A stretch of DNA of 64,000 nucleotides from Acidobacteriota bacterium. GTDB taxonomy: Bacteria; Acidobacteriota; Terriglobia; Acidiferrales; UBA7541. Where the stretch lies: NCBI GenBank assembly GCA_003223215.1, contig QHYH01000084.1, positions 62,001 to 126,000 of the forward strand. The letters are read 5' to 3'. The stretch's first letter is position 1; every line of letters starts with the position of its first letter. Of this stretch, positions 1-64,000 are shown piece after piece. The position numbers and the translations under genes were made by a program. The notes under the pieces were generated by a model, which did not search any database, was not told where the DNA came from, and saw only the letters and a list, made by a program, of their open reading frames with translations.

Positions 1-1
1 G

Positions 2-475
2 GTTGCCGGGGGTTCCTTTGAGGATTTTTTCGAGAAATACGTGGCGGGCACCGAACCTTTTCCCTATGAGCAAATTTTGGGGCTTGCGGGCTTGGCCTTG
101 CGAACCACCGAGCACCGCCGGGCAGCGCTCGGCTTTACTGCCGAGCGCGATGCGAGCGGTTCCCTCGTCGTAAAGAGTGTCGAATCCGATGCCTTGGCCG
201 CGCCGGCGGGACTCCATGTGGGCGACGTTATCCTCACCTGGAACGGTGGAGAACCGCCGCGTCGTATGGGGCGTTGGGTCTATGAACAAAAACCGGGAGA
301 TGTCCTAAGGCTCAAGGTTCGCCGCGATGAACACGAGATTTCGCTCGAATTCCCTCTCGGGGAGATGAAAGAAACCGTTTACGGGGTCTTTGAGGATCCC
401 GGGGCAAGCGAAAAAGCGCGGAATATCCGGGAAGGCTTGTTACGGGGCGAGACCGCTTCTGCCCGTCGGCGCTAG
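2..475 (+). CDS. C-terminal part of M61-like (glycyl aminopeptidase) protein with PDZ domain, truncated by window start
   Basis: The frame is open from the first bases of the window, so this is the 3' end of a longer gene. The first visible residues (GGSFEDFFEKYVAGTE) resemble the end of the catalytic region in M61-family peptidases. A PDZ-like domain follows, including AAPAGLHVGDVILTWNG, the usual carboxylate-loop/ligand-groove pattern. A GTG lies at position 41 but falls inside the conserved stretch, so it is unlikely to be the start. The zinc-binding motif would lie upstream and cannot be seen. The M61 assignment is an inference from the end of the protein; the PDZ fold is more certain. 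Confidence 0.7.
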   Translation, partial: VAGGSFEDFFEKYVAGTEPFPYEQILGLAGLALRTTEHRRAALGFTAERDASGSLVVKSVESDALAAPAGLHVGDVILTWNGGEPPRRMGRWVYEQKPGDVLRLKVRRDEHEISLEFPLGEMKETVYGVFEDPGASEKARNIREGLLRGETASARRR

Positions 476-591
476 AGTCGAAGCCGACTCCGCAGGCGCT
501 TGACCTGTGGCGCGCGATTCGAGAAGGTCTTGCCTGGGCGTTACTCCTCGAAGGGCAGGCGAGGCTGTTCCCGTGGCTAACGGGCTTGGTC

Positions 592-1314
592 ATGTTCCGA
601 ACGCTTTTCATCGCCGTCTTTTTGTCTCTGTATATCCTGCTGGTCGGGCCGCCGGTAATCCTCTACTCGCTGATCACCAAGGATCCCGATCCTGTGTATT
701 GGGCCGGAATCAAGGGAGTGACGTTTTTCGTGCGCGTAGTTGGAGTTCGCGTGCGCGTGAAGGGCCTCGAGCGCATTCCCCAAGGCGTTTGCCTGTTTGC
801 CGCGAATCACACCAGCGCCGCGGACGCGCCGGCAATTGTGGGAGCGATTCCACGCCGCGTGGCCGTGCTTTTGAAAGAATCGCTGTTCAAGTGGCCGATC
901 GTGGGACAGGCCTTCCAAGCCGTGCACTTTATTCCTGTCAACCGCAGCGCCCGGAAGGCAGCCCTTGCCAGCATGGAGAAGGCCGCAGAAGCCCTGAAGG
1001 CGGGACAATCGTTTTTGATCTATCCCGAGGGAAGGCGCAGTCCGGACGGCCGCCTGCAGGAATTCAAGAAAGGCGCCGTGGTCATGGCCATCAAAGCAGG
1101 CGTGCCCATCGTACCGATGGTGTGTATCGGCGCGCACCACATCATGGAGAAACACTCGCTTGTCATTCGCGCCGGAGAGATCGTGGTCGAATTTTTGGAA
1201 CCCATCGACGCATCAAAATACTCGTTGGAAGAACGAGACGTTCTGAACCAGAAAGTTCACGACGCGATGGCCCGTGCGCTTCCGCCCGGCCAGCAGCCAA
1301 TCGAGGCGACGTGA
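592..1314 (+). CDS. plsC: 1-acyl-sn-glycerol-3-phosphate acyltransferase (PlsC/LPLAT family)
   Basis: The product acylates lysophosphatidic acid to phosphatidic acid in membrane phospholipid synthesis. It has an N-terminal membrane segment (about residues 3-25), the catalytic NHTSAAD (NHx4D) motif near residue 75, and a YPEGRRS block matching the family's FPEGTRS substrate-binding motif. About 240 residues is normal for the family. I chose the ATG at 592; a TTG two codons earlier is in frame, and neither has a strong ribosome-binding site. It is followed on the opposite strand by lpxD, so two envelope-lipid genes converge here. Confidence 0.88.
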   Translation: MFRTLFIAVFLSLYILLVGPPVILYSLITKDPDPVYWAGIKGVTFFVRVVGVRVRVKGLERIPQGVCLFAANHTSAADAPAIVGAIPRRVAVLLKESLFKWPIVGQAFQAVHFIPVNRSARKAALASMEKAAEALKAGQSFLIYPEGRRSPDGRLQEFKKGAVVMAIKAGVPIVPMVCIGAHHIMEKHSLVIRAGEIVVEFLEPIDASKYSLEERDVLNQKVHDAMARALPPGQQPIEAT

Positions 1315-1435
1315 TCGGTCAGGAAGGCGACCGGCGCTCTGCGCGCACAGAAAACCGGGCTGCCCGGATCGTCGACCGGATTGTTGCAGCGAAGCGGGAA
1401 TAAAGCGCCTTTCTGAACAACGAGATGGCAGGCCT

Positions 1436-2470
1436 TCAGCGTTTGAGCCGCTCGAGTTGGGACTCCAGTTCCCGCACCCGCTTTTGCAGCTCCGGGAGCT
1501 GATTCAGCGCGGCCATCATTTTGAGCCACTGGCGGTTCTCGACCGCGGGATAGCCGGAGTAGAAAGCATGCGCAGGCACGTCGTTCGGCACGCCGCTCTG
1601 CGCGGTAATGACCGTGCCGTCGCCAACGGTCAAGTGACCCGCGGTCCCTACTTGGCCCGCCAGAATACAGTTGTTCCCAATTTTAGTTGAGCCGGCGAGG
1701 CCGACCTGCCCGCAAAGCAGGGTGTTCGCGCCAACGCTCGAAGCATGGCCAACGAGGACCAGATCGTCGATCTTGGCGCCACGGCCGATGCGCGTCTCGC
1801 CTACCGTAGCGCGATCCACGCAGGCGTTAGATTGCACTTCCACATCATCCTCCAGCACTGCCGGACCGGACTGAGCCATTTTGTACCATGAGCCATCCGG
1901 CCGTTTGGCAAAACCGAAACCGTCTCCCCCAATAATGGCTCCGTTTTGCAAGATGACGCGGTTGCCAATACGGCAGTGCTCGCGCACCACCGAGTGCGCG
2001 TGCGCGACAAAATCATCGCCAATCTTCGCGCCACGATAGATGGTTACAAAGCTATGCAGAACGGCGTTGCGGCCGATCTCGACTTCCTCATCGATGCAAC
2101 AATACGGTCCAATGTGCGCGCCTTCGCCGATTTTGGCCGCCCTTGCGATGATGGCGGTAGGGTGAATCCCAGAAGCATACCTCGGCGCGTCGTAGAACAG
2201 TTCGAGCGCATGGGCGAACGCCAGGTAAGGATTGGGCGAACGTAAAGCGGCAATTGGCGGCTGTGTTCTGTCGCGCTCGATGGCCACGCCCTCCTCGAGC
2301 AGGATCGCTGAGGCGCGGGTCGACTTGAGCAACGCAAAGTATTTGCGGTTGGCCAGAAAAGTAAGCTGGCCCGGTTCGGCGTGCTCCATGCCGGCGACGC
2401 CGGAAATATCCAGTTCCGGCGGCCCTTCAAGGCGACAGCGCAATTTCTGAGCGAGTTCAGCAAGTTTCAT
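1436..2470 (-). CDS. lpxD: UDP-3-O-acylglucosamine N-acyltransferase
   Basis: LpxD adds the N-linked 3-hydroxyacyl chain in the third step of lipid A synthesis. The 344-residue product has the N-terminal uridine-binding domain (residues 1-100), a left-handed beta-helix of hexapeptide repeats (about 100-310) with the GGDGFGFA signature, and His242 in VGHASSVG at the place of the family's catalytic histidine. The tail is a short coiled coil rich in Leu, Glu and Arg, typical of LpxD trimers. A GAGGAG sequence lies about 9 nt before the ATG. The gene sits alone here, away from lpxA, lpxB and fabZ. Its presence implies an outer membrane with lipopolysaccharide. Confidence 0.95.
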   Translation of the reverse strand: MKLAELAQKLRCRLEGPPELDISGVAGMEHAEPGQLTFLANRKYFALLKSTRASAILLEEGVAIERDRTQPPIAALRSPNPYLAFAHALELFYDAPRYASGIHPTAIIARAAKIGEGAHIGPYCCIDEEVEIGRNAVLHSFVTIYRGAKIGDDFVAHAHSVVREHCRIGNRVILQNGAIIGGDGFGFAKRPDGSWYKMAQSGPAVLEDDVEVQSNACVDRATVGETRIGRGAKIDDLVLVGHASSVGANTLLCGQVGLAGSTKIGNNCILAGQVGTAGHLTVGDGTVITAQSGVPNDVPAHAFYSGYPAVENRQWLKMMAALNQLPELQKRVRELESQLERLKR

Positions 2471-2940
2471 GGAAGGTGCTCCTCAAGCACGCAAAGAAAT
2501 TCGTGGTTTCAGGTTCAATCGAACCAAGGTGACGTGCTCCCGCGGCTGAAGCCGGAGGCTTCTAGAGTCTACATCAGCCTTCCCGCACCGCTGACAGCGG
2601 CTGAAGGCTCAGTCCGAGCCTTGGCACTTCGAGAGCCGAAGCCTGGTCGTGCGGTAACCAATCCGCAATGCAGGCCAACATGCTCACGATCCGAAAGCCA
2701 TTTGATGTTTGGTGCTCCACCGAAGTCCTCTCGAACGCCTTTGATGTCTCCGGGCTGGCTCGCGTGCTCTACGTAGTGGATGCCCTTGCGGTGAGACGAC
2801 CAGGGCATCACGACGCTCTTGCCAGGCCGCGTTGCGCAGTTCTCGACACACGTCCGGCGGTGTCTGCAATTGTTTCTCGTCGGCAAGTTCAACCGTCAAA
2901 AAAGAAAAGCAAAGTAAGTAAACGATTGAACGGCAAGACG
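2471..2940. other. 470-bp gene-free stretch with a two-tier hairpin
   Basis: No convincing gene is visible. Positions 2576-2609 can fold as nested inverted repeats: AGCCTT pairs with AAGGCT, enclosing CCGCTG and CAGCGG. A 107-codon minus-strand frame (2569-2892) has no recognisable domain and no good ribosome-binding site, so I treat it as non-coding. The stretch separates two minus-strand genes and probably holds the lpxD promoter. Confidence 0.3.
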
Positions 2941-3441
2941 TTATTCGCTAAAGAGCCGGGACTGTGCGGCCGCAGCCACGGCCGCTGGTTTGCGCCGGGC
3001 GATGCCCACGACGCCAAGCACGGTTACTTCGGCAAGCGCGGTGCGCGGCACGAAAATCCGGTCGGTCGAGGAATTCAGATCAGGGGGAGTAATCTGCAAG
3101 CCGTTTTCTAGCAGTGAGAGTAGGTCATTGGGAATCACCCCTTCCAGGATGTCCCCGTCATGGAATTGCAACTTCACCCACAACCCGTCGAGCTTGGGCC
3201 GGCTTAGGAAAGCTTTACGCTGCGGTTCGAACTCATCGGAAAACTCGCGCACAAAATAAATCGAACGGATTTTGGCGACCGGGAACTGGATATGCTCGCC
3301 TTCCGGCGTGAGTACATCAATGGGATCGAGCTGGCCGAGGCGAGCAGGGTTCAGGTATCCGCGCAGGGATTTCCTGTCGGCAAGCACAAGAATGACTTTC
3401 TTGTGCGTCGAGGCTGGGGCTCTGGTTTTCAAAATCGGCAA
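2941..3441 (-). CDS. conserved hypothetical protein
   Basis: A 166-residue soluble protein from a TTG start; no better start exists before the upstream stop. I do not recognise a named family with confidence. The sequence is rich in short beta-strand patterns: a lysine-rich start, then VILVLADRKSLRGYL, then a second strand set around LKLQFHDGDILEGVIPN-like residues. Two halves each contain a 'hydrophobic-x-DG/LRGYL' turn, suggesting a small beta-barrel (Sm-like or PilZ-like). No membrane segment or signal peptide is present. It is transcribed divergently from murJ and shares its upstream region. Confidence 0.6.
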   Translation of the reverse strand: MPILKTRAPASTHKKVILVLADRKSLRGYLNPARLGQLDPIDVLTPEGEHIQFPVAKIRSIYFVREFSDEFEPQRKAFLSRPKLDGLWVKLQFHDGDILEGVIPNDLLSLLENGLQITPPDLNSSTDRIFVPRTALAEVTVLGVVGIARRKPAAVAAAAQSRLFSE

Positions 3442-3465
3442 ATCCCAGTTTGGAAAATCGCAAAT

Positions 3466-3494
3466 TTGCCAATCGGCAGAATGTATGTTATGTT
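3466..3494 (+). promoter_or_regulatory. candidate sigma-70 promoter for murJ-xerD
   Basis: TTGCCA (3466-3471) and TATGTT (3489-3494) are separated by 17 nt, a good match to -35/-10 spacing, in the only AT-rich part of the divergent intergenic region. The murJ start lies 65 nt downstream. Confidence 0.4.
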
Positions 3495-3558
3495 AAGCAC
3501 GCTCTTCCTGTCAAGTTGTTGTTTTTATTGGGGTTAGGGGTCGCCGGAGCACCGCCCT

Positions 3559-5160
3559 TTGACCGATAAGAAGCATATCCTAAAATCGGCCTCGATCATC
3601 TCTTTGGTCACCGTCGTCAGCCGCACCCTCGGCTACGTGCGCGACCAGCGCATCACTTTGCTCCTGGGAACCACGCTTTCCGCCGACGCCTACGTCCTAG
3701 CCTACCGCATTCCGAACCTCTTTCGTAGGCTGGTTGCCGAAGGCTCGATGACGGCCTCCTTTATCCCGGTCTTTTCCGGATACATGCAGGAAAAAAGCAG
3801 GGAGGAAGTCTGGGACTTCGCCAATCGCTTGTTTTGGACGCTCGCGCTGGTTGCGGCGGTGATCAGCATTTTGGGAATGGTGTTTTCTCCGGCGGTGGTC
3901 CAGGTCTTTTCCGGAGCGAACGTCGCCCGCGACCAGGCCGTAGACTTGAACCGGATTATTTTCCCTTACCTGTTTTTTATCGCCCTGGCGGCACTCGCGA
4001 TGGGAATCCTCAATTGCTTCCACATCTTTGGATTGCCGGCGGCTACGCCGGTGATGCTGAACATTGCGACCATCCTCTTCTCCGTTGGAATCGTTTGGCA
4101 TCACTTCAAAGATGTGGCCACCTCCCTGGCAGTAGGGGTGCTCGTCGGGGGTGTCCTGCAGTTTCTGATTCAGGTTCCCACCCTGGTGCGGAAGGGGATG
4201 AATTTCAATTTCGCCATCTCCTTTTCGCACCCTGCGATTCGCGAGGTGGCGCGCTTGATGCTTCCGCGTCTTTTCGGAATCGGCATAGGCCAAATCAATC
4301 TCCTGATCGACACCAAGTTTGCCACGGCGGCGAAGATGCCTGCCGGCAGCCTTGCGGCGCTGTATGTTGCCGACCGCGTGATGGAGCTGGTCCTGGGCGG
4401 CTACGCTATCGCCGTGGCCACGGCCATTCTTCCCATGATGTCGCATCAGGCGGCGGTGAAAGACTACGAATCGCTAAAGAAGACGCTGTCGTTCTCCGTG
4501 CGCATTGTGGCCTTCATCACCATTCCTGCGGCGCTGGGCCTGATGGTGCTCCGCGAACCGATTATTCGCGTGCTCTTTCAGCACGGAGAGTTTGTGGCCT
4601 CATCGACGCGCCTGACGGCGCGAGCCCTGCTCTATTACGCCATAGGATTGCCTGCGCTGGCGACGGTGAAGCTGGTGGTGCCGGCTTTCTATTCCACAAA
4701 GGATACCAAGACACCGGTCGTCGTCGCTTCCATTTCCTTGGTCATCAACATCATCCTGAACATCCTTTTTCTGCAGGTATTTTTCAATCGGGTACAGAAT
4801 GGCGGCCCGGCCCTAGCCACGGCGCTCGCGACGTTTTTTGATTTCTTCGCTTTGCTCATCATTTTTCGCTGGCGGCATGGTTCGATGGGAATGACGGAGG
4901 CCATGCGTTCGTTTGCAAAGATTTCTTTGTGCTCCGCCATCATGGCAGCGGCGTGCTGGGTTGGAAATCGCTACACCGCGTTTACCGTGCATTCTCGATT
5001 CCTAGTCCAGCTGGTTGTTTTTGCCGGGCTGCTCACCGGCGCAACCGCGCTGTACCTTGCGCTCGCGTGGATTTTCCGCTGCCATGAGATCGAGGAAGTC
5101 TACGGAATTGCGACCCGCCGCCGGACCGCCGGCGGGGAAGGCGGGTACGCGGAGGCATGA
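3559..5160 (+). CDS. murJ: lipid II flippase MurJ (MviN)
   Basis: MurJ moves lipid II across the inner membrane for peptidoglycan synthesis. The 533-residue protein has 13-14 hydrophobic segments across its length and the characteristic MurJ N-terminus (SASIISLVTVVSRTLGYVRDQ region). It also has the conserved FRRLVAEGSMTASFIPVF stretch near residue 55 and FYSTKDTKTPV near residue 375. The start is TTG with a GGAG about 9 nt upstream. The stop overlaps the start of xerD (ATGA), so the two are probably co-translated. Confidence 0.95.
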   Translation: MTDKKHILKSASIISLVTVVSRTLGYVRDQRITLLLGTTLSADAYVLAYRIPNLFRRLVAEGSMTASFIPVFSGYMQEKSREEVWDFANRLFWTLALVAAVISILGMVFSPAVVQVFSGANVARDQAVDLNRIIFPYLFFIALAALAMGILNCFHIFGLPAATPVMLNIATILFSVGIVWHHFKDVATSLAVGVLVGGVLQFLIQVPTLVRKGMNFNFAISFSHPAIREVARLMLPRLFGIGIGQINLLIDTKFATAAKMPAGSLAALYVADRVMELVLGGYAIAVATAILPMMSHQAAVKDYESLKKTLSFSVRIVAFITIPAALGLMVLREPIIRVLFQHGEFVASSTRLTARALLYYAIGLPALATVKLVVPAFYSTKDTKTPVVVASISLVINIILNILFLQVFFNRVQNGGPALATALATFFDFFALLIIFRWRHGSMGMTEAMRSFAKISLCSAIMAAACWVGNRYTAFTVHSRFLVQLVVFAGLLTGATALYLALAWIFRCHEIEEVYGIATRRRTAGGEGGYAEA

Positions 5161-6053
5161 TGGAAGTGACTGCGGCCATCTCATCGTTTTTGACGCACAT
5201 CCGGGTCGAAAAAGGGCTGTCTGCAAACACCGTCTCGGCTTACCGCCGAGACCTGATGAAATTCAGCGACTTTGCGCAGAAGCGCAAACTCTCGCTCGTG
5301 GCCGTAAGCCGGGACGATTTGGTGGATTTTCTGGCCGGACTCTACCGGCAAAGGCTGGAAAGCAAGAGCGTGGCGCGGCATCTGGTGTCCTTGCGGAATT
5401 TCTTCCGCTTTGCCCAGATTCAGGAATTGATCCCCGAAGATCCTTCGGCGAACCTCGAATCTCCCAAGATCCGGCGGTCCTTGCCGGGGTATCTGCGTCT
5501 GGAGGAAGTTGAGCGCTTGCTGGCGCTGCCGGATGCGAAAACCCCCTTCGGCTTGCGCGACCGGGCGATGCTGGAAGTCCTGTACTCCGCGGGATTGCGC
5601 GTTTCCGAACTGGTTGGCCTGCGCGTCGGCGATCTGGACACGAAAGTCGGGTGCGTACGCTGCATTGGCAAAGGCGACAAGGAGCGGATCGTGCCTATCG
5701 GGAAGAAAGCCCTGGGCATGGTGGAACGCTATCTGCGGGACGGCCGGCCGAAGTTGCTTGGCAAGGCCACCAGCAGCCCAACGCTTTTCGTCAACCGTCG
5801 CGGTGGCGCCCTCAGCCGTGTTGGCGTGTGGAAGATTCTGTCCACTTACGGGAGGCGCGCCGGATTGCGTGTGGCGCTAACGCCGCACATGTTGCGGCAC
5901 AGTTTTGCCACGCATTTGCTCGAGCGGGGCGCCGATTTGCGGTCGGTGCAATTGATGCTGGGCCATGCGGACATCTCCACAACCCAGATTTACACCCACG
6001 TGGTGGAAGAGCGGTTGAAGCAGATTTACAAGGCGCATCACCCGCGTGCATAG
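5157..6053 (+). CDS. xerD: tyrosine recombinase XerD-type (dimer resolution)
   Basis: Xer recombinases resolve chromosome dimers at dif near the terminus. The 298-residue protein has the N-terminal SAM-like core-binding domain (1-90) and the C-terminal catalytic domain. All catalytic residues are present: Arg148 (AGLRVSEL), Lys172 (GKGDKER), His244/Arg247 (HMLRH), His270 (LGH) and the nucleophile Tyr279. The length and the absence of integrase extensions favour Xer over a phage integrase. XerC versus XerD cannot be settled here, but XerD is the better match by feel. It overlaps murJ by 4 nt. Confidence 0.88.
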   Translation: MMEVTAAISSFLTHIRVEKGLSANTVSAYRRDLMKFSDFAQKRKLSLVAVSRDDLVDFLAGLYRQRLESKSVARHLVSLRNFFRFAQIQELIPEDPSANLESPKIRRSLPGYLRLEEVERLLALPDAKTPFGLRDRAMLEVLYSAGLRVSELVGLRVGDLDTKVGCVRCIGKGDKERIVPIGKKALGMVERYLRDGRPKLLGKATSSPTLFVNRRGGALSRVGVWKILSTYGRRAGLRVALTPHMLRHSFATHLLERGADLRSVQLMLGHADISTTQIYTHVVEERLKQIYKAHHPRA

Positions 6054-6128
6054 CGCGGCAGGTTGAGGGGCTCATTGCGGGTGGCTCCGCAAAGAATAGC
6101 GCGGACACCCTGAAGCAGAAGGAGCGCA

Positions 6129-7628
6129 ATGCCAGATTACATGTTTTTGCTGGAAAGCCGGCTCTCACCGGAACAGCGAGCCGCGATGATGCGCGTGCAA
6201 GAGCTCTCCGCGGCGCTGGGATTCAACGTCTACCTGACGGGCGGAACCGTGCGCGACTTGATTACCGGGGCGTCGCTGCGCGATCTCGATTTTACCGTCG
6301 AAGGAAACCCCTCGCGCATCGCGCGCGAACTCGAAAAGGGCGGCGCAAAAGTCCTCCGCGAAGACGAAAGGTACCGCCACATCGAAGTCTTGTTTGCCGG
6401 AGATTGCGAGGGGAGCATTTCCGCGGCGCGCGATGACTATTATGTCCGGCCGGGAACGCGCCCGGAAATTCGCTGGTCCACGATCATGGAGGACTTGCGG
6501 CGGCGCGATTTTTCGCTGAACGCCATCGCCATCTCCTTGAATCCTGCGTCCCGCGGTTTGCTGCTGGATCCCACAAACGGCCTGTCGGACATCGAGCGCG
6601 CCGAAGTGAGAGCCCTGAGCATCCACAGTTTTACCAATCAGCCGGTGCGCCTGCTGCGCTTACTGCGTTTTGCGGCGCGCATGGGCTTCAAGGTCGAGCA
6701 GCGTACGCAGGAGTGGTTCGACTTGGCCATCGAGCGCAACCTGCACCACTCCATCGAGCCGGAGGACGCCGGGAGCGAACTCCAGGCCGTGGCGCGGGAA
6801 GAACGGCCCACCGTCGTTCTCAAGGCTTGGGAAGACGCCAAGTTGCTGGAGGTGGTCAACCCGGTTCTCGCCAAAAAACATCCCGACCACGACGCGATCA
6901 ATCGTCTGACGAAGGTGCGCGAGGATTTGTTTACGGCGGGATTCCGCCCGCGGCTGTCCACGCCGATGCTCCTGGCCCTCCTGGGTCGCTTGAAGGATCG
7001 CGAGCGGTCGGGCGTGCTCTCGAAAGCGGGTTTCCGCGCAGCCGAGGCGGAATCCATCCTGAGGTTTGAAGAAAAAGCCCTCGCCACGCAAAAAGACCTG
7101 GTCGGCAAGAAAATGCAGGCCCCGGTGGAGGCCTACCGGTTTCTCGAGAGGCTTCCGCTCGAACAAATGGCCTATTTGCTTGCCGAGTCGAACCATAGCG
7201 GGGCGCTCTCCAAGATTCGCGCTTACCTGCACAAATGGCGGCCCATTCGCGGCGGGCTGACGCAGGTGGGGAATGAGCTGGGAGCGCTGGGAATGGCGCG
7301 CGGCGCGAAGTTCGACCAGATTGTCGAGCAGGTCTTTGCCCTGCAGCTCACCGGCCGAGGAAAGACGCCGGAGGAGCGCGAGAAAATCCTGCGCAAGCTG
7401 AGTGGAATTAAGGAACAAGCGAAAAAGAAGGAGAAAGAAAAGAAGTCCGCCAAGTCGCACGCCGCGGCGATTTCCGCGGCGGCGGGCCAGAAACACGCTG
7501 CCGAAAAGGCGGAAACGAAGCACGAAGCAAGCGCAAAGGCGGCGCGTGCGCGACCCGCGGCGAGGGCCGCGGCTGCCAAGGCTCATCCCAGGCACGTGGG
7601 CGCGGCCAAGAAGAAACATCACCGCTAA
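6129..7628 (+). CDS. poly(A) polymerase / CCA-adding enzyme family, with lysine-alanine tail
   Basis: A class II nucleotidyltransferase that adds CCA (or poly(A)) to RNA 3' ends. The head domain shows GGTVRDL (about residue 37), the RDLDFTVEG metal-binding aspartates, and RRRDFSLNAIAI. The neck region follows with RLLRLLRFAARMGF. After about residue 420 the protein changes to a Lys/Ala/Arg-rich low-complexity tail that runs to residue 499, which most family members lack. An AAGGAG ribosome-binding site precedes the ATG. Whether it adds CCA or A residues cannot be decided from sequence reading. Confidence 0.88.
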   Translation: MPDYMFLLESRLSPEQRAAMMRVQELSAALGFNVYLTGGTVRDLITGASLRDLDFTVEGNPSRIARELEKGGAKVLREDERYRHIEVLFAGDCEGSISAARDDYYVRPGTRPEIRWSTIMEDLRRRDFSLNAIAISLNPASRGLLLDPTNGLSDIERAEVRALSIHSFTNQPVRLLRLLRFAARMGFKVEQRTQEWFDLAIERNLHHSIEPEDAGSELQAVAREERPTVVLKAWEDAKLLEVVNPVLAKKHPDHDAINRLTKVREDLFTAGFRPRLSTPMLLALLGRLKDRERSGVLSKAGFRAAEAESILRFEEKALATQKDLVGKKMQAPVEAYRFLERLPLEQMAYLLAESNHSGALSKIRAYLHKWRPIRGGLTQVGNELGALGMARGAKFDQIVEQVFALQLTGRGKTPEEREKILRKLSGIKEQAKKKEKEKKSAKSHAAAISAAAGQKHAAEKAETKHEASAKAARARPAARAAAAKAHPRHVGAAKKKHHR

Positions 7629-7699
7629 GAGGCGCCGCTTGCCGAATCCGACCCTGTGCAAAAGTCACATTGCGTAATGCAAATCTTTGAAGGGAGTTT

Positions 7700-7705
7700 T
7701 AGAAT
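7700..7705 (+). promoter_or_regulatory. -10-like hexamer TAGAAT 6 nt before the dnaE ATG
   Basis: TAGAAT is followed by exactly 6 nt and then ATG 7712. If it is used as a -10 element, transcription would begin at or next to the start codon, giving a leaderless dnaE mRNA. No Shine-Dalgarno lies at a usable distance; AGGGAG at 7691 is too far upstream. Confidence 0.4.
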
Positions 7706-7711
7706 CGTTCC

Positions 7712-10700
7712 ATGGGCCAACCGCAGTTCGTACATCTGCACGTACACACGGATTACAGCTTGCTCGACGGGGCTTGCGAGACTTCCGAATTGCTCGATGA
7801 AGCATCCCGTCAGAAGATGCCTGCGGTAGCCATCACCGACCACGGCAATCTCTTCGCGGCCGCGAATTTCTTCTATGAAGCCGGCAAGCGCGACGTCAAG
7901 CCCATCATTGGCTGCGAGGTCTACGTCGCCAAAGGCAGTCGCCACGACCGTGGCGAAAAGGCCAATGGCAACAGCGGGCCGGAGAAAGCAGAAGTAGAAC
8001 CAGGGATGCGCGGCGCCAACCATCTGGTGCTGCTGTGCGAAACGCCGGAAGGCTACCACAATTTAGTCAAGCTCGTCTCCGCAGGTTTCCTCGAAGGCTT
8101 CTATTACAAGCCGCGCATTGACCACGAACTGCTCGCGAAACACAGCAAGGGATTGCTTGCTCTTTCTGCCTGCCTTCGCGGTGCGGTTACTGAAGCCGTG
8201 GCGGAGCAGAAGTACGAACAGGCGCGCGAGAACGCCTACCGCTTGCGGGATATTTTCGGCAAAGGCAATTTCTTTCTTGAGATTCAGGACCAGGGCATGG
8301 AGATCGAGAAGCGCGTGAACCCCGAACTCGTTCGCCTCTCGAAAGAAACCGGTATTCCGCTGGTCGCCACCAACGATTGCCATTACCTGCATCACGAAGA
8401 TGCGCACGCTCAGGAAGTTCTGCTGTGCATTCAGACCGGCAAGACCATGGGCGACGCGAACCGCATGAAATTTGCGACGGACCAGTTCTATTTCAAGAGC
8501 GCTGCGGAGATGGCGCGGGTTTTTGGCGAGATTCCCGATGTTCTGAGCCGCACGGTAGACATCGCGGCGCGCTGCAACGTAAAGATCGAGCGAATCTCGA
8601 ATCCGTTTCCGGAGTTTCAGGTTCCCAAGGGCTACGACTCCGCCAGCTATTTTGAAAAGGTCGTGCGCGAAGGCTTCGCGGCGCGCGTACCCCACCTCGA
8701 GCGCCTGGCGAAGGAAGGATTCCTGCGGAATCCGCTCGCGGAGTACGAACGGCGCCTGACTTCCGAAATCGAGATGATCAAGAAGATGCGCTATGAGGGG
8801 TACTTCCTGATCGTCTGGGATTTCATTCATTACGCACGTGCGCAGGGAGTGCCGGTGGGGCCGGGGCGCGGATCGGCGGCCGGCAGCTTGGTGAGCTACG
8901 CGCTGCACATTACCGACGTGGACCCGCTCGAATACAATCTGCTTTTTGAGCGCTTCCTGAACCCCGAGCGCGTGTCCATGCCCGATATCGACATTGATTT
9001 CTGCATGCGGCGTCGCGGCGAGCTGATTGACTACGTCACGCAGAAGTACGGCCGCGAGAACGTGGCGCAGATCATCACCTTTGGAACGATGGCGGCGAAG
9101 GCTGCGGTGAAAGACGTGGGCCGGGCAATGGACATTCCCTACGGCGAAGTCGACCGGCTCGCGAAACTGATTCCCAATACGCTGGGGATTGAACTGAAGG
9201 ACGCCCTGGAGGAAGCGCCGCAGCTGAAGGCCGCGGTCAACGCGGATGAAAATCTGAAGGAGCTGATGGCCGTGGCGCTCCGGCTCGAGGGATTGTCGCG
9301 CCATGCATCCACGCATGCGGCGGGAGTAGTGATTTCTCCGCGCCCGCTCTCGGAAATCGTCCCGCTTTACAAGACCAATCGCGATGAAATCACCACGCAG
9401 TTCGACATGAATGCGCTGGAGCGTGTCGGCCTGCTAAAGATGGATTTTCTCGGCCTGACAACGCTCACCGTTCTGCACGATACCGTGCGCATGGTGGAGC
9501 AAAACCGCGGCGTCAAGCTGGACATCGACAACCTGACGCTGAAAGACGAGGAAACCTACAAGCTTTTCTCCCGCGCCGACACCACCGCCATTTTCCAGTT
9601 TGAATCGCATGGGATGCGCGACATTCTCCGCCGCTACCAGCCCACGCGCATCGAAGACCTCACCGCGCTCAACGCGCTCTATCGCCCCGGCCCCATCCAG
9701 GGCGGCATGATCGATGACTTCATCAACCGCAAGCACGGGAAGACCAAAGTCACCTACGAGCTCCCGCAGTTGAAGGACATTCTCGAAGAAACCTACGGAG
9801 TCATCCTTTACCAGGAACAGGTGATGCAGATCGCCAACCGGCTGGCGAATTTTTCGTTGGGCGAAGCGGACATTCTGCGCCGGGCGATGGGCAAGAAAAA
9901 GAAAGAAGAAATGGCGGCGCAGCGCGCGAAGTTCATGGCCGGTAGTGCGGCAAACAAGATTCCCGAAAAGAAAGCGGAGAAGATCTTTAACCTGATGGAG
10001 GAATTTGCCGGCTACGGTTTCAACAAGTCGCATTCTTGCGCATATGCGCTGCTGGCCTACCAGACGGCCTATCTGAAAACGCACTATCCGGTGGAATTCA
10101 TGGCCGCGCTGCTCACTTCCGAGGCGGGCAGCACCGAGAAAGTGGTGAAGTACATCAACGAAGCGCGCGGGATGAGCATCTCGATCCTTCCTCCCGACGT
10201 AAATGAAAGCGATCTGTACTTTACACCGGTGGGTGAAGCCATTCGGTTTGGTCTCGCGGCGATCAAGAACGTTGGCGAAAACACGGCCAAGGCGATTCGC
10301 GAATCGCGGCTGGCGCAGGGCGAGTTCAAGTCGCTCTACGATTTCTGCGAGCGCATCGAATCGCGTTTTCTGAATAAACGCGTCTTCGAAAGCCTGATCA
10401 AGTCCGGCGCGCTCGATTCGCTTGGACCGCGCGAGTCGCTCCTCGCGTCGGTCGACGAAGCTCTCTCGACGGTGCAGCGGGCCTCTCGCATGCGCGAATC
10501 GGGACAGCACGGCCTGTTCATGGCCGCCGCCGCGCCCGCGCCGGCCCCATTCGAACTACACCAGGCGGAGCCGGGGAGCGAGGAAGAGCGCCTCGCGAGC
10601 GAATACGCCATGCTTGGGTTTTACGTCTCCGGGCATCCGCTGGCAAAATACGCTTCGCGCCTGGCCGATTTGAAAGTAGTATTGCTCGACCAGGTGGAAG

Positions 10701-11215
10701 GACAGCGCAGCGGAAAGGAAATCACCATCGCGGCGCTGATTGTCAGCAGCCGCCCAATGCGCTCGCGGAAAGGGGCGCGCTGGGCCATTTTCACGATTCA
10801 GGACATGACCGGGATTCAGGAGTTGCTGGCCTTCCCGGAAAGTTTCGCACGCTCGGAGCAAATGCTGAAACCCGGCAAGCCGCTGCTGATGAAAGTTCGC
10901 GTACAGGTGGAAGAAGCCGGAACGCGGCTTTCGTTGCAGGAGGCGCGGCTGCTCCAGGAGATTTCCGACCGGCCGGCCAATGGTGAATTTCGCGTACGCC
11001 TGGATTTACGGAAACTGAGCGAGCCGGCGATGGACCAATTGAACGCACTGATGGCAGATTCACCGGGAAGCTGCCCGGTGGTATTTGAGTTGTGCCGCCC
11101 GGACGGCTCAGTGGCCGTTATGCGCGCGCAGCAGCGGGTGAATCCGTCACCGGAATTGGTCGAGGCGATCCGGCAAGTCTGCGGTGAGCATGCCGTGGCT
11201 CCGGTGGGAGCATGA
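7712..11215 (+). CDS. dnaE: DNA polymerase III subunit alpha
   Basis: The catalytic subunit of the replicative polymerase. The 1167-residue protein has, in order, the PHP domain ([14 protein letters not shown] at residue 6 onward; AITDHGN), the palm with PDIDIDF catalytic aspartates (about residue 430), the fingers and beta-binding region, and a C-terminal OB fold (about 990-1080). The length matches DnaE1 of the E. coli type. There is no proofreading exonuclease insertion, so this is not PolC. The 3' end overlaps accA (ATGA), an arrangement that also occurs in E. coli-like genomes, where dnaE and accA are neighbours. Confidence 0.97.
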
Positions 11216-12186
11216 GAACGAAAGAAAAAGACAAGCTCGAAAAACGGCAGAAGGTGATCGAGCATCTCGAGAAAGACGTCGAGGAATTGCGGCGCCTGTC
11301 GGGCGACGGAGAAGCGGACTCCGAGCTGGAACGCATCCGCCAGCAAGTCGCCGAGCTGCGAAGGGAGTTTTACATCCATCTGGGGCCCTGGCAGCGCGCG
11401 CAAATCGCGCGGCACCAGCAGCGTCCGTATACGCTGGACTATGTCAATTATCTTTTCACCGACTTCGTGGAGCTGCATGGCGATCGCGGCTTCGCCGACG
11501 ATAAGGCCATTGTTGCTGGGCTTGCGAAATACCATGGTCGGCCCGTGGCGGTGGTCGGCCATCAAAAAGGACGCGACACCAAGCAGCGGCTCGCGCGCAA
11601 CTTTGGCCAGCCGAAGCCGGAGGGTTATCGCAAAGCCTTGCGCGTAATGCAACTCGCGGCGAAGTTCGCGCGGCCGATTCTCAGCTTCGTCGACACACAA
11701 GGCGCGTACCCGGGGATCGATGCGGAAGAACGCGGGCAGGGCGAAGCGATCGCCAGGAATCTGCGCGAAATGGCGCGGCTGCCCGTGCCGATCATCGTGA
11801 CCGTAACGGGCGAAGGCGGCTCGGGTGGCGCGCTGGCGATTGCCGTCGGCGACAAAGTGAACATCCTCGAAAACAGCTTCTACTCGGTGATTTCGCCGGA
11901 AGGTTGCGCCTCGATTATTTGGCGCGATGCGACGAAGGCGGAAACCGCCGCGGCGGCCATGAAAATTACCGCGAAGGATTTGAAAGACCTGGGAATCGTG
12001 GACGAAATTATTCCGGAGCCCGACGGCGGGGCGCACACCGATCACGAAGGGGCGGCTCGCTTGCTCGATGACGTCCTGGACCGGCAGCTCGTCGCGTTAA
12101 CGAATGAGCCCGTCCGCGAGTTGCTCGCCGCACGGTACGAGAAATTCCGCAAAATGGGTCAATTCTTCGACTTGTCGAACGGTTAG
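11212..12186 (+). CDS. accA: acetyl-CoA carboxylase carboxyltransferase subunit alpha
   Basis: With AccD, this subunit transfers the carboxyl group from biotin carrier protein to acetyl-CoA, committing carbon to fatty acid synthesis. The 324-residue protein has an N-terminal coiled coil (1-50), then the crotonase-like domain with HGDRGFADD (about residue 86), QGAYPG (about 163) and the oxyanion-hole glycines [11 protein letters not shown] (about 202). Its start overlaps the dnaE stop by 4 nt, so translation is probably coupled. Confidence 0.96.
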
Positions 12187-12531
12187 CGCCGGCGGTTACT
12201 TTGTCTTTTTTCTCGACCGAGAGAACGTGCGGGACGGTTGAGCGGCGGGTTCTTCCTGCGGTCAGTCTCCTGACCATCGGAAGTGGCGTAAAGCCGTTAA
12301 CCCAACGCTTCGCTTTTTGACCCCGTGGCACATTGGAAACGCGAACGTGGAGTGTCATTGTGCCCTCCGGTGCTGCGTTCTACTCTGTGGGGTGCTCACC
12401 CAGGCGAGGCGCAGCGAGCAAGAGCTAGTGGCCCTGCCAGGTCGATCGGGAGAACCTTGCAGGTTCGTTTTTGCCGAACCTTGCGGTTCAACTTGACGAC
12501 CCGGCCGAGTCCACGGAGAACAGGAACCGTC
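12187..12531 (+). promoter_or_regulatory. 345-bp gap with tandem GAACC/GGTTC hairpins before the ferredoxin-like gene
   Basis: Two small stem-loops follow each other: GAACC-TTGCA-GGTTC (12452-12466) with GTTTTT directly after, and GAACC-TTGC-GGTTC (12476-12489). The first looks like a weak intrinsic terminator. Because the arms are identical, the 5' arm of the first could instead pair with the 3' arm of the second, which would permit an attenuator-like switch. No gene is visible in the stretch. Confidence 0.3.
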
Positions 12532-12852
12532 ATGTCGGAACCCTTCCGTCCTTACGAAAAGCTGGTTGACATCGTTATCTTTGGAAAGAAGTTTCAGGTG
12601 CCGGAGCGCAATTCGTTGCTGCGCTGCTTCCAATTCCTCAGCCCGGAAACCATTCCCTATGGGCGTTTCTGCTGGAATCAGGATTGTCAGTATTGCCGCG
12701 TGACCTGCCAGTTGCCCGATGACGACGAGCCGCGTGAAATGCTCAGTTGCAAATTCATCGTCATGCCCGGCATGGAAATCCTCGAGATGAGCCAGGAATT
12801 GAAGTGGTGCCTGCGCGCGAAGCTGCCGACCGACGCGGCGGTTTCGTCTTAA
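12532..12852 (+). CDS. small 2Fe-2S ferredoxin-like protein
   Basis: A 106-residue soluble protein. The spacing C-x4-C-x2-C (FCWNQDCQYC, about residues 40-47) followed by a further cysteine about 24 residues later (MLSCKF) is that of plant-type [2Fe-2S] ferredoxins, so it is likely an electron carrier. An extra Cys sits at RVTC. I chose the ATG at 12532 because GGAGAACAGG lies just upstream and the longer frame from 12325 adds only low-quality sequence. The redox partner is unknown, and the neighbours (accA and an orphan permease) do not identify it. Confidence 0.75.
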   Translation: MSEPFRPYEKLVDIVIFGKKFQVPERNSLLRCFQFLSPETIPYGRFCWNQDCQYCRVTCQLPDDDEPREMLSCKFIVMPGMEILEMSQELKWCLRAKLPTDAAVSS

Positions 12853-13044
12853 GCAGGAAATTGACGGTGGTAAGTCTCTCCCTGGATCGCTCTAGGCCTA
12901 GGGAACCGACACCTTCGCAATATAGTCCTCCGCACCAAAATCTTTGCTATCCATGCTCGTTCGTCGCTCCTCCGAGGACGTGGTTCTGCCTTGAATCTGA
13001 CCATCCCCTTTTTCGAGCGAGCCGTTTCCGGTCCCTGAGACGAG

Positions 13045-13068
13045 AAAAGACCCCAGACGGGGTCTTTT
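13045..13068. terminator. bidirectional intrinsic terminator
   Basis: A perfect 10-bp stem (AAAAGACCCC / GGGGTCTTTT) with a 4-nt AGAC loop. The A-run and T-run on either side make it work on both strands, between the plus-strand ferredoxin-like gene and the minus-strand ADOP permease gene. Confidence 0.85.
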
Positions 13069-13117
13069 CATCGCCATCGCCACCAGATGTCGCTCGCCGG
13101 CGAAGGGCAAGCGGAAG

Positions 13118-15577
13118 TTAGTCGGTGCGCAGGGCCTGCATGACGTCGACGCGCGCCGCTCGGGCCGCTGGCAATGCGGACGCGATGACCGCAGCGGACA
13201 GAAGCACAAGAATCGAGCCTGCGACAGGCCAAGCGCTCGGCATGCGCAGGTCCGGGAAATAGTGCCCTGCAAATCGGGCCAGCCAGAATCCTCCAAGCGA
13301 TCCGGCAACCACTCCGAAAACGGCCATGACGGCGCCTTCGCCGACGACGCCGGCGAGCAGGCGCATCGGCGGCGACCCAAGGGCAAGGCGGATACCGAAT
13401 TCGCGCGTGCGCGCACTGACGGAGAAGGCGAGTACGCCCGCAACGCCAACCAGCGCAATGGTAAGCGCGACGGCCGCGAAGATGCCGAAGACCACGGTGT
13501 TCAGGCGATCCGGCGTCAGGACTTCGGCTCGGATGTCTTCGAGGGTGGCGGCGCGCTCCACGGGCTGCTCAGCCGACATGCCGCGAAGGATTCTCGTGAC
13601 CGGCGTAACCAGCGAATAGGGATTCGAGCTGGTGTGGATGAAGAGTCGCCCGCCAAACAGGGGACCACTGTTGAAGGTGCTGTAGATCGTAAGGGTCGGC
13701 TGCGGAACGACGTGTTCATCGTCAATACCAATAATGCGCTGTTGCTCGGCTTTAAACCCGGGGATAAATTGCAACACGGGATCGGTCCAATAAACATGTC
13801 GCCCGACGGCATCCTGACCCGGGAACATGCGCTTGGCGAGAGTCTCGCTCACGATGACGACGGACTCCTTGGTTTGCGTATCGAGGTCGTTGAAATCGCG
13901 GCCGGAGAGGATGGGAACGCCTAGCGCTGCAAAGAACATAGGAGAGATCACGCGGAACTGCGAGCGCAGATCATTTTCGCTGTGGACATGACCATCCGCG
14001 GAGAATTGGAGGCCGGGGCCGAAGATGCCGGGTTCGCGCCATGGAGCAACCATTCCGTAAGCGGTCTTGATCACTCCAGGCAGCTCATCAATGTGGCGTA
14101 TGGAATCCTTGTAAAAATCCACGACCTGCTGCGGCGTTTTATCGTACTTCATGACGGGAACGTTGATGGCCAGCACATGTTGCATGTCCAGGCCGGTCTG
14201 CGCGGTTTGCAGAGAGATGAGCGTCTTGAGAAGCATGCTGGCGCCGGCGAGGAGCATGAAGGAGGCGGCAATCTGAACCACGGCGAAAACGCGGAGACGG
14301 CGGTTGGTGCTGCCGGTGATGCGGATGCTGCCGCTCGCGAGGTTGGGAGCTTGCGAACGGTTGGCGGTGGGCAGATGAGGAACGTAGGCGAGGAGCACGG
14401 CGGCGATGATGGCGAGCAGCGCGCCTACCCAGAGCATGCTTGAGTCAACCGTGAGATCCAAAGCGCGCACGGAAAAGCGCGAGGCGTACCGGGCGAGAAC
14501 GTTGAGCAGCGGGCGCGCGATGATTACGCCCAGGGCGGCGCCCGCGGTACAGAGAACGAGGCCTTCTGCCAGTAGGGTCCGCCGCAAGGCGCTGGTCCCT
14601 GCGCCGAGTGCGGCGCGGATGGTCAATTCCCCCTCGCGGCGAACCGTGCGTGCGAGGATAAGGTTGGCCGCGTTCGAGCAGGCAATGATGAACACGAGGG
14701 CGGACGCGGCGAGAAGCACGAGAAGAATGGTGCGAGCCCCGGAAGTAATCTGGTCGCGCAGCAGCCTCGTGTGAATGCGGAAGTCGTCACGTACAGGATA
14801 GTCGGCGGCATGGTCTTTCTTCATCGCGGCGTGGACAGAACGCAGCTCGGCACGGGCTTGCTCGAGAGTAACGCCGGGAGCGAGGCGGCCAAACAGCTCA
14901 GTCATGCGATGGACGCGGCCGGTGACCATCGTGGCTGAGAGATGATGCTGGCTGGTGACGACGTTGGCGATGATTTCTGTATCCGCGGGATAGGGGATCG
15001 AAGGTTCAAGGACGCCGATGACCGTGGCAGGGCGCGCGTCAAAGCTCTCGAGGCGAACGGTTTTGCCCAGTACGGAAGGATCTTTCTTCAGCGCCGTGGA
15101 CCAGAAACGGTACGTGAGAACCACGACGCCGGCGGCCTTAGGACCATCGTCTTGCGGCCCAATGAGCCGGCCGAGGACGGGGTGGAGGCCCATGACTTCG
15201 AAGTACGTGCCGCCGACGACGGCGGCCTGAATTTCCCTGGGCTCACCCAGGCCGACCATGGTGAAGCCGATGACCGAGAAATCGCCAAACTCCGAGATGG
15301 AGCGCACGCTGGCTTTGAGGTCCTGGATTTCGGGGACAGAGAAAAAGGCGTCATCCATGCCCATGCCGGTGGCGCTCTGCTGAATGTAGATGAGCCGGTT
15401 TTCGTCGGCATTCACGAGCGGGCGGAGGAGAACGCCGCGCACGAGGCTAAAGATGGCGGCATTGGCGCCGATCCCCAGGGCAAGCGTGACGATGACAGTA
15501 AGCGAGAGACCTTTGGCCCGCGAAAGGGAGCGAAAAGCAAGCCGCAAGTCCTGAACAAACAGCGTGAGTGCATGCAT
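13118..15577 (-). CDS. ADOP-type ABC transporter permease (MacB-like, orphan)
   Basis: The 819-residue protein has two copies of the MacB periplasmic core/FtsX unit: a TM helix near residue 25 (VIVTLALGIGANAAIFSLV), a periplasmic domain, three TM helices near 280-400, then a second TM, periplasmic domain and final three TM helices (about 690-800). This duplicated architecture with no adjacent ATPase is the 'acidobacterial duplicated orphan permease' type. The substrate is unknown; family members are usually linked to envelope export. AAGGGGT precedes the ATG. It stands alone, with a terminator downstream. Confidence 0.9.
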   Translation of the reverse strand: MHALTLFVQDLRLAFRSLSRAKGLSLTVIVTLALGIGANAAIFSLVRGVLLRPLVNADENRLIYIQQSATGMGMDDAFFSVPEIQDLKASVRSISEFGDFSVIGFTMVGLGEPREIQAAVVGGTYFEVMGLHPVLGRLIGPQDDGPKAAGVVVLTYRFWSTALKKDPSVLGKTVRLESFDARPATVIGVLEPSIPYPADTEIIANVVTSQHHLSATMVTGRVHRMTELFGRLAPGVTLEQARAELRSVHAAMKKDHAADYPVRDDFRIHTRLLRDQITSGARTILLVLLAASALVFIIACSNAANLILARTVRREGELTIRAALGAGTSALRRTLLAEGLVLCTAGAALGVIIARPLLNVLARYASRFSVRALDLTVDSSMLWVGALLAIIAAVLLAYVPHLPTANRSQAPNLASGSIRITGSTNRRLRVFAVVQIAASFMLLAGASMLLKTLISLQTAQTGLDMQHVLAINVPVMKYDKTPQQVVDFYKDSIRHIDELPGVIKTAYGMVAPWREPGIFGPGLQFSADGHVHSENDLRSQFRVISPMFFAALGVPILSGRDFNDLDTQTKESVVIVSETLAKRMFPGQDAVGRHVYWTDPVLQFIPGFKAEQQRIIGIDDEHVVPQPTLTIYSTFNSGPLFGGRLFIHTSSNPYSLVTPVTRILRGMSAEQPVERAATLEDIRAEVLTPDRLNTVVFGIFAAVALTIALVGVAGVLAFSVSARTREFGIRLALGSPPMRLLAGVVGEGAVMAVFGVVAGSLGGFWLARFAGHYFPDLRMPSAWPVAGSILVLLSAAVIASALPAARAARVDVMQALRTD

Positions 15578-15881
15578 CGGTCACCCCTTGCCAGATGTGC
15601 GGATTTCGAAATATCCCCAGAACCTGCCGGGAAAAGAGATTTTCACCATATGGCCGGAAGAATACAAGGCCGTCGATCGAAGCACGCGGGGAGCGGCTTC
15701 CCGTGCCATTGCCATGTTGCCTCACCTGGCTCCTCGGTCCATGTCGTCCCTTACATCCGCCTAAGGCTATAACGTGGCAGGTGGCGTTCTGTTTCACAAC
15801 GAGTAGACAAGGCACGGGCAATGTGGAAGACCTACCGCCAGTGGTTGTAAAGTGGGCTCTGCCGGTGACTTGGGTTGAAGC

Positions 15882-16502
15882 ATGATGGTGTCGAACTCCA
15901 CGGATCTGCCGTGCGACGGGTGCGGGCAAGCGGCGTCGGCCGAACATATCGCGCGAAGGTTGCGGCGGCTCGAATGGGCGACGCGCTTTCGCCCCGTGCA
16001 CATCCATACGCTTTTGCTGGGCGGCGTCGCTCCTCGTGAGGACGCGGAGTTTCTCTACGCGCCGGGCGACGAATTCCGCGGAGAAGCGGCCGATCTGTTG
16101 AGAGCTGTGGGGATATCCACTCGAGGAAAGGCGCCGGCGGACATTCACCGAGAATTTCAAGCAGCCGGATTCTTCCTGACGCATCTTTTGGAGTGCCCGG
16201 TCGAGCAGCACGTCGCGTCGGAAGGGCGGACGGGGTCCGCGGCACGCGATCCCGCGATTTTGCTCACTGAACATCTCCCTTCGGTCGCCTCACGAATCCG
16301 GCGTTCCCTCAAGCCGCGACGCGTGATCTTGGTCACAGAAGTGCCTCCGGGCGTTGTGCAGGATATCCTTTCGATGAATTTGGGCTGTCCGGTTGTTTTG
16401 GACGACGGGAGGCCGTTTCGATTTAGCCCGTCAACTGAAGGAATGGGTATTTCCCGGTTCCAGGAGGTCCTCTCGGAGGCGGAGAGACGGCCTGAACGAT
16501 AG
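15882..16502 (+). CDS. hypothetical protein with N-terminal CxxC motif
   Basis: A 206-residue soluble protein I cannot assign. It begins with PCDGCGQ (Cys11, Cys14), followed by a helix rich in Arg, then HIHTLLLG and a region with FFLTHLLECPVE. This mixture resembles uracil-DNA-glycosylase-like conserved acidobacterial proteins, but I could not find a catalytic motif and do not claim the fold. There is no signal peptide. It is followed 101 nt later by the cytochrome c maturation cluster on the same strand, and a functional link is unproven. Confidence 0.6.
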   Translation: MMVSNSTDLPCDGCGQAASAEHIARRLRRLEWATRFRPVHIHTLLLGGVAPREDAEFLYAPGDEFRGEAADLLRAVGISTRGKAPADIHREFQAAGFFLTHLLECPVEQHVASEGRTGSAARDPAILLTEHLPSVASRIRRSLKPRRVILVTEVPPGVVQDILSMNLGCPVVLDDGRPFRFSPSTEGMGISRFQEVLSEAERRPER

Positions 16503-16603
16503 TACAGCGCGAGGACCATACGCCCGATCCTGTACTTCATGGCCGCACATAAGGAGATACACCACGGTTTTGGCTGTGGTAGAATCGAACGAGAAGAGAT
16601 GAC

Positions 16604-17044
16604 ATGAAAAAACAAGCAAAGTTTGGCGTCGGTATCGGAATCATCGTGGTAGCCCTGGGGTTTCTCGCTTGGCTCGGGTACGGCGAGAGCAAAACCTATT
16701 ACCACACGATTGCCGAGCTCGAGACCTTGAGCGGATCGGCGAGAACGCAGCGCATGCGCGTCGCCGGTACCGTGGAGGAGGGAAGTATCCGTCACCTTTC
16801 CGGGCGCATTGATTTCGTGCTGGATGGGGAAGGAAAGGCCCTTCCGGTTACTTACATTGGCAGCGATCCTTTGCCGGACACGTTTGTGGGCAAGGCGCAA
16901 GCCCTTGTGGAAGGCCGTCCCGGCCCGGACGGCCGATTTGTCGCGGAGCACGTACAGGCGAAATGCGCCTCCAAGTATGAAGCGGCCCCTGGGGGAGACA
17001 AGAAGGGCGCCGCAGCCAGTTCTACCCAGAGAAGTAGTATGTAA
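16604..17044 (+). CDS. ccmE: cytochrome c maturation heme chaperone CcmE, CXXXY variant
   Basis: CcmE receives heme from CcmABCD and passes it to CcmF/H for attachment to apocytochromes. The 146-residue protein has an N-terminal anchor (residues 7-24) and the OB-fold core (RVAGTVEEGSI, FVLDG, ALVEGR). The key site is Cys121 in CASKY, followed by Tyr125. In E. coli this is H-x3-Y and the histidine binds heme covalently; a cysteine at this place is the CXXXY class described in Desulfovibrio and archaea. A short polar tail follows. GAGAAGAG precedes the ATG. It is the first gene of the ccm cluster. Confidence 0.93.
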   Translation: MKKQAKFGVGIGIIVVALGFLAWLGYGESKTYYHTIAELETLSGSARTQRMRVAGTVEEGSIRHLSGRIDFVLDGEGKALPVTYIGSDPLPDTFVGKAQALVEGRPGPDGRFVAEHVQAKCASKYEAAPGGDKKGAAASSTQRSSM

Positions 17045-17080
17045 GAGACCCGGGACGTCCGGGGGAGAGGCGGGGTCGCT

Positions 17081-17716
17081 GTGGATGTATTTGGTTCCTT
17101 TGCGCTCCTTGTAGCTTTTGTGTGCGCCGTGTACGCCGTTGTGGGGGGCATCGCGGCGATCATCACGCGCCATCCGCTCTTGGTGAAAAGCGCACGCCAA
17201 GCAGGAATGGCCACCTGCGGCCTGATTTTCCTTGCAACCTTAAGCCTCGAATATCTGTTTTTCACCGACAATTTTTCCAGTGCCTACGTGGTCTCCCACA
17301 GTAACCGGGACCTTCCCGCGTTTTATAAAATTGCAGCGCTGTGGTCGGGGATGGAGGGCTCGCTGCTGTTTTGGAGCTTCCTCTTGGCCGTCTACGTTCT
17401 CACCGTATTGATCGCTTACCGCAATAAGAATGGCGAGTTGATGCCGTATGTCGGCGTGGTCATGGCCGGTGTGCAACTCTTCTTTCTTACGCTGAACAAT
17501 TTCGTGGAGAGCCCGTTCAAGGCTCTGGCTTCTCCCGGGGCAGGTGGCGTGATGAGCTTCATCACGCGAGCCGACGGCAACGGATTGAATCCGCTGCTGC
17601 AATACCCGGAGATGGTCATTCATCCGCCGAATCTGTATTCCGGTTATACGGGTTTTACGATTCCGTTTGCGTTTGCTCTCGGAGCGTTGCTGGCGCGCTA
17701 CCCAGGGGAGAAGTGA
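17081..17716 (+). CDS. ccmF: N-terminal part of cytochrome c heme lyase CcmF (split gene)
   Basis: CcmF is the integral membrane heme lyase subunit. This 211-residue piece starts at GTG and carries the first six or so TM helices, including SGMEGSLLFWSFLL and the HPPNLYSGYTGF segment with the conserved periplasmic histidine region. It stops at GEK, just before the conserved tryptophan-rich loop. The stop overlaps the next reading frame (TGATG). Compared with full-length CcmF, the two pieces together lack about 14 residues at the junction. This suggests an internal deletion with a frameshift rather than a natural domain boundary. Translational coupling could still give two complementing halves. 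Confidence 0.85.
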   Translation: MDVFGSFALLVAFVCAVYAVVGGIAAIITRHPLLVKSARQAGMATCGLIFLATLSLEYLFFTDNFSSAYVVSHSNRDLPAFYKIAALWSGMEGSLLFWSFLLAVYVLTVLIAYRNKNGELMPYVGVVMAGVQLFFLTLNNFVESPFKALASPGAGGVMSFITRADGNGLNPLLQYPEMVIHPPNLYSGYTGFTIPFAFALGALLARYPGEK

Positions 17717-19104
17717 TGTTCCAGTCGATGGGAATCCTTCTTGGCGCGCACTGGGCGTACGCGGTGCTCGGCTGGGGCGGATACTGGGGCTGGGATCCCG
17801 TGGAAAATGCCTCGCTCCTGCCCTGGCTGACGGGCACGGCCTTTCTGCATTCGGTGATGATGCAGGAGAAGCGCGGGATGATGAAAGTGTGGAACGTGTG
17901 GCTGGTTTTTTGCACTTTCCTGCTGTGCATGCTCGGAACCTTCCTCACCCGCAGCGGCGTCGTCAGCTCGGTACACGCGTTCGCGCAGTCGAACATCGGG
18001 CCCTGGTTCGTCGCGTTCATGGGCATCACGCTGGCAGTTTGTTTGGGCGCATATTTGAAGAACCGCGATTACCTGGCAAGCGAAAACCAACTGGATTCGG
18101 TAATCTCGCGCGAGTCGAGCTTCCTGTTTAACAATCTGCTTTTCCTGGTGGCATGCGTCGCAGTGCTTTCCGGCACGCTGTTTCCCGTCTTCTCGGAGTG
18201 GTTCACCGGTAACCGCATCAGCGTCGGTGCGCCGTACTTCAATCGAGTGAATATTCCCGTCGGGTTGTTGATCCTGTTCCTCACCGGGGTCGGGCCGCTT
18301 CTGGCGTGGAGAAAAACTTCCCGGGAAAGCCTGAAACGGAACTTCGGCTGGCCCCTGCTGACCGGCTTGCTAGCCGGCGGGGTGGGTTTCATTTTGGGAT
18401 TCCGCGGATTCTATCCGCTGGCAAGCTTGATCCTGTGTTTCTTCGTGGCCGCCACCATTTTGCTCGAATTCTACCGGGGCTCGAAAGTCATCCGCGCGCG
18501 CTCGGGGGCTTCGTTTGCCGCCTGTGCGATTGACTTGACCATGCGCAACACGCGGCGGTATGGCGGCTACGTCATTCATATGGGCATGGTGTTCGTATTT
18601 ATAGGGCTGGCCGGGACGGCGTTCGACCGCGACGTGCAAAAGAGCATGCAGGTGGGCGACTCGATGCACATTGGCCCGTACACGCTGGTTTTGCAAGCGA
18701 CGGACAGCAAACCGGAGAAGAATTACACGGCGCAACGCATGATGGTGGAAGTGCTGCGCGGCAACAAACCGATGATGATGCTGTTTCCGGAAAAGCGGAA
18801 TTTTATCACCAACAAAGAGAACGGGACGATGGTGGCCATCTATTCCACGCTGAAGGAAGATTTGTACGTGGTATTCGCCGGAATCGATCCGGATACGCAG
18901 GTGCCGGTGATCCATGCGTATCTCAATCCGCTCGTGAAATGGATTTGGTTTGGCGGCGTCACGGTGGTCTTTGGTACGCTGATCGCGCTCTCGCCAAATC
19001 GCCGCTCGGTGCTCGTGTTGGCACCCGCGCAACAACCTGCCACCGCGGAACCGCTGCCGCAAGGCGTCGTCGCGTCCCCCCTTCTGCGAGAGGGCCATGA
19101 CTAA
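17713..19104 (+). CDS. ccmF: C-terminal part of cytochrome c heme lyase CcmF (split gene)
   Basis: This 463-residue piece continues the CcmF sequence directly: FQSMGILLGAHWAY, then the WGGYWGWDPVENAS heme-binding WWD-type loop (about residue 20), LLGTFLTRSG and further TM helices, and a large periplasmic loop before the last helix. Its ATG overlaps the stop of the N-terminal piece by 4 nt (ATGA). A normal CcmF is about 650-680 residues in one chain, matching the sum of both pieces. No Shine-Dalgarno is evident apart from GGGGAG just before the overlap, which could permit re-initiation. Confidence 0.88.
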   Translation: MMFQSMGILLGAHWAYAVLGWGGYWGWDPVENASLLPWLTGTAFLHSVMMQEKRGMMKVWNVWLVFCTFLLCMLGTFLTRSGVVSSVHAFAQSNIGPWFVAFMGITLAVCLGAYLKNRDYLASENQLDSVISRESSFLFNNLLFLVACVAVLSGTLFPVFSEWFTGNRISVGAPYFNRVNIPVGLLILFLTGVGPLLAWRKTSRESLKRNFGWPLLTGLLAGGVGFILGFRGFYPLASLILCFFVAATILLEFYRGSKVIRARSGASFAACAIDLTMRNTRRYGGYVIHMGMVFVFIGLAGTAFDRDVQKSMQVGDSMHIGPYTLVLQATDSKPEKNYTAQRMMVEVLRGNKPMMMLFPEKRNFITNKENGTMVAIYSTLKEDLYVVFAGIDPDTQVPVIHAYLNPLVKWIWFGGVTVVFGTLIALSPNRRSVLVLAPAQQPATAEPLPQGVVASPLLREGHD

Positions 19105-19615
19105 AAACCGCGCGCTCAGTCGAACGCTCGTTCTGTTGGGGCTGGCCACGCTACCCTTGATTGTTCCCGTCGGGGCACAGCAGTTCTCTGAGCGTGCCAA
19201 GAAAATCGGCTTTCAACTTAAATGCATGTGCGGTTCGTGCAGCATGACGGCGGCGGGCTGTTCGCATCCCGGTGGCGATTTCTCCGGTCCGTGTCCCACG
19301 GCGAAGGGGATGTTGCAGGAAGCCGAGCAGCACATCGCCAAGGGCGAAACCGACGAACGGGTCATGCAGGCGTTCGTACAGGAATTTGGAACCACTGTGT
19401 ATGCGGAGCCGCCGAAATCGGGATTTAGTCTGGTGGCCTGGGTCATGCCGACGGTTTACCTTGTACTCGGCGCGCTAGTGGTGATTTTCGTCATTTCACG
19501 CTGGGTGAAAAAGAACCCGTCGGAAACCACTGCCAGTACCGTTCCGGCAAGGCCCATCGCACCGGAACTTTTGGAACGCGCCAAGAAGCTGGCTGAGCGC
19601 GCGACGGAGGATTGA
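19097..19615 (+). CDS. ccmH: cytochrome c maturation thiol-reductase CcmH-type, cysteine-rich variant
   Basis: CcmH reduces or presents the apocytochrome CXXCH thiols to the heme lyase. The 172-residue protein has a signal peptide (about 1-27), a periplasmic three-helix domain and a TM helix (about 115-135). The active site is LKCMCGSC (Cys43, 45, 48) with further Cys55 and Cys66, not the plain LRCxxCQ of proteobacteria. It overlaps ccmF by 8 nt. The motif difference fits the atypical CcmE beside it. Confidence 0.88.
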   Translation: MTKNRALSRTLVLLGLATLPLIVPVGAQQFSERAKKIGFQLKCMCGSCSMTAAGCSHPGGDFSGPCPTAKGMLQEAEQHIAKGETDERVMQAFVQEFGTTVYAEPPKSGFSLVAWVMPTVYLVLGALVVIFVISRWVKKNPSETTASTVPARPIAPELLERAKKLAERATED

Positions 19616-19618
19616 GCC

Positions 19619-19987
19619 GTGGCGGCGACTCCTCTTTTTGCAGCCATGCTGGGCGACTCGGGAGACTGGGCGGTTCTCGGAGCCTGCCTGATGCTCGCTG
19701 CCGCCGTCGCGCTTTTCATTTTCTACATTCAGCCGGATGCTTCCGATCTTGCGCCGCACCGCACGAAGTTGGATCAGCTGCTCGAACGGCGCGACACGAT
19801 TTACGACAATCTGCGGGATTTGCGCTTTGAATACCGCTCCGGAAAATATTCCGACGACGACTTTGAGGCTATGAAAGCGGCTTTGGAAAATGATGCGGCG
19901 CTGGTCCTCTCGGAAATCGATCAAGTCACGGAAGCACAAGTGCGGCGCCCGCGGGGCGCCCATCCCGCGGACCGGAGTGCGCAATGA
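19619..19987 (+). CDS. CcmI-like cytochrome c maturation protein, short form
   Basis: A 122-residue membrane protein from a GTG start. It has one TM helix (about residues 18-40) followed by a coiled coil with LDQLLERRDTIYDNLRDL and a 'RSGKYSDDDFEAMK' turn. This matches the first TM and leucine-zipper domain of CcmI, which holds apocytochromes for CcmF/H. The C-terminal TPR domain of full CcmI is absent. It lies between ccmH and an unknown secreted protein, overlapping the latter by 4 nt. Confidence 0.72.
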   Translation: MAATPLFAAMLGDSGDWAVLGACLMLAAAVALFIFYIQPDASDLAPHRTKLDQLLERRDTIYDNLRDLRFEYRSGKYSDDDFEAMKAALENDAALVLSEIDQVTEAQVRRPRGAHPADRSAQ

Positions 19988-21339
19988 TACGCTCGAACGC
20001 CCGTCTTCGTGCAGCGGCCGCGCTGGCCTTCGCGTGGGGCTTGGCGTCACTGGGAACCGCGCAAGCGGGCACGGTGCGCGGAACGGTCAGGAACGGCACT
20101 ACGGGCCAGCTTGCTCCGGGCGTGGAGCTTACCCTGGTGCAGCCGATGGGCGGCATGCAGGAACTGGCACACATGAAGAGCGGTCCGCAAGGCGAATTCA
20201 GCTTTGACAGCCCGAATGTCGGCACCCAGCCGCTGTTGGTGCAGGCGATGTATCGCGGCGTCCGTTTCAATGCCGCGGTGCCGCCGGGCAACAGCAACGC
20301 CACCGTGCAATTGGACATCTACGAACCCTCCAAGGATCCCAAGACGATTGACGTTCCGTCGCACTTCGTGATCTTCCAGCCCAACGGCGCGAGCCTGAAG
20401 GTCGCGGAAGAATATCAGGTCGAGAACAAGTCGCAACCGCCACAAACGTATTTCCGGACGGATGGAACGTTTGACTTTGCCCTGCCGGAACAAGGAGAAC
20501 TGGAAAGAGTGGACGCGGTCGGGCCGGCAGGAATGCCCTTACAACAACTTCCCATCGACAAGAAGAAGAATCACTATTCGATCGCATTCGCGTTTCGCCC
20601 GGGCAACAATTCGGTGCGTTACTCCTACGATGTCCCGTATCCGAGCAACACCGCGGCGCTGAAGATTCCGACGATTTATCCGGGAGGAAGGCTTCTGCTC
20701 GTAGCTCCACCGAGCATGCAGGTCAGTGGTGACGGGTTTTCGGCGCAAGGACAAGAGCAGGGGATGAATCTGTACCTGCGGCAGGACGTTCCGGCCGGAA
20801 CTCTAGTGGCCGTGAATGTTTCGGGCACGGCACCAGCCGGTAGCGCAGCGGTGGGGACGGATCAGGGCCAACAGGGCCGAGACGCCCAGGAAGGCGGCGG
20901 CGCGGAGTCCGCGGGCGCAGAGATTCAGGCGGTGCCGGGCAGGCTGGACGCGATGAAATGGCCGTTGCTCGGCGGATTTGTGGTTGTCTTTGGAGCGTTT
21001 GCCTACCTGCTTTCTCGCAAGATGGTTGTGCCGGTTGAAGGGGTAGAAGTGGCCGCTGCGGTCGGGGCAACCGCAACAGGAAAGGCCAAGAAGTCGAAAG
21101 CGCAGCCCGCCTCCGCGCCTGCGCCGGTATCACCAGCTGCGCCTGCAGCGAAAGCACCGTCCAATGGGCCGGCCAGTTTGTCGGATGTGGATGCAGTCAT
21201 TGGCACCAGCCTGGATGCGCTGAAAGAGAGGCTCTTCCGGCTGGAATTGCGACATCAAGCGGGAACCATCACCGAAGAGGATTATGCGCAGGAGCGCGCG
21301 AAGGCAGAGAAAGTCTTGCGCGACTTGCTACGAGGCTGA
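19984..21339 (+). CDS. ccm-cluster protein with carboxypeptidase-regulatory-like domain and C-terminal membrane helix
   Basis: The 451-residue protein has a signal peptide (1-28, cleavage after AQA), a beta-sandwich resembling carboxypeptidase regulatory (transthyretin-like) domains (about 29-120), further beta-rich sequence to about 290, a TM helix (about 320-340) and a Pro/Ala linker. It ends with a short helical segment, LRHQAGTITEEDYAQER, that echoes the coiled-coil segment of the CcmI-like protein before it. Most of the protein would lie in the periplasm. I know no named function. Its place in the ccm cluster, with a 4-nt overlap, suggests a role in apocytochrome handling. Confidence 0.75.
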   Translation: MIRSNARLRAAAALAFAWGLASLGTAQAGTVRGTVRNGTTGQLAPGVELTLVQPMGGMQELAHMKSGPQGEFSFDSPNVGTQPLLVQAMYRGVRFNAAVPPGNSNATVQLDIYEPSKDPKTIDVPSHFVIFQPNGASLKVAEEYQVENKSQPPQTYFRTDGTFDFALPEQGELERVDAVGPAGMPLQQLPIDKKKNHYSIAFAFRPGNNSVRYSYDVPYPSNTAALKIPTIYPGGRLLLVAPPSMQVSGDGFSAQGQEQGMNLYLRQDVPAGTLVAVNVSGTAPAGSAAVGTDQGQQGRDAQEGGGAESAGAEIQAVPGRLDAMKWPLLGGFVVVFGAFAYLLSRKMVVPVEGVEVAAAVGATATGKAKKSKAQPASAPAPVSPAAPAAKAPSNGPASLSDVDAVIGTSLDALKERLFRLELRHQAGTITEEDYAQERAKAEKVLRDLLRG

Positions 21340-21616
21340 ACGCTCCCCGACGAATGCCGGACCTGAAGTCAGCCTCTGCAAATTCCGGAGCGCCGAGGGC
21401 CTGTCAAGCGTCGAAGTTCAAGTCGAAACAGGAATAGCAGCCTCGAGGGACCATTTCTCGACGCTGTCTTCGGTGACACGGGATACCCCGTAATTTTGTA
21501 TGAATATCAAAACAAAAATCTTACCATTAGGCAGTCCGTAAGTATATGAAAACAAGGGGCGGCGTTAACAAGCGTCAGGGTAGGCTGAGGCACATGCTCA
21601 CCCTTGAGGTTGCCCG
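21340..21616 (+). promoter_or_regulatory. 277-bp gap inside the ccm cluster with an AT-rich core
   Basis: No gene is visible. About 70 bp (21490-21560) are markedly AT-rich compared with the surroundings, with runs such as ATTTTGTATGAATATC and AAAACAAAAATC. This is the most likely site for a separate promoter driving ccmABCD-hemH. I could not fix a -35/-10 pair with confidence. Confidence 0.35.
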
Positions 21617-22321
21617 GTGACGGCGCCGCCATTTACCCCTACAGGAATCCGCTTTGCAAACATCGAAAAACGCTTCGGAAGCCTTTACGCCCTGCGGCGG
21701 GTGAGTTTGGAGGTTCGCCCCGGCGAGCTCGTGGCGTTTGCGGGAAGAAATGGTTCTGGCAAGACGACCCTCCTGCGCATTGCCGCGCGGCTGGTGCGCG
21801 CTTCTTCAGGATCGCTGAGTTTTCCCGGCCCCAGCGGCGAGACGACGGATTCCGCTTCGCGAACCGGCTTTGTGGCGCATGCCACGATGGTTTACGACGA
21901 GCTGACCGCGGAAGAGAACCTGCTGCTCTTCGCGCGGTTGCAGGGAATCGGCGATCCGGGAGCACGAGCCGGTGCGCTGCTCGGAGAAGTTGAGCTTTCC
22001 GAGCGTCGCAAGTCGCTGGTACGGACGTTTTCCCGCGGGATGCGCCAGCGCGTGGCCATTGCGCGGGCGCTGCTGAATGAGCCGGCCGTATTGCTGCTCG
22101 ACGAACCGGCCACGGGGCTCGATCCGCAAGGCATCACCTGGCTGGCGCATACGCTCAGCCGGATGCGCGTCGAAGGGCGTACCGTGCTCATGAGCGTGCA
22201 CGGGGAGTCGGCGATTTCGGCGCTGGCAACACGCGCGGTTCGGCTGGATGCCGGTTCGGTTGTCGCCGACACCATGGCGGGGTCGGATATGCGTGCGATT
22301 CTTTCCTTTGCGAACGCCTAG
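21617..22321 (+). CDS. ccmA: heme exporter ATP-binding subunit CcmA
   Basis: The ATPase of the CcmABCD complex that releases heme-loaded CcmE. The 234-residue ABC domain has Walker A GRNGSGKTT (43-51), the signature FSRGMRQR (near 140), Walker B VLLLDEP (about 157) and the H-loop (SVHGES). It starts at GTG with GAGG 6 nt upstream. The gene is followed directly by ccmB. Confidence 0.93.
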   Translation: MTAPPFTPTGIRFANIEKRFGSLYALRRVSLEVRPGELVAFAGRNGSGKTTLLRIAARLVRASSGSLSFPGPSGETTDSASRTGFVAHATMVYDELTAEENLLLFARLQGIGDPGARAGALLGEVELSERRKSLVRTFSRGMRQRVAIARALLNEPAVLLLDEPATGLDPQGITWLAHTLSRMRVEGRTVLMSVHGESAISALATRAVRLDAGSVVADTMAGSDMRAILSFANA

Positions 22322-22996
22322 ATGGCAGTACTGGCCGACACCACGGTGTTGCTGGGCAAGGAGCTCCGCACGGAATTCCGCTCGCGGGAACTGCTGACGA
22401 CCACGGTGGTCTTCATCCTGGTAGTCGTCGTGCTTTTCAGCTTCACCTTTGACCCCAGCGCGGGCGAGTCACGGCGTTTCGGCCCTGGTCTCCTATGGCT
22501 TTCGTTTCTGTTCGCCGCGTCGCTGATGCTGCAGCCGTGCTTTTTGCGGGAGCAGAATAACGACACGCTGAGCGCGCTGCGGCTGTCGGTGCGTGATCCG
22601 TTTTCCATCTTTCTCGCTAAGCTAAGCGCGAACACGCTTTTTTTGTTGCTGACGGAAGTCTTGATGCTGCCGGTTTTTGCGATTCTCTATAACGTGCATA
22701 TCCTGGGGGTCTTCCTGCAATTGGTGCTGGTTTTGTTTTTGGGCAGCCTGGGCGTGGCCATTCCCGGAACCGCATTCTCCGCGATCTCGGCGCAGGCGCG
22801 TATGCGCGAACTGATGTTGCCTCTGCTGCTTCTGCCTCTGCTGACGCCGGTGCTGATTGCAAGCACCGAGGCCACCCGCGCGCTACTTGACGCGAACCCG
22901 GTGCTGCGGGCGGACTGGCTGGGATTTTTGGCCGGCTTCGACGTAGTTTTTTTGACGGCGCTGTGGCTTTTCGGCGAATATTTATTGGAGGAATGA
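22322..22996 (+). CDS. ccmB: heme exporter membrane subunit CcmB
   Basis: The 224-residue membrane protein has six hydrophobic segments and the CcmB N-terminal pattern (KELRTEFRSREL), then FLREQNNDTLSALRLS, the conserved cytoplasmic loop. It pairs with CcmA and CcmC. The start follows the ccmA stop without a gap. Confidence 0.93.
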   Translation: MAVLADTTVLLGKELRTEFRSRELLTTTVVFILVVVVLFSFTFDPSAGESRRFGPGLLWLSFLFAASLMLQPCFLREQNNDTLSALRLSVRDPFSIFLAKLSANTLFLLLTEVLMLPVFAILYNVHILGVFLQLVLVLFLGSLGVAIPGTAFSAISAQARMRELMLPLLLLPLLTPVLIASTEATRALLDANPVLRADWLGFLAGFDVVFLTALWLFGEYLLEE

Positions 22997-23103
22997 GAGA
23001 GAATGTATCTAGCGTGCCGTGCCGATGGTTTGTCAGGTAGATGGGGACGCGCGATGGCTCGCCCATATGCCTGTCTACGGCCGCTTTAAGGGAGGCGCGA
23101 TTG

Positions 23104-23778
23104 GTGAAAAGTTCTTTCAAGGCGGCCATCCTTTTCGTTTTGATTGCCGTCACCGGGTACCTCGCTTTCTATTACGCGCCCATCGAAAGGTCCATGGGTG
23201 TAATCCAAAAGATTTTTTATCTCCACATTTCCTGCGCGTTCAGCGCGTTTGTGGCCTTTGGAACTTGCTTCTATGCGAATCTTCGATACGTCTTCACACG
23301 AGAGGCGAAATCGGACTGGTTGGGCGTATCGGCTGCGGAAGTCGGGCTGGCCTTTATCACCGTGGTGCTGGTCACCGGGCCGATTTGGGCGCATCCGGTG
23401 TGGGGAATCTGGTGGACCTGGGATGCCCGGCTGACGCTGACGTTTGTGCTCGGCCTGCTTTACCTTTCCTATTTGCTGTTGCGCTCGATGATTGAAGAGC
23501 CGGACAAGCGGGCGCTGTTTAGCGCGCTGTTCGGCATTTTTGCGTTTCTGGATGTACCGCTGGTGTATTTCTCGATTCGCTGGTGGCGCACGCAGCATCC
23601 GCAGCCGGTGATTCTGGGCGGGCCGGGCTCGGGACTGGAGCCGCGTATGCGCGTTTCCTATTTGCTAATGTGGGGCGCGCTGACCGGGGTGCTGATTCTC
23701 CTGGTGAGCGCCCGGTACCGGCTGGAAGCGTTGCGCGCCAGCGTGGAAGATTTGCGAAGGGAGGCGGAGGTTCGATGA
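23104..23778 (+). CDS. ccmC: heme-handling protein CcmC
   Basis: CcmC loads heme onto CcmE. The protein (about 224 residues) has six TM helices, the tryptophan-rich WGIWWTWDARLT loop and the flanking conserved histidines (YLHISCAF and, further on, RWWRTQHPQ). I chose GTG 23104 because GGAGG (23091-23095) lies 8 nt upstream. TTG 23101 and the in-frame ATG at 23041 are alternatives; the latter would add an unconserved leader. It overlaps ccmD by 4 nt. Confidence 0.92.
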   Translation: MKSSFKAAILFVLIAVTGYLAFYYAPIERSMGVIQKIFYLHISCAFSAFVAFGTCFYANLRYVFTREAKSDWLGVSAAEVGLAFITVVLVTGPIWAHPVWGIWWTWDARLTLTFVLGLLYLSYLLLRSMIEEPDKRALFSALFGIFAFLDVPLVYFSIRWWRTQHPQPVILGGPGSGLEPRMRVSYLLMWGALTGVLILLVSARYRLEALRASVEDLRREAEVR

Positions 23779-23918
23779 AAAACCTGGACAGCGTGCTCGC
23801 AGCCTATCTTGCAGGCTGGGCCATTTTTTTTGTGTATTACATCTCTGTTGCGCAGCGCCTGAGCACACTGCGAGAAGAGGTCGAACGGCTGAAGGCTTTG
23901 CTGACCAAGGGGAGATAG
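23775..23918 (+). CDS. ccmD: small heme exporter protein CcmD
   Basis: A 47-residue single-TM protein (helix about residues 8-26: AAYLAGWAIFFVYYI) with a charged coiled coil after it, the typical CcmD layout. CcmD helps release holo-CcmE from CcmC. Its ATG overlaps the ccmC stop (ATGA), which supports the assignment despite the small size. Confidence 0.85.
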   Translation: MKNLDSVLAAYLAGWAIFFVYYISVAQRLSTLREEVERLKALLTKGR

Positions 23919-23919
23919 C

Positions 23920-24963
23920 TTGCAGGGGAAGAAGCGCGTCGGGATCGTATTGTTCCAGCTTGGCGGGCCGGATTCGCTGGAGGCGGTCGAGCCGTTTCTG
24001 CTGAATTTGTTCCTCGATCCGGACATCATTCCGCTCGGGCCGCTCGGATGGCTGCGCGGTCCCGTCGCAAAATGGATTTCCTCGCGGCGCTCGATTCCCG
24101 TGGCGAAAAAATACGCGGAGATCGGCGGGCGCTCGCCCATCGGAGCGCTCACGGAGCGGCAGCGAGCGGCGCTCGTCGAGGCGCTCGCGCCGCATGTCGA
24201 TCCTGTGGCCGTGACCGCGATGCGTTACTGGCATCCTTTGACAAGTGAAGCCGTCGAGTCTCTGCGCAAAGCGGGACCGCTCGATGAGATCGTGCTTCTG
24301 CCTCTTTATCCGCACTACTCGTTCGCGACGACTCTCAGCAGCTTGAAAGAATGGCGCCGCGTGTATGGAGAGCCGGACGGCGGGCCGCCGGAACGTACGA
24401 TTGACCATTTCTACGATCATCCGCTCTACGTTCAGGCACTGGTCGAACGGATTGGCTCCGTGCTGCGCCAGTTCGAAGACGGCGCGAGCATTCATCTGGT
24501 TTTCAGCGCGCATGGACTGCCGATGAGCCTGGTCGAGAAAGGCGATCCGTATCCCAAGCAGATCGAGGGCACCGTGCGCGCGGTTTGCGAATCGGGGGCC
24601 AAGCAATACGATTCGTGGCCGAGGACGCATCTGCTTTGCTACCAGAGCCGCGTGGGTCCGGCAAAATGGCTCTCGCCGGCGCTGACGGAAACCATTGAGA
24701 AGCTCGGCCACCAAGGTGTCAAGGAAATGCTGGTGGTTCCCATTTCCTTCGTGACGGAACACATCGAGACGCTTCACGAAATCAACATCGAAGCACGGGA
24801 AGAAGCAGAAAAGTTCGGGATCAAGACGTTCCGCATGATGCCGGCGGTGGGAGATTCGCCGCTGTTTATCGCAGCGCTCAAGGACCTGGTCTTGCGCACC
24901 CTGGGAATTGCAGCGCCGGCGGAACCGTTGACTTCGAAACCCATGCCTGGCCCGACCGCTTGA
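23920..24963 (+). CDS. hemH: ferrochelatase
   Basis: Inserts Fe2+ into protoporphyrin IX (or coproporphyrin) to make heme. The 347-residue protein begins with the family pattern GIVLFQLGGPDSLEAV, carries the metal-binding His198 in SAHGLP and the conserved glutamate in VTEHIETLHEI (about 287-297). The start is TTG one nucleotide after the ccmD stop. Its location at the end of ccmABCD links heme synthesis with heme export. Confidence 0.95.
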   Translation: MQGKKRVGIVLFQLGGPDSLEAVEPFLLNLFLDPDIIPLGPLGWLRGPVAKWISSRRSIPVAKKYAEIGGRSPIGALTERQRAALVEALAPHVDPVAVTAMRYWHPLTSEAVESLRKAGPLDEIVLLPLYPHYSFATTLSSLKEWRRVYGEPDGGPPERTIDHFYDHPLYVQALVERIGSVLRQFEDGASIHLVFSAHGLPMSLVEKGDPYPKQIEGTVRAVCESGAKQYDSWPRTHLLCYQSRVGPAKWLSPALTETIEKLGHQGVKEMLVVPISFVTEHIETLHEINIEAREEAEKFGIKTFRMMPAVGDSPLFIAALKDLVLRTLGIAAPAEPLTSKPMPGPTA

Positions 24964-24973
24964 AAGCCTCGCG

Positions 24974-25402
24974 TTAAGTGGCAGCTTTCTGCGGTGGCTG
25001 AAGCACCTGGCGCGAGGTCGCGACGTCTTCCTCGCGCACCAGTAGTCGAAACGTGGAGCCGCTCCGAGTCAGGTCTTCGATCTCGGCCCGAACGCCAGCG
25101 GATGCAAGCGTATCTCTGGCCGTCTCCGCCTGATCCAGGGTTCCAAAGGATTGCACGGCAACAAGTTTAGCTGCAGACACTCCCTCGGGAGGCTCGAGCA
25201 CACCGCGCGCCTCGGCCACATCCTCTTCGCGAACCAGAACCCGAAAACCTAGGCCGCTCCAGGCAATATGCGGCCGCATGCCGCCCGCTGTGTCGGCCTG
25301 GACCATGGCGTCAATGCCCGCCGATTCGAGCATGCTCTTGGCAAGGTCCGCCTCACTCTGTGAGCCAAAGGCCTGAGCCAAAACGAGTTTGCTGTGGTCC
25401 AT
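24974..25402 (-). CDS. tandem DUF2007-like (putative signal-transducing) protein
   Basis: A 142-residue soluble protein made of two similar halves: LVLAQAFGSQSEADLAKSML... and LVAVQSFGTLDQAETARDTL..., each ending in RVLVREEDVA or RLLVREEDVA. This is the ferredoxin-like repeat of DUF2007 proteins. The function is unknown. I prefer ATG 25402 because a TATAAT lies exactly 6 nt upstream and the family pattern begins there; an upstream GTG (25420) would put that hexamer inside the gene. It is divergent from ctaA. Confidence 0.75.
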   Translation of the reverse strand: MDHSKLVLAQAFGSQSEADLAKSMLESAGIDAMVQADTAGGMRPHIAWSGLGFRVLVREEDVAEARGVLEPPEGVSAAKLVAVQSFGTLDQAETARDTLASAGVRAEIEDLTRSGSTFRLLVREEDVATSRQVLQPPQKAAT

Positions 25403-25408
25403 ACGGCC

Positions 25409-25414
25409 ATTATA
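25409..25414 (-). promoter_or_regulatory. perfect -10 hexamer TATAAT 6 nt before the DUF2007-like gene
   Basis: On the minus strand TATAAT is followed by six bases (GGCCGT) and then the ATG at 25402, with no Shine-Dalgarno, as expected for a leaderless transcript. Confidence 0.5.
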
Positions 25415-25508
25415 CGCCACCCTGCGGTCGCGAAACCGGGCGCAACGGCTCGGTCAGGGCGCCATTCTCAAAGGCGCCTCGATTGAGCAAAATCGTTCCC
25501 ACTCAAGG

Positions 25509-25514
25509 TATAAT
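25509..25514 (+). promoter_or_regulatory. -10 hexamer TATAAT for ctaA-ctaB
   Basis: A perfect TATAAT 21 nt before the ctaA start. TTGAGC at 25483-25488 is a possible -35, but the 20-nt spacing is long. Confidence 0.4.
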
Positions 25515-25535
25515 TCGCGCCTAGGCCTTCGGACA

Positions 25536-26459
25536 ATGACATCTACATATCACTCCGGAATTCACCGATTTGCCGTTTTCACCGTTTGCTGGACGATCCT
25601 GCTGTTTGTCGCCGGCGCGCTGGTGACGTCCAAGGACGCGGCGCTTTCCGTAAGTGACTGGCCGAAATCCCACGGGTCGTGGGTGCCTCCGTTGCGCTCT
25701 CTTCAAGGAGGCGATTTTTTTGAGTTTTCGCACCGCTTCGTTGCCGGTGTTTTAGGGATACTCACGCTGCTTCTCGCGGTGTTGCTGGTGGCGGGGGAGC
25801 GCCGGGTGTGGTTGCGCTGGCTTGGTGCGACTGCCGTGCTCGGTGTGGTAGTGCAGGCCATCCTTGGAGGCCAGGTGGTGATTCAGTTGCTGCACTACTG
25901 GCTCCCGGTGATTCACGCATGCTTTGCCCAGATCGTTTTTGCCGCGGTCCTGGCGATCGCCGTGTTCACCAGCAAATGGTGGGTCTCGGAGAGGCCACAA
26001 CTCGAAGATAAAGGCTCGCCGTCTATTCATTTTGTGGCCATGCTGAATGCGGTCGTGATTTATTTGCAGGTGATCCTTGGCGCGGGATTCCGCCACAAGG
26101 ATATTCCGATCTGGCCGCATGCCGCAGGCGCGTTGGTGGTGCTTGCCACGGTCACGTGGACGGCGGTGACGCTGCGAAGGCGGTTTGCGACATCGCGAGA
26201 ATTTGGCGTTGCGCGGATGCTGCTCCACGCCATTTTCGGGATGCAATTTCTGCTGGGGCTCCTGGCCTACTGGTCGCGCCTGACAACAGCGGAAGCGCCG
26301 CAACCGATACCGTTGATGGTTTGGTTGACGGTGGCTCACACAGTGGTGGGCGCAATCCTGTTTGCGTTCTCGGTGCTGGTGGTCTTAATGTGCTACCGCT
26401 TGGTGCCGCGCGGCCGGGAAGTGGGCGCGACAGCGGCATCCGAGGTTTCAACGGGATGA
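25536..26459 (+). CDS. ctaA: heme A synthase (CtaA/COX15 family)
   Basis: Oxidises the heme O methyl group to give heme A for aa3-type oxidase. The 307-residue protein has eight hydrophobic segments and conserved heme-ligand histidines: FEFSHRFVAG (about residue 65), VIHACFAQIVFA (about 127), GFRHKDIPIWPHAAGA and VAHTVVGAILF. The ATG at 25536 is preferred over a frame that extends upstream through the promoter. It overlaps ctaB (ATGA). Confidence 0.9.
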   Translation: MTSTYHSGIHRFAVFTVCWTILLFVAGALVTSKDAALSVSDWPKSHGSWVPPLRSLQGGDFFEFSHRFVAGVLGILTLLLAVLLVAGERRVWLRWLGATAVLGVVVQAILGGQVVIQLLHYWLPVIHACFAQIVFAAVLAIAVFTSKWWVSERPQLEDKGSPSIHFVAMLNAVVIYLQVILGAGFRHKDIPIWPHAAGALVVLATVTWTAVTLRRRFATSREFGVARMLLHAIFGMQFLLGLLAYWSRLTTAEAPQPIPLMVWLTVAHTVVGAILFAFSVLVVLMCYRLVPRGREVGATAASEVSTG

Positions 26460-27349
26460 GCACGGTTCGCACCGCTGATCTGACCCTGGCTTCGCGCGCC
26501 AATGCCTATGTCGCGTTGACCAAGCCGGACGTGTCGTTTTTGGTGTTGATCACTACCGCTGCCGGTTATTACATGGGCGTACGCGGCCCGGTTAGCTGGC
26601 TGCGCATGAGCCATGTGATTTTCGGAACACTGCTGATCGCCGCCGGAACGGCAGCGCTCAATCATTACCTGGAGCGCGAGTCGGACCGATACATGCGGCG
26701 GACGGCTTCCCGGCCCTTGCCGAGCGGCGTGCTGCAGCCGGGCAGGGCGCTGGCGTTCGGGGTGGCGCTCGCAATGGCAGGCGCGGTGGACCTTTACCTC
26801 GCTGCGGGACTTCTCGCTTCCGGCCTCGGCGTTCTCACCTGCCTCAGCTACTTGCTGGCGTATACGCCCTTGAAGAAACGCACGGTGTGGGCGACTTTTG
26901 TCGGAGCGTTTCCCGGCGCGGTCCCGCCGTTGATTGGCTGGGCCGCAGCCACAGGCTCCCTGGACCGGGGGGCCTGGCTGTTGTTCGGGATTTTATTTTT
27001 GTGGCAATTTCCGCACTTCTACGCCATTTCCTGGATGTACCGCGAAGATTACGCGCGCGCGGGAATCCTGATGCTTCCGGTGGTCGACCGGGAGGGCACC
27101 CGCACCTTTCGGCAGATCATTCTTTACGCCACGGCACTCGTGGGTGTCAGCCTGCTTCCTGCCGTGCTGGGCCTGGCCGGAGTAGTTTATTTCTTCGGGG
27201 CGCTGGTGGTGTGCACCGCTCTGGTCCAGGTCTGCCTCTGGGCCGCGAGCAACAAAACCAACGTGCGGGCGAAGTGGCTTATGCACGCGACGGTTCTGCA
27301 CATTCCCCTGCTGCTCGGGTTGATGATCTACGATAAACTCCCGCGATGA
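26456..27349 (+). CDS. ctaB: protoheme IX farnesyltransferase (heme O synthase)
   Basis: Transfers a farnesyl group to heme B. The 297-residue UbiA-family membrane protein has nine hydrophobic segments, the prenyl-diphosphate-binding motif NHYLERESDRYMRRT (about residue 66) and a second acidic motif, YREDYARAGILMLP, near residue 200. Overlap with ctaA shows they are made together; heme O goes on to CtaA. Confidence 0.94.
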   Translation: MSTVRTADLTLASRANAYVALTKPDVSFLVLITTAAGYYMGVRGPVSWLRMSHVIFGTLLIAAGTAALNHYLERESDRYMRRTASRPLPSGVLQPGRALAFGVALAMAGAVDLYLAAGLLASGLGVLTCLSYLLAYTPLKKRTVWATFVGAFPGAVPPLIGWAAATGSLDRGAWLLFGILFLWQFPHFYAISWMYREDYARAGILMLPVVDREGTRTFRQIILYATALVGVSLLPAVLGLAGVVYFFGALVVCTALVQVCLWAASNKTNVRAKWLMHATVLHIPLLLGLMIYDKLPR

Positions 27350-27476
27350 TTCAACAGATCGAGATGGCTTGAAGCTGCTGTGGCGGGCTTCCGGCGCGGG
27401 TCGGGAGCGTTGTGTGATAGAAAACTCGTGACTGGTGACTCGTGGAAGATGAACGCATGAGGAATCGAGCAAGACC

Positions 27477-27905
27477 ATGATTTCCAATGCAGCGCTGAAT
27501 GCCTGCCTGAACGGGCTGAGCGGAGTCCTGCTGGCCTGCGGCTACGCAGCAATACGCGCAGGGAAAAAAGGCCTACACAAAGCCTTCATGTTGTCCGCGG
27601 TAAGCGTATCTTCGCTTTTCCTGATTTCGTATCTGACTTATCACATTCGCGTGGGAAAAGCAGTCTTGTTTCAGGGGCAAGGCTGGATAAGGCCGGCGTA
27701 CTTTACGCTGCTGACTTCACATACGATCCTGGCGGCAACCATCGTGCCCTTGATTATCGTGACGCTGCGCCGCGCTTGGCTCGGGCGATTCGATAAGCAT
27801 CGTCTAATTGCGCGCTGGACGCTGCCGCTGTGGTTCTACGTGTCGGTCACCGGGGTGATCATCTATTTCATGGTCTATCAAATTTTTGTCCCAAAAATTC
27901 CGTAG
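27477..27905 (+). CDS. DUF420 family membrane protein (CtaM-like)
   Basis: A 142-residue protein with four TM helices and the DUF420 histidine pattern (GLHKAFM, SYLTYHIRVG, LLTSHTILA, FDKHRLIARWT). DUF420/CtaM proteins accompany heme A synthesis and aa3-oxidase assembly in other bacteria, which fits its position after ctaAB. Helix-borne histidines could bind heme or copper. There is no obvious Shine-Dalgarno. Confidence 0.82.
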   Translation: MISNAALNACLNGLSGVLLACGYAAIRAGKKGLHKAFMLSAVSVSSLFLISYLTYHIRVGKAVLFQGQGWIRPAYFTLLTSHTILAATIVPLIIVTLRRAWLGRFDKHRLIARWTLPLWFYVSVTGVIIYFMVYQIFVPKIP

Positions 27906-28135
27906 AAACTCAAGTTTCCGCGGATTCGTTCTACCCGGGTTCTCCGTCCTTGGAAGATAAGGGTAAGGGCCATGCACTCCCCCGCACGGGGCTGCTAGGC
28001 CCGTTTCCGCCCCGCCGCGGACCATCCCACAAACGGCTCCCATCGCAAACGATACCCGGGTCACCGCCAGACGTGACAGACCGCACAGACTCCTAGCGTC
28101 CTGGACGTTAGACGGAAGTAGAAGGCAGGTGAGCA

Positions 28136-28364
28136 ATGAGCAAAAAGAACCTAACAAGAGAGCAGGCCTTCGTTGCGGGGCACAATCGTGGCACAGTGTA
28201 TGCGCCTTATCCGAGTGGAAGCAGAGCGCCTGAAGATTCCAGGGACGTCCCTCGCGGCAGAGGTCGCGAGGGCGCTTCCGAGGATGTACGCGACGTCCAT
28301 GAAACTCCAAAAGATGCTGCGTCGTTCGAAGCCATCATTTCTTCCACGAACTTCCGTACGCTGA
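28136..28364 (+). pseudogene. possible small gene broken by a frameshift
   Basis: An ATG at 28136 has AGGCAGGTGAGC just upstream and begins MSKKNLTREQAFVAGHNRG. The protein-like character then moves to another frame: from about 28200 the +1 frame reads LIRVEAERLKIPGTSLAAEV and continues through MYATSMKLQKMLRRS to a stop at 28364, a helical pattern not seen in the first frame. One intact small protein of about 75 residues interrupted by an indel is a reasonable reading. I do not recognise the family. A weak 8-bp hairpin (28093-28111) lies upstream. Confidence 0.3.
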
Positions 28365-28465
28365 CAACAAAGGAAAGCTTAAAAGGTGATGTGCGACGTC
28401 GTCAGTGGGTGCGGGTAGCACAGCTGTCGAAGGTAGCGAATCGCCGCAACCGTGAAAATCAGAAC

Positions 28466-28870
28466 CTAAAACTGGTTGTTGTCGTCCTGGCGGAAGCCGG
28501 GGGGAACGAGCGCTCCGGTTTGCGGCGAGCGGACGGCCTGGCGCGTGCCGGATTTGGGAAAAACGATGTGCCAGAAGTCGGTGTTTGGCGAGCTGAAGGT
28601 GATGCCAACAAAGCGGCGCTCCCGCTTCTCGCGCAGGGAAGTGACATGACACTCGGCCGATTCGGCCGTCATCTCATTGAAAATACGGATGTTCTGCCCG
28701 GGAATGAGGGGCGTATCCATAAGCAGGAGGGCTCCGTGGGCGCTCACCACGTAAGTGGCAGCCTGCAAATCAATGGTTTCGCCTTCGGGGAGGCGGCAAC
28801 GTACTTTCACTGGGATCTGGAGCGGCAGCCGAACCGTGCGCCGACGTTCCGGGTATCGAGTTCTCTGCAT
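28466..28870 (-). CDS. PilZ domain protein
   Basis: A 134-residue protein starting MQRTRYPERRRTVRLPLQIP, which contains an RxxxR-like motif before the beta-barrel, and with VVSAHGALLL matching the (D/N)xSxxG element. These are the c-di-GMP-binding elements of PilZ domains, although the second motif is imperfect (SAHG). It was placed at ATG 28870, with AAAGG upstream; a longer frame adds an unlikely leader. A second, broken PilZ gene lies at 44.7 kb. Confidence 0.8.
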   Translation of the reverse strand: MQRTRYPERRRTVRLPLQIPVKVRCRLPEGETIDLQAATYVVSAHGALLLMDTPLIPGQNIRIFNEMTAESAECHVTSLREKRERRFVGITFSSPNTDFWHIVFPKSGTRQAVRSPQTGALVPPGFRQDDNNQF

Positions 28871-29189
28871 AAGAGACGCCTTTGCAATGGGACAGCGGGA
28901 CAGGTTCCGAAATGCTGCCATGAAAAGCCAAGAAAGGCAAGGAAAATAAAGATTTGGGACGGCCAGTACTTTTACCCTGTACGGGCGCAAAGCCCCGTCC
29001 TGGAGGGCGGGGATAGGAGCCCCTTATAGTGTCTTTTGTTGTTGAATGTAGTCCTTCAGGAGGTCGCTGAGGGCACCACCGCAACGAGGCCGCGAAGTAA
29101 GACGGCGACCAGAGCACGCCTTTCCAATAGCGTGCTGCCAAGTCAGGTCTCCACAGTGGAGGGAGGAGGTCAACGCCTTGGCGGCGATC
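28871..29189. repeat. intergenic stretch with an IS200/IS605-like terminal hairpin (28993-29012)
   Basis: CCCCGTCC-TGGA-GGGCGGGG (8-bp stem with one G-T pair) within GCAAAGCCCCGTCCTGGAGGG resembles the right-end hairpin commonly seen at IS200/IS605 (tnpB) elements, often written CCCCGTCCTNNAGGGCGGGG. No tnpA or tnpB is present, so this would be a relic or solitary end. Otherwise nothing is seen in the gap. Confidence 0.35.
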
Positions 29190-30206
29190 TCACTTGGCGG
29201 TCGTGGCGGCGAGCTCATCGAGGACGGCGTTCGTGAATTGTTCGGTGTTGGCCTTCCCGCCGACGTCCCTCGTGGTATAGATACCATCGCGGTAGGTCTT
29301 TAGCAGGGCGGCTTCAATCCTCTCGGCGGCAGCCCGTTCGCCTAGGTGATCGAGCATCAACAGGGCACTCATCAAAAGAGCGGTGGGATTGGCCAGGCCT
29401 TTGCCGGCAATGTCGGGGGCGGTGCCGTGGACGGCCTCAAACATGGCGCAATGGTCGCCAATATTGGCGCTCGGGACCACGCCCAGGCCGCCTACCAACC
29501 CTGCAGCCAAGTCGCTCATCACGTCACCATAGAGATTGGGCAGCAAGAGCACGTCAAACTGCAGAGGATCCATCACGATCTGCATGCAGGCATTGTCGAC
29601 GATCAGCTCCTTATACTGAATTTCGGGAAATTGGGCGGCTACGGTCCGGGCCGAGCGCAGGAACAAGCCATCGGAAAGCTTCATGATGTTGGCTTTGTGG
29701 ATGGCGTGAATCTTCTTGCGACCGCGGCGGCGGGCGTAATCAAAGGCGAAGCGCGCGATGCGCGTGGAGGCCTTTTCCGTGATGATTTTCAGGCTTTCCA
29801 CGACTCCGGGAACCACTTCGTGTTCGAGGCCGGAGTACAAATCTTCAGTGTTTTCCCGGACGATGATCAAGTCTACGTCTTCAAAATGGGATTTCACCCC
29901 CGGAATGTTTTTGACGGGCCGCAGATTGGCGTAAAGATCCAGCGATTTTCGGAGCGCCACGTTCACGCTTGGCGCGCCTCCGGCGATCGCCGTGGCCATG
30001 GGCCCTTTCAGGGCCACGCGGTTGCGGCGCACCGAATCGATGGCCGCTTGGTTGACACGCTGGCCTTGATCGGCAGATTCACCGGCGCGTCCAGAGATTT
30101 CTTCCCACGCAATCTCGACGCCTGAGGCTTCCAGGATGCGCCTGGTGGCGGTCGAGACTTCCGGGCCGATGCCTTCGCCGGGAATGAGCGTAACGTGGTG
30201 CTTCAT
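29190..30206 (-). CDS. isocitrate/isopropylmalate dehydrogenase family, probably NAD-dependent isocitrate dehydrogenase
   Basis: A 338-residue beta-decarboxylating dehydrogenase. It starts HVTLIPGEGIGPEV and has the substrate-binding LRKSLDLYANLRPV with RENTEDLYSG, typical of the homo-oligomeric NAD-IDH/IDH3-like branch rather than LeuB. It also has HKANIMKLSDGLF and the metal/cofactor region NLYGDVMSDLAAGLVGGLG, then GTAPDIAGKG. It probably performs the TCA-cycle step from isocitrate to 2-oxoglutarate; isopropylmalate or homoisocitrate specificity is less likely. A TAAGAT hexamer lies 6 nt before the ATG. Confidence 0.85.
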   Translation of the reverse strand: MKHHVTLIPGEGIGPEVSTATRRILEASGVEIAWEEISGRAGESADQGQRVNQAAIDSVRRNRVALKGPMATAIAGGAPSVNVALRKSLDLYANLRPVKNIPGVKSHFEDVDLIIVRENTEDLYSGLEHEVVPGVVESLKIITEKASTRIARFAFDYARRRGRKKIHAIHKANIMKLSDGLFLRSARTVAAQFPEIQYKELIVDNACMQIVMDPLQFDVLLLPNLYGDVMSDLAAGLVGGLGVVPSANIGDHCAMFEAVHGTAPDIAGKGLANPTALLMSALLMLDHLGERAAAERIEAALLKTYRDGIYTTRDVGGKANTEQFTNAVLDELAATTAK

Positions 30207-30212
30207 GGCTGC

Positions 30213-30218
30213 ATCTTA
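30213..30218 (-). promoter_or_regulatory. -10-like hexamer TAAGAT 6 nt before the isocitrate dehydrogenase start
   Basis: On the minus strand TAAGAT-N6-ATG (start 30206) has no Shine-Dalgarno in between, the same geometry as at dnaE, the DUF2007 gene, the MOSC gene and the tolA-like gene. Confidence 0.35.
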
Positions 30219-30311
30219 TTGTATGCGAAGCGTTTGCGGATGTCGAAAAGGCGCTCGAAAATCGATGTTTGGAACCGGAGGACGAGCGGTGCGGCGGTCC
30301 CGACGTTTTGC

Positions 30312-30317
30312 TATAAT
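30312..30317 (+). promoter_or_regulatory. -10 hexamer TATAAT for the A-type Fe-S carrier gene
   Basis: A perfect TATAAT 56 nt before the start; a clear -35 is not visible. A normal leader with AAAGGA precedes the ATG. Confidence 0.4.
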
Positions 30318-30373
30318 AAAGTAGTTGTGTTTAGCGCCGTGGCACGACCCGCGGTGCGGAGGCCAAAGGAATT

Positions 30374-30697
30374 ATGCTTAACTTGACGCCCAATGCCAGT
30401 TCCAAGGTGAAAGAAATCATGAATATGCAGAGCCCGATACCTACTGCCTTGCGCGTGGCGGTGGTGGGCGGCGGCTGCTCGGGTTTCCAGTATCACATGG
30501 CGTTCGAAAACAATACCACCGAGGCGGACCAAATCTTCGACTTTGATGGCTTGAAGGTAGCCGTGGATCAAATGAGCTCGATGTACCTGGACGGAGTGGA
30601 GATCGATTACATCGAGACGCTGGAAGGCGCTGGATTCAAGTTCAACAATCCCAACGTGAAGAGCACCTGCGGCTGCGGGAGTTCGTTCAGCGTTTAA
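30374..30697 (+). CDS. erpA: A-type iron-sulfur cluster carrier (IscA/ErpA)
   Basis: Delivers Fe-S clusters to target proteins. The 107-residue protein has the three invariant cysteines of the family: GGGCSGFQY (Cys near residue 35) and CGCGSSF at the C-terminus. No other suf or isc gene is near. The choice between ErpA and IscA is not firm. It ends before an intrinsic terminator. Confidence 0.88.
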   Translation: MLNLTPNASSKVKEIMNMQSPIPTALRVAVVGGGCSGFQYHMAFENNTTEADQIFDFDGLKVAVDQMSSMYLDGVEIDYIETLEGAGFKFNNPNVKSTCGCGSSFSV

Positions 30698-30741
30698 TTT
30701 GGGCGAGGAAAGCGCCAAGGCAATTTTTGCAAATTTCTAGG

Positions 30742-30773
30742 CTCCTGGACGACAATGTTCAGGAGTCTTTTTT
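30742..30773 (+). terminator. intrinsic terminator whose 3' arm is also the next gene's Shine-Dalgarno
   Basis: CTCCTGGAC (30742-30750) pairs with GTTCAGGAG (30757-30765) over 9 bp with one G-T pair, followed by TCTTTTTT. The AGGAG of the 3' arm (30761-30765) lies 8 nt before the methyltransferase ATG at 30774, so the hairpin can both end the erpA transcript and hide the ribosome-binding site. Confidence 0.7.
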
Positions 30774-31403
30774 ATGTCCTCGAGCGAAGCCCAATGGGAC
30801 GCCAAGCACAGCCTGGCGGCGAAGGATGCTGCTGAGGCTCCAACGGGGATTCTGACCGAGTTGTGGCCGCTGCTGCCCGCGGGCGCCGCGCTGGACTTGG
30901 CCTGCGGCAGCGGAAGAAACGCGATTTTCCTGGCCGAGCACGGCCGGCCGGTTACGGCGGTGGACTGGTCGTCAGCGGCGCTGGGCATCCTAGAAGAGCG
31001 CGCCCTCGGTCTGAAAATTCCAGTGCGCCGAATTCGCGCGATGGGTGAAGTGAAGCAGGCGACGCGCCTAGGAATCGACGTGGTGCAGGCGGATCTGGAA
31101 AGCACGGAGCTCGAGGTGAACGGCTATTTCCTGATTTTGTGCGTGCGATATTTGCAGCGATCGCTGTTTCCGCAGATCTGCCGCGCTTTGCGTCCTGGAG
31201 GGATGCTGTTGTTTGAGACCTTCACTAAAGCGCAGTTGGATTTTCCGAGTGGACCGCGGGATCCGGCACACCTCTTAGATAGGGGTGAGCTCAGGAGGGC
31301 CTTCCCGGAATTGGAGACGGTTTTTTATCGCGAGTTGCGCGCGGAGCAGGGAATTGCCAGCCTTGCGGCGCGCAAGCCTCAGGGCTCGAGCCGCCGTCAA
31401 TAA
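30774..31403 (+). CDS. class I SAM-dependent methyltransferase (TehB-like)
   Basis: A 209-residue protein with motif I LDLACGSGRNAIFLAEHG (about 40-57), an acidic residue at the end of strand 2 (VDWSSAAL) and motif VIRPGGMLL-like sequence (RALRPGGMLLFETF, near residue 140). The layout resembles TehB/UbiE-type small-molecule methyltransferases. The substrate is unknown. Its AGGAG is buried in the terminator stem upstream. Confidence 0.8.
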   Translation: MSSSEAQWDAKHSLAAKDAAEAPTGILTELWPLLPAGAALDLACGSGRNAIFLAEHGRPVTAVDWSSAALGILEERALGLKIPVRRIRAMGEVKQATRLGIDVVQADLESTELEVNGYFLILCVRYLQRSLFPQICRALRPGGMLLFETFTKAQLDFPSGPRDPAHLLDRGELRRAFPELETVFYRELRAEQGIASLAARKPQGSSRRQ

Positions 31404-31472
31404 GGAGACTGGCGAGCCTTTTGTGGCATGGTTTGCAATCTCGCGCGGCAGTTCGTATGCTTTAGTTCAAGC

Positions 31473-33110
31473 ATGAAAATAGCCCTCGCTCAGTTCAATC
31501 CCACTGTCGGCGATTTTGCAGGGAATTCGTCTCGCATACTGAGTCTTTCGTCGCAAGCACATGAGCGCGGAGCAGGGCTTGTGGTCTTTTCTGAACTCTG
31601 CTTGTGCGGATACTTTCCACTGGACCTTCTCGAGCGCCCGGCCTTCATCGACCGAAATCACCGACAACTGAAAGAGCTCGCGGCCAAGATCCCGGTGCCG
31701 TCGATTGTCGGGTACGCGGGACGCGTGAAAAACGGTACAGGGAAGTCCATTGCTAATAAAGCCGCGCTGATATGCGCGGGTCGCGTCGTTTTCGAGCAAA
31801 GCAAAATGCTGCTGCCGACCTATGACGTGTTCGACGAAACTCGCTACTTCCAGCCCGCGGACCGCCAGTACGTTTTTGGGTTGGACGGAGAGCAGCTTGG
31901 CATCACCATTTGTGAAGACGTTTGGAACGACAAGAATTTTTGGGCCAAGCAACTGTACGAGCGCGATCCGGTCAGCGAGATTGTCCGGCAGGGAAGTACG
32001 GTGTTGCTGAACCTCTCGGGTTCGCCTTACGCGCTCGACAAGCGTGCGCTGCGTTTCGAGATGCTGCGCTCCATCGCGTTGACACACAAACGGCCAGTCA
32101 TTTACGTGAATCAGGTGGGAGGCGACGACAGCCTGATTTTCGACGGCGCGAGCATCGCCTTGACGGCGGAGGGCAAGGTGGCCGCGCAAGCCAAAGCTTT
32201 TGAGGAGGACCTGGTTATTTTCGATACGGCAACCGGAAAAGGCGACATCCATGAACAGCCGCACGAGGAGATTGCTTATGCCTATCGCGCCCTGGTGACA
32301 GGGACGCGCGATTATGTGCGCAAATGCGGCTTCAAGAAGGTTTTGGTAGGTCTAAGCGGCGGCATCGATTCGGCCGTGGTTGCGGCCATCGCCGTGGATG
32401 CCCTGGGATCGGAAAATGTGCTGGGCGTTTCCATGCCGGGACCATTTTCGTCGCCAGGGAGCAAGACGGACGCGCAGACTCTGGCAAAAAATCTCGGCAT
32501 ACAGTTCCTCACCTTGCCGATTACGGAAGTATTTCAAGCTTACAAAGGCGCGCTCGAGCCCGCTTTTGGCGATCGGCCCGCGGACGTCACGGAAGAAAAC
32601 ATTCAGGCGCGGATTCGCGGGAACTATTTGATGGCGCTCTCCAACAAATTCGGCTCCATGGTTCTGAGCACGGGGAATAAGTCGGAGAACGCCGTTGGTT
32701 ACTGCACGCTCTACGGCGACATGGCCGGAGGGTTGGCGGTGATTTCGGACGTGCCGAAATTGATGGTGTATGAACTGGCGCGGTGGATCAACCGCGAAAG
32801 GGAAGTGATTCCCCGCTCGACCCTCGAAAAGCCGCCCTCGGCCGAACTGCGGCCCAACCAGAAAGATGAGGACAGCCTGCCTCCCTACGAGGTGTTAGAC
32901 CGAGTCCTGAAGGCTTATATCGAGGATTTGCGCAGCCCGCATGAGATTGCCGACCACTACGGGTTTGACTTAAAGCTGGTGCAAGACATTGCGCTCCGCG
33001 TCGATCACAATGAGTACAAGCGCAAGCAAGCGGCACCAGGACTGAAAATTACTTCGCGGGCGTTCGGATTTGGGCGGCCGTTCCCGATTGCGCAGAAGTT
33101 TATTCCGTAA
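31473..33110 (+). CDS. nadE: glutamine-dependent NAD+ synthetase
   Basis: Forms NAD+ from nicotinate adenine dinucleotide using ammonia channelled from glutamine. The 545-residue protein has an N-terminal nitrilase-type glutaminase domain with the Glu41/Lys111/Cys147 triad (SELCL, KMLLP, ICEDVW), and a C-terminal synthetase domain with the PP-loop SGGIDS (295-300) and STGNKSE. I chose ATG 31473, where the family N-terminus MKIALAQFNP begins, rather than the earlier in-frame start. Confidence 0.95.
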   Translation: MKIALAQFNPTVGDFAGNSSRILSLSSQAHERGAGLVVFSELCLCGYFPLDLLERPAFIDRNHRQLKELAAKIPVPSIVGYAGRVKNGTGKSIANKAALICAGRVVFEQSKMLLPTYDVFDETRYFQPADRQYVFGLDGEQLGITICEDVWNDKNFWAKQLYERDPVSEIVRQGSTVLLNLSGSPYALDKRALRFEMLRSIALTHKRPVIYVNQVGGDDSLIFDGASIALTAEGKVAAQAKAFEEDLVIFDTATGKGDIHEQPHEEIAYAYRALVTGTRDYVRKCGFKKVLVGLSGGIDSAVVAAIAVDALGSENVLGVSMPGPFSSPGSKTDAQTLAKNLGIQFLTLPITEVFQAYKGALEPAFGDRPADVTEENIQARIRGNYLMALSNKFGSMVLSTGNKSENAVGYCTLYGDMAGGLAVISDVPKLMVYELARWINREREVIPRSTLEKPPSAELRPNQKDEDSLPPYEVLDRVLKAYIEDLRSPHEIADHYGFDLKLVQDIALRVDHNEYKRKQAAPGLKITSRAFGFGRPFPIAQKFIP

Positions 33111-33124
33111 GGCTTTAAAAACGC

Positions 33125-33146
33125 GGACAGGCATCGATGCCTGTCC
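33125..33146. repeat. perfect 22-bp palindrome
   Basis: GGACAGGCATCGATGCCTGTCC between nadE and the DsbA-like gene reads the same on both strands. The GACAGGC...GCCTGTC pattern resembles a dispersed palindromic repeat seen in several GC-rich genomes. No T-tract follows, so it is not a classical terminator. There is one copy in this window. Confidence 0.6.
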
Positions 33147-33158
33147 TACATCAATTAT

Positions 33159-34094
33159 ATGAAGAGGTCTTTTGTGAAAAAGCTCCTGAAATTGATGGCC
33201 ATGGCCTCCGCGGCACTGCTTCCGTTGCATGCGCAGGCGCAACAGCAAACGCCTGCCGCAACGGGGACGGCGCCCACAGCCTTAGCCTCCCCCTCTCAGA
33301 CGCAAAAGCATATAGAAGCTTATCTCCGGAACCTTTATGCGTTCGGGCCGGACGTCACGCTGACTGTCGGGCCGCTAAAGGAGTCGCAGGTCGAGGGAGT
33401 TTTAGAGACAGACGTTAGCGTGACCCTCGGCGAGAACAGGCAAAACGCGAAGCTTTATGTGAGCAAAGACGGCCGGTATCTTTTTCGCGGCGAACTGTCG
33501 GACCTGACCAAGGACCCGCTGGCGGAGAACCTGGCGCTGATGCGGATCAGTGATGCGCCGGCGCTTGGAGACCCCAAGGCGCCTGTGACCATCGTGGAAT
33601 ACTCCGATTTCCAGTGCCCCGTCTGCCGCAGCCTGCATGACACCCTCCGCGGCATCCTGCCCAACTACCCGGGCAAACTGCGGGTCATCTTTAAGGACTT
33701 TCCGCTCGAACAGCTCCATCCCTGGGCCAGAACCGCAGCCATCGCCGGGCGCTGCGCCTACCAGCAAAAGCCGCAGGCTTTCTGGAAAATGTACGATCTG
33801 ATCTACGACAACCAGGAGATCATCTCGGCGGAAAACGCCTGGGGCAAAATGACCGACTACGCCACCGAGGCCGGCTTGGACGCGGCCTCCTTCAAGAGCT
33901 GTATGGCCGGCCCGGAAGCGGCGGCAACCGTCAATGCGAGCCACGCCAACGGCGAAAAGCTCGAGGTGAACAGTACGCCGACCGTTTTCGTAAACGGCAG
34001 ACGCATGGTCGGGGCCGACACACATCTGCTCGAGCAGTACATCAACTACGAACTCGCCAAGCTGAACACCAGCAAGTCTACTGAGAAAAGATAA
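33159..34094 (+). CDS. secreted DsbA-family thioredoxin-fold protein
   Basis: A periplasmic thiol oxidoreductase/isomerase. The 311-residue protein has a signal peptide (about 1-27, AQA), a stretch resembling the DsbC/G dimerisation region (about 50-120), then a thioredoxin fold with active site CPVC (Cys153-Cys156) in EYSDFQCPVC and the cis-proline segment STPTVFVNG near residue 272. It may assist oxidative folding, including cytochrome c apoproteins. There is a weak ribosome-binding site and an AT-rich leader. Confidence 0.85.
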   Translation: MKRSFVKKLLKLMAMASAALLPLHAQAQQQTPAATGTAPTALASPSQTQKHIEAYLRNLYAFGPDVTLTVGPLKESQVEGVLETDVSVTLGENRQNAKLYVSKDGRYLFRGELSDLTKDPLAENLALMRISDAPALGDPKAPVTIVEYSDFQCPVCRSLHDTLRGILPNYPGKLRVIFKDFPLEQLHPWARTAAIAGRCAYQQKPQAFWKMYDLIYDNQEIISAENAWGKMTDYATEAGLDAASFKSCMAGPEAAATVNASHANGEKLEVNSTPTVFVNGRRMVGADTHLLEQYINYELAKLNTSKSTEKR

Positions 34095-34120
34095 ATGCGT
34101 CACGCGCGCGCGGTGGGGAG

Positions 34121-34159
34121 TAGGAACAAAAGGACCGAGCGATCCGGCTTTTGCTCCTA
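34121..34159 (+). terminator. candidate stem-loop after the DsbA-like gene
   Basis: TAGGAACAAAAG (34121-34132) faces CTTTTGCTCCTA (34148-34159) across a 15-nt loop: 11 of 12 bases pair. It is followed by a G/C-rich stretch instead of a T-run, so it may end transcription with Rho or stabilise the 3' end rather than act as an intrinsic terminator. Confidence 0.35.
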
Positions 34160-34827
34160 GGCCTGCACGGCAAAGTCGCCCGGGGGGCCGGCCTTGCCTA
34201 TTTATTAGTTAACATAATATAACTTATAGGACGCGATGCGCTGCGGGCTTTTCTTCGCCTTTTCGACAGGTTCGGTCTGTTCGTGGGCTCAAAATTGGCC
34301 GACGAGGCGTTTTGGTAGCGAGGAATGCACCTTTCCAATGTACCAAGTGCAAGGGACGCCTTTGGTTAGGGGGGCTGGCGCACCCGGCGCCAGCCCGAGA
34401 CATGCCCAAGCCGCAGGTGTGACAGACGCCAGAAGGAATTTCAGATGAATCAGCAATTCAGGACGACTCTCCATCTGCCACGCCGCTGACCCCGGTGAAA
34501 TTGGCAACCGAACCGGGATTCCCGAAAAGCCACTTCCCTGCCGAACCGGCAGCAGCTGCGAGAGGCTGCTCCTCGGGACCGCAGCGCATCGCGGAGGGGG
34601 AGCGACAACTGGCGACAAATGCGCCGATCCCCCAACCCGTCGCTCCTTGTCGCTTGCGGGGCGTCGCCGGACATCGGATTCTGCAGGTACCTCCGGGGGG
34701 TCCGACCCGCTCGGATGGCCGGAGCGGGATGGTGCTCGCAAGGTATTGGCGGAGGCGGCCAGACCGGTCGCCGGTTGCGGCAGGCTAGCGAAACCGGAAC
34801 GTTCAGCCAAGAAAAAGGAGCACGTTG
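34160..34827 (+). promoter_or_regulatory. 668-bp gene-free region with several stable hairpins upstream of the GDPD gene
   Basis: An AT-rich patch at 34200-34230 could hold a promoter. Downstream there is a 10-bp GC-rich stem (GGGCTGGCGC 34372-34381 with GCGCCAGCCC 34387-34396), then CTGCCG/CGGCAG (34538-34552) and AGCAGC/GCTGCT (34551-34570), and other short repeats. It ends with AAAGGAG before the GDPD start. A long structured leader is possible. I checked for known riboswitch consensus sequences (cobalamin, TPP, glycine, c-di-GMP) and saw none that I would defend. Confidence 0.25.
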
Positions 34828-35934
34828 ATGGAAGGCCAAGCGAAATCATCATGGTTCGGAACGGCTACGGAGACCGGGTTTAGGAGGGCGATCCTGCAAT
34901 CGGTCCTGATTACCCTGATTACCTGGTTTGGCGGCCCCACGCCGTCTGCGGCGCAGGAACCTGACGACGGCAAGGATCAGCAGGTCAGCACAGCCGATGA
35001 TTTCCTGCGACTGACTCTAGGGCCGATTGCCATTGGACATCACGGCGTCGGCCCGTACAATCCGGCCACGAACCCCGGCTTGCCCATCGAGAACACGGTC
35101 GACTCGGTGAAGCTGGCTTATAGCCTGGGCGCGCGGGTGGTTGAGGTCGATGTACAGCTTACGCAGGACGGGAAGCTGGCCGTTTTCCATGATGATTTTC
35201 TGAGCGACTTCACTTGCATTCATTCGCTGACGCTCGATCAGCTTCAAACCAGACTGCCGCTCGTGCCGGAGCTGCACCAGGTGCTGGACGTCGCGCGTCA
35301 TGTTAATCGAGAGGCGGGTGACGACCTGGGTGGCATCTTGATTGTGGAATTAAAGGCGTTTTCGCCGCATTGCGACCCTGCGGACGAATTCGAGCAGCCG
35401 CTGGTAACCGCGGCGGTGAACGAACTGCGTCAGGCAAAGATGACCAATCAAGTGATGTTCGATTCCTTCTCGCCGGCCTTGCTGTATCTGGCTTCGCAGG
35501 CGGCGCCGGAGATCCCGCGCGAGCTGGATCTGGACGGCCTGCAATTGCTGACGCCGGCACAGGTCACAGCCGTAACGGGATTGCCGGTGACCATCTTCAA
35601 CAAGAAAATCTCGCTGGGGTTGACCTGGGCGGAGATCGGGCCGGTGTTTCGCCTGCCGGGCTATGCATCGCCGGAACAATTCCTGATCGCAGGAATCGTC
35701 ACAGGCGTGCGCGTGGTTGGCGCAGAGATGGACTTTCTCGGGCCGGCGGAGCAGCAACAGCCAGGCAGCGGCGCCGCGTTCGTAGGAGCGGCGCACTCGC
35801 TTCGCATGCGCGCATTTGCCGATCCTGCGAACACCGAGGCGGACTGGAAGTTCTTCGCCTCGCTGGGCGTGGACGCCATCTACAGCACCATTCCCATGGG
35901 CGCAAATTTGCAGCCGCCGATTCCCGGCATTTAA
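34828..35934 (+). CDS. secreted glycerophosphodiester phosphodiesterase-like protein
   Basis: Hydrolyses glycerophosphodiesters in the family. The 368-residue protein has a hydrophobic signal region (about 20-43, ending SAAQ) and the GDPD fold: IGHHGVG at the usual HRG place, ENTVDSV, then EVDVQLTQDGKLAVFHDDFL, giving the His/Glu/Asp/His set. The first motif has His in place of Arg. AAAGGAG precedes ATG 34828 by 7 nt; TTG 34825 is also in frame. Expected location: periplasm or outside. Confidence 0.8.
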   Translation: MEGQAKSSWFGTATETGFRRAILQSVLITLITWFGGPTPSAAQEPDDGKDQQVSTADDFLRLTLGPIAIGHHGVGPYNPATNPGLPIENTVDSVKLAYSLGARVVEVDVQLTQDGKLAVFHDDFLSDFTCIHSLTLDQLQTRLPLVPELHQVLDVARHVNREAGDDLGGILIVELKAFSPHCDPADEFEQPLVTAAVNELRQAKMTNQVMFDSFSPALLYLASQAAPEIPRELDLDGLQLLTPAQVTAVTGLPVTIFNKKISLGLTWAEIGPVFRLPGYASPEQFLIAGIVTGVRVVGAEMDFLGPAEQQQPGSGAAFVGAAHSLRMRAFADPANTEADWKFFASLGVDAIYSTIPMGANLQPPIPGI

Positions 35935-36059
35935 GCGCTGGCGCCGGTGGCTTGATTTGCCCGAGTTGGAAGAGGCGCCTTAGCGGAATTGCGGAGGGAA
36001 TTACTTCCCTGCCCCTCCGCGGCTCCGCGAAGGGCCTCGTCCCTGCTGGAGTGCCGCTG

Positions 36060-37940
36060 CTACGGGATGCCGATTTTGTGGAGGAGTTGGGTGAAGCGAG
36101 GCTCGGAGCGCAGCGGGTCGGCGATGGGATCCACACCAAGGTACACGAGGCGGTCGTTGTGTTCCTGGTAGGCGCGGTCAAGCCAATCGAGCGCAGTGCT
36201 CTTTTCGCCGAGGCCCAAATAGATGGCGGCGAAATAGAGCGAGGAAACATAGCGCGACTGAGCGACGTGCTGGAGATCTGCGAGAGCTTTGCGTGCGCCC
36301 GCAGGATCGCCGGAGACAGCGAGCGCATGTCCGTACAGAGCGATCAGAGCCGGACGGTCGCCAGAGAACTGGCGCCCTTTGGAAAACTGCTCCAAGGCCT
36401 CGGCGTACATCTTCTTTTCGCGATACGCCGAGCCAAGCCAAATATAGGCCAACGGGTAGGTCGGGTATTGCTCGATGGTGCGGCGGGCCTGGTCAATGGC
36501 CGCGTCGAAGTTCCGCGCGTGGTAATGAATCTCGGCGCGGACGGTGTTAAACAGCGGCGAAACCGGATCGAGATCCAACGCACGGGAGTTTTCTTCCAGC
36601 GCCTGCGACAAGCGATTGCCCATAATGCAATAGTGACCATACCAGATGTGCGGGATGGGATTATTCGGGCCGAGCGCCAAGGCCTGCTGGAACTCACGCT
36701 CCGCCGTATCGAAGTTCCAATCGTAGCTGAACGCCACGTTGGCGAGAACGGCGTGGGCTTCGGTGAGCTGAGGATCGAGCTGCAACGCGCGCTCCGCGGC
36801 CTCGCGAGCCTTGGGCTTGGCCTCGCTCGGCGGCAGGTCGTCGTAGGGAACTTGTGCGAGCAGAGCGTACACGCTGGCGACCCCGGCGTATGCGAGGGCG
36901 TATTGTGGATCTTTTTGGATGGCCTGCTGATACGCTTCGAGGCTTTTGTGCAAATCTGCGCGATTCGTCCAATAAAAACGCCCGCGGAGATAGGCATCAT
37001 ACGCGTCTGGGTTCACCGTGCGCTTTGTAACCGTTGCGCCGCCTTTGCCCGGATTCAGCGCCACGCGAATCTGGCTGGCAACAGCGGCTCCGACGTCGTC
37101 CTGGACGCGCAGGATGTCGTTCAGGTCGCGATCATAGGAATCGGCCCAGAGGTTTGTTTGGTCGCTGACCTGAATGAGCTGGACGTCGATGCGCACACGG
37201 TTGCCGTCACGGAGGACGCTTCCTTCCAGGGCGTACTGGACTTCGAGAGCGTGGCCAATCTCAGCGATGGGCTTCCCGGCAAGCGCGGTCGAAGAAGCAG
37301 GCGCAATCACGCCGAGGTGCTGTGGGTCGAGGTTGCCGAGCCGAGTAATCATTTCGTCGGTCAGACCGGCACTGAAGTAGTCTTGCTTGGGGTCGCCGCT
37401 GAGATTCGTGAAGGGAATGACCACGAGACGAACTTTTCTCTTTAGGAAGGCACTGGGTTGGATCCACCTAAAGACTGCGTATGTCATGATGAAAATCGCG
37501 GCGACGGCTGCCAATGCCTTAACAAGCCGTTTCCGTTTTGAACCCACCGCGACTTGGGCGCGAGCGCCAGCCAAATCGTCGTCGGTGGCAGAAGATGGTT
37601 GAGCAGGTTGCGCCAAAAGGCTTTGGTTGCCGTTGTCCGACTCCGTAGAAACATCAGCGACATCGAGTTCAGGCTCGAAAGCCGCATCGGCTTCGGGATC
37701 GTCCGCCGGCTGGCGCTTCTTAAACCACTCGTCGAGCTCGCTCGCGTAAGCGTAGACCGTGGATCTCTTTTGGTGCTCGTGCCGACGGACCGGAAGGCCT
37801 TCGCTCTTCTCCCAGCGCTGCACGGTGCGAATCTCCCGGCCGAGGTGGACAGCAATCTCCTTCCAGGAAACGAGCTTCTTGTCGTGGAGGCGCGACCCGG
37901 CGGACCCGTTCGGATCGACAGGTGCTCCGTTAGCAGCCAT
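36060..37940 (-). CDS. HTH - TM - TolB-like - TPR signalling protein
   Basis: The 626-residue protein combines an N-terminal MerR/excisionase-like DNA-binding domain (about 20-75: VSWKEIAVHLGREIRTVQRWEK), a TM helix (about 145-165), a TolB-N/FlgO-like beta domain (about 170-300; RLVVIPFTNLSGDPKQDYFSAGL) and 7-9 TPR units to the C-terminus. Such proteins are common in Acidobacteriota, and this N-terminal/TM layout suggests a membrane-bound transcription regulator sensing through its TPR part. Its target is unknown. Confidence 0.82.
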   Translation of the reverse strand: MAANGAPVDPNGSAGSRLHDKKLVSWKEIAVHLGREIRTVQRWEKSEGLPVRRHEHQKRSTVYAYASELDEWFKKRQPADDPEADAAFEPELDVADVSTESDNGNQSLLAQPAQPSSATDDDLAGARAQVAVGSKRKRLVKALAAVAAIFIMTYAVFRWIQPSAFLKRKVRLVVIPFTNLSGDPKQDYFSAGLTDEMITRLGNLDPQHLGVIAPASSTALAGKPIAEIGHALEVQYALEGSVLRDGNRVRIDVQLIQVSDQTNLWADSYDRDLNDILRVQDDVGAAVASQIRVALNPGKGGATVTKRTVNPDAYDAYLRGRFYWTNRADLHKSLEAYQQAIQKDPQYALAYAGVASVYALLAQVPYDDLPPSEAKPKAREAAERALQLDPQLTEAHAVLANVAFSYDWNFDTAEREFQQALALGPNNPIPHIWYGHYCIMGNRLSQALEENSRALDLDPVSPLFNTVRAEIHYHARNFDAAIDQARRTIEQYPTYPLAYIWLGSAYREKKMYAEALEQFSKGRQFSGDRPALIALYGHALAVSGDPAGARKALADLQHVAQSRYVSSLYFAAIYLGLGEKSTALDWLDRAYQEHNDRLVYLGVDPIADPLRSEPRFTQLLHKIGIP

Positions 37941-38173
37941 GAGGGGAGAGTGGCCTCGGCATTTCGGTAGCCGAATTATAACTCAAATGTATACACAATC
38001 GGCAAGATGAAACCCCACGAGCAGTCTAGCGGGCTTTCGCGACGACGCCGCCGGCGGGGCCGAGGAGGGAGGATTGGGCCACGCGTCGGCAGTACGCCGC
38101 CCGCCAGCCGGCCTGCCCCGCCGGAGCTCCACAACAGCTACTGACCATGGCGTGAATTGCCGTTTGACATTTT

Positions 38174-38257
38174 CTGATTTGTATAATAGAGTACAACTCT
38201 TAGGTATTGGACGTTTTCATACATAAATACAGATTTGTGTTTTTTCGTACAAATCAG
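38174..38257 (+). promoter_or_regulatory. SatD promoter region with GTACAAA-type inverted repeat
   Basis: CTGATTTGTA (38174-38183) and its exact reverse complement TACAAATCAG (38248-38257) flank a TATAAT (38182-38187) and a GTACAA at 38191. TTGACA at 38164 is present but only 12 nt from TATAAT. The repeats probably form an operator over the promoter. Confidence 0.45.
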
Positions 38258-38282
38258 GGAATGCCCGAGTTGGAATGATTCT

Positions 38283-38927
38283 ATGCCTTCCGCAATCTAC
38301 GGCGTGGTGATCGCCGACGTCTTGGCCTCCAGCGCCCGCAAGGATGTGCGCGCCCTGCTGGGCAAAAAGCTCACGGCTGCTTCGGAAAAACATCTGCGCG
38401 AGAAGCGTATTCGCCTGCCGTACAGCGTAACCGCCGGCGATGAATTTCAGACCCTTACCGAACAGCTGCCGTCACTCCCCGCCCTGCTTCTCGACCTGCG
38501 CGCCGGGCTGCAGCCGCTGTCGCTCCGCGTAGGGATCGGCATAGGCGAAGTCTCGGACCGCATCCAGCCGCCGGTCAACCACCTCACCGGCGAAGCCTTC
38601 CAACTCGCGCGTGTGGCCCTCGAAAACGTCAAAAGCAGAGGCCTCTATAAATTCGAGGTTCTGACTGCCTTTGGCTCGCACAACGAACCTTTCAACCAAA
38701 CCATCAATCTGGTTTACGGCTTGCACGATACTCTGGTGTCTCGGATCACGGCGAAACAGTGGGAGGCCATCGGCCGCTTCCTGGACGAGCCAGCGCTCGA
38801 GCCAACCGCCAAGAGGCTCAAGGTTGATGTTTCGACGGTTTCCCGAAACCTGAAACGGGGATACTATTGGCAGCTCTCTGAAACTGTTAAAGTGGCCGAG
38901 GCGTTCATCGAGCGCACCTTCGGCTGA
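38283..38927 (+). CDS. SatD family protein with C-terminal HTH
   Basis: A 214-residue protein whose first two-thirds match the SatD family (IYGVVIADVLASSARKD ... SVTAGDEFQTLTEQLP ... RVGIGIGEVSD), related in layout to nucleotide-cyclase-like folds. The C-terminus (AKRLKVDVSTVSRNLKRG) is a helix-turn-helix. I chose ATG 38283. It shares 1 nt with the frame that becomes DUF3307 and is followed by a second palindrome. The known function is poorly defined; autoregulation is an inference. Confidence 0.78.
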   Translation: MPSAIYGVVIADVLASSARKDVRALLGKKLTAASEKHLREKRIRLPYSVTAGDEFQTLTEQLPSLPALLLDLRAGLQPLSLRVGIGIGEVSDRIQPPVNHLTGEAFQLARVALENVKSRGLYKFEVLTAFGSHNEPFNQTINLVYGLHDTLVSRITAKQWEAIGRFLDEPALEPTAKRLKVDVSTVSRNLKRGYYWQLSETVKVAEAFIERTFG

Positions 38928-39006
38928 TGCCGTCCGAACTCCCCGGGCGGGTTGCAGCAAAACTGCTGCGGCACCGAGCCGGAACGGCGGCTTTTTGCAC
39001 ACTAAC

Positions 39007-39032
39007 GTACAAACTAGAGACTTTGTACAAAG
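39007..39032 (+). promoter_or_regulatory. second GTACAAA operator, including the palindrome CTTTGTACAAAG
   Basis: GTACAAA (39007-39013) and TTTGTAC (39022-39028) form an inverted repeat, the second within a perfect 12-bp palindrome CTTTGTACAAAG (39021-39032). This ends 2 nt before the DUF3307 ATG, so bound protein would block its initiation. Confidence 0.45.
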
Positions 39033-39034
39033 TT

Positions 39035-39823
39035 ATGCAAATCCTCTTTCGGGCGTTCCTGGCGATTTATCTGGCTCATCTGTTGACGGATTTTGTTTTT
39101 CAGACCCATCGCCTCGTCGAGCAAAAACGGCGCGGCAAGCTCTTAGCCTATTTCTTTCATGGCCTCACGCATTACCTTTCTGCGGTCATCCTGGTTAGCT
39201 TCTTCCTCGCGGGATCCGGTTTGTGGTTGCGCACATATTTCGATCTTCTGGCGCTCACCCTCGTGCATTTGCTCATCGACTTCGCCAAAACCCATTTCAA
39301 AGCCTTCCTCAACGGCGACGCCCTCGCTTTTGTTGTCGATCAATTTCTTCACTTTCTGAGCGTGGCAGCCGCCGCCTGGCTGCTCGCGCCGGGCTTGCCT
39401 TTTGCTGGCGTGATCGTGTTGCTCGGCATGGGGCGGGCGGTCCCGAGTAAGTTGCTTTTCATACCGGTCATCTACATCGGCGTGATTTTTGGCGGCGGCT
39501 ATCTGATTCGCGCTTTAACTCGCCCCCTGGCGGAAAGCGTTAAGCTCTACCCGCCGGAGAAGCACGGCGAGCCCATGCAAAACGCCGGACTTTACATCGG
39601 CTGGCTCGAGCGCTTCCTTCTCCTCACCGCCCTGTTGCTTCAGTCTCCCGGCACTACCGGCCTCATCCTCGCCGCGAAGGCTATTGCCCGTTATCCCGAA
39701 TTCAAATCCGAGCACTTTGCCGAATATTTTCTGATCGGCACGCTGCTGAGCTTCTCGATCGCCGTGCTGGGCGGCGCCGTTCTTGCGCGTGTGGTCCTGG
39801 GCCAGTTTCACGTCTCGGGTTAA
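39035..39823 (+). CDS. DUF3307 membrane protein
   Basis: A 262-residue protein with six or seven TM helices. The start FLAIYLAHLLTDFVFQTH is the DUF3307 signature (conserved HLLxDFVFQ), and a second segment has HLLIDFAKT. The function is unknown. DUF3307 genes are recurrently paired with SatD genes. ATG 39035 lies directly after the CTTTGTACAAAG palindrome. Confidence 0.8.
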   Translation: MQILFRAFLAIYLAHLLTDFVFQTHRLVEQKRRGKLLAYFFHGLTHYLSAVILVSFFLAGSGLWLRTYFDLLALTLVHLLIDFAKTHFKAFLNGDALAFVVDQFLHFLSVAAAAWLLAPGLPFAGVIVLLGMGRAVPSKLLFIPVIYIGVIFGGGYLIRALTRPLAESVKLYPPEKHGEPMQNAGLYIGWLERFLLLTALLLQSPGTTGLILAAKAIARYPEFKSEHFAEYFLIGTLLSFSIAVLGGAVLARVVLGQFHVSG

Positions 39824-39872
39824 ATTTCCACAGAGACGCTTCCGCCGGCCCCTCTTGACCGCTCAGTTTTGC

Positions 39873-39878
39873 TAGAAT
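39873..39878 (+). promoter_or_regulatory. -10-like hexamer TAGAAT 6 nt before the MOSC gene
   Basis: TAGAAT is followed by six bases (TTGTCC) and GTG 39885, nearly the same arrangement as at dnaE (TAGAAT-CGTTCC-ATG). No Shine-Dalgarno is present. Confidence 0.4.
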
Positions 39879-39884
39879 TTGTCC

Positions 39885-40688
39885 GTGGAAACCTCGACGG
39901 TGTCGCCGCGGCTTGCCATCATTCAGCTGCACCCGATCAAGGCGCTTGACCCCGTGCAGGTCAAGGAAGCGCGTATCGGGCCGGGCGGCGGGTTGGAATT
40001 CGACCGCGCCTGGGCCCTGTATTCGGCGGACGGCCAGTGGGTGAACGGGAAGCGCACCGCTGCCGTTCACTTGATTCGGGCGGCTTACGCACCGGACCTC
40101 AGCTCCGTTACCCTTTCCGTACCCGACCGCCGCGGCACTCCCACGAAAACTTTCGAGTTCCCCGGCGGCTCGATGGACGCAGCGCAATGGTTTAGCGCTT
40201 TTTTCGACCAGCCTATCACCGTGCGCTATGCTCCCGAAGGCTTCCCCGATGACACCGTCGCCAACGGTCCTACGATCGTTTCGACCGCTTCGCTCGAGGC
40301 AATTGCACCCCTGTTCCCCGGACTTACCTTGAGCGACATGCGGCTGCGTTTTCGCAACACGCTGGAAATCGACGGCGTCCCGCCCTTTTGGGAAGATCAG
40401 CTTTTCACCGCGGATAAGAACGTTTTCGTGCCGTTTCGCATCGGCGAAGTGCAGTTCGAGGGCAGCAATCCCTGCGTGCGCTGTCCCGTCCCTCCGCGCA
40501 ATCCGCAGACTGGAGCGATCATTCCTACCTTTCAGCGGCTTTTCTCCGACTATCGCCGCAGCCACATTCCGAGCTGGACTCCCGAGGCGCGCTTCGATCA
40601 CTACTACCACTTAGCCACCAACACCCGGGTCGCGAACACGGAATCTGGTAAGCTCTTGCGCATCAACGATCCCGTCGTGCTCCTTTAG
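39885..40688 (+). CDS. MOSC domain protein
   Basis: The 267-residue protein has an N-terminal MOSC beta-barrel (about 10-85, with HPIKAL and LEFDRAW) and the MOSC domain itself, with the conserved Cys in NPCVRCPVP (about 200-207). MOSC proteins bind sulfur or molybdenum cofactor and include mARC/YcbX-type reductases of N-hydroxylated compounds. A TTG two codons upstream is an alternative start. Confidence 0.85.
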   Translation: METSTVSPRLAIIQLHPIKALDPVQVKEARIGPGGGLEFDRAWALYSADGQWVNGKRTAAVHLIRAAYAPDLSSVTLSVPDRRGTPTKTFEFPGGSMDAAQWFSAFFDQPITVRYAPEGFPDDTVANGPTIVSTASLEAIAPLFPGLTLSDMRLRFRNTLEIDGVPPFWEDQLFTADKNVFVPFRIGEVQFEGSNPCVRCPVPPRNPQTGAIIPTFQRLFSDYRRSHIPSWTPEARFDHYYHLATNTRVANTESGKLLRINDPVVLL

Positions 40689-40880
40689 CGTATTGCTCAC
40701 GAAGCAGCTGAACTTGCCGGCCATCCGGCTCCTCGACTTAGGTCCTGGCCACTTCTTGTGAATTAGCGGACCCTGCGGCCTGCCGACCACGAGTGCGATC
40801 AGGGACACCTGAATCCCTCCGACAACGCGGAGACAAATCCGCGCTCGGACAAATCCAACCAGACGGACTCAAGAGGTGAT

Positions 40881-41354
40881 TTACCGCGCTGTCGCCGCCG
40901 CAACGGCGGTCTTCTCAAGAAGCTGCTCTTTGCGGTAAACGAGGGAATTGATATCGTACGTTGCCAGTTCAAACCCGTGACCGTGTGTGATGGCATCGGT
41001 GGGACAAGCTTCTACGCAATAGCCGCAGAAAATGCACCGCGAGTAATCAATGTTGTACACCGCGGCATAGCGCTCGCCCGCAGAAATGCGGTTCGCATCC
41101 GTGTTTTCGGCGGCCTCAATATAAATGCAATTCGCAGGGCAAGCGGCGGCGCACAAAAAGCACCCGACGCATTTCTCCAGCCCGTTCTCGTCGCGATGCA
41201 ACACATGAATTCCGCGGTAGCGGGGCTGAAAATGCACAGGCTCGTGCGGGTAATTTTCCGTAACCGTCTTCCGGAAAATGTTCCGGAAAGTCACACCAAA
41301 GCCCTTCACCAGCGCTTCGAACGTTTCACCCACTTCACGCAGTACCGATGGCAT
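40881..41354 (-). CDS. nuoI: NADH-quinone oxidoreductase subunit I
   Basis: Carries two [4Fe-4S] clusters of complex I. The 157-residue protein has CVGCFLCAAACPANC (about 62-76) and CIFCGYCVEACP (about 107-118), each the CxxCxxCxxxCP type, and the usual amphipathic N-terminus. The ATG at 41354 fits the family; a GTG at 41408 abutting the ypdA stop would extend it by 18 residues. No other nuo gene lies in the window, so it sits away from the main complex I operon. Confidence 0.9.
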   Translation of the reverse strand: MPSVLREVGETFEALVKGFGVTFRNIFRKTVTENYPHEPVHFQPRYRGIHVLHRDENGLEKCVGCFLCAAACPANCIYIEAAENTDANRISAGERYAAVYNIDYSRCIFCGYCVEACPTDAITHGHGFELATYDINSLVYRKEQLLEKTAVAAATAR

Positions 41355-41408
41355 ACGATAGCAGTCTAACAAAGCATCAGGACCCGGGCAAACCAGCGTG
41401 ACACTCAA

Positions 41409-42380
41409 TCATTGCTTCAGCGCCTGGACAATCTGCTTCCCATGAAACCGCCCATTTTCGATGAAAATCTCTCCGGTGTGCCTCCCGCCGATGACGACTC
41501 CCGCCAGGTGAATTCCCGGCACGTTGCTTTCGAGAGTACTCGGGTCCAGCGACGGCCTCTTGCTTTCTGGATCGAGCGTTACCCCCATTCGTTCCATAAA
41601 TAAGAAATCCGGGTGATAACCAGTCAACGCGAACACCTGCTTCGCGGGAATTCGCTTTGTCTGCGCGTGATTCTCGACAACGACTACGTCTTTGGTGATT
41701 TCTTCGACACGCGTATTCAGAAGGGCGGTAATCTGCCCGGCCTTGATGCGATTCTCGATGTCCGGGCGCACCCAATACTTGATGGTCGAGCCCAATTCCT
41801 TGCCTCGATGTACCAGCGTCACCCGCGCCCCGTTTCGGTACAAGTCTAGCGCCGCTTCTGCCGCCGAGTTTTTCCCTCCGATCACCACTACGTCCTGCTT
41901 CCACAGCGCGTGCGGCTCGGTGTAGTAATGCGAAACGTGCGGCAAGTCCTCCCCGGGCACCCCGAGCATATTGGGCAAGTCATAGTACCCCGTCGCGACC
42001 GCCATCTTTTTGCCGCGGTATCGTTCCTGTGTTCCCTCCTCGGTCTCTGTCACTACCGTGAAGTTTCCGTCGTTTCCGTCCACGTAGATCACGCGCTCGA
42101 ACAATCGCAACTCCAATTCATAATGTTCGGCCGCTTTCCGGTAGTACTTCAGCGCCTCCACGCGTGTGGGCTTTTCCGCTGCGCTCACGAGCGGAAGGTT
42201 TCCGATCTCCAGCAACTCCGGCGTGGTGAAAAACACCATGTTCACGGGATAGTGATAAAGTGAATTGCACAGGCAAGCCTTTTCAATCACCAGCGGCTGC
42301 ATGCCCGCGCGTTTCGCTTCGATGGCCGTCGCAAGACCGGTCGGCCCTGCCCCGATACAGATAATGTCGTAGTTTTTCAT
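41409..42380 (-). CDS. ypdA: YpdA family bacillithiol-disulfide reductase
   Basis: Reduces bacillithiol disulfide with NADPH in Firmicutes. The 323-residue protein has an N-terminal FAD-binding GAGPTG (8-13), LPLVIEK, and a second Rossmann motif VVIGGKNSAAEAALDLY (about 165-181). It lacks the CxxC redox pair of thioredoxin reductases, as is characteristic of YpdA. Acidobacteriota make bacillithiol, so the role is plausible. It lies immediately upstream of nuoI. Confidence 0.87.
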   Translation of the reverse strand: MKNYDIICIGAGPTGLATAIEAKRAGMQPLVIEKACLCNSLYHYPVNMVFFTTPELLEIGNLPLVSAAEKPTRVEALKYYRKAAEHYELELRLFERVIYVDGNDGNFTVVTETEEGTQERYRGKKMAVATGYYDLPNMLGVPGEDLPHVSHYYTEPHALWKQDVVVIGGKNSAAEAALDLYRNGARVTLVHRGKELGSTIKYWVRPDIENRIKAGQITALLNTRVEEITKDVVVVENHAQTKRIPAKQVFALTGYHPDFLFMERMGVTLDPESKRPSLDPSTLESNVPGIHLAGVVIGGRHTGEIFIENGRFHGKQIVQALKQ

Positions 42381-42428
42381 GAGAATTTGAGTTTGCCGCG
42401 AGCCGCGAAGAATTGCAATTCGGTGGAA

Positions 42429-42764
42429 TTATTGCTTTGACGGTAACTCCAGGATTTCCTGGAGTTCCTTTCTGAAAGACTCCAACTCCCGCACCCTCTC
42501 CGCCGTGGCTTCGATTTCCTTTTTCTTCCAAACAAACACTTCAGCAGATCCTCGCTTCAACTTCACGCTGAAGTTCCCGTACACGAGATAGGTAGGAGGA
42601 GCGAGCAGTTTCAGTCCGCCGTTTGGAACCGGCGCCAAGGCGGCGACGCAATCGCCCTTTATCATGCACAGCGCGTTCTCGTACGGGGGAATGGCCATCG
42701 GGCGAAAGCCAGCTTCGATAAGCCGTTCCATCACCTGCACCTGGCGCGGAGAGAGTTCTGGCAT
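42429..42764 (-). CDS. small hypothetical protein
   Basis: A 111-residue soluble protein that I do not recognise, starting MPELSPRQVQVMERLIEAGF. The C-terminal 35 residues form a charged coiled coil (KKEIEATAERVRELESFRKE). GGAAGG precedes the ATG. It lies downstream of parB and upstream of ypdA on the same strand, probably in one transcript. Confidence 0.6.
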   Translation of the reverse strand: MPELSPRQVQVMERLIEAGFRPMAIPPYENALCMIKGDCVAALAPVPNGGLKLLAPPTYLVYGNFSVKLKRGSAEVFVWKKKEIEATAERVRELESFRKELQEILELPSKQ

Positions 42765-42825
42765 TTTCAACCTTCCGTGTGGCAGGGGTCGAACGCGTCA
42801 CAGCAGCTTTCTAGATGACTGGCGG

Positions 42826-43644
42826 CTAGGCAGCGGTATCTGCCTCGGAGGAACTCCCTTCGAGCTGCGCCAGGATTTCGCGCAGCGTCGAGATCAGCTC
42901 GTCCCGGGAAACGTGGCTTTTCTTGAACTGAATCCGGAACCTAAACGTTTCGCTCGGCGGCTCAAATTGAAAGATGAACGGCCGCGGCCTCTGCGGCCCG
43001 GCTTGCTGCTGGCGGCGCTCACGGCGGGCTTCATCCCGCGTCAGTCCGCCCTGCAGGATGCGGTGAAACATCTCGACCATTTTCTTTTCCGCCGGTTGCC
43101 GCGCGATTTGCAGTAACAGCGACTTCGAGTTGATTCCGTGGTCGACACACTTCCGGCGCAGCGAATCCGGAATGTTCCGCAGCGAAAGCGTTTCCGTCAC
43201 GGAAGAGCGTGCCCGGCCGATTTTCTTGGCGATGTCCTCGTGCGTGTACTCAAACTGCGTGCTCAGCCGGTGCAAGCCGTCCGCTTCCTCAAACGGCGTG
43301 AGGTCTTTGCGCTGTATGTTTTCAATCAGGCCAAGCTCCAGCGTCTCCGCGTCGTCGGCCATTTTCTCGATGCACGGTACTTCGCGCAAACCCGCCGTGC
43401 GCGCCGCGTGGTACCGGCGTTCGCCGGAGATAATGTAGTAGCAGTCCTCGCGCGGCACGTAGCGAACCAGAAGCGGTTCAAGAACGCCTTTTTCCCGGAC
43501 CGACTCCGCCAGTTCGCGCAAATCCCCGAGCGCCTTGCGCGGCTGATCCGGGTTCGGGCGAATTTGATCCAGACGGATCATCCGTCCGACTGCCGCCCCG
43601 CTGTAGCTTGTCAGCGATTCTACATAGTGCGCGTCATGCCGCAT
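42826..43644 (-). CDS. parB: chromosome-partitioning protein ParB-like
   Basis: Binds parS and loads with CTP as a clamp on DNA. The 272-residue protein has the ParB N-domain (PNPDQPRK, then GERRYHAARTAGL, the arginine-box that binds CTP), TPFEEADGL and an HTH (EDIAKKIGRARSSVTETL), and a C-terminal arginine-rich helix. The start overlaps the parA stop by 11 nt. The C-terminal domain is shorter and less typical than in Noc/Spo0J. Confidence 0.88.
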   Translation of the reverse strand: MRHDAHYVESLTSYSGAAVGRMIRLDQIRPNPDQPRKALGDLRELAESVREKGVLEPLLVRYVPREDCYYIISGERRYHAARTAGLREVPCIEKMADDAETLELGLIENIQRKDLTPFEEADGLHRLSTQFEYTHEDIAKKIGRARSSVTETLSLRNIPDSLRRKCVDHGINSKSLLLQIARQPAEKKMVEMFHRILQGGLTRDEARRERRQQQAGPQRPRPFIFQFEPPSETFRFRIQFKKSHVSRDELISTLREILAQLEGSSSEADTAA

Positions 43645-44434
43645 CTTCAGCGTGACTGGCAACCCGATCCTCTTCGACACGTTGGATAACCTCCCCCGCG
43701 AGCTTCTTGTACTCGGCGGCCCCGGGCGATTTCGGTGCAAATGTAAGAATCGTTTCCTTGTACGCCGGGCTCTCTTCCAGGCGCACGTTCTTGGTGATCT
43801 TCGTTTTGAACAGCACTTCACCGAACACGCTGCGAATCTGGCCGTGCGTGTCTTTGGAAATATTCGTGCGCTTGTCGTACAGCGTGATGACCACACCCAA
43901 AACTTTCAGCCCGGGATTCGGCCGCGCGCGAATGCGCTCGTACGTCTCTAGGAGATCGTCGGTTCCCTCGATGGCAAAATAGGCCGCTTGAATGGGCACC
44001 AGCAAATGCGTTGCCGCCACCAGCGCATTCACGGTCAGGATGCCCAAGGACGGCGGAGTATCCACAATCACGTAGTCATAATCTTTCATCACCGGCGCCA
44101 GCGCATCTTTCAACCGGAAAGGCGCGTCAAATTGTCCGGCAAGGACCTGCTCCAGTTTTGCGAGCGACAGCCGCCCCGGGCAAAGGAACAGCAGCGGGTC
44201 CTTTGTCGCTCTGATGACGGTCGCGATGCCCACGCGGTTGTCGCTGAGCACTTCGAACGTGGACGTGGAAATTTCCCCGGAATCGTAAAAGGCAATGGTG
44301 GAATTCGCTTGTGGATCGAGATCGACGAGGAGGGTTTTCTTGCCGCGATCTGACAGCGCTGCTGACAGGTTAATTGCCGTTGTGGTCTTGCCTACGCCAC
44401 CCTTCTGATTCGCAATCGTGATGATGGCAGTCAT
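43634..44434 (-). CDS. parA: ParA-type ATPase
   Basis: A Walker ATPase that positions ParB-DNA complexes. The 266-residue protein begins at the conserved MTAIITIANQKGGVGKT (deviant Walker A, KGGVGKTT); a longer frame adds non-conserved sequence. Walker A' VDTPPS lies near residue 115 and the Walker B-like LLVDLDPQ near residue 37. The gene order parA-parB matches chromosomal soj-spo0J sets. A ribosome-binding purine run (GCAGAAGAAG) lies before ATG 44434. Confidence 0.92.
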   Translation of the reverse strand: MTAIITIANQKGGVGKTTTAINLSAALSDRGKKTLLVDLDPQANSTIAFYDSGEISTSTFEVLSDNRVGIATVIRATKDPLLFLCPGRLSLAKLEQVLAGQFDAPFRLKDALAPVMKDYDYVIVDTPPSLGILTVNALVAATHLLVPIQAAYFAIEGTDDLLETYERIRARPNPGLKVLGVVITLYDKRTNISKDTHGQIRSVFGEVLFKTKITKNVRLEESPAYKETILTFAPKSPGAAEYKKLAGEVIQRVEEDRVASHAEDAA

Positions 44435-44740
44435 CTTCTTCTGCCTCCGCCCGCCTGCCCCCGCCAATGGTGAAGGGCGCGTGCACAAGCAACCCACCAG
44501 CTGGCAACTGGGTTCCTATATATGGGTGCCGCCTCCTAAGTACCCCCAAGACCTAGGCTAACTCTACGTTTGCGACCCCTTCTTTGCAAGGGAAAAAGTG
44601 CAGTTCTCGCCGAATTTCCGAAGCCGTGTGGAAATTCCAGGTTCTTCTCGGCCGGCGGCTTTAGCTGGAGGAGGGCAACCCCGGGCAAATCGGCAAGTCC
44701 GGCGGTTTCTGTGCAGGAACCGCGCCTACCGGCTTCCTGG
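44435..44740. other. 306-bp gene-free stretch upstream of parA
   Basis: Nothing beyond the likely parA promoter region is recognised. No parS-like palindrome (GTTTCACGTGAAAC) is visible here or elsewhere in the window; a half-site GTTTCAC occurs at 15791 only. Confidence 0.3.
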
Positions 44741-45005
44741 CTAGAAATCCAGCCCCCAGAAGTCCGCCGTCGGTTCGTGAAGCTCGATTCCCAGCTCCCA
44801 TCCTGCCGGACCCTCGTGCCCCCGCCAGATCAAATATGCGTCGCTGGCATTCTGGTTGACTAGCTATAGCTAGGTTGGTTACCCGCACCTTCTGCCCGAC
44901 CGCAAAGGGGTGTGGCATTACCGCCAGGCAGCCTTTTCGGCTGACGTCCTTCGTGTACCCTTCCGCCCGCACCACCTTTCCCTCCTCGGTGCACTCGATC
45001 GCCAC
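44741..45005 (-). pseudogene. broken PilZ-domain gene
   Basis: From GTG 45005 the frame reads VAIECTEEGKVVRAEG, then YTKDVSRKGCLAVM (a PilZ D/NxSxxG element), then VGQKVRVTNLA. At 44858-44873 the sequence CTAGCTATAGCTAG (a 14-bp palindrome) changes the frame. The expected PilZ ending continues in the next frame as NQNASDAYLIWRGHEGPAGW and then ELGIELHEPTADFWGLDF, to a TAG at 44741. About 10 extra bases appear inserted. The 5' end also lacks a good start, so it is probably a dead gene. Confidence 0.7.
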
Positions 45006-45224
45006 ACGTACGCGGGAATTGAGCCGCCAAGCATAAGGGCACGTCTGCCGCGGGTCAATGGCGGTTCACTTACGGTTCACTCCCAGTACACCAGCCAGTT
45101 AACCCCAGCCGCGCGTCCTTGTCTTTTCTTCTCCTCACTGTCCCGGCCAATTTGGAACTCTGAAGCACTTCGGTTTGCTCCTTTGCGATGCCCCGCTTAC
45201 ACTCTTTTAGCCCTTCGCGCGCAC

Positions 45225-46595
45225 ATGATCAGCGTCCAGGCACTTCGCCACGAACTTCGTCCCACCATCCGCCTTGCATTGCCGTTGGTCCTTGCCGAAA
45301 TCGGCTGGATGAGCATGGGCATCGTGGACACCGTCATGGTCGGCCACCTTCCCGACAGCGCCCGCGCCATCGGCTCGGTAAGCATCAGCTCGAACCTTTT
45401 TAATGTTCTGGCTTTCTTCGGCGGCGGTTTGCTTATCGGCCTCGACACACTCGTCGCCCAAGCCTTCGGGGCGGGCCGGCGCGAAGACTGTCACCGCTCC
45501 TTAGTCAACAGCATTTACGTCAGCATGGTCATGACGCCTTTCCTGATGACTGCGGTTTGGTTCTTCAATCCGCTTCTTCGGCGGTTGCACATCGACCCGC
45601 AAGTCGCGGCCCTTGCCGTCCCGTACATGGAGGCGCTCGCCTTTGGACTCTTCCCCCTCCTCCTGTACTTCGCCGTTCGCCGTTGCCTGCAGGCCATGAA
45701 CATGGCCCAGCCCATCGCTTTCGCTCTCGTCAGCGCCAATATCGTCAACGCCCTCTTCAACTGGGTTCTCATCTACGGCAAATGGGGTGCCCCCGCGATG
45801 GGTGTCGTGGGCTCCGGCTGGTCCACCGCGATTTCTCGCGTGTATTTGGCGGCTGTGCTCGTCAGCTATCTTCTTTGGTACGACCGGCGGCATCGCACCG
45901 AACTATTGAAGACACCGGTCAACATCGACTTTCTTCGCATCCGCCGACTCATCTCGCTGGGACTCCCTGCGGCCGTACAAATCACGCTGGAAATCAGTGT
46001 TTTTGCTTTGGCCACCGCGCTCATCGGCCGCCTGGGGGCAATCGCTCTCGCCAGCCATCAAATCGCGTTGAATACCGTCGCGTTCACCTACATGGTCCCG
46101 CTAGGGATTTCCTCCGCGGCTGCCGTTCGCGTCGGCCATGCCATCGGACGAGGACGGCCCGATTCTGCCGGCGATGCCGGATACACTGCCATCCTTCTTG
46201 GCGCCGGCTTCATGACCCTTGCTGCCGTTGCCCTGTTGGTCTTTCCCCGCTGGATCGCGCGCATGTACACCCCGGATGAAACGGTCATTCGCAGCACTTC
46301 CCTGCTCCTGATCGCTGGAGCTGCTTTCCAATTATTTGATGGGATTCAGACGGTGGCCACCGGTGCATTGCGGGGTGCCGGGGAAACGCGCACGCCAATG
46401 ATCTGTCACTTTACGGCTTACTGGGTCATTGGCTTGCCGCTCGGAGCATGGCTTTGCTTCGGCCGAGACTGGGGCGCTTTGGGCATCTGGTCGGGGCTCA
46501 GTCTCGCGCTCATCCTGATTGGTATCGTCTTGTTGTTTGCCTGGCGCCACACGGTTCAGCGCATGAGTCAGGCTCCCCCGACTCTTCCGACCTAG
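45225..46595 (+). CDS. MATE family multidrug/cation antiporter
   Basis: A 456-residue protein with 12 hydrophobic segments in two related halves. It has the MATE markers: PLVLAEIGWMSMGIVDTVMVG near the start, LVAQAFGAGRRED (about 78-91), and the repeat-2 counterpart RVGHAIGRGRPDSAG (about residue 305). It exports drugs or metabolites using Na+ or H+. I chose ATG 45225, where homology starts; a much longer in-frame ORF is untranslated sequence. Confidence 0.92.
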   Translation: MISVQALRHELRPTIRLALPLVLAEIGWMSMGIVDTVMVGHLPDSARAIGSVSISSNLFNVLAFFGGGLLIGLDTLVAQAFGAGRREDCHRSLVNSIYVSMVMTPFLMTAVWFFNPLLRRLHIDPQVAALAVPYMEALAFGLFPLLLYFAVRRCLQAMNMAQPIAFALVSANIVNALFNWVLIYGKWGAPAMGVVGSGWSTAISRVYLAAVLVSYLLWYDRRHRTELLKTPVNIDFLRIRRLISLGLPAAVQITLEISVFALATALIGRLGAIALASHQIALNTVAFTYMVPLGISSAAAVRVGHAIGRGRPDSAGDAGYTAILLGAGFMTLAAVALLVFPRWIARMYTPDETVIRSTSLLLIAGAAFQLFDGIQTVATGALRGAGETRTPMICHFTAYWVIGLPLGAWLCFGRDWGALGIWSGLSLALILIGIVLLFAWRHTVQRMSQAPPTLPT

Positions 46596-46916
46596 AAAGA
46601 CTGTCTGCCGTGGCAACCAACGAAAAAGACTCCTCCTTCACCTTCCCCGGGGGTTCCGGAACGCAAACTCCAAAGCCGAAGTCGAGGACGCGAGCCGGCA
46701 AGCCTCAGACGGCATGAAAGAAGCGCAAAGCAATTCGTATTCTTAAAGCTTCTGTAAGGTGACCGAGCAATCGCTTCGCCACGTTTTTTGTTTGGTGCCC
46801 CGGACTCGCCTTAAAAGCGGCTAGGAACGCCGAACAGACTCGGGTTCCACAACTAACTTTGCTTGCCAGTTGGTAGGCCGCAGGGGGCACAAGTGACGAT
46901 TCGCGGCCATCACCAT
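46596..46916. other. 321-bp gap after the MATE gene
   Basis: No gene is supported. A 35-codon frame from GTG 46610 (VATNEKDSSFTF...) is short and has no strong ribosome-binding site. Otherwise nothing was recognised. Confidence 0.25.
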
Positions 46917-47402
46917 TTACATCTTGTAGCGACCCAGATCCTCGTCGGAGAGTCCTTCGAGCCAATTGCGGAGTTGCTCGTTGGTATTGCGTTCAGAAAA
47001 AGCACTGGAAACTTTGGAGTTCTTAAGCACCAATTCATCCACGTATATGGGACAGTCCATGCGCAGTGCCAGGGCCAGAGCATCGCTTGGGCGCGAGTCG
47101 ATGGTCATCATCTGGCCGTCCCTCTCCACCCAAATCAATGCGTAAAACGTATCGTCTTTCAAGTCGTTCACAACAATCTTCTGAACACGCACTTCGAGGC
47201 CCAGCAGCACGTTCTTCAACAGGTCATGCGTCATCGGCCGCGGCGTTTGCACTTTCTCGATTTCCAACGCGATGGCGTTGGCCTCGTAAACGCCCACCCA
47301 GATCGGGAGGATGGCCTGGCCTTGCACGTCTTTCAGCACGACAATGGGCATGTTGGTTACGGGGTCCATCATCAGGCCACGGATTTTCATTTCCACTTCC
47401 AT
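46917..47402 (-). CDS. bifunctional nuclease family protein (DUF151)
   Basis: A 161-residue protein with the DUF151/BFN pattern: PIVVLKDVQGQAILPIWVG, EANAIALEIE, then IDSRPSDALALALR. Family members have been reported as RNase/DNases and as plant-pathogenicity regulators; their bacterial role is often unclear. GGGAGG lies just before the ATG. It lies downstream of miaB on the same strand. Confidence 0.88.
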   Translation of the reverse strand: MEVEMKIRGLMMDPVTNMPIVVLKDVQGQAILPIWVGVYEANAIALEIEKVQTPRPMTHDLLKNVLLGLEVRVQKIVVNDLKDDTFYALIWVERDGQMMTIDSRPSDALALALRMDCPIYVDELVLKNSKVSSAFSERNTNEQLRNWLEGLSDEDLGRYKM

Positions 47403-47417
47403 GGAGGCCTCCCTTGG

Positions 47418-48818
47418 TCAAACTACGTGCTCGCCCACCAGGCTGTTGGGCGTCGCCCCGGTCACGCGGACTTGAACGTAGGTTCCCAGAAGTTCTGTCG
47501 CATGTGAAGTGAAATTTGCTAGGCGATACGAACTGGTATATCCCGACCACTGGTTCTCGCGACGGGATTTCCCGCTCACCAGGACTTCAAATGTCTCGCC
47601 GGTCAGCCGTTTGTTGCGGGCGGACTGGATTTCCCGCTGCTTGTCTTGAAGAACCGCAAGGCGGCGGCTCTTCTCTTCCTCGGGAATCACGTCGTTCAAT
47701 TTCAGGGAAGGCGTGTTGGGCCGCGGCGAGTATTTGAAGGAGAACAAACTGTCGTATCCCACTTCATCGAGCAAACTCAGCGTCTGTTCAAAATTGGCTT
47801 CGGATTCGCCGGGAAAACCAACGATGATATCCGTTGTGATCGCGATGGGCCGCCTCGCGCTGCGAATCATGGCGATTTTCCCGAGATATTCGTCGCGCGT
47901 GTAGGTCCGCTGCATCGCCCGCAGCACCTTTGTCGAGCCCGACTGCACCGGCAGATGCACATGCTCGCAAAGCTTCGGCTGCGCTTCCATGGCTTCGACA
48001 ATGTCACGCGTAAAGTCGCTCGGGTGCGAGGTCGTAAACCGCACGCGGCGAATCCCGGGAACCTCCGCGACCGCCAGCAACAATTCCGCAAAGCGCATTT
48101 TCCGCGGCGTCGGGTCCGCATAGGAATTCACCGTCTGCCCCAGCAGTTGCACTTCTGAGTAGCCCAGCTCGGCGAGTTGCCGGACTTCGCGCAAGATCGA
48201 ATCGCTCGCGCGGCTCCGCTCCGGCCCGCGGGTGTACGGCACGACGCAATACGAGCAAGCCTTATCGCAGCCTTCAATGATGGTCAGATAAGCGCGAAAG
48301 GGATTGTCGCGCCGCGTTATTTCCGTCTCAAACGTTTCGTCGGTGTCCAGCTCCAGACCGGTCACGCGGTGGTTCCCCGACTCCAATTGTGCGATCAACT
48401 CCGGCAGCTTCCGGTAACTTGCCGAGCCGCACACGAGGCTTACCCACGGGGCGCGTTCAAAGATGCCCTCGCCTTCCTGCTGCGCCACGCAGCCGAGCAC
48501 GCCGATAATTTTCCCTTCACTTTGCTTGGCGCGGTATTCTCCCAGTCGTGAGAAGACTTTTTGCGCTGCCTTTTCCCGAATGCTGCACGTGTTGTAGAGA
48601 ATCAGCCCCGCTGCATCGGGCGTCCCCACCTGCCGGTAGCCGCGCGCAAGCAGCACCCCGGCCACTTTTTCCGAATCGTGGTCGTTCATCTGGCAGCCGA
48701 ACGTTTCCAGAAAAAACGTCCCGCGTTCTGGCGCCTGCGCCAGCCCTAACAGCGGCCGGATGGACTCGGAACCCGGCGCCGTCAGTCTCTCTATCTCGAC
48801 GTCAAACGGTTTATTCAT
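47418..48818 (-). CDS. miaB: tRNA-2-methylthio-N6-dimethylallyladenosine synthase
   Basis: Adds the methylthio group to i6A37 in tRNA. The 466-residue protein has the N-terminal MTTase domain with Cys42, Cys78 and Cys110 (GCQMND, NTCSIREKA, GCVAQQ), the radical-SAM cluster CxxxCxxC (Cys184/188/191 in CDKACSYC) and a C-terminal TRAM domain. NTCSIREKA distinguishes MiaB from MtaB and RimO. I chose ATG 48818; the longer frame adds an unconserved leader. Confidence 0.95.
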   Translation of the reverse strand: MNKPFDVEIERLTAPGSESIRPLLGLAQAPERGTFFLETFGCQMNDHDSEKVAGVLLARGYRQVGTPDAAGLILYNTCSIREKAAQKVFSRLGEYRAKQSEGKIIGVLGCVAQQEGEGIFERAPWVSLVCGSASYRKLPELIAQLESGNHRVTGLELDTDETFETEITRRDNPFRAYLTIIEGCDKACSYCVVPYTRGPERSRASDSILREVRQLAELGYSEVQLLGQTVNSYADPTPRKMRFAELLLAVAEVPGIRRVRFTTSHPSDFTRDIVEAMEAQPKLCEHVHLPVQSGSTKVLRAMQRTYTRDEYLGKIAMIRSARRPIAITTDIIVGFPGESEANFEQTLSLLDEVGYDSLFSFKYSPRPNTPSLKLNDVIPEEEKSRRLAVLQDKQREIQSARNKRLTGETFEVLVSGKSRRENQWSGYTSSYRLANFTSHATELLGTYVQVRVTGATPNSLVGEHVV

Positions 48819-48975
48819 GCTCAATCCGCAGTTTACCACACCTGCATTTCCGCCGAGGAAATCCGTCGATCCCGTGCGTCGCGCTTTTCTCGTTTGTGAA
48901 GAAAATGATTCTTCTAGCACTGTGCGATCTCGAAAAGTCATCGGAGACCTTGCCTTTTCCAGAGGAGGCGATGTG

Positions 48976-49158
48976 GTGAAATACGATCTCTGTGATCGAG
49001 ATGGACGCGCAAGCCACTTTCGGAAACTCGCTGGCGTCCCGGCACAGAAAAAGCTCGACCGCCAGGCGATCGACTTGGAAACGCGCCGCTTCGAGGCTCC
49101 GCGTCAGGAACAAGACGGTGTTGCGGCTTCGCGCCTGGTGGTCTACGAGGCTGTTTGA
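48976..49158 (+). CDS. possible small hypothetical protein
   Basis: A 60-residue frame from GTG 48976 (or GTG 48973) with a strong AGAGGAGG (48961-48968) just upstream. It begins VKYDLCDRDGRASHFRKLAG, followed by VPAQKKLDRQAIDLETRRFE and a hydrophobic-then-acidic end (LVVYEAV). The ribosome-binding site and composition favour a real gene. I do not recognise the family. Confidence 0.4.
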   Translation: MKYDLCDRDGRASHFRKLAGVPAQKKLDRQAIDLETRRFEAPRQEQDGVAASRLVVYEAV

Positions 49159-49380
49159 GCGGGGCCCTCCGCCACGCTGCGGGCATGGGCCGGGGCTCCG
49201 CATGTCGCCCGTCACGAATCAGGAATCCCTGCTCTAGGCCCGTTCCGCAATCCCTAACCCCTGTTTCCCAATAAGCAGCAAATTGAAAAACTTCCGCATC
49301 CTATCGGTTGCACCGTCTTTGGTGCCTATGCTACGGTTCTTACGCCCAGAAAAATTTGGCCTTTCACTGAGGGGTTCGTC

Positions 49381-50067
49381 ATTTTTCTTTTCAATACGAT
49401 TTTAGCAACCGATCTTACTGACATTCTTCAGCAGACAGGATTGGTCGCGCGCGTAGTTCTTACGATTCTTCTTCTCTTTTCCCTCATTTCGTGGGCCATG
49501 ATCTTCCAGAAATGGGGTATGTTTGGCCGCATCCGTCGCCAGAGCAATCAATTTCTGCACGTTTTCCGCGCCACACGCGGCATCGCCAATCCTCAGGCGC
49601 TGTCGTCTTCCAGTTCGCCTTTCGCTTCCGTTTACGCCGCCGGCTACCGCGAATTGCAGGCCCAAGTCGGCGGCATTGCCCCGAATCCACATCCGCCCAA
49701 ACTGAAGAGCCTGTCGGCCGTTACGGTCAGCATGCAGCTTGCCTCCGCCGAAGAGGTGCGTCGCGTCGAAAAGGGGATGTCCTGGCTGGCAACTACCGGT
49801 TCCGTCACGCCGTTCATCGGTCTTTTCGGCACCGTGTGGGGCATCATTGACGCGTTTGCGGGTCTCGGCAGCGCGGGCGCCGCGAGCCTTCGCGCCGTCG
49901 CGCCCGGTATTGCGGAAGCGCTGATTACTACGGCCGCTGGTCTGGCCACCGCCATTCCCGCGGTGATCTTCTATAATCAATTCTTGCAGAACATTCGCGA
50001 CCTGGCGCAACGCCTGGACAACTTCGCCATGGAAGTCACTGCGCAAGTCGAGAAGGCTTTTGACTGA
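49381..50067 (+). CDS. tolQ: TolQ/ExbB-type proton channel (apparent ATT start)
   Basis: With TolR it converts proton motive force into envelope-maintenance work. It has three TM helices, and ATTGSVTPFIGLFGTVWGII is the conserved pore region. The first strict start codon is TTG 49441, but TolQ homology (FLFNTILATDLTDILQQTG) continues 20 residues upstream, to ATT 49381, where GAGGGG sits 6 nt before. An ATT start gives 228 residues, close to E. coli TolQ (230). The alternative is a lost start or sequence error. It heads the tol-pal cluster. Confidence 0.85.
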   Translation: MFLFNTILATDLTDILQQTGLVARVVLTILLLFSLISWAMIFQKWGMFGRIRRQSNQFLHVFRATRGIANPQALSSSSSPFASVYAAGYRELQAQVGGIAPNPHPPKLKSLSAVTVSMQLASAEEVRRVEKGMSWLATTGSVTPFIGLFGTVWGIIDAFAGLGSAGAASLRAVAPGIAEALITTAAGLATAIPAVIFYNQFLQNIRDLAQRLDNFAMEVTAQVEKAFD

Positions 50068-50114
50068 ATTTTTCGCGGCCGCCAGCCTGGCCGCTGCAAC
50101 TGAGCTACGAGATC

Positions 50115-50531
50115 ATGCAGCTTTCCAAGTCCACGCAATCTTCGCTCTCCGAAATCAATATGGTCCCGTTTGTGGATGTGGTCCTGGTTTTGCTCATCAT
50201 CTTCATGATCACAGCGCCCATCCTGCAGTCCGGCATCGAGATCGACGTCCCCAAGACCAAAACCATCAAAGACATTAGCCAGGACCGCATCGTGGTTAGC
50301 ATCGACAAAGGCCAGCACGTCTACCTTGGCAACGATCCGGTCAACATTCATCAGCTCGGCGCAAAGGTTCACGCGCAACTGAAGAACACAAAGGAGGGCG
50401 TTTTCTTGCGTTGCGACGAAACGGTCCCGTTTGGGATCTTTGCCTCCGTCGTCGACACGCTGCGCATTTCCGGGATCAACAATATAAGTATTGTGACTGA
50501 GCCACTCACCGAGCGCGCTCGGACGAAGTAA
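50115..50531 (+). CDS. tolR: TolR/ExbD-type energy transducer
   Basis: A 138-residue protein with one N-terminal TM helix (about 17-37) and the conserved aspartate Asp21 in NMVPFVDVVLVLLIIFM, the proton-carrying residue, then a periplasmic domain (VDTLRISGINNISIVTE). It follows tolQ by 47 nt and ends inside a TAAAAT element upstream of the next gene. Confidence 0.92.
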   Translation: MQLSKSTQSSLSEINMVPFVDVVLVLLIIFMITAPILQSGIEIDVPKTKTIKDISQDRIVVSIDKGQHVYLGNDPVNIHQLGAKVHAQLKNTKEGVFLRCDETVPFGIFASVVDTLRISGINNISIVTEPLTERARTK

Positions 50532-50534
50532 AAT
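50529..50534 (+). promoter_or_regulatory. -10-like hexamer TAAAAT 6 nt before the tolA-like ATG
   Basis: TAAAAT (50529-50534) includes the tolR stop and is followed by six bases and ATG 50541 with no Shine-Dalgarno. It could let the tolA-like gene be transcribed separately without a leader. Confidence 0.35.
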
Positions 50535-50540
50535 AACCGT

Positions 50541-51341
50541 ATGGCCACGGCTCTTGCCATTCCGAATGATCTTTCGCTCAAGAAATACTTCTTCCGCTCT
50601 ATGGTTTGCCATGCCTTGCTAACTGTCGCGCTCTTGGCCGGCTCTTATTTTGAGCGCCAAGGTGCCTTGTGGGGCGGCGTAGGCGGTCAGCCGGGCGGCA
50701 CAAAAGTGAATCTCGTCAGCTCCGCCGGCATTCCCATGCCCAAAGAAGAAATGGTCACCGATAGCAAAACCGTAGACCCCACCAAGAGCCTTCACAAGGA
50801 GGAGCCAAAGCCTAAGCCGCCCGAGCCCAAGACCGACTCGACCAAGATTCCCAAATTTGAAAAGGAAAAGCCGCTACCGCCCTCCCGCCCGTCTCGAACG
50901 CTCGAAAGAAAAGCTCCGGAGCCGGATAACGCCATTCCCGGGAAGGGCGGCAGCCCCAACCTTCCGACGGGATACTCTCAGACGCCGGGAGCTTCTTCTG
51001 CAGGCATGTCCGCGATTGGCCAAGGAGGCGCGGATTTTGCCGGTCGGTATCCGTGGTATGTGGATGCGGTCCGCAACCGGGTTCAGCAATCTTGGGATCA
51101 GACCACCATTGACCCGGCTACCCGCGCAGCTCACCGGGCCCACACGGCAATGACTTTTAGGATCAATTCCAATGGCACCATTTCCCATATTCGCTTGCTG
51201 CAAAGCAGCGGCAACTCATCCATGGACTATTCCGCCATGCGCGCGCTGCAAAGCATTGACGCGTTCCGGCCTCTTCCCAACGATTACATGGGAACCTATG
51301 TCGAAGTTACGTTTGACTTCGATCTCTCGATGACGCAATGA
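50541..51341 (+). CDS. TolA-like protein with TonB C-terminal domain
   Basis: Couples TolQR to the outer membrane. The 266-residue protein has one TM anchor (about 19-38), a Pro/Lys-rich spacer (about 75-130) and a TonB/TolA C-terminal domain (about 170-262: AVRNRVQQSW, MTFRINSNGTISHIRLLQSSG, AMRALQSID). It is shorter than E. coli TolA. Position and TonB fold, not length, give the assignment. Confidence 0.85.
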   Translation: MATALAIPNDLSLKKYFFRSMVCHALLTVALLAGSYFERQGALWGGVGGQPGGTKVNLVSSAGIPMPKEEMVTDSKTVDPTKSLHKEEPKPKPPEPKTDSTKIPKFEKEKPLPPSRPSRTLERKAPEPDNAIPGKGGSPNLPTGYSQTPGASSAGMSAIGQGGADFAGRYPWYVDAVRNRVQQSWDQTTIDPATRAAHRAHTAMTFRINSNGTISHIRLLQSSGNSSMDYSAMRALQSIDAFRPLPNDYMGTYVEVTFDFDLSMTQ

Positions 51342-51397
51342 GCCGCTCTCGCTGCTCGAAAGGACTGGATTTTTCAGTAACCAAAGGGGGGAACTTG

Positions 51398-52738
51398 TTG
51401 AAATCCGTGAGATGTTTGGGACCGTTGTTTTTCGTTGCGGTCATTGTTTTGAGCTGCCGTTCTGCCTGGGCGCAAGACCGGATTCGCACCGGCACGGGGC
51501 TTGGCCAAACCAAGATCCGCGTGGCCCTCGCCGACTTTGGTCCGCGCTCGGCCACCGCAAAACCTCATGCTTCCCTATTCACCCAAGTCGTCCGTGATGA
51601 CCTGCAATTCAGCGGCGTCGTCGAGCTCGCCAGCCCCAGCTTCTACCCTTCTCAACCGACCACGGTCCCAGCGGAGCTGAAAGCTCCGGCTTGGATCGAG
51701 CAGCCCACCAACGCCAGCTACATCGGCTTTGGCAATTTGACCGAGTCCACGTCCGAGGTCACCATCCAGGCCTGGCTTTTTGACCTGCGCAATCCCTCTT
51801 CTCCGCCGGTCATCGGCAAGGTCTATCGCGGCGCTCCCACCGACTTGCAGGTCCGCAAGTACGCCCACGACTTTGCTGACGAAATTATCAGCAAACTTAC
51901 CGGCGGCTCGCCGAGCGTCGGTTCCACACAGATCGCTTTCGTTCGCGCCACCGGCAACGGGAACAAGGAAATCTGGGTCATGGATTATGACGGCGCTAAT
52001 CAGCACCAGCTCACCAGTCTTCATTCGATTGCCCTCACGCCTCGCTGGTCGCCCGACGGTTCGCGCATCGCCTTCACCTGCTATGCGCCCTACAAAGGCG
52101 TCGTCAGCGCGCAAATCTGCATGTACTCCATGGACAGCGGTAAGGTCATCGCCTTCCCGCGCTTCGTGGGGACCAACATCACGCCGACCTGGTCTGCGGA
52201 TGGCACGCAGATTCTTTTCTCCTCTTCCATGCAAGGGAACCCCGAGCTCTACGTCTGTGACGTCAACTGCCTCCACCCCAAACGTCTGACACATTCCAGC
52301 GGCGCCAACATGTCGCCTGCTTGGAATCCCAAGACCGGCCAAACAGTCGCCTTTGTCAGCGACCGCGGCGGCACTCCCCAGCTCTATCTCATGAACGCCG
52401 ATGGCACCGGTGTCAGCAAACTCGACCTTCCCGACAAAGGTTACGTCATCGACCCGGCCTGGTCGCCCAACGGCCAGTTGCTAGGGTTCAGTTGGCGACG
52501 CCCGAACGATAACTACGACCTTTACATCGTCGAGCCCACCTCCCAGCAGCTCCTCGAATTGACGCGCGATCAGGGCCGCAACGAGCGTCCCAGCTGGGCG
52601 CCCGATGGCCGCCACCTTGTCTTGGAATCGACACGCTCGGGCGAGCGCCAGATTTGGACCATGCTCGCCGACGGTTCCCAGGCGCATCAATTAACCACCA
52701 GCGGCCACAACGAGTCGCCCAACTGGTCTACCCACTGA
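51398..52738 (+). CDS. tolB: periplasmic TolB beta-propeller
   Basis: Interacts with Pal in the Tol system. The protein (about 446 residues) has a signal peptide (MKSVRCLGPLFFVAVIVL, cleavage near WAQ), a TolB-N domain (about 40-130) and PD40/WD-type propeller blades (SPDGSRIAF, SADGTQILF, SPNGQLLGF, APDGRHLVLES). I prefer TTG 51398 because GGGGGGAAC lies 4-7 nt before it; an ATG at 51338 overlaps the previous stop (ATGA) and would add 20 residues before the signal peptide. Confidence 0.92.
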   Translation: MKSVRCLGPLFFVAVIVLSCRSAWAQDRIRTGTGLGQTKIRVALADFGPRSATAKPHASLFTQVVRDDLQFSGVVELASPSFYPSQPTTVPAELKAPAWIEQPTNASYIGFGNLTESTSEVTIQAWLFDLRNPSSPPVIGKVYRGAPTDLQVRKYAHDFADEIISKLTGGSPSVGSTQIAFVRATGNGNKEIWVMDYDGANQHQLTSLHSIALTPRWSPDGSRIAFTCYAPYKGVVSAQICMYSMDSGKVIAFPRFVGTNITPTWSADGTQILFSSSMQGNPELYVCDVNCLHPKRLTHSSGANMSPAWNPKTGQTVAFVSDRGGTPQLYLMNADGTGVSKLDLPDKGYVIDPAWSPNGQLLGFSWRRPNDNYDLYIVEPTSQQLLELTRDQGRNERPSWAPDGRHLVLESTRSGERQIWTMLADGSQAHQLTTSGHNESPNWSTH

Positions 52739-52972
52739 GCTTCGCACCGAGCCGCCCAATTGGACCCCGGGGCAGCCGCATGCGCACCTTATGAGTGGGC
52801 CGCAAGTTCCGGAGATGTTGCTCTCCTGGAAATTCTGTTTCTTGTTGTTGATTCGCTTGTGTTTCCCGGCTGTCTATAATATATCGTGCTACGATACATT
52901 GGCCGGACCTAGCCTGCTGATGATAGGATAGCGGGTCTGTTGGGGGACTCTAATCGTTTCAGGAGGATTGGA

Positions 52973-53713
52973 ATGACTTTGGCTTCACGCTTACTCCATC
53001 GTGCTCGACTGCTCGCCCTGTTCGGCTCTGCCGTGCTTGTTTCCGGTTGCAGCAAGAAAGTGACACCACCGCCTCCGCCGCCGGCGCCTGCTCCTGCGCC
53101 CGCTCGTCCCACCGTGACGTTGCAGGCCAACCCCACGACCATCAACAAGGGCGAATCCTCGACCCTTACGTGGAACTCCACCGACGCCACGCAACTCTCG
53201 ATTGATCCGGGAGTCGGTACCGTGACCGCCGAAGGTTCCACGAAGGTCACACCTTCGGATTCCACCACCTACACGATCACCGCTAGCGGCCCCGGTGGCT
53301 CCGCTACCGCCAGCGCCGCGGTTTCCGTGAACGCTCCTCCGCCGCCACGCGCCCCGGCTCCCGCTCCGACTCCCTTCGAGCAAGGAGTCCACGATGCCTA
53401 TTTTGATTTCGACAAAGCGGACATTCGCCCCGACGTCCGCGAGGCGCTCTCGCAGACCGCGGAATACCTCAAAGCCAATTCGTCGATAAGAGTAACCATC
53501 GAGGGTCATTGTGACGAGCGCGGCTCGACCGAATACAACCTCGGCCTCGGCGACCGTCGCGCCGCCGCCGTGAAAGAATATCTCGTATCGCTCGGCATCT
53601 CCGCCGATCGCATGAATACCGTCAGCTTCGGCAAGGAGAAACCTTTCTGCATGGAACACAACGAGACTTGCTGGCAGCAGAACCGCCGCGGCCATTTTGT
53701 CAGAGCCAACTGA
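52973..53713 (+). CDS. pal: peptidoglycan-associated lipoprotein Pal with inserted Ig-like domain
   Basis: Anchors the outer membrane to peptidoglycan. The 246-residue protein has a lipobox (LVSGC, Cys26), a Pro-rich linker (31-46), an Ig-like beta-sandwich (about 48-115: TVTLQANPTTINKGESSTLTW, then SDSTTYTITASGPGGSATA), a second Pro-rich linker and an OmpA-like domain (about 130-246; FDFDKADIR, EGHCDERGSTEYN). The Ig-like insert is absent from E. coli Pal. AGGAGG (52961-52966) precedes the ATG. A TATAAT lies at 52875. Confidence 0.92.
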   Translation: MTLASRLLHRARLLALFGSAVLVSGCSKKVTPPPPPPAPAPAPARPTVTLQANPTTINKGESSTLTWNSTDATQLSIDPGVGTVTAEGSTKVTPSDSTTYTITASGPGGSATASAAVSVNAPPPPRAPAPAPTPFEQGVHDAYFDFDKADIRPDVREALSQTAEYLKANSSIRVTIEGHCDERGSTEYNLGLGDRRAAAVKEYLVSLGISADRMNTVSFGKEKPFCMEHNETCWQQNRRGHFVRAN

Positions 53714-53760
53714 GCCGCTTCACCTCTGCCTGCTTTGGTGATTACTGATTCGTGACCAGA

Positions 53761-53803
53761 AAGGCCGCAACGGCCGGGCAAACTCTTGCCTGCTTGCGGC
53801 CTT
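53761..53803 (+). terminator. stem-loop between pal and cpoB
   Basis: AAGGCCGCAA (53761-53770) pairs with TTGCGGCCTT (53794-53803), 10 bp, with a smaller GGCAA/TTGCC pairing in the loop, and CTTCTTAATT follows. It is a probable partial terminator or attenuator ahead of cpoB. Confidence 0.55.
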
Positions 53804-53873
53804 CTTAATTAGAGTGGAGAGTACTTCCCAGGCCTGTTTTACAAGCGGGTCCTTGGACCCCTAGGAGGATGTC

Positions 53874-54800
53874 ATGCGTATACGCAACATCGCCGTTTTC
53901 AGCGCAGCCATTTTTGTTGGCGCCGTCTGCGGAAGCCTCATCGGGCCCCGCCCCGTCGCAGCTGTCGCCCGGGAAATTATTGACCTCCAGCGCGACGTCA
54001 CTTCCCTGCTGCAAGGACAAAAAGATCTCTCCACGCAGATGACGCAGGATCATACCGTCATAAAGACCATCGTCGGCGGTTTCAATGACAACATCAGCCG
54101 CCTCAGCGGCAGCATGGGCTCGCTGCAAAAATCCGTTCAGGACATCCAGGCCAACTCCGGCACGCGTCTCGACACGATGTCCACGCAAGTTCAAGGTCTC
54201 TCGGACAATCTCGAGGAAATCAAGTCTCGCCTCGGCAAGCTCAACCAGCAGCTCGTGGACCTGCAAAACGCGGTGCAAAACGTCGATGCCAAGATTTCTT
54301 CCGGCGGGGCAGCCCCTCCTGCCACGGGAACCGGCACGGCCACGCCTACTGCGAGCGCCCTCCCGCCAGCAGCCTCCTCAGGTTCTCTTCCCGGAATGCC
54401 GCCTCCTTCGGCCGATACTCTTTACTCCAATGGCCTGCGCGACATTCAGGGCGGCAAATATGAGCTGGCGCGCGCCGAGTTTCAGGACTATCTGAAGTAT
54501 TACGGCAAAACCGATCTCGCTTCGAACGCCCAGTTCTATGTCGGCGAGATTGCCTACAAGCAGAGAAACTACCAGCAGGCCATCGCCGAATACGACAAGG
54601 TTCTCAGCAACTATCCCAAAAGCTTCAAGATGGCCCCCGCGCTCCTGCACCGCGGAATGGCGCTCGTGGAGTTGGGACAAAAAAGCTCTGGCATCCGCGA
54701 CCTTCGCGAAGTCGTTCGGCGCTTTCCCGGAAGCGAAGAAGATCGTTACGCTCGTGCCAAGCTCAAGGAGCTAGGGGTCGCCATCTCGGCCTCGCGCTAG
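53874..54800 (+). CDS. cpoB: cell division coordinator CpoB (YbgF)
   Basis: Links PBP1B activity with the Tol system. The 308-residue protein has a signal/anchor (about 1-30), a coiled coil (about 40-145), a Pro/Ala/Thr linker and C-terminal TPR units (about 180-305: YSNGLRDIQGGKYELARAEF, AQFYVGEIAYKQRNYQQAIAEY). AGGAGG lies before the ATG. It completes the tol-pal set. Confidence 0.9.
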   Translation: MRIRNIAVFSAAIFVGAVCGSLIGPRPVAAVAREIIDLQRDVTSLLQGQKDLSTQMTQDHTVIKTIVGGFNDNISRLSGSMGSLQKSVQDIQANSGTRLDTMSTQVQGLSDNLEEIKSRLGKLNQQLVDLQNAVQNVDAKISSGGAAPPATGTGTATPTASALPPAASSGSLPGMPPPSADTLYSNGLRDIQGGKYELARAEFQDYLKYYGKTDLASNAQFYVGEIAYKQRNYQQAIAEYDKVLSNYPKSFKMAPALLHRGMALVELGQKSSGIRDLREVVRRFPGSEEDRYARAKLKELGVAISASR

Positions 54801-55351
54801 CTCCCCCATTTCCTCCCAGCGCCCGCCCGGCCCCGCAGTCGTCAGTTCTCGTTTCTAAGTTTGCCGCCCGGGAAAAGATTTCCTCTTGCTGCCGTGGCAC
54901 GCCGCCGTTTGCGCGCACTCCTTGTCAAGCAATGTCCACTTTGCCGTTTACCGCATTCTTTAACGAAGCAGGTGCTGCGCACAATGATGCGGGGAGCTGC
55001 CAGACCCACGGAAATCGGCGCAGGGGAACTCTACGACCGCGGTAGCTACCCCTCGAGAAAACAGCGAATCTCCGACTGTTCGCAAGCCATGCCCGCGGGG
55101 ATTTGTGCCTGGGGTCCGAGCCCTAATGGCAGAGGAGCCAGCGAAGCGTCGGCCAGCCAGGCTGAGAATCAAATATGCGTCGCCGAACCCCAACGAACAC
55201 TGCGCGTGAGGATCTCGTGCTGCACAATTCTTGTGCAACATCCGTCTCCCATCCGGGACCAAGACCTAAGACGCGCCACTGCCACAGTCGGGCGCCCGAG
55301 ATCCTCGTTTGCTCTCACGGATCACGAACCCTGAACTCATGGCCACGCGAG
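54801..55351. other. 551-bp stretch without a supported gene
   Basis: A plus-strand frame of 157 codons (54861-55334) is rich in Arg and Cys, lacks a ribosome-binding site and shows no domain, so I treat it as spurious. The bases 55168-55183 repeat 16 nt of the broken PilZ gene (44829-44844) in the same orientation, which might be a weak relic. Otherwise nothing was found. Confidence 0.25.
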
Positions 55352-56986
55352 TCATGGCTTTGGCACCAAGTGATAGCTGACGAACGCCACCTGGCTCCCA
55401 TCAGGCGACCACGAAGGCACATTGATGGTGCCCTGCCCGCCGAACAGTTTCGCGAGCACTGTGATCTTCGCATCTTTGATGCTTGCGCTTCGAGCCTTTG
55501 TGTCGTCTGTTTCCTTTGGGGGGTTTTGGCTGAGAGGGTTTTGCTTAAGAGACATCAGCCGCAGCATCACATCCTTGTTTTCCGGATGGCCGCTCACGCT
55601 CTTGTCGTAGGTGAGAAACACCATCCACTTGCCGTTCGGCGAAATGTGCGGGAACCAGTCATGCTCTTCATCAAACGTGACCTGTTCCTGCTCGCTTCCG
55701 TCCGCGCGCATCCGCCAGATTTGCATGTGGCCCGTGCGCTCGGAGTTGAAATAAATGTATTTCCCATCCCGCGTGTATTCCGGGCCGTCATCCAACCCCT
55801 TGGCGGTCGTCAGCCGAATCTCTTCCCCGCCCGCTGCGGGAATGGTGTAGATGTCAAAGTCGCCGTTCCGCTGGCCGACGAACGCCAGCGTCTTTCCGTC
55901 GGGCGACCACCCATGCAGATAGGACGGAGATTTCTGGGTGATGCGCCGCGGCGTTCCGCCGCCAATCGGCACAATGTAGACGAGCGACTCATGGTTCTGC
56001 TGTGAATTGTCGCTGATGCCGAGTTGCGTGCCATCGGGCGAAATCAAATGATCGTTGTTGCAGCCCGTCGCCATGCCGGTATCGAGAACCTGTGGTGTGC
56101 CGCCGGCCACCGGGATTTTCTCGAGGCGTCCGTTTCGGTTGAACAAAAGCGTTTTTCCGTCCGGCATCCAGTTAGGCGCCTCGAAGCGCTGCGGTGCAGT
56201 GTAGACCACGCGGCGGTCGGCTGAGGCTACCGTAACGACTTCGAGCGCGCTGTAGAGCGTAGTTGCCGCGCCCTCGCCCGACGCGGGCGGCACCTCGGAC
56301 TTCTCCTCCACATTCGAAAATACCGCTTTTTCGAGCAGGTCCGCGTCGTGGCTGCACACGCCGATGCCCACATAGAACGGTTCTTCGAGCGCGATGCGCG
56401 TCGAGCCGCTCGCCAGCTGGAACTCGCCGCTGCCATCGGCCCGCCACATCGAGAAGTATGCGCCGTGCTTAACGATGCGCAGCCGTTTCGGCGCGGACAC
56501 GTTTGCTTGAATCTCGTGCGTGGCCGCGCCCTTTTCTTCGCGATACTGCAGCGAGGTTAATCCGTTCGCGTGCAGCGCCACGTCGGCATACGCAGAATCC
56601 GCATCCAGGGTCTGCCGCACCATTAGCACGGCTTTGCGGTGTTCTTGCTGGCCCTTGCCAAGGAAGGCAATGTCCGCCGTCAACGTCACGTCGCCGGATG
56701 CCTGCTTCCACGCAAAGTGGAAGGCGTCTTTGCCGAACCACATGTTTTCGCCGCTGCCGGCGATCGTGTAGGTTTGCTTCGAAGCGTCGTAGTCGACCGA
56801 GCCTGCGTGCAGGACGCTGCCGATGTCGCCATGCCCTTCAAAGATTCCCGGGGAGATTGCCGCTTGGCGCGCTGCTTCCTGCGCTCCAATGACTCTCCCC
56901 ACCGTAAAGGCCGTGGCGAGAACACCGCCTACGGCGAGGACATCCGCCACCGCGGTTGCCCACGGAACCAGTTTCTTACAATTCAC
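55352..56986 (-). CDS. secreted PD40 beta-propeller protein with LamG-like N-terminal domain
   Basis: The 544-residue protein starts at GTG with an N-terminal TM/signal region (about 8-32), a beta-sandwich like DUF1349/LamG (about 50-230: [15 protein letters not shown]), then PD40/WD40-type repeats ([42 protein letters not shown]). It resembles TolB-like sugar- or peptide-binding periplasmic proteins. Its role is unknown, and it is not part of the Tol operon. Confidence 0.75.
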
Positions 56987-57197
56987 GGCGCATCCCCCAT
57001 CCCCGAATCGAGAAACGTGAAGTTAATCCGCCTTTCCGTGCTTGTCAATTGGTCCGGAAACATGGCCCTGGTACAGCTTTTACGCTGTACCAGTGGCACC
57101 CGCATCTGCGGGGCAGGGGTCCCGGACCACGGATCACCTTCCTGGGATTTCCCTTTTCCTTCTCCGCGTGTTATCTTCGCCGTCTTAAGGGGGTTCC

Positions 57198-57680
57198 ATG
57201 TCCGTCAACCGAGTCATCCTGGTCGGCCGCTTGGGCCGCGATCCCGAAACGCGTTACACCGGCAGCGGTCAGGCCGTCGCCAATTTCTCCGTGGCCACCG
57301 ACGAATCCTACAAAGACCGCAACGGCGAACGGCAGAAGCGCACCGAATGGCACAAAATAGTCGTCTGGGGCAAGCAGGCGGAAATCGCGCAACAGTATTT
57401 GAAGAAGGGTTCCCTGGTCTTCATCGAAGGGCGCATTCAATCCCGCGAGTGGCAGGACAAGGAAGGTCAGAAGCGCACCAGTTTCGAGATTGTCGCCAAC
57501 AATTTCCGCATGCTGGGAGGCCGCGCCGATGCCGCCGCTGCCGCTGCCGGAGCTGGCGCGATGGGCGGAGGCGCGCCACGCGCGAGCGACGACTTCGAGC
57601 AATCCGCTCCGCCCGAAGAAAGTTACGGTGGCGGCTCGGCTGGCGCCCCTGAAATCTCCGACGAAGATATCCCCTTCTAG
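57198..57680 (+). CDS. ssb: single-stranded DNA-binding protein
   Basis: Coats ssDNA in replication and repair. The 160-residue protein has the OB fold ([17 protein letters not shown] ... [14 protein letters not shown] ... [15 protein letters not shown]), a Gly/Ala-rich linker and the acidic tail DEDIPF that recruits partner proteins. AAGGGGG precedes the ATG. It is followed by a terminator. Confidence 0.97.
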
Positions 57681-57693
57681 CCCGCCCCTTGGA

Positions 57694-57726
57694 TCATTCC
57701 GAGCGGACGGAGGAATCCGCTTTTTT
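57694..57726 (+). terminator. ssb terminator carrying a dispersed TCATTCCGAGCG repeat
   Basis: GCGGA (57703-57707) pairs with TCCGC (57716-57720) followed by TTTTTT. Overlapping this, ATTCC (57696-57700) faces GGAAT (57712-57716), an inverted repeat of the TCATTCCGAGCG...GGAATC type that recurs at 58793. Confidence 0.6.
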
Positions 57727-57756
57727 GGACAACTTGGACGACGAACAAGATTCGCC

Positions 57757-58755
57757 ATGACCGCCGTCAATCGCCAACTCGTTCTGAACTCGCGGCCGAA
57801 AGGCATGCTTGCGCCTGGCGATCTGCAACTGAAGGAAACGGCGGTTCCCGGTTTGCAAGACGGCCAGGCGCTCGCCCGCGTGAAATATCTCTCCATCGAT
57901 CCGACGATGCGCATCTGGATGGCTGCCGACAGTTATCTTCCCGCTGTCGCCATCGGCGAAGTCATGCGTTCCTTCGGCTTCGCGGAAATCGTCGAGTCCC
58001 GTCATCCGGATTACCGAAAGGGAGACCGCGTTACGGGCTTCACCGGCTTGCAGGACTATGTTGCTGTCGAATTGGCGAGCCAAGCTTTCCAAAAAGTCCC
58101 GAAAATCCCCTTCGTCTCGGACACGGTGTTTCTCGGGCTGCTAGGTATCAACGGACTTACGGCTTTCTTCGGCATGGAAATGGCCGCGCCCAAGAAGGGC
58201 GAGACCATGGTTGTCTCCGCAGCGGCAGGCGCAACCGGCAGCATTGTCGGTCAGATTGGAAAGATCCGCGGCTGCCGCGTCGTGGGCATCGCCGGAACGG
58301 ACGACAAATGCAACTGGCTTAGTAAAGACCTCGGCTTTGACGCCGCCATCAACTACAAGCATCGCGATTGGAAAGGTAAACTCGCTGCCGCCGTTCCCGA
58401 TGGCATCGACATCGACTTCGAGAACGTAGGCGGAGAAATCATGCAGACCGTTCTTGGGCTGATGAACCTCCACGGCCGAGTGGTTGTCTGCGGACTCATC
58501 TCCGGCTACAACAAACAAGACCCCGGCATGATGAGCTTGGGCACCGTTATTTTGAAGCGGCTTCGCGTCGAGGGCTTCCTTCTTCTGGACTACGTCTCGC
58601 GATTCATGGAAGCCGCCACGCAGCTCGGCCAGTGGAAAATGTTCGGCAAGATCAAGGACCGCGAGACCATCGTGGAAGGCCTCGAGAAAACGCCCGACGC
58701 CATCAACATGCTCTTCACCGGCGCCAACACCGGCAAGCTCATCGTCAAAATCTGA
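57757..58755 (+). CDS. NADP-dependent oxidoreductase, CurA/zinc-independent MDR type
   Basis: A 332-residue medium-chain reductase without zinc ligands. It starts RQLVLNSRPKGMLAPGDL, typical of CurA (2-alkenal/curcumin reductase), and has the GxxGxxG-type nucleotide motif SAAAGATGSIVGQIGK (about 145-160) and DIDFENVGGEI. It probably reduces alpha,beta-unsaturated carbonyls with NADPH. I chose ATG 57757; the longer frame runs through the ssb terminator. Confidence 0.88.
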   Translation: MTAVNRQLVLNSRPKGMLAPGDLQLKETAVPGLQDGQALARVKYLSIDPTMRIWMAADSYLPAVAIGEVMRSFGFAEIVESRHPDYRKGDRVTGFTGLQDYVAVELASQAFQKVPKIPFVSDTVFLGLLGINGLTAFFGMEMAAPKKGETMVVSAAAGATGSIVGQIGKIRGCRVVGIAGTDDKCNWLSKDLGFDAAINYKHRDWKGKLAAAVPDGIDIDFENVGGEIMQTVLGLMNLHGRVVVCGLISGYNKQDPGMMSLGTVILKRLRVEGFLLLDYVSRFMEAATQLGQWKMFGKIKDRETIVEGLEKTPDAINMLFTGANTGKLIVKI

Positions 58756-58792
58756 TCGAATGCTCTCGCGGCTTCTCCGGAAATCGATGAAG

Positions 58793-58825
58793 TGTCATTC
58801 CGACGAGCGCGGCGGCGCGGAATCT
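58793..58825. repeat. second copy of the TCATTCCGA inverted repeat
   Basis: TGTCATTCCGACGAGCGCGG with ATTCCG (58797-58802) facing CGGAAT (58818-58823). It resembles the dispersed TGTCATTCCGAG...GGAATCTC repeats of many soil bacteria and lies between convergent genes. Confidence 0.5.
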
Positions 58826-58910
58826 CTCCTGTCCCTTGGATTTTGCCGGAAAGAGGCTTCTCGGTGCGCTCGGGAGACGAAAAATACGAACCGCTATGTG
58901 GCCGAGGAGG

Positions 58911-59312
58911 CTACTTCACGTTGTTGCGTTTTCTTGCTTCGTCCAACTTTCTGAGGAACTCTTCGAATTTCGGCTTTTGCTCCGGCGTCAGAGTCGCCCG
59001 GATCTCGTCGCGGCCCTTCTGGCGCAACTCTGCGATCTGCACCTCGGCCTGCTCGTGAATCGCTTTTAACCTGCCGTGCCATTCGATCAGAATCGCATCC
59101 AGTTGCTTCGCCTGGTCAGGGGTCAGGCCCAGGTCCTTGGTGAGTTGCTCGACCCGCTTCGCGCGGCGTTCCGGCTCAGGCATCGGCGCACTGGCTGCCG
59201 CCACGGACCGGTGAGCATATCCATAGCCAAACATTCCACCGGCAATGGCTCCCAACAGGAACAGGACGACCACCCAAATGGCCGCCTTCCGCGAGGCAGG
59301 CGTCTCGCTCAT
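58911..59312 (-). CDS. Spy/CpxP-like periplasmic protein with membrane anchor
   Basis: The 133-residue protein has an N-terminal TM helix (about 10-30) and a helical domain with DLGLTPDQAKQLDAILIEWH, similar to the LTxxQ motif of Spy/CpxP/CnrX chaperones or metal sensors. Its ATG overlaps the anti-sigma stop (ATGA), so it belongs to the sigma operon. Role: stress chaperone or accessory sensor, an inference. Confidence 0.78.
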   Translation of the reverse strand: MSETPASRKAAIWVVVLFLLGAIAGGMFGYGYAHRSVAAASAPMPEPERRAKRVEQLTKDLGLTPDQAKQLDAILIEWHGRLKAIHEQAEVQIAELRQKGRDEIRATLTPEQKPKFEEFLRKLDEARKRNNVK

Positions 59313-59815
59313 GGCTGATCACCTGCTTGGCTGATCAAAATGTCGTCCGGCGTGGTCTGCTGCGGCGCCTCAAATATGGATTCTTGCGATCCGCTCACCG
59401 GATGACTTGGGGCCCGCAACACGCTCTCATAAAACCAGGTCGTGCTCGCTAGCAAAACGACGGCCGCAACCCATGTGAGCCGCGATGCAAAACGCGGAAA
59501 CTCCGTCCACGCCGTCACGCGCTCGGCAAGTTCTTTTTCGCGCGCCGCGATAGCCGCCATCACGCGCGCCGCAAACCACGGCCTTTCTTCCTGGCGCAAG
59601 CTGGCGGCGCCCTGAAAGAGCTGCTTCGCCCGAAAAACCTCCAGGACCGCGCGCGCGCAGTCCTGGCAGGTTGCCATGTGCGTCCGCTCGTCCGGCGTCA
59701 GCGCTTCGGTCAAGTTTTTGACACTCACGGCATCGGCTTGCTTCGCCGCTGCCTCCTCGACCGCGCCACCGAGCCTTCGACATTCCTCTTTACTTCTCTT
59801 CAGCAGGTTCCACAT
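59309..59815 (-). CDS. zinc-finger anti-sigma factor
   Basis: A 168-residue protein with a zinc-binding HMATCQDCARAV motif (His46, Cys50, Cys53; zf-HC2/ZAS type) near residues 46-57, followed by helices and a TM segment (about 112-130) and a short periplasmic end. It would hold the upstream sigma factor at the membrane. AAGGAGG lies before the ATG; there are 33 nt between it and the sigma gene. Confidence 0.85.
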   Translation of the reverse strand: MWNLLKRSKEECRRLGGAVEEAAAKQADAVSVKNLTEALTPDERTHMATCQDCARAVLEVFRAKQLFQGAASLRQEERPWFAARVMAAIAAREKELAERVTAWTEFPRFASRLTWVAAVVLLASTTWFYESVLRAPSHPVSGSQESIFEAPQQTTPDDILISQAGDQP

Positions 59816-59848
59816 ATCGGCCTCCTTGCCTGGCCGCTTTCTATTTTC

Positions 59849-60493
59849 TCAGTTTCCTTGCGCTCTTGCCTGGCCCACTACGCGCCGCCGTGCCCGAAAG
59901 AGCCTGACCTTCACAGTATTGGCATTCAAATTCAGGACGTCCGCAATCTCCTCAATCGAAAACCCCTCCACTTCCTTCAAGATCAGCATCAGCCGGTCCC
60001 GCTCATCCAACCCATCTAGCAACCGCTCTACGCGCTGCCTCGCTTCCAGTCTCTCGCTGATGTCCGGCTGGTCTTTGCCCTGCTCCGCCGAGCTGAGGAC
60101 TTGCCTGGCCTGCTCTTCGCTCAGGTCCGCTTCGTACACGAGCGGCCGGACCTTCCGTTTTCTCAGCATATCCCAGCATTCATTCACCGTGATCTTGTAT
60201 AGCCAGGTGCTGAATGCCGCCCGCTGGTCAAACCGCTTCAGCGAAAAGTACGCTTTGACGAACACCTGCTGCGCGACGTCTTCCACGTCCTCGCGCCGCC
60301 TTACAATCCCTCCGGCTACGGCAAATACGCGATGCTGGTGCCGCCGGACGAGCTCCTCAAACGCCTCCTTGTCCTCCCGCTGCGCCCGCCGCACCAATTC
60401 GCGGTCGTCGGAAGCCTCGACCGGCGCAACACGGCCTCTCGCCCTCTTGGCCTGGGGAGCACCCAAGGGCTCTGGTTTTGGGACGTGTGCCAT
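59849..60493 (-). CDS. ECF-type RNA polymerase sigma factor
   Basis: A 214-residue sigma-70 family protein with region 2 (about 28-98: REDKEAFEELVRRHQHRVFAVA, VEDVAQQVFVKAYFSL, FSTWLYKI) and region 4 (about 150-205: LDERDRLMLILKEVEGFSIEE, then ANTVKVRLFRARRR). It probably responds to envelope stress through the downstream anti-sigma factor. The operon order is sigma, anti-sigma, Spy-like. Confidence 0.92.
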   Translation of the reverse strand: MAHVPKPEPLGAPQAKRARGRVAPVEASDDRELVRRAQREDKEAFEELVRRHQHRVFAVAGGIVRRREDVEDVAQQVFVKAYFSLKRFDQRAAFSTWLYKITVNECWDMLRKRKVRPLVYEADLSEEQARQVLSSAEQGKDQPDISERLEARQRVERLLDGLDERDRLMLILKEVEGFSIEEIADVLNLNANTVKVRLFRARRRVVGQARAQGN

Positions 60494-60610
60494 GGTTTTT
60501 TGGTTACGCCCAATATCTCCGGGTTGACCTCTCCTGCATCATCTGTTTCGTTTGGCTCTTAGAGATTTTTCCCCTTGCTTCTCTGCTTACCGTAATGCAA
60601 TAATACCTTC

Positions 60611-60982
60611 ATGATTATCGGTGACCGACTTCGCGCGCTCCGCGAAGAAAAGAAACTCTCCCAAGGCGACATCGAGAAGCGAACCGGCCTGCTTCGGTGC
60701 TACATTTCACGCGTGGAAAATGGCCATACCGTCCCCGCGATCGAAACACTGGAAAAGCTCGCCCGGGCTCTCGAGGTACCTCTTTATCAACTTTTTTATG
60801 ACGGTGAAGAACCGCCGCAATTGCCGAACCTACCCAAGCGCAAGTCATCCGACGATATCGCCTGGGGCAGCGTCGGAAAGGAAGCGCGCTTTCTCAATAA
60901 GCTTCGACGCTTGCTGAGCAAGGCCGAGGAAGGCGATCGCAAGCTGATTCTGTACATGGCCCAGAAGATGGCTAATCGTTAG
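60611..60982 (+). CDS. XRE-family HTH transcription regulator
   Basis: A 123-residue protein with an N-terminal HTH (about 3-60: IGDRLRALREEKKLSQGDIE, then SRVENGHTVPAIETLEKLA) and a C-terminal helical region (EARFLNKLRRLLSKAEEGDRK). It may repress its own promoter. AATAAT lies 6 nt before the ATG with no Shine-Dalgarno. Its target is unknown; it is divergent from the ECF sigma gene. Confidence 0.88.
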   Translation: MIIGDRLRALREEKKLSQGDIEKRTGLLRCYISRVENGHTVPAIETLEKLARALEVPLYQLFYDGEEPPQLPNLPKRKSSDDIAWGSVGKEARFLNKLRRLLSKAEEGDRKLILYMAQKMANR

Positions 60983-61140
60983 ATCCACGACCCTCAATCA
61001 ATTCCCGAGCTAAAATCGCTAATAGCACAACAACGGAAGGAAAGCAGAGCTTTTCTGCGCCTTAACCCCTCGCGTTCGGCACTATCCCCGCACGATGGTT
61101 GCCTTGGAAATTCCCGGTCCTCATTTCCCTTGTTCGTTCC

Positions 61141-62778
61141 CTATTCCCACTCGATCGTACTCGGCGGTTTTGAACTCACGTCATAAACAACCCGTGAAAC
61201 ACCGGGCACCTCGTTGACGATTCTGGTCGAAATCCGTTCCAGCACTTCTCCGGGCAGCTTCACCCAGTCGGCGGTCATGGCGTCGTCGGATTCCACCACC
61301 CGGACGACCACAGTTAATCCGTAGGTCCGAAAGTCCCCCATTACTCCGACGCTTCGCACCGGCAAAAGGACAGCAAAGGCCTGCCAAACCTTTTCGTAAA
61401 GCCCTGCTTTGCGAATCTCCTCGACGACAATGGCATCGGCCTCTTGCAGGGTAATCAGTTGGGTACGGGTGACCTCGCCGAGCAGCCGTACCGCGAGTCC
61501 CGGCCCCGGAAACGGATGTTTCACTAAAACCTCTGCGGGCAACCCCAGGGCTCTCCCGATTTGACGCACCTCGTCCTTGAACAGGTCGCGAAGCGGCTCA
61601 ATCAAAGCAAAAGGCATCTTTTCCGGGAGGCCGCCAACGTTGTGATGCGTCTTGATGGTTGCCGACGGACCTTTGACGGAAACGGACTCAATCACATCGG
61701 GATACAGCGTTCCTTGCACCAGGTAGCCGATTTCCCCGTGAGCCTCACCCGCTTGCAGTTTTTGCGCTTCTTCAGCAAAGACGGCGATGAATTCCCTGCC
61801 GATGCGGCGTCGTTTTTCTTCCGGGTCGCTAACGCCCTTCAATTGAGCGAGAAACCGTTCGGAAGCGTCCACGCCTAGGACGTGTAACTTCAGCCGGTCG
61901 CGCAGCATCTCGAGTGTGTTTTCAAACTCGTTCCTCCGCAGCAGGCCGGTGTTCACGAAGATGTTCGTCAACCGGTTTCCCACGGCCCGATGCACGAGCA
62001 CCGCCGCCACGGTTGAGTCCACGCCCCCGCTTAGCGCGCAAATGGCGCACTTGTTTCCGACTTTCTCGCGGATCGCCGCCGTCGTTTCATCAATAAACGC
62101 CGCCCCACTCCATTTTGGTTCCGCCTTGCACACGCGGAAAAGAAAGTTTCTCAGCAGTTCCGTTCCCCGCTCGGTGTGCTTCACTTCCGGGTGGAATTCC
62201 ACTGCGTAGATCTTCCGCTCGGCGTCTTCGACGGCAGCGACGGCATTCTCGGTCCTGCCCACGGTCCGAAAACCTGCGGGCAACGCCCGCACGTGATCTC
62301 CGTGGCTATTCCATACGCGCAGCCCTGTTGGTACACCGGCAAACAACGCCGAGTTCTCCGGCCCGCCCTGGCAAACCACCTGAAGTTGCGCACGCCCATA
62401 TTCGCGGCGCTCCGCCTTCTCGACTTTGCCGCCGAGCGTGTGCGTGATCCATTGCATTCCGTAGCAAATTCCAAGGACGGGGATGCCCAGCGCCAACACT
62501 TTCGGATCGCACTTCGGCGCATCTCGGTCGTAAACGGAACTCGGCCCGCCGGACAAGACGATTCCCGCCGGCTCGAGCTTTTGGATTTCTTCGGTCGGCG
62601 CCGTACAAGGCAGGATCGCCGAGAAAACCTGCTGCTCGCGGATGCGGCGCGCAATCAACTGTGTGTATTGTCCGCCGAAGTCCAGCACCACCACTCCGCC
62701 GAGTTCCGCTTTCATCCTGCCTCCCTGCTCTTGCGCCCCGGTGAGCTCTGCCGCCAGCTTAGCCGCACTCTCCGTCAT
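61141..62778 (-). CDS. guaA: GMP synthase (glutamine-hydrolysing)
   Basis: Converts XMP to GMP. The 545-residue form has a class I glutamine amidotransferase domain (VVVLDFGGQYTQLIARRIRE, Cys105 in GICYGMQ, EFHPEVKH) and an ATP-PPase domain (LSGGVDSTVAA) plus the dimerisation domain (CVKHPFPGPGLAVRLLGE-like). Two starts are possible: ATG 62778 with GGGAGG, and ATG 62715 (MKAELGG) also with GGGAGG, which gives 524 residues, the E. coli length. The second may well be the true start. It lies just downstream of leuS. Confidence 0.95.
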   Translation of the reverse strand: MTESAAKLAAELTGAQEQGGRMKAELGGVVVLDFGGQYTQLIARRIREQQVFSAILPCTAPTEEIQKLEPAGIVLSGGPSSVYDRDAPKCDPKVLALGIPVLGICYGMQWITHTLGGKVEKAERREYGRAQLQVVCQGGPENSALFAGVPTGLRVWNSHGDHVRALPAGFRTVGRTENAVAAVEDAERKIYAVEFHPEVKHTERGTELLRNFLFRVCKAEPKWSGAAFIDETTAAIREKVGNKCAICALSGGVDSTVAAVLVHRAVGNRLTNIFVNTGLLRRNEFENTLEMLRDRLKLHVLGVDASERFLAQLKGVSDPEEKRRRIGREFIAVFAEEAQKLQAGEAHGEIGYLVQGTLYPDVIESVSVKGPSATIKTHHNVGGLPEKMPFALIEPLRDLFKDEVRQIGRALGLPAEVLVKHPFPGPGLAVRLLGEVTRTQLITLQEADAIVVEEIRKAGLYEKVWQAFAVLLPVRSVGVMGDFRTYGLTVVVRVVESDDAMTADWVKLPGEVLERISTRIVNEVPGVSRVVYDVSSKPPSTIEWE

Positions 62779-62789
62779 GCGCCCTCCCT

Positions 62790-64000
62790 TCACCCCAAGA
62801 CAAGATTGAGCAATTTGTCCGGCACATAAATCTGCTTCACGATGCGCTTTCCGTTCACATGCTGCGCGACAGCAGGGAGCTCCAGCGCCAGGCGAACCAC
62901 ATCGGCCTCGGCGGACCCGACCGCAACCTTCATCCTGGCCCGCAGGCGCCCATTCACCTGGACAGGAATTTCGACTTGCTCCTCGCGCGCGAGTTCCTGA
63001 TTGAACGCAGGCCAGCTTACTTTCCAGAGTCCTTCGCCGTGGCCCAGCATCTCCCAAAGTTCTTCGGCGAGGTGCGGCGTCATGGGCGCCAGCATCAGCG
63101 TCAGCAGCTCCAGCACTTCCTTCCGCACTTCCGGGCGCACGCCTTGTTCGAGCGGCTCTTGCTCGTAAATGTCGTTGGTCAACTTCATAACGAGCGCGAT
63201 GGCTGAATTGAAGTGCCACCTGGTTTCGAAGTCGCTCGTCACGCGCCGCAGCGTCTGGTGCGCTTTGCGCAGCAGCGTTTTTTCTTTGTCCGAAGCCGAC
63301 ACGGCGTCCGCTTTCCCGCCCTTCACCGCTCGCACGCTCCCGGCATGCCGCTTGATGAGCCGGTAGACGCGGTTCAGGAAACGCCAGGAACCTTCGATGC
63401 TCTCCTCGCTCCACTCCAAGTCCTTTTCCGGCGGCGCCGCGAACAGCGTGTACAGCCGCCCCGTGTCTGCCCCATACTTCTGTGCCATCTCCTCGGCGCC
63501 GACCACGTTGCCGAGTGACTTGGACATCGCCACGCCGCCTTTTTGCACCATTCCCTGCGTGAACAGCCGCGCCACCGGCTCGCTGTGCTTGATCAAACCG
63601 AGATCTCGCATCACCTTGCACCAAAACCTCGAGTACAGCAGGTGCAGAATGGCGTGAGTGATTCCTCCAATGTACTGGTCAATCGGAAACCAGTAGCCGA
63701 CTTTTTCAGAATCGTAAGGCGCCTTGTCGTTGTGGGGATCGCAGTAACGATAGAAATACCAGGACGAATCGACGAACGTGTCCATGGTGTCGGTCTCGCG
63801 GCGCGCCGGCCCGCCACATTTCGGGCAGGTGGTGTTTACAAATTCCGGCGTCGACGCCAGCGGCGATTCGCCTTCGCCGGTGAGCTTGGGATTTGGCGGC
63901 AGCAGCACCGGCAAATCCTTGTCGGGGACGGCTACCATGCCGTCTTTGGCGCAGTAAACGACCGGGATAGGTGTCCCCCAATAGCGCTGGCGGGAGATGC
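62790..64000 (-). CDS. leuS: leucyl-tRNA synthetase, C-terminal part (5' end beyond window)
   Basis: The frame is open to the window end. Visible: [16 protein letters not shown] (typical of class Ia), [37 protein letters not shown], and VAMSKSLGN, the KMSKS signature in its MSKS form, then the anticodon-binding and C-terminal domains ending [21 protein letters not shown]. It charges tRNA-Leu. It is the upstream neighbour of guaA with an 11-nt gap. Confidence 0.96.

Follow-up and report, generated by a model that had tools for sequence, protein, structure and literature searches.

System I* of cytochrome c maturation, in which CcmE carries a CXXXY motif, is reportedly to be credited to Allen in 2006 and Goddard in 2010, and the title of the 2006 paper is said to state that CcmH is absent from it. 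The available text of PMC3601427 describes System I* in archaea, delta-proteobacteria, Chloroflexi and Firmicutes. This 2011 review, in that text, gives the motif as CPSKY in 25 of 36 bacterial genomes, with four having phenylalanine for the tyrosine, and reports CcmH in about a third, the absence of CcmH not being characteristic of System I*. The CcmE proteins of archaea have been described as CXXXY almost throughout. A Cys-rich CcmH without LRCXXC was noted earlier beside a CXXXY CcmE in Archaeoglobales, in the available part of the Geoglobus ahangari genome paper (PMC4600277).

The locus described here lies in the window, a stretch of 64,000 nucleotides from a draft acidobacterial genome (8.8 Mb, 279 contigs, 97.65% complete). 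Its operon is a known bacterial System I*, not a new kind of system. The CXXXY motif is found in its CcmE (CASKY), and the absence of CcmH as a mark of System I* does not apply, with a CcmH at 19097–19615. In common with System I* are the Cys for His in CcmE, a CASKY/CPSKY loop, a CcmI-like protein and an operon in which no ccmG was seen; the window has in addition a Cys-rich CcmH and a secreted protein, here called J, whereas the Desulfovibrio system that was tested in E. coli lacks CcmH and CcmG. The Ccm system of Archaeoglobales, as far as described in the available part of PMC4600277, shares the CXXXY CcmE and a Cys-rich CcmH lacking LRCXXC (LX[SN]C[EDH]C), but it is archaeal and has two CcmH flanking a duplicate ccmF, while the window is bacterial and has one five-Cys CcmH and J. 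Classical System I (E. coli ccmABCDEFGH, locus L202) shares homologues of CcmE, CcmF, CcmH, CcmB and CcmC and the four conserved His of CcmF. It differs in the His of CcmE, the LRCPKC of CcmH, the presence of ccmG and a long CcmH/CcmI, and its ccm stretch yielded no J.

Two extra features, the Cys-rich CcmH and J, make the window locus a well-marked System I* variant. The sequence-only reading of this DNA had suggested a variant System I; that it is a variant was correct, but the variant had already been described as System I*, and its Cys is common in the sampled Acidobacteriota. No description of the bacterial CcmE/CcmH pattern or of J, and no paper joining Acidobacteria with CcmE, CcmF and CcmH, was found in the literature searched, most subscription papers being outside it; absence in print is not claimed.

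Organization of the operon

The ccm genes of the window are on the + strand in the order ccmE, ccmF, ccmH, a gene for a short CcmI-like protein, J, ccmA, ccmB, ccmC and a ccmD-like gene (Table 1). Of the named acidobacterial loci, 54 extend 6 kb or more downstream from ccmE, and 48 of these have the order E-F-H-I-J-A-B; those deviating from it are L102, L113, L114, L115, L133 and L134.

Table 1. Features of the ccm operon in the window, with positions and the basis of each assignment
Feature	Position	Strand	Basis
ccmE, C-type, 146 aa	16604..17044	+	Pfam CcmE (PF03100) 70.2 bits, above the curated cut-off of 24.6; no other CcmE found in the genome
CASKY heme-carrier motif, C121 and Y125	16964..16978	+	codons read directly
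ccmF, first piece, with the first of four conserved His	17081..17716	+	Pfam Cytochrom_C_asm; His column
ccmF, second piece, with WGGYWGWDPVEN and the other three conserved His	17713..19104	+	Pfam CcmF_C 2.1e-60
ccmF break	17713..17716	+	alignment with 12 relatives; stop and possible restart overlap as GTGA
ccmH, Cys-rich, 172 aa	19097..19615	+	Pfam CcmH (PF03918) 56.8 bits, above the curated cut-off of 25; AF2 model; the only CcmH match in the genome
CcmH motif C43-x-C45-x2-C48-x6-C55-x-H57-x8-C66	19223..19294	+	replaces LRCxxC in alignment
short CcmI-like protein, 122 aa	19619..19987	+	no Pfam match; place conserved in relatives
J, with secreted beta-sandwich domains, a single long TM-like helix and a helical hairpin at the C-terminus	19984..21339	+	AF2 model; ccm-linked family
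ccmA-like ABC ATPase	21617..22321	+	NCBIfam CcmA models match below cut-offs; operon position
ccmB	22322..22996	+	Pfam CcmB 109.4 bits
ccmC	23041..23778	+	TIGR01191 116.2 bits (below cut-off of 186); Pfam Cytochrom_C_asm
ccmD-like small membrane protein, 47 aa	23775..23918	+	by eye; start overlaps the end of ccmC

The atypical Cys-rich CcmH, the short CcmI-like protein and the secreted partner pointed out in the sequence-only reading are all present (19097–19615, 19619–19987 and 19984–21339). That picture of the operon held for the neighbours of ccmE, but the split of ccmF into two pieces (17081–17716 and 17713–19104) had been missed. The name CcmI-like for the product of 19619–19987 is our reading of its sequence; at 122 aa the protein is too short for the TPR domain of CcmI and has no Pfam match. 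The ccmA-like ORF also matches other ABC families of NCBIfam below their cut-offs, and the ORF holding the ccmD-like gene matches no Pfam family. Pfam and NCBIfam scans of the operon ORFs gave no ccmG, and ResB, of System II, had no match in the genome.

Two neighbouring genes lie at the edges of the operon. The region 15882–16502 holds a 206-aa gene with no Pfam or NCBIfam match, which is also upstream of ccmE in many relatives within the group. The ORF at 23920–24963, 3' of the operon, reads by eye like a ferrochelatase.

The heme-carrier motif of CcmE

The codons TGC GCC TCC AAG TAT at 16964–16978 encode CASKY as residues 121–125 of CcmE, with C121 at 16964–16966 and Y125 at 16976–16978. 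C121 aligns with the His of HDENY in E. coli CcmE – the classical heme-binding His is absent, with a Cys in its column. This bears out the original observation of Cys121-x3-Tyr125 in place of His-x3-Tyr. A search of the whole draft assembly gave this one CcmE match, and a phmmer search of PDB sequences matched solved CcmE structures weakly (1j6q, E 0.005). The nearest named relatives are from metagenome-assembled acidobacterial genomes, many of them labelled gp2 or Candidatus Acidiferrum.

Among the CcmE relatives first fetched, 142 rows have a residue at the site: Cys in 132, and His in 10 that are from two other families of Acidobacteriota. A table of 221 ccmE stretches has 199 with Cys (182 CxxxY, 17 CxxxF), 22 with His (20 HxxxY, 2 HxxxF) and nothing else at the heme site, which speaks against a chance occurrence of the Cys. 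The loop in the Cys rows is nearly always KC[AP]SK[YF], with K120 in 193 of the 199 rows, S123 in 195, Y125 in 182 and F at position 125 in 17. Spirochaetota (CcmE in 27 of 100 genomes) were left out of the table, Desulfobacterota were outside the sample, and loci L203–L218 are outside all counts. The labels Chloroflexota, Bacillota-like and KSB1 each rest on one named locus (L140, L138 and L135, respectively), and two acidobacterial locus sets overlap, L117 and L149 carrying identical CcmF.

On these counts (132/142 relatives, 199/221 stretches), the possibility of a rare Cys or a sequencing slip was rejected. Most of the sampled Acidobacteriota have the Cys, so the residue itself is not atypical but ordinary for the lineage. 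A second possibility, that another conserved His serves as the ligand, was also rejected. Among CcmE columns filled in at least half of the 199 Cys rows, none is more than 30% His, and therefore no other conserved His replaces the ligand. The sequence-only reading had itself named a Cys rare among close relatives, or an alignment with another conserved His at the ligand position, as outcomes that would count against it, and neither appeared.

A few loci depart from the usual forms. The CcmE of two Chloroflexota loci, L253 and L254, reads HGPEF (His and Phe) and falls within a set of CxxxF relatives, a possible Cys/His switch; one of these loci has J. In the CcmE of a Halobacterium noricense plasmid (L309:6950-7375), Cys and His are both missing from the heme site.

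By analogy, C121 is probably the heme carrier in place of the textbook His, because of three reports on CcmE from other organisms, each cited here from the available part of its source. Desulfovibrio Cys-CcmE binds heme covalently (PMC3601427; D. desulfuricans in PMC9084895), C120 of M. acetivorans CcmE is important for heme attachment (PMC9084895), and noncovalent binding of ferric heme is described for D. vulgaris CcmE (PMC3884852). The D. vulgaris report suggests that C121 could hold heme noncovalently, through coordination of the iron and not by a thioether, but the covalent heme of Desulfovibrio Cys-CcmE and the importance of C120 in M. acetivorans make this unlikely. Judged by sequence, the bond between C121 and heme could be of either type.

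An interrupted ccmF

The ccmF of the window is without 37 bases that are present in all 12 aligned relatives, which results in two overlapping ORFs. Elsewhere, ccmF is one ORF in 179 of the 181 relative stretches covering the gene. The other two, L088 and L090, also have it in two ORFs, with the break somewhat downstream of that in the window; these splits may be errors, or may mark a spot where ccmF tends to split.

Loss of the 37 bases could mean that the operon is dead or altered in this genome or, conversely, that the assembly is in error. The frame-shifting gap sits in the only CcmF found (the genome has no second CcmF_C match), and nearly all relatives have the gene unbroken. However, the flanking ccm genes are open, and the two pieces, overlapping as GTGA, could be two coupled genes. 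Furthermore, no System II gene was found in the genome, so that without its sole synthase the organism would have no known way of making cytochromes c. A dead, altered or misassembled operon is somewhat less likely than not; the gap itself may reflect a fault in the assembly, a genuine interruption or a gene divided in two.

The four His columns of CcmF are kept in 177–179 of 179 rows, in both CcmE classes. We equate them with the heme ligands known from E. coli CcmF. Because the His of CcmF are unchanged, the swap concerns CcmE and its partners, not the conserved His of the synthase. The P-His and TM-His pairs of CcmF are described in the available part of PMC10746174.

A Cys-rich CcmH

Where CcmH has its LRCxxC active site, the window protein reads LKCMCGSC..., with five Cys. 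Despite this, it remains a CcmH, by Pfam match and by predicted structure. Its AF2 model (mean pLDDT 85.5) is nearest to Pseudomonas CcmH 2hl7 (VIA Z 7.5, 73 residues, 3.4 A), followed by E. coli CcmH 2kw0 (VIA Z 6.7, 71 residues, 3.5 A), and the next, unrelated row has Z 3.9. Foldseek E values for 2hl7 and 2kw0 are just 0.2–0.4, which is modest alone. An NCBIfam scan of the protein matched a distant NrfF model alone, and phmmer against PDB sequences returned four weak, antibody-type matches.

In the group to which the window belongs (L062–L112), CcmH alternates between two forms, CMCGSC..CSHPGG..C and CMCGC..CNHVGC.

CcmF and a Cys-rich CcmH are fused in seven acidobacterial loci (L158, L166, L167, L179, L180, L188 and L191). 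All seven are C-type, and no such fusion is found in the H-type set. The fusions fit a tight partnership of CcmF and CcmH.

CcmE type and CcmH type

Motif cysteines were counted from the aligned CcmH motif in the 221 stretches, with signal-peptide Cys (as in the H-type locus L163) excluded. All 21 H-type stretches with a CcmH nearby have CxxC alone, and one H-type stretch has no CcmH. In the 99 CxxxY stretches with CcmH, 94 have at least three motif Cys, three have CxxC alone (L139, L251, L267) and two have other forms (L229, L259). The 94 rich cases include 82 that begin C-x-C and 76 with five Cys. CxxxF stretches with CcmH number 13 – 11 have CxxC alone and two have four Cys (L224, L234) – and another four have no CcmH. 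Since CxxxF CcmE is mostly found with CxxC CcmH, the Cys-rich CcmH tracks CxxxY and not Cys alone.

Many CxxxY stretches (83 of 182) show no CcmH. Whole-genome searches of 35 such genomes found CcmH elsewhere in 21, presence alone being scored, and none in 14; because of these 14, CcmH seems dispensable in some CxxxY genomes. Desulfovibrio is likewise without CcmH according to the available text of PMC3601427.

Ten named plasmid loci were added beyond the 221 stretches. Eight are H-type (Paracoccus, Sinorhizobium, Ruegeria, Cupriavidus, Caballeronia, Vitreoscilla, Methylophaga and Pseudonocardia), and by eye all eight have a CxxC CcmH. The other two are from Cytobacillus firmus and Halobacterium noricense; the Cytobacillus firmus plasmid, with a CPSKY CcmE, has a CcmH with two Cys that are not in CxxC.

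The cluster in CcmH could be a structural or sensing metal site, for zinc for example, and not a redox centre. The five motif Cys of those 76 rich cases resemble metal ligands, as does a His two residues past the fourth Cys in much of the window's group. The spacing of the motif and its fifth ligand differ between lineages, though, and seven Bacillota-like CcmH have just three Cys, so that a metal site appears improbable.

The association of CcmE type with CcmH type could also be a matter of descent, with CxxxY CcmE, Cys-rich CcmH and J merely co-inherited as one old operon and no functional dependence between the CcmE ligand and the Cys of CcmH. The sequences were collapsed by CcmF identity. 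At 60% there are 42 groups: CxxxY has 21 rich, 3 CxxC and 2 other, CxxxF has 1 rich and 4 CxxC, and H-type has 11 of 11 CxxC. At 50% the number of groups falls to 12, and one of them is mixed in both traits. For a CcmF tree of 92 rows, 18 were hand-picked from the 59 named acidobacterial loci that have CcmH, and the remaining 74 were all the other loci with CcmH. The tree gave at least four changes per trait and three independent pairs, too few for a sign test to reach significance (p = 1).

With so few changes and three independent pairs, co-inheritance of the whole operon explains the association equally well. The group mixed in both traits and the CxxxF stretches also speak for co-inheritance; 11 of 13 CxxxF have CxxC, so that CcmH need not be Cys-rich when the carrier residue is Cys. 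Against it are the 60% groups, rich in 21 of 26 for CxxxY and CxxC throughout the H-type, and a separate Chloroflexota branch (L252, L255; CPTKY/CPTRY) in which CcmH also has four motif Cys. Co-inheritance without functional dependence is a serious possibility, if a little short of an even one. Counted by stretches the association is tight, but few independent events underlie it. The co-occurrence of the Cys, the unusual CcmH and the secreted partner across phyla thus supports the earlier suggestion that they form one set, but shared ancestry could explain it.

The J protein

The AF2 model of J has a mean pLDDT of 83.6, and in a single comparison the tail of J matched the profile of the CcmI-like protein with an hhalign probability of 98.5% over 47 columns. 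For the count of J, a stretch needed a ccmF close to its ccmE and 6.5 kb or more of flank, and J had to lie no more than 7.5 kb from ccmE. J is found in 98 of 141 such C-type stretches and 1 of 18 H-type; the other 43 of 141 C-type stretches have ccmF without J. The sole H-type locus with J has HxxxF and falls within a set of CxxxF loci. Stretches with less than 6.5 kb of flank comprise 31 C-type (J in 12) and 3 H-type (J in 0), and those without ccmF near comprise 27 C-type (J in 2) and 1 H-type (J in 0). A profile search found J in none of the eight H-type plasmid loci.

J near a C-type ccmE is found in Acidobacteriota, Chloroflexota, the Bacillota-like phylum, KSB1, Poribacteria and a Cytobacillus plasmid. 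When a profile built solely from acidobacterial J was run on 87 loci outside the phylum, 32 of them gave matches (33 ORFs, E values of 2e-31 to 1e-5). Among the loci listed with their J matches, the gene is mostly right after ccmF-H-I, and in L219, L259, L260 and L267 the J relative is upstream of ccmE. The annotated plasmid operon of Cytobacillus firmus (E-F-H, two hypothetical proteins, an ABC ATPase and ccmB) has the same order as the window, and its second hypothetical protein is a J relative by profile. The ccm cluster of Halobacterium encodes a J-like protein with a weaker match (haloarchaeal, E 2e-14). A tblastn search of plasmids with J gave nothing; profiles did recover the Cytobacillus relative.

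In six Bacillota-like loci (L262, L263, L268, L270, L273 and L278), a second relative of J is encoded just upstream of ccmE.

No family of its own was found for J in Pfam (seven J scanned) or NCBIfam (five J scanned); the scans matched just a generic carboxypeptidase-regulatory domain model or weak, unrelated models. Comparison with PDB folds gave mainly beta domains of the M1-aminopeptidase type, at a TM-score of about 0.27 of the query.

Proposed mechanism

In the maturation route proposed for this locus, CcmABCD would move heme out and load it onto C121 of CcmE, by analogy with relatives, and Y125 is the likely axial ligand of the heme iron. CcmE would then pass the heme to CcmF, whose four His are unchanged in alignment. 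The Cys-for-His swap is accompanied by a CcmH with five Cys and one His for the single CxxC, and by J; they co-occur, and may also be linked in function. The extra thiols of CcmH would most likely supply thiol chemistry beside a sulfur-linked heme carrier. They might keep or release the CcmE thiol, and might reduce the CXXCH of the apocytochrome with no CcmG encoded in the operon. J and the short CcmI-like protein most likely hold the apocytochrome, as the TPR domain of CcmI does elsewhere; for J, this role is suggested because it shares the CcmI-like tail.

Taken as a whole, a System I* operon with C121 as heme carrier and a Cys swap accompanied by an altered CcmH and J is the likely explanation of the locus. 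More tentatively, the Cys-type Ccm may be a separate machine that has components of its own – a multi-thiol CcmH managing a sulfur-linked heme carrier, and J as probable apocytochrome holder – and not a stripped-down System I. If so, J would be an undescribed component of cytochrome c maturation. Annotation would gain as well, as J has no Pfam or NCBIfam family of its own that was found and is labelled a hypothetical protein in Cytobacillus. A Cys-rich CcmH that tracks the CxxxY CcmE, and a widespread, ccm-linked J, provide named genes for genetic work.
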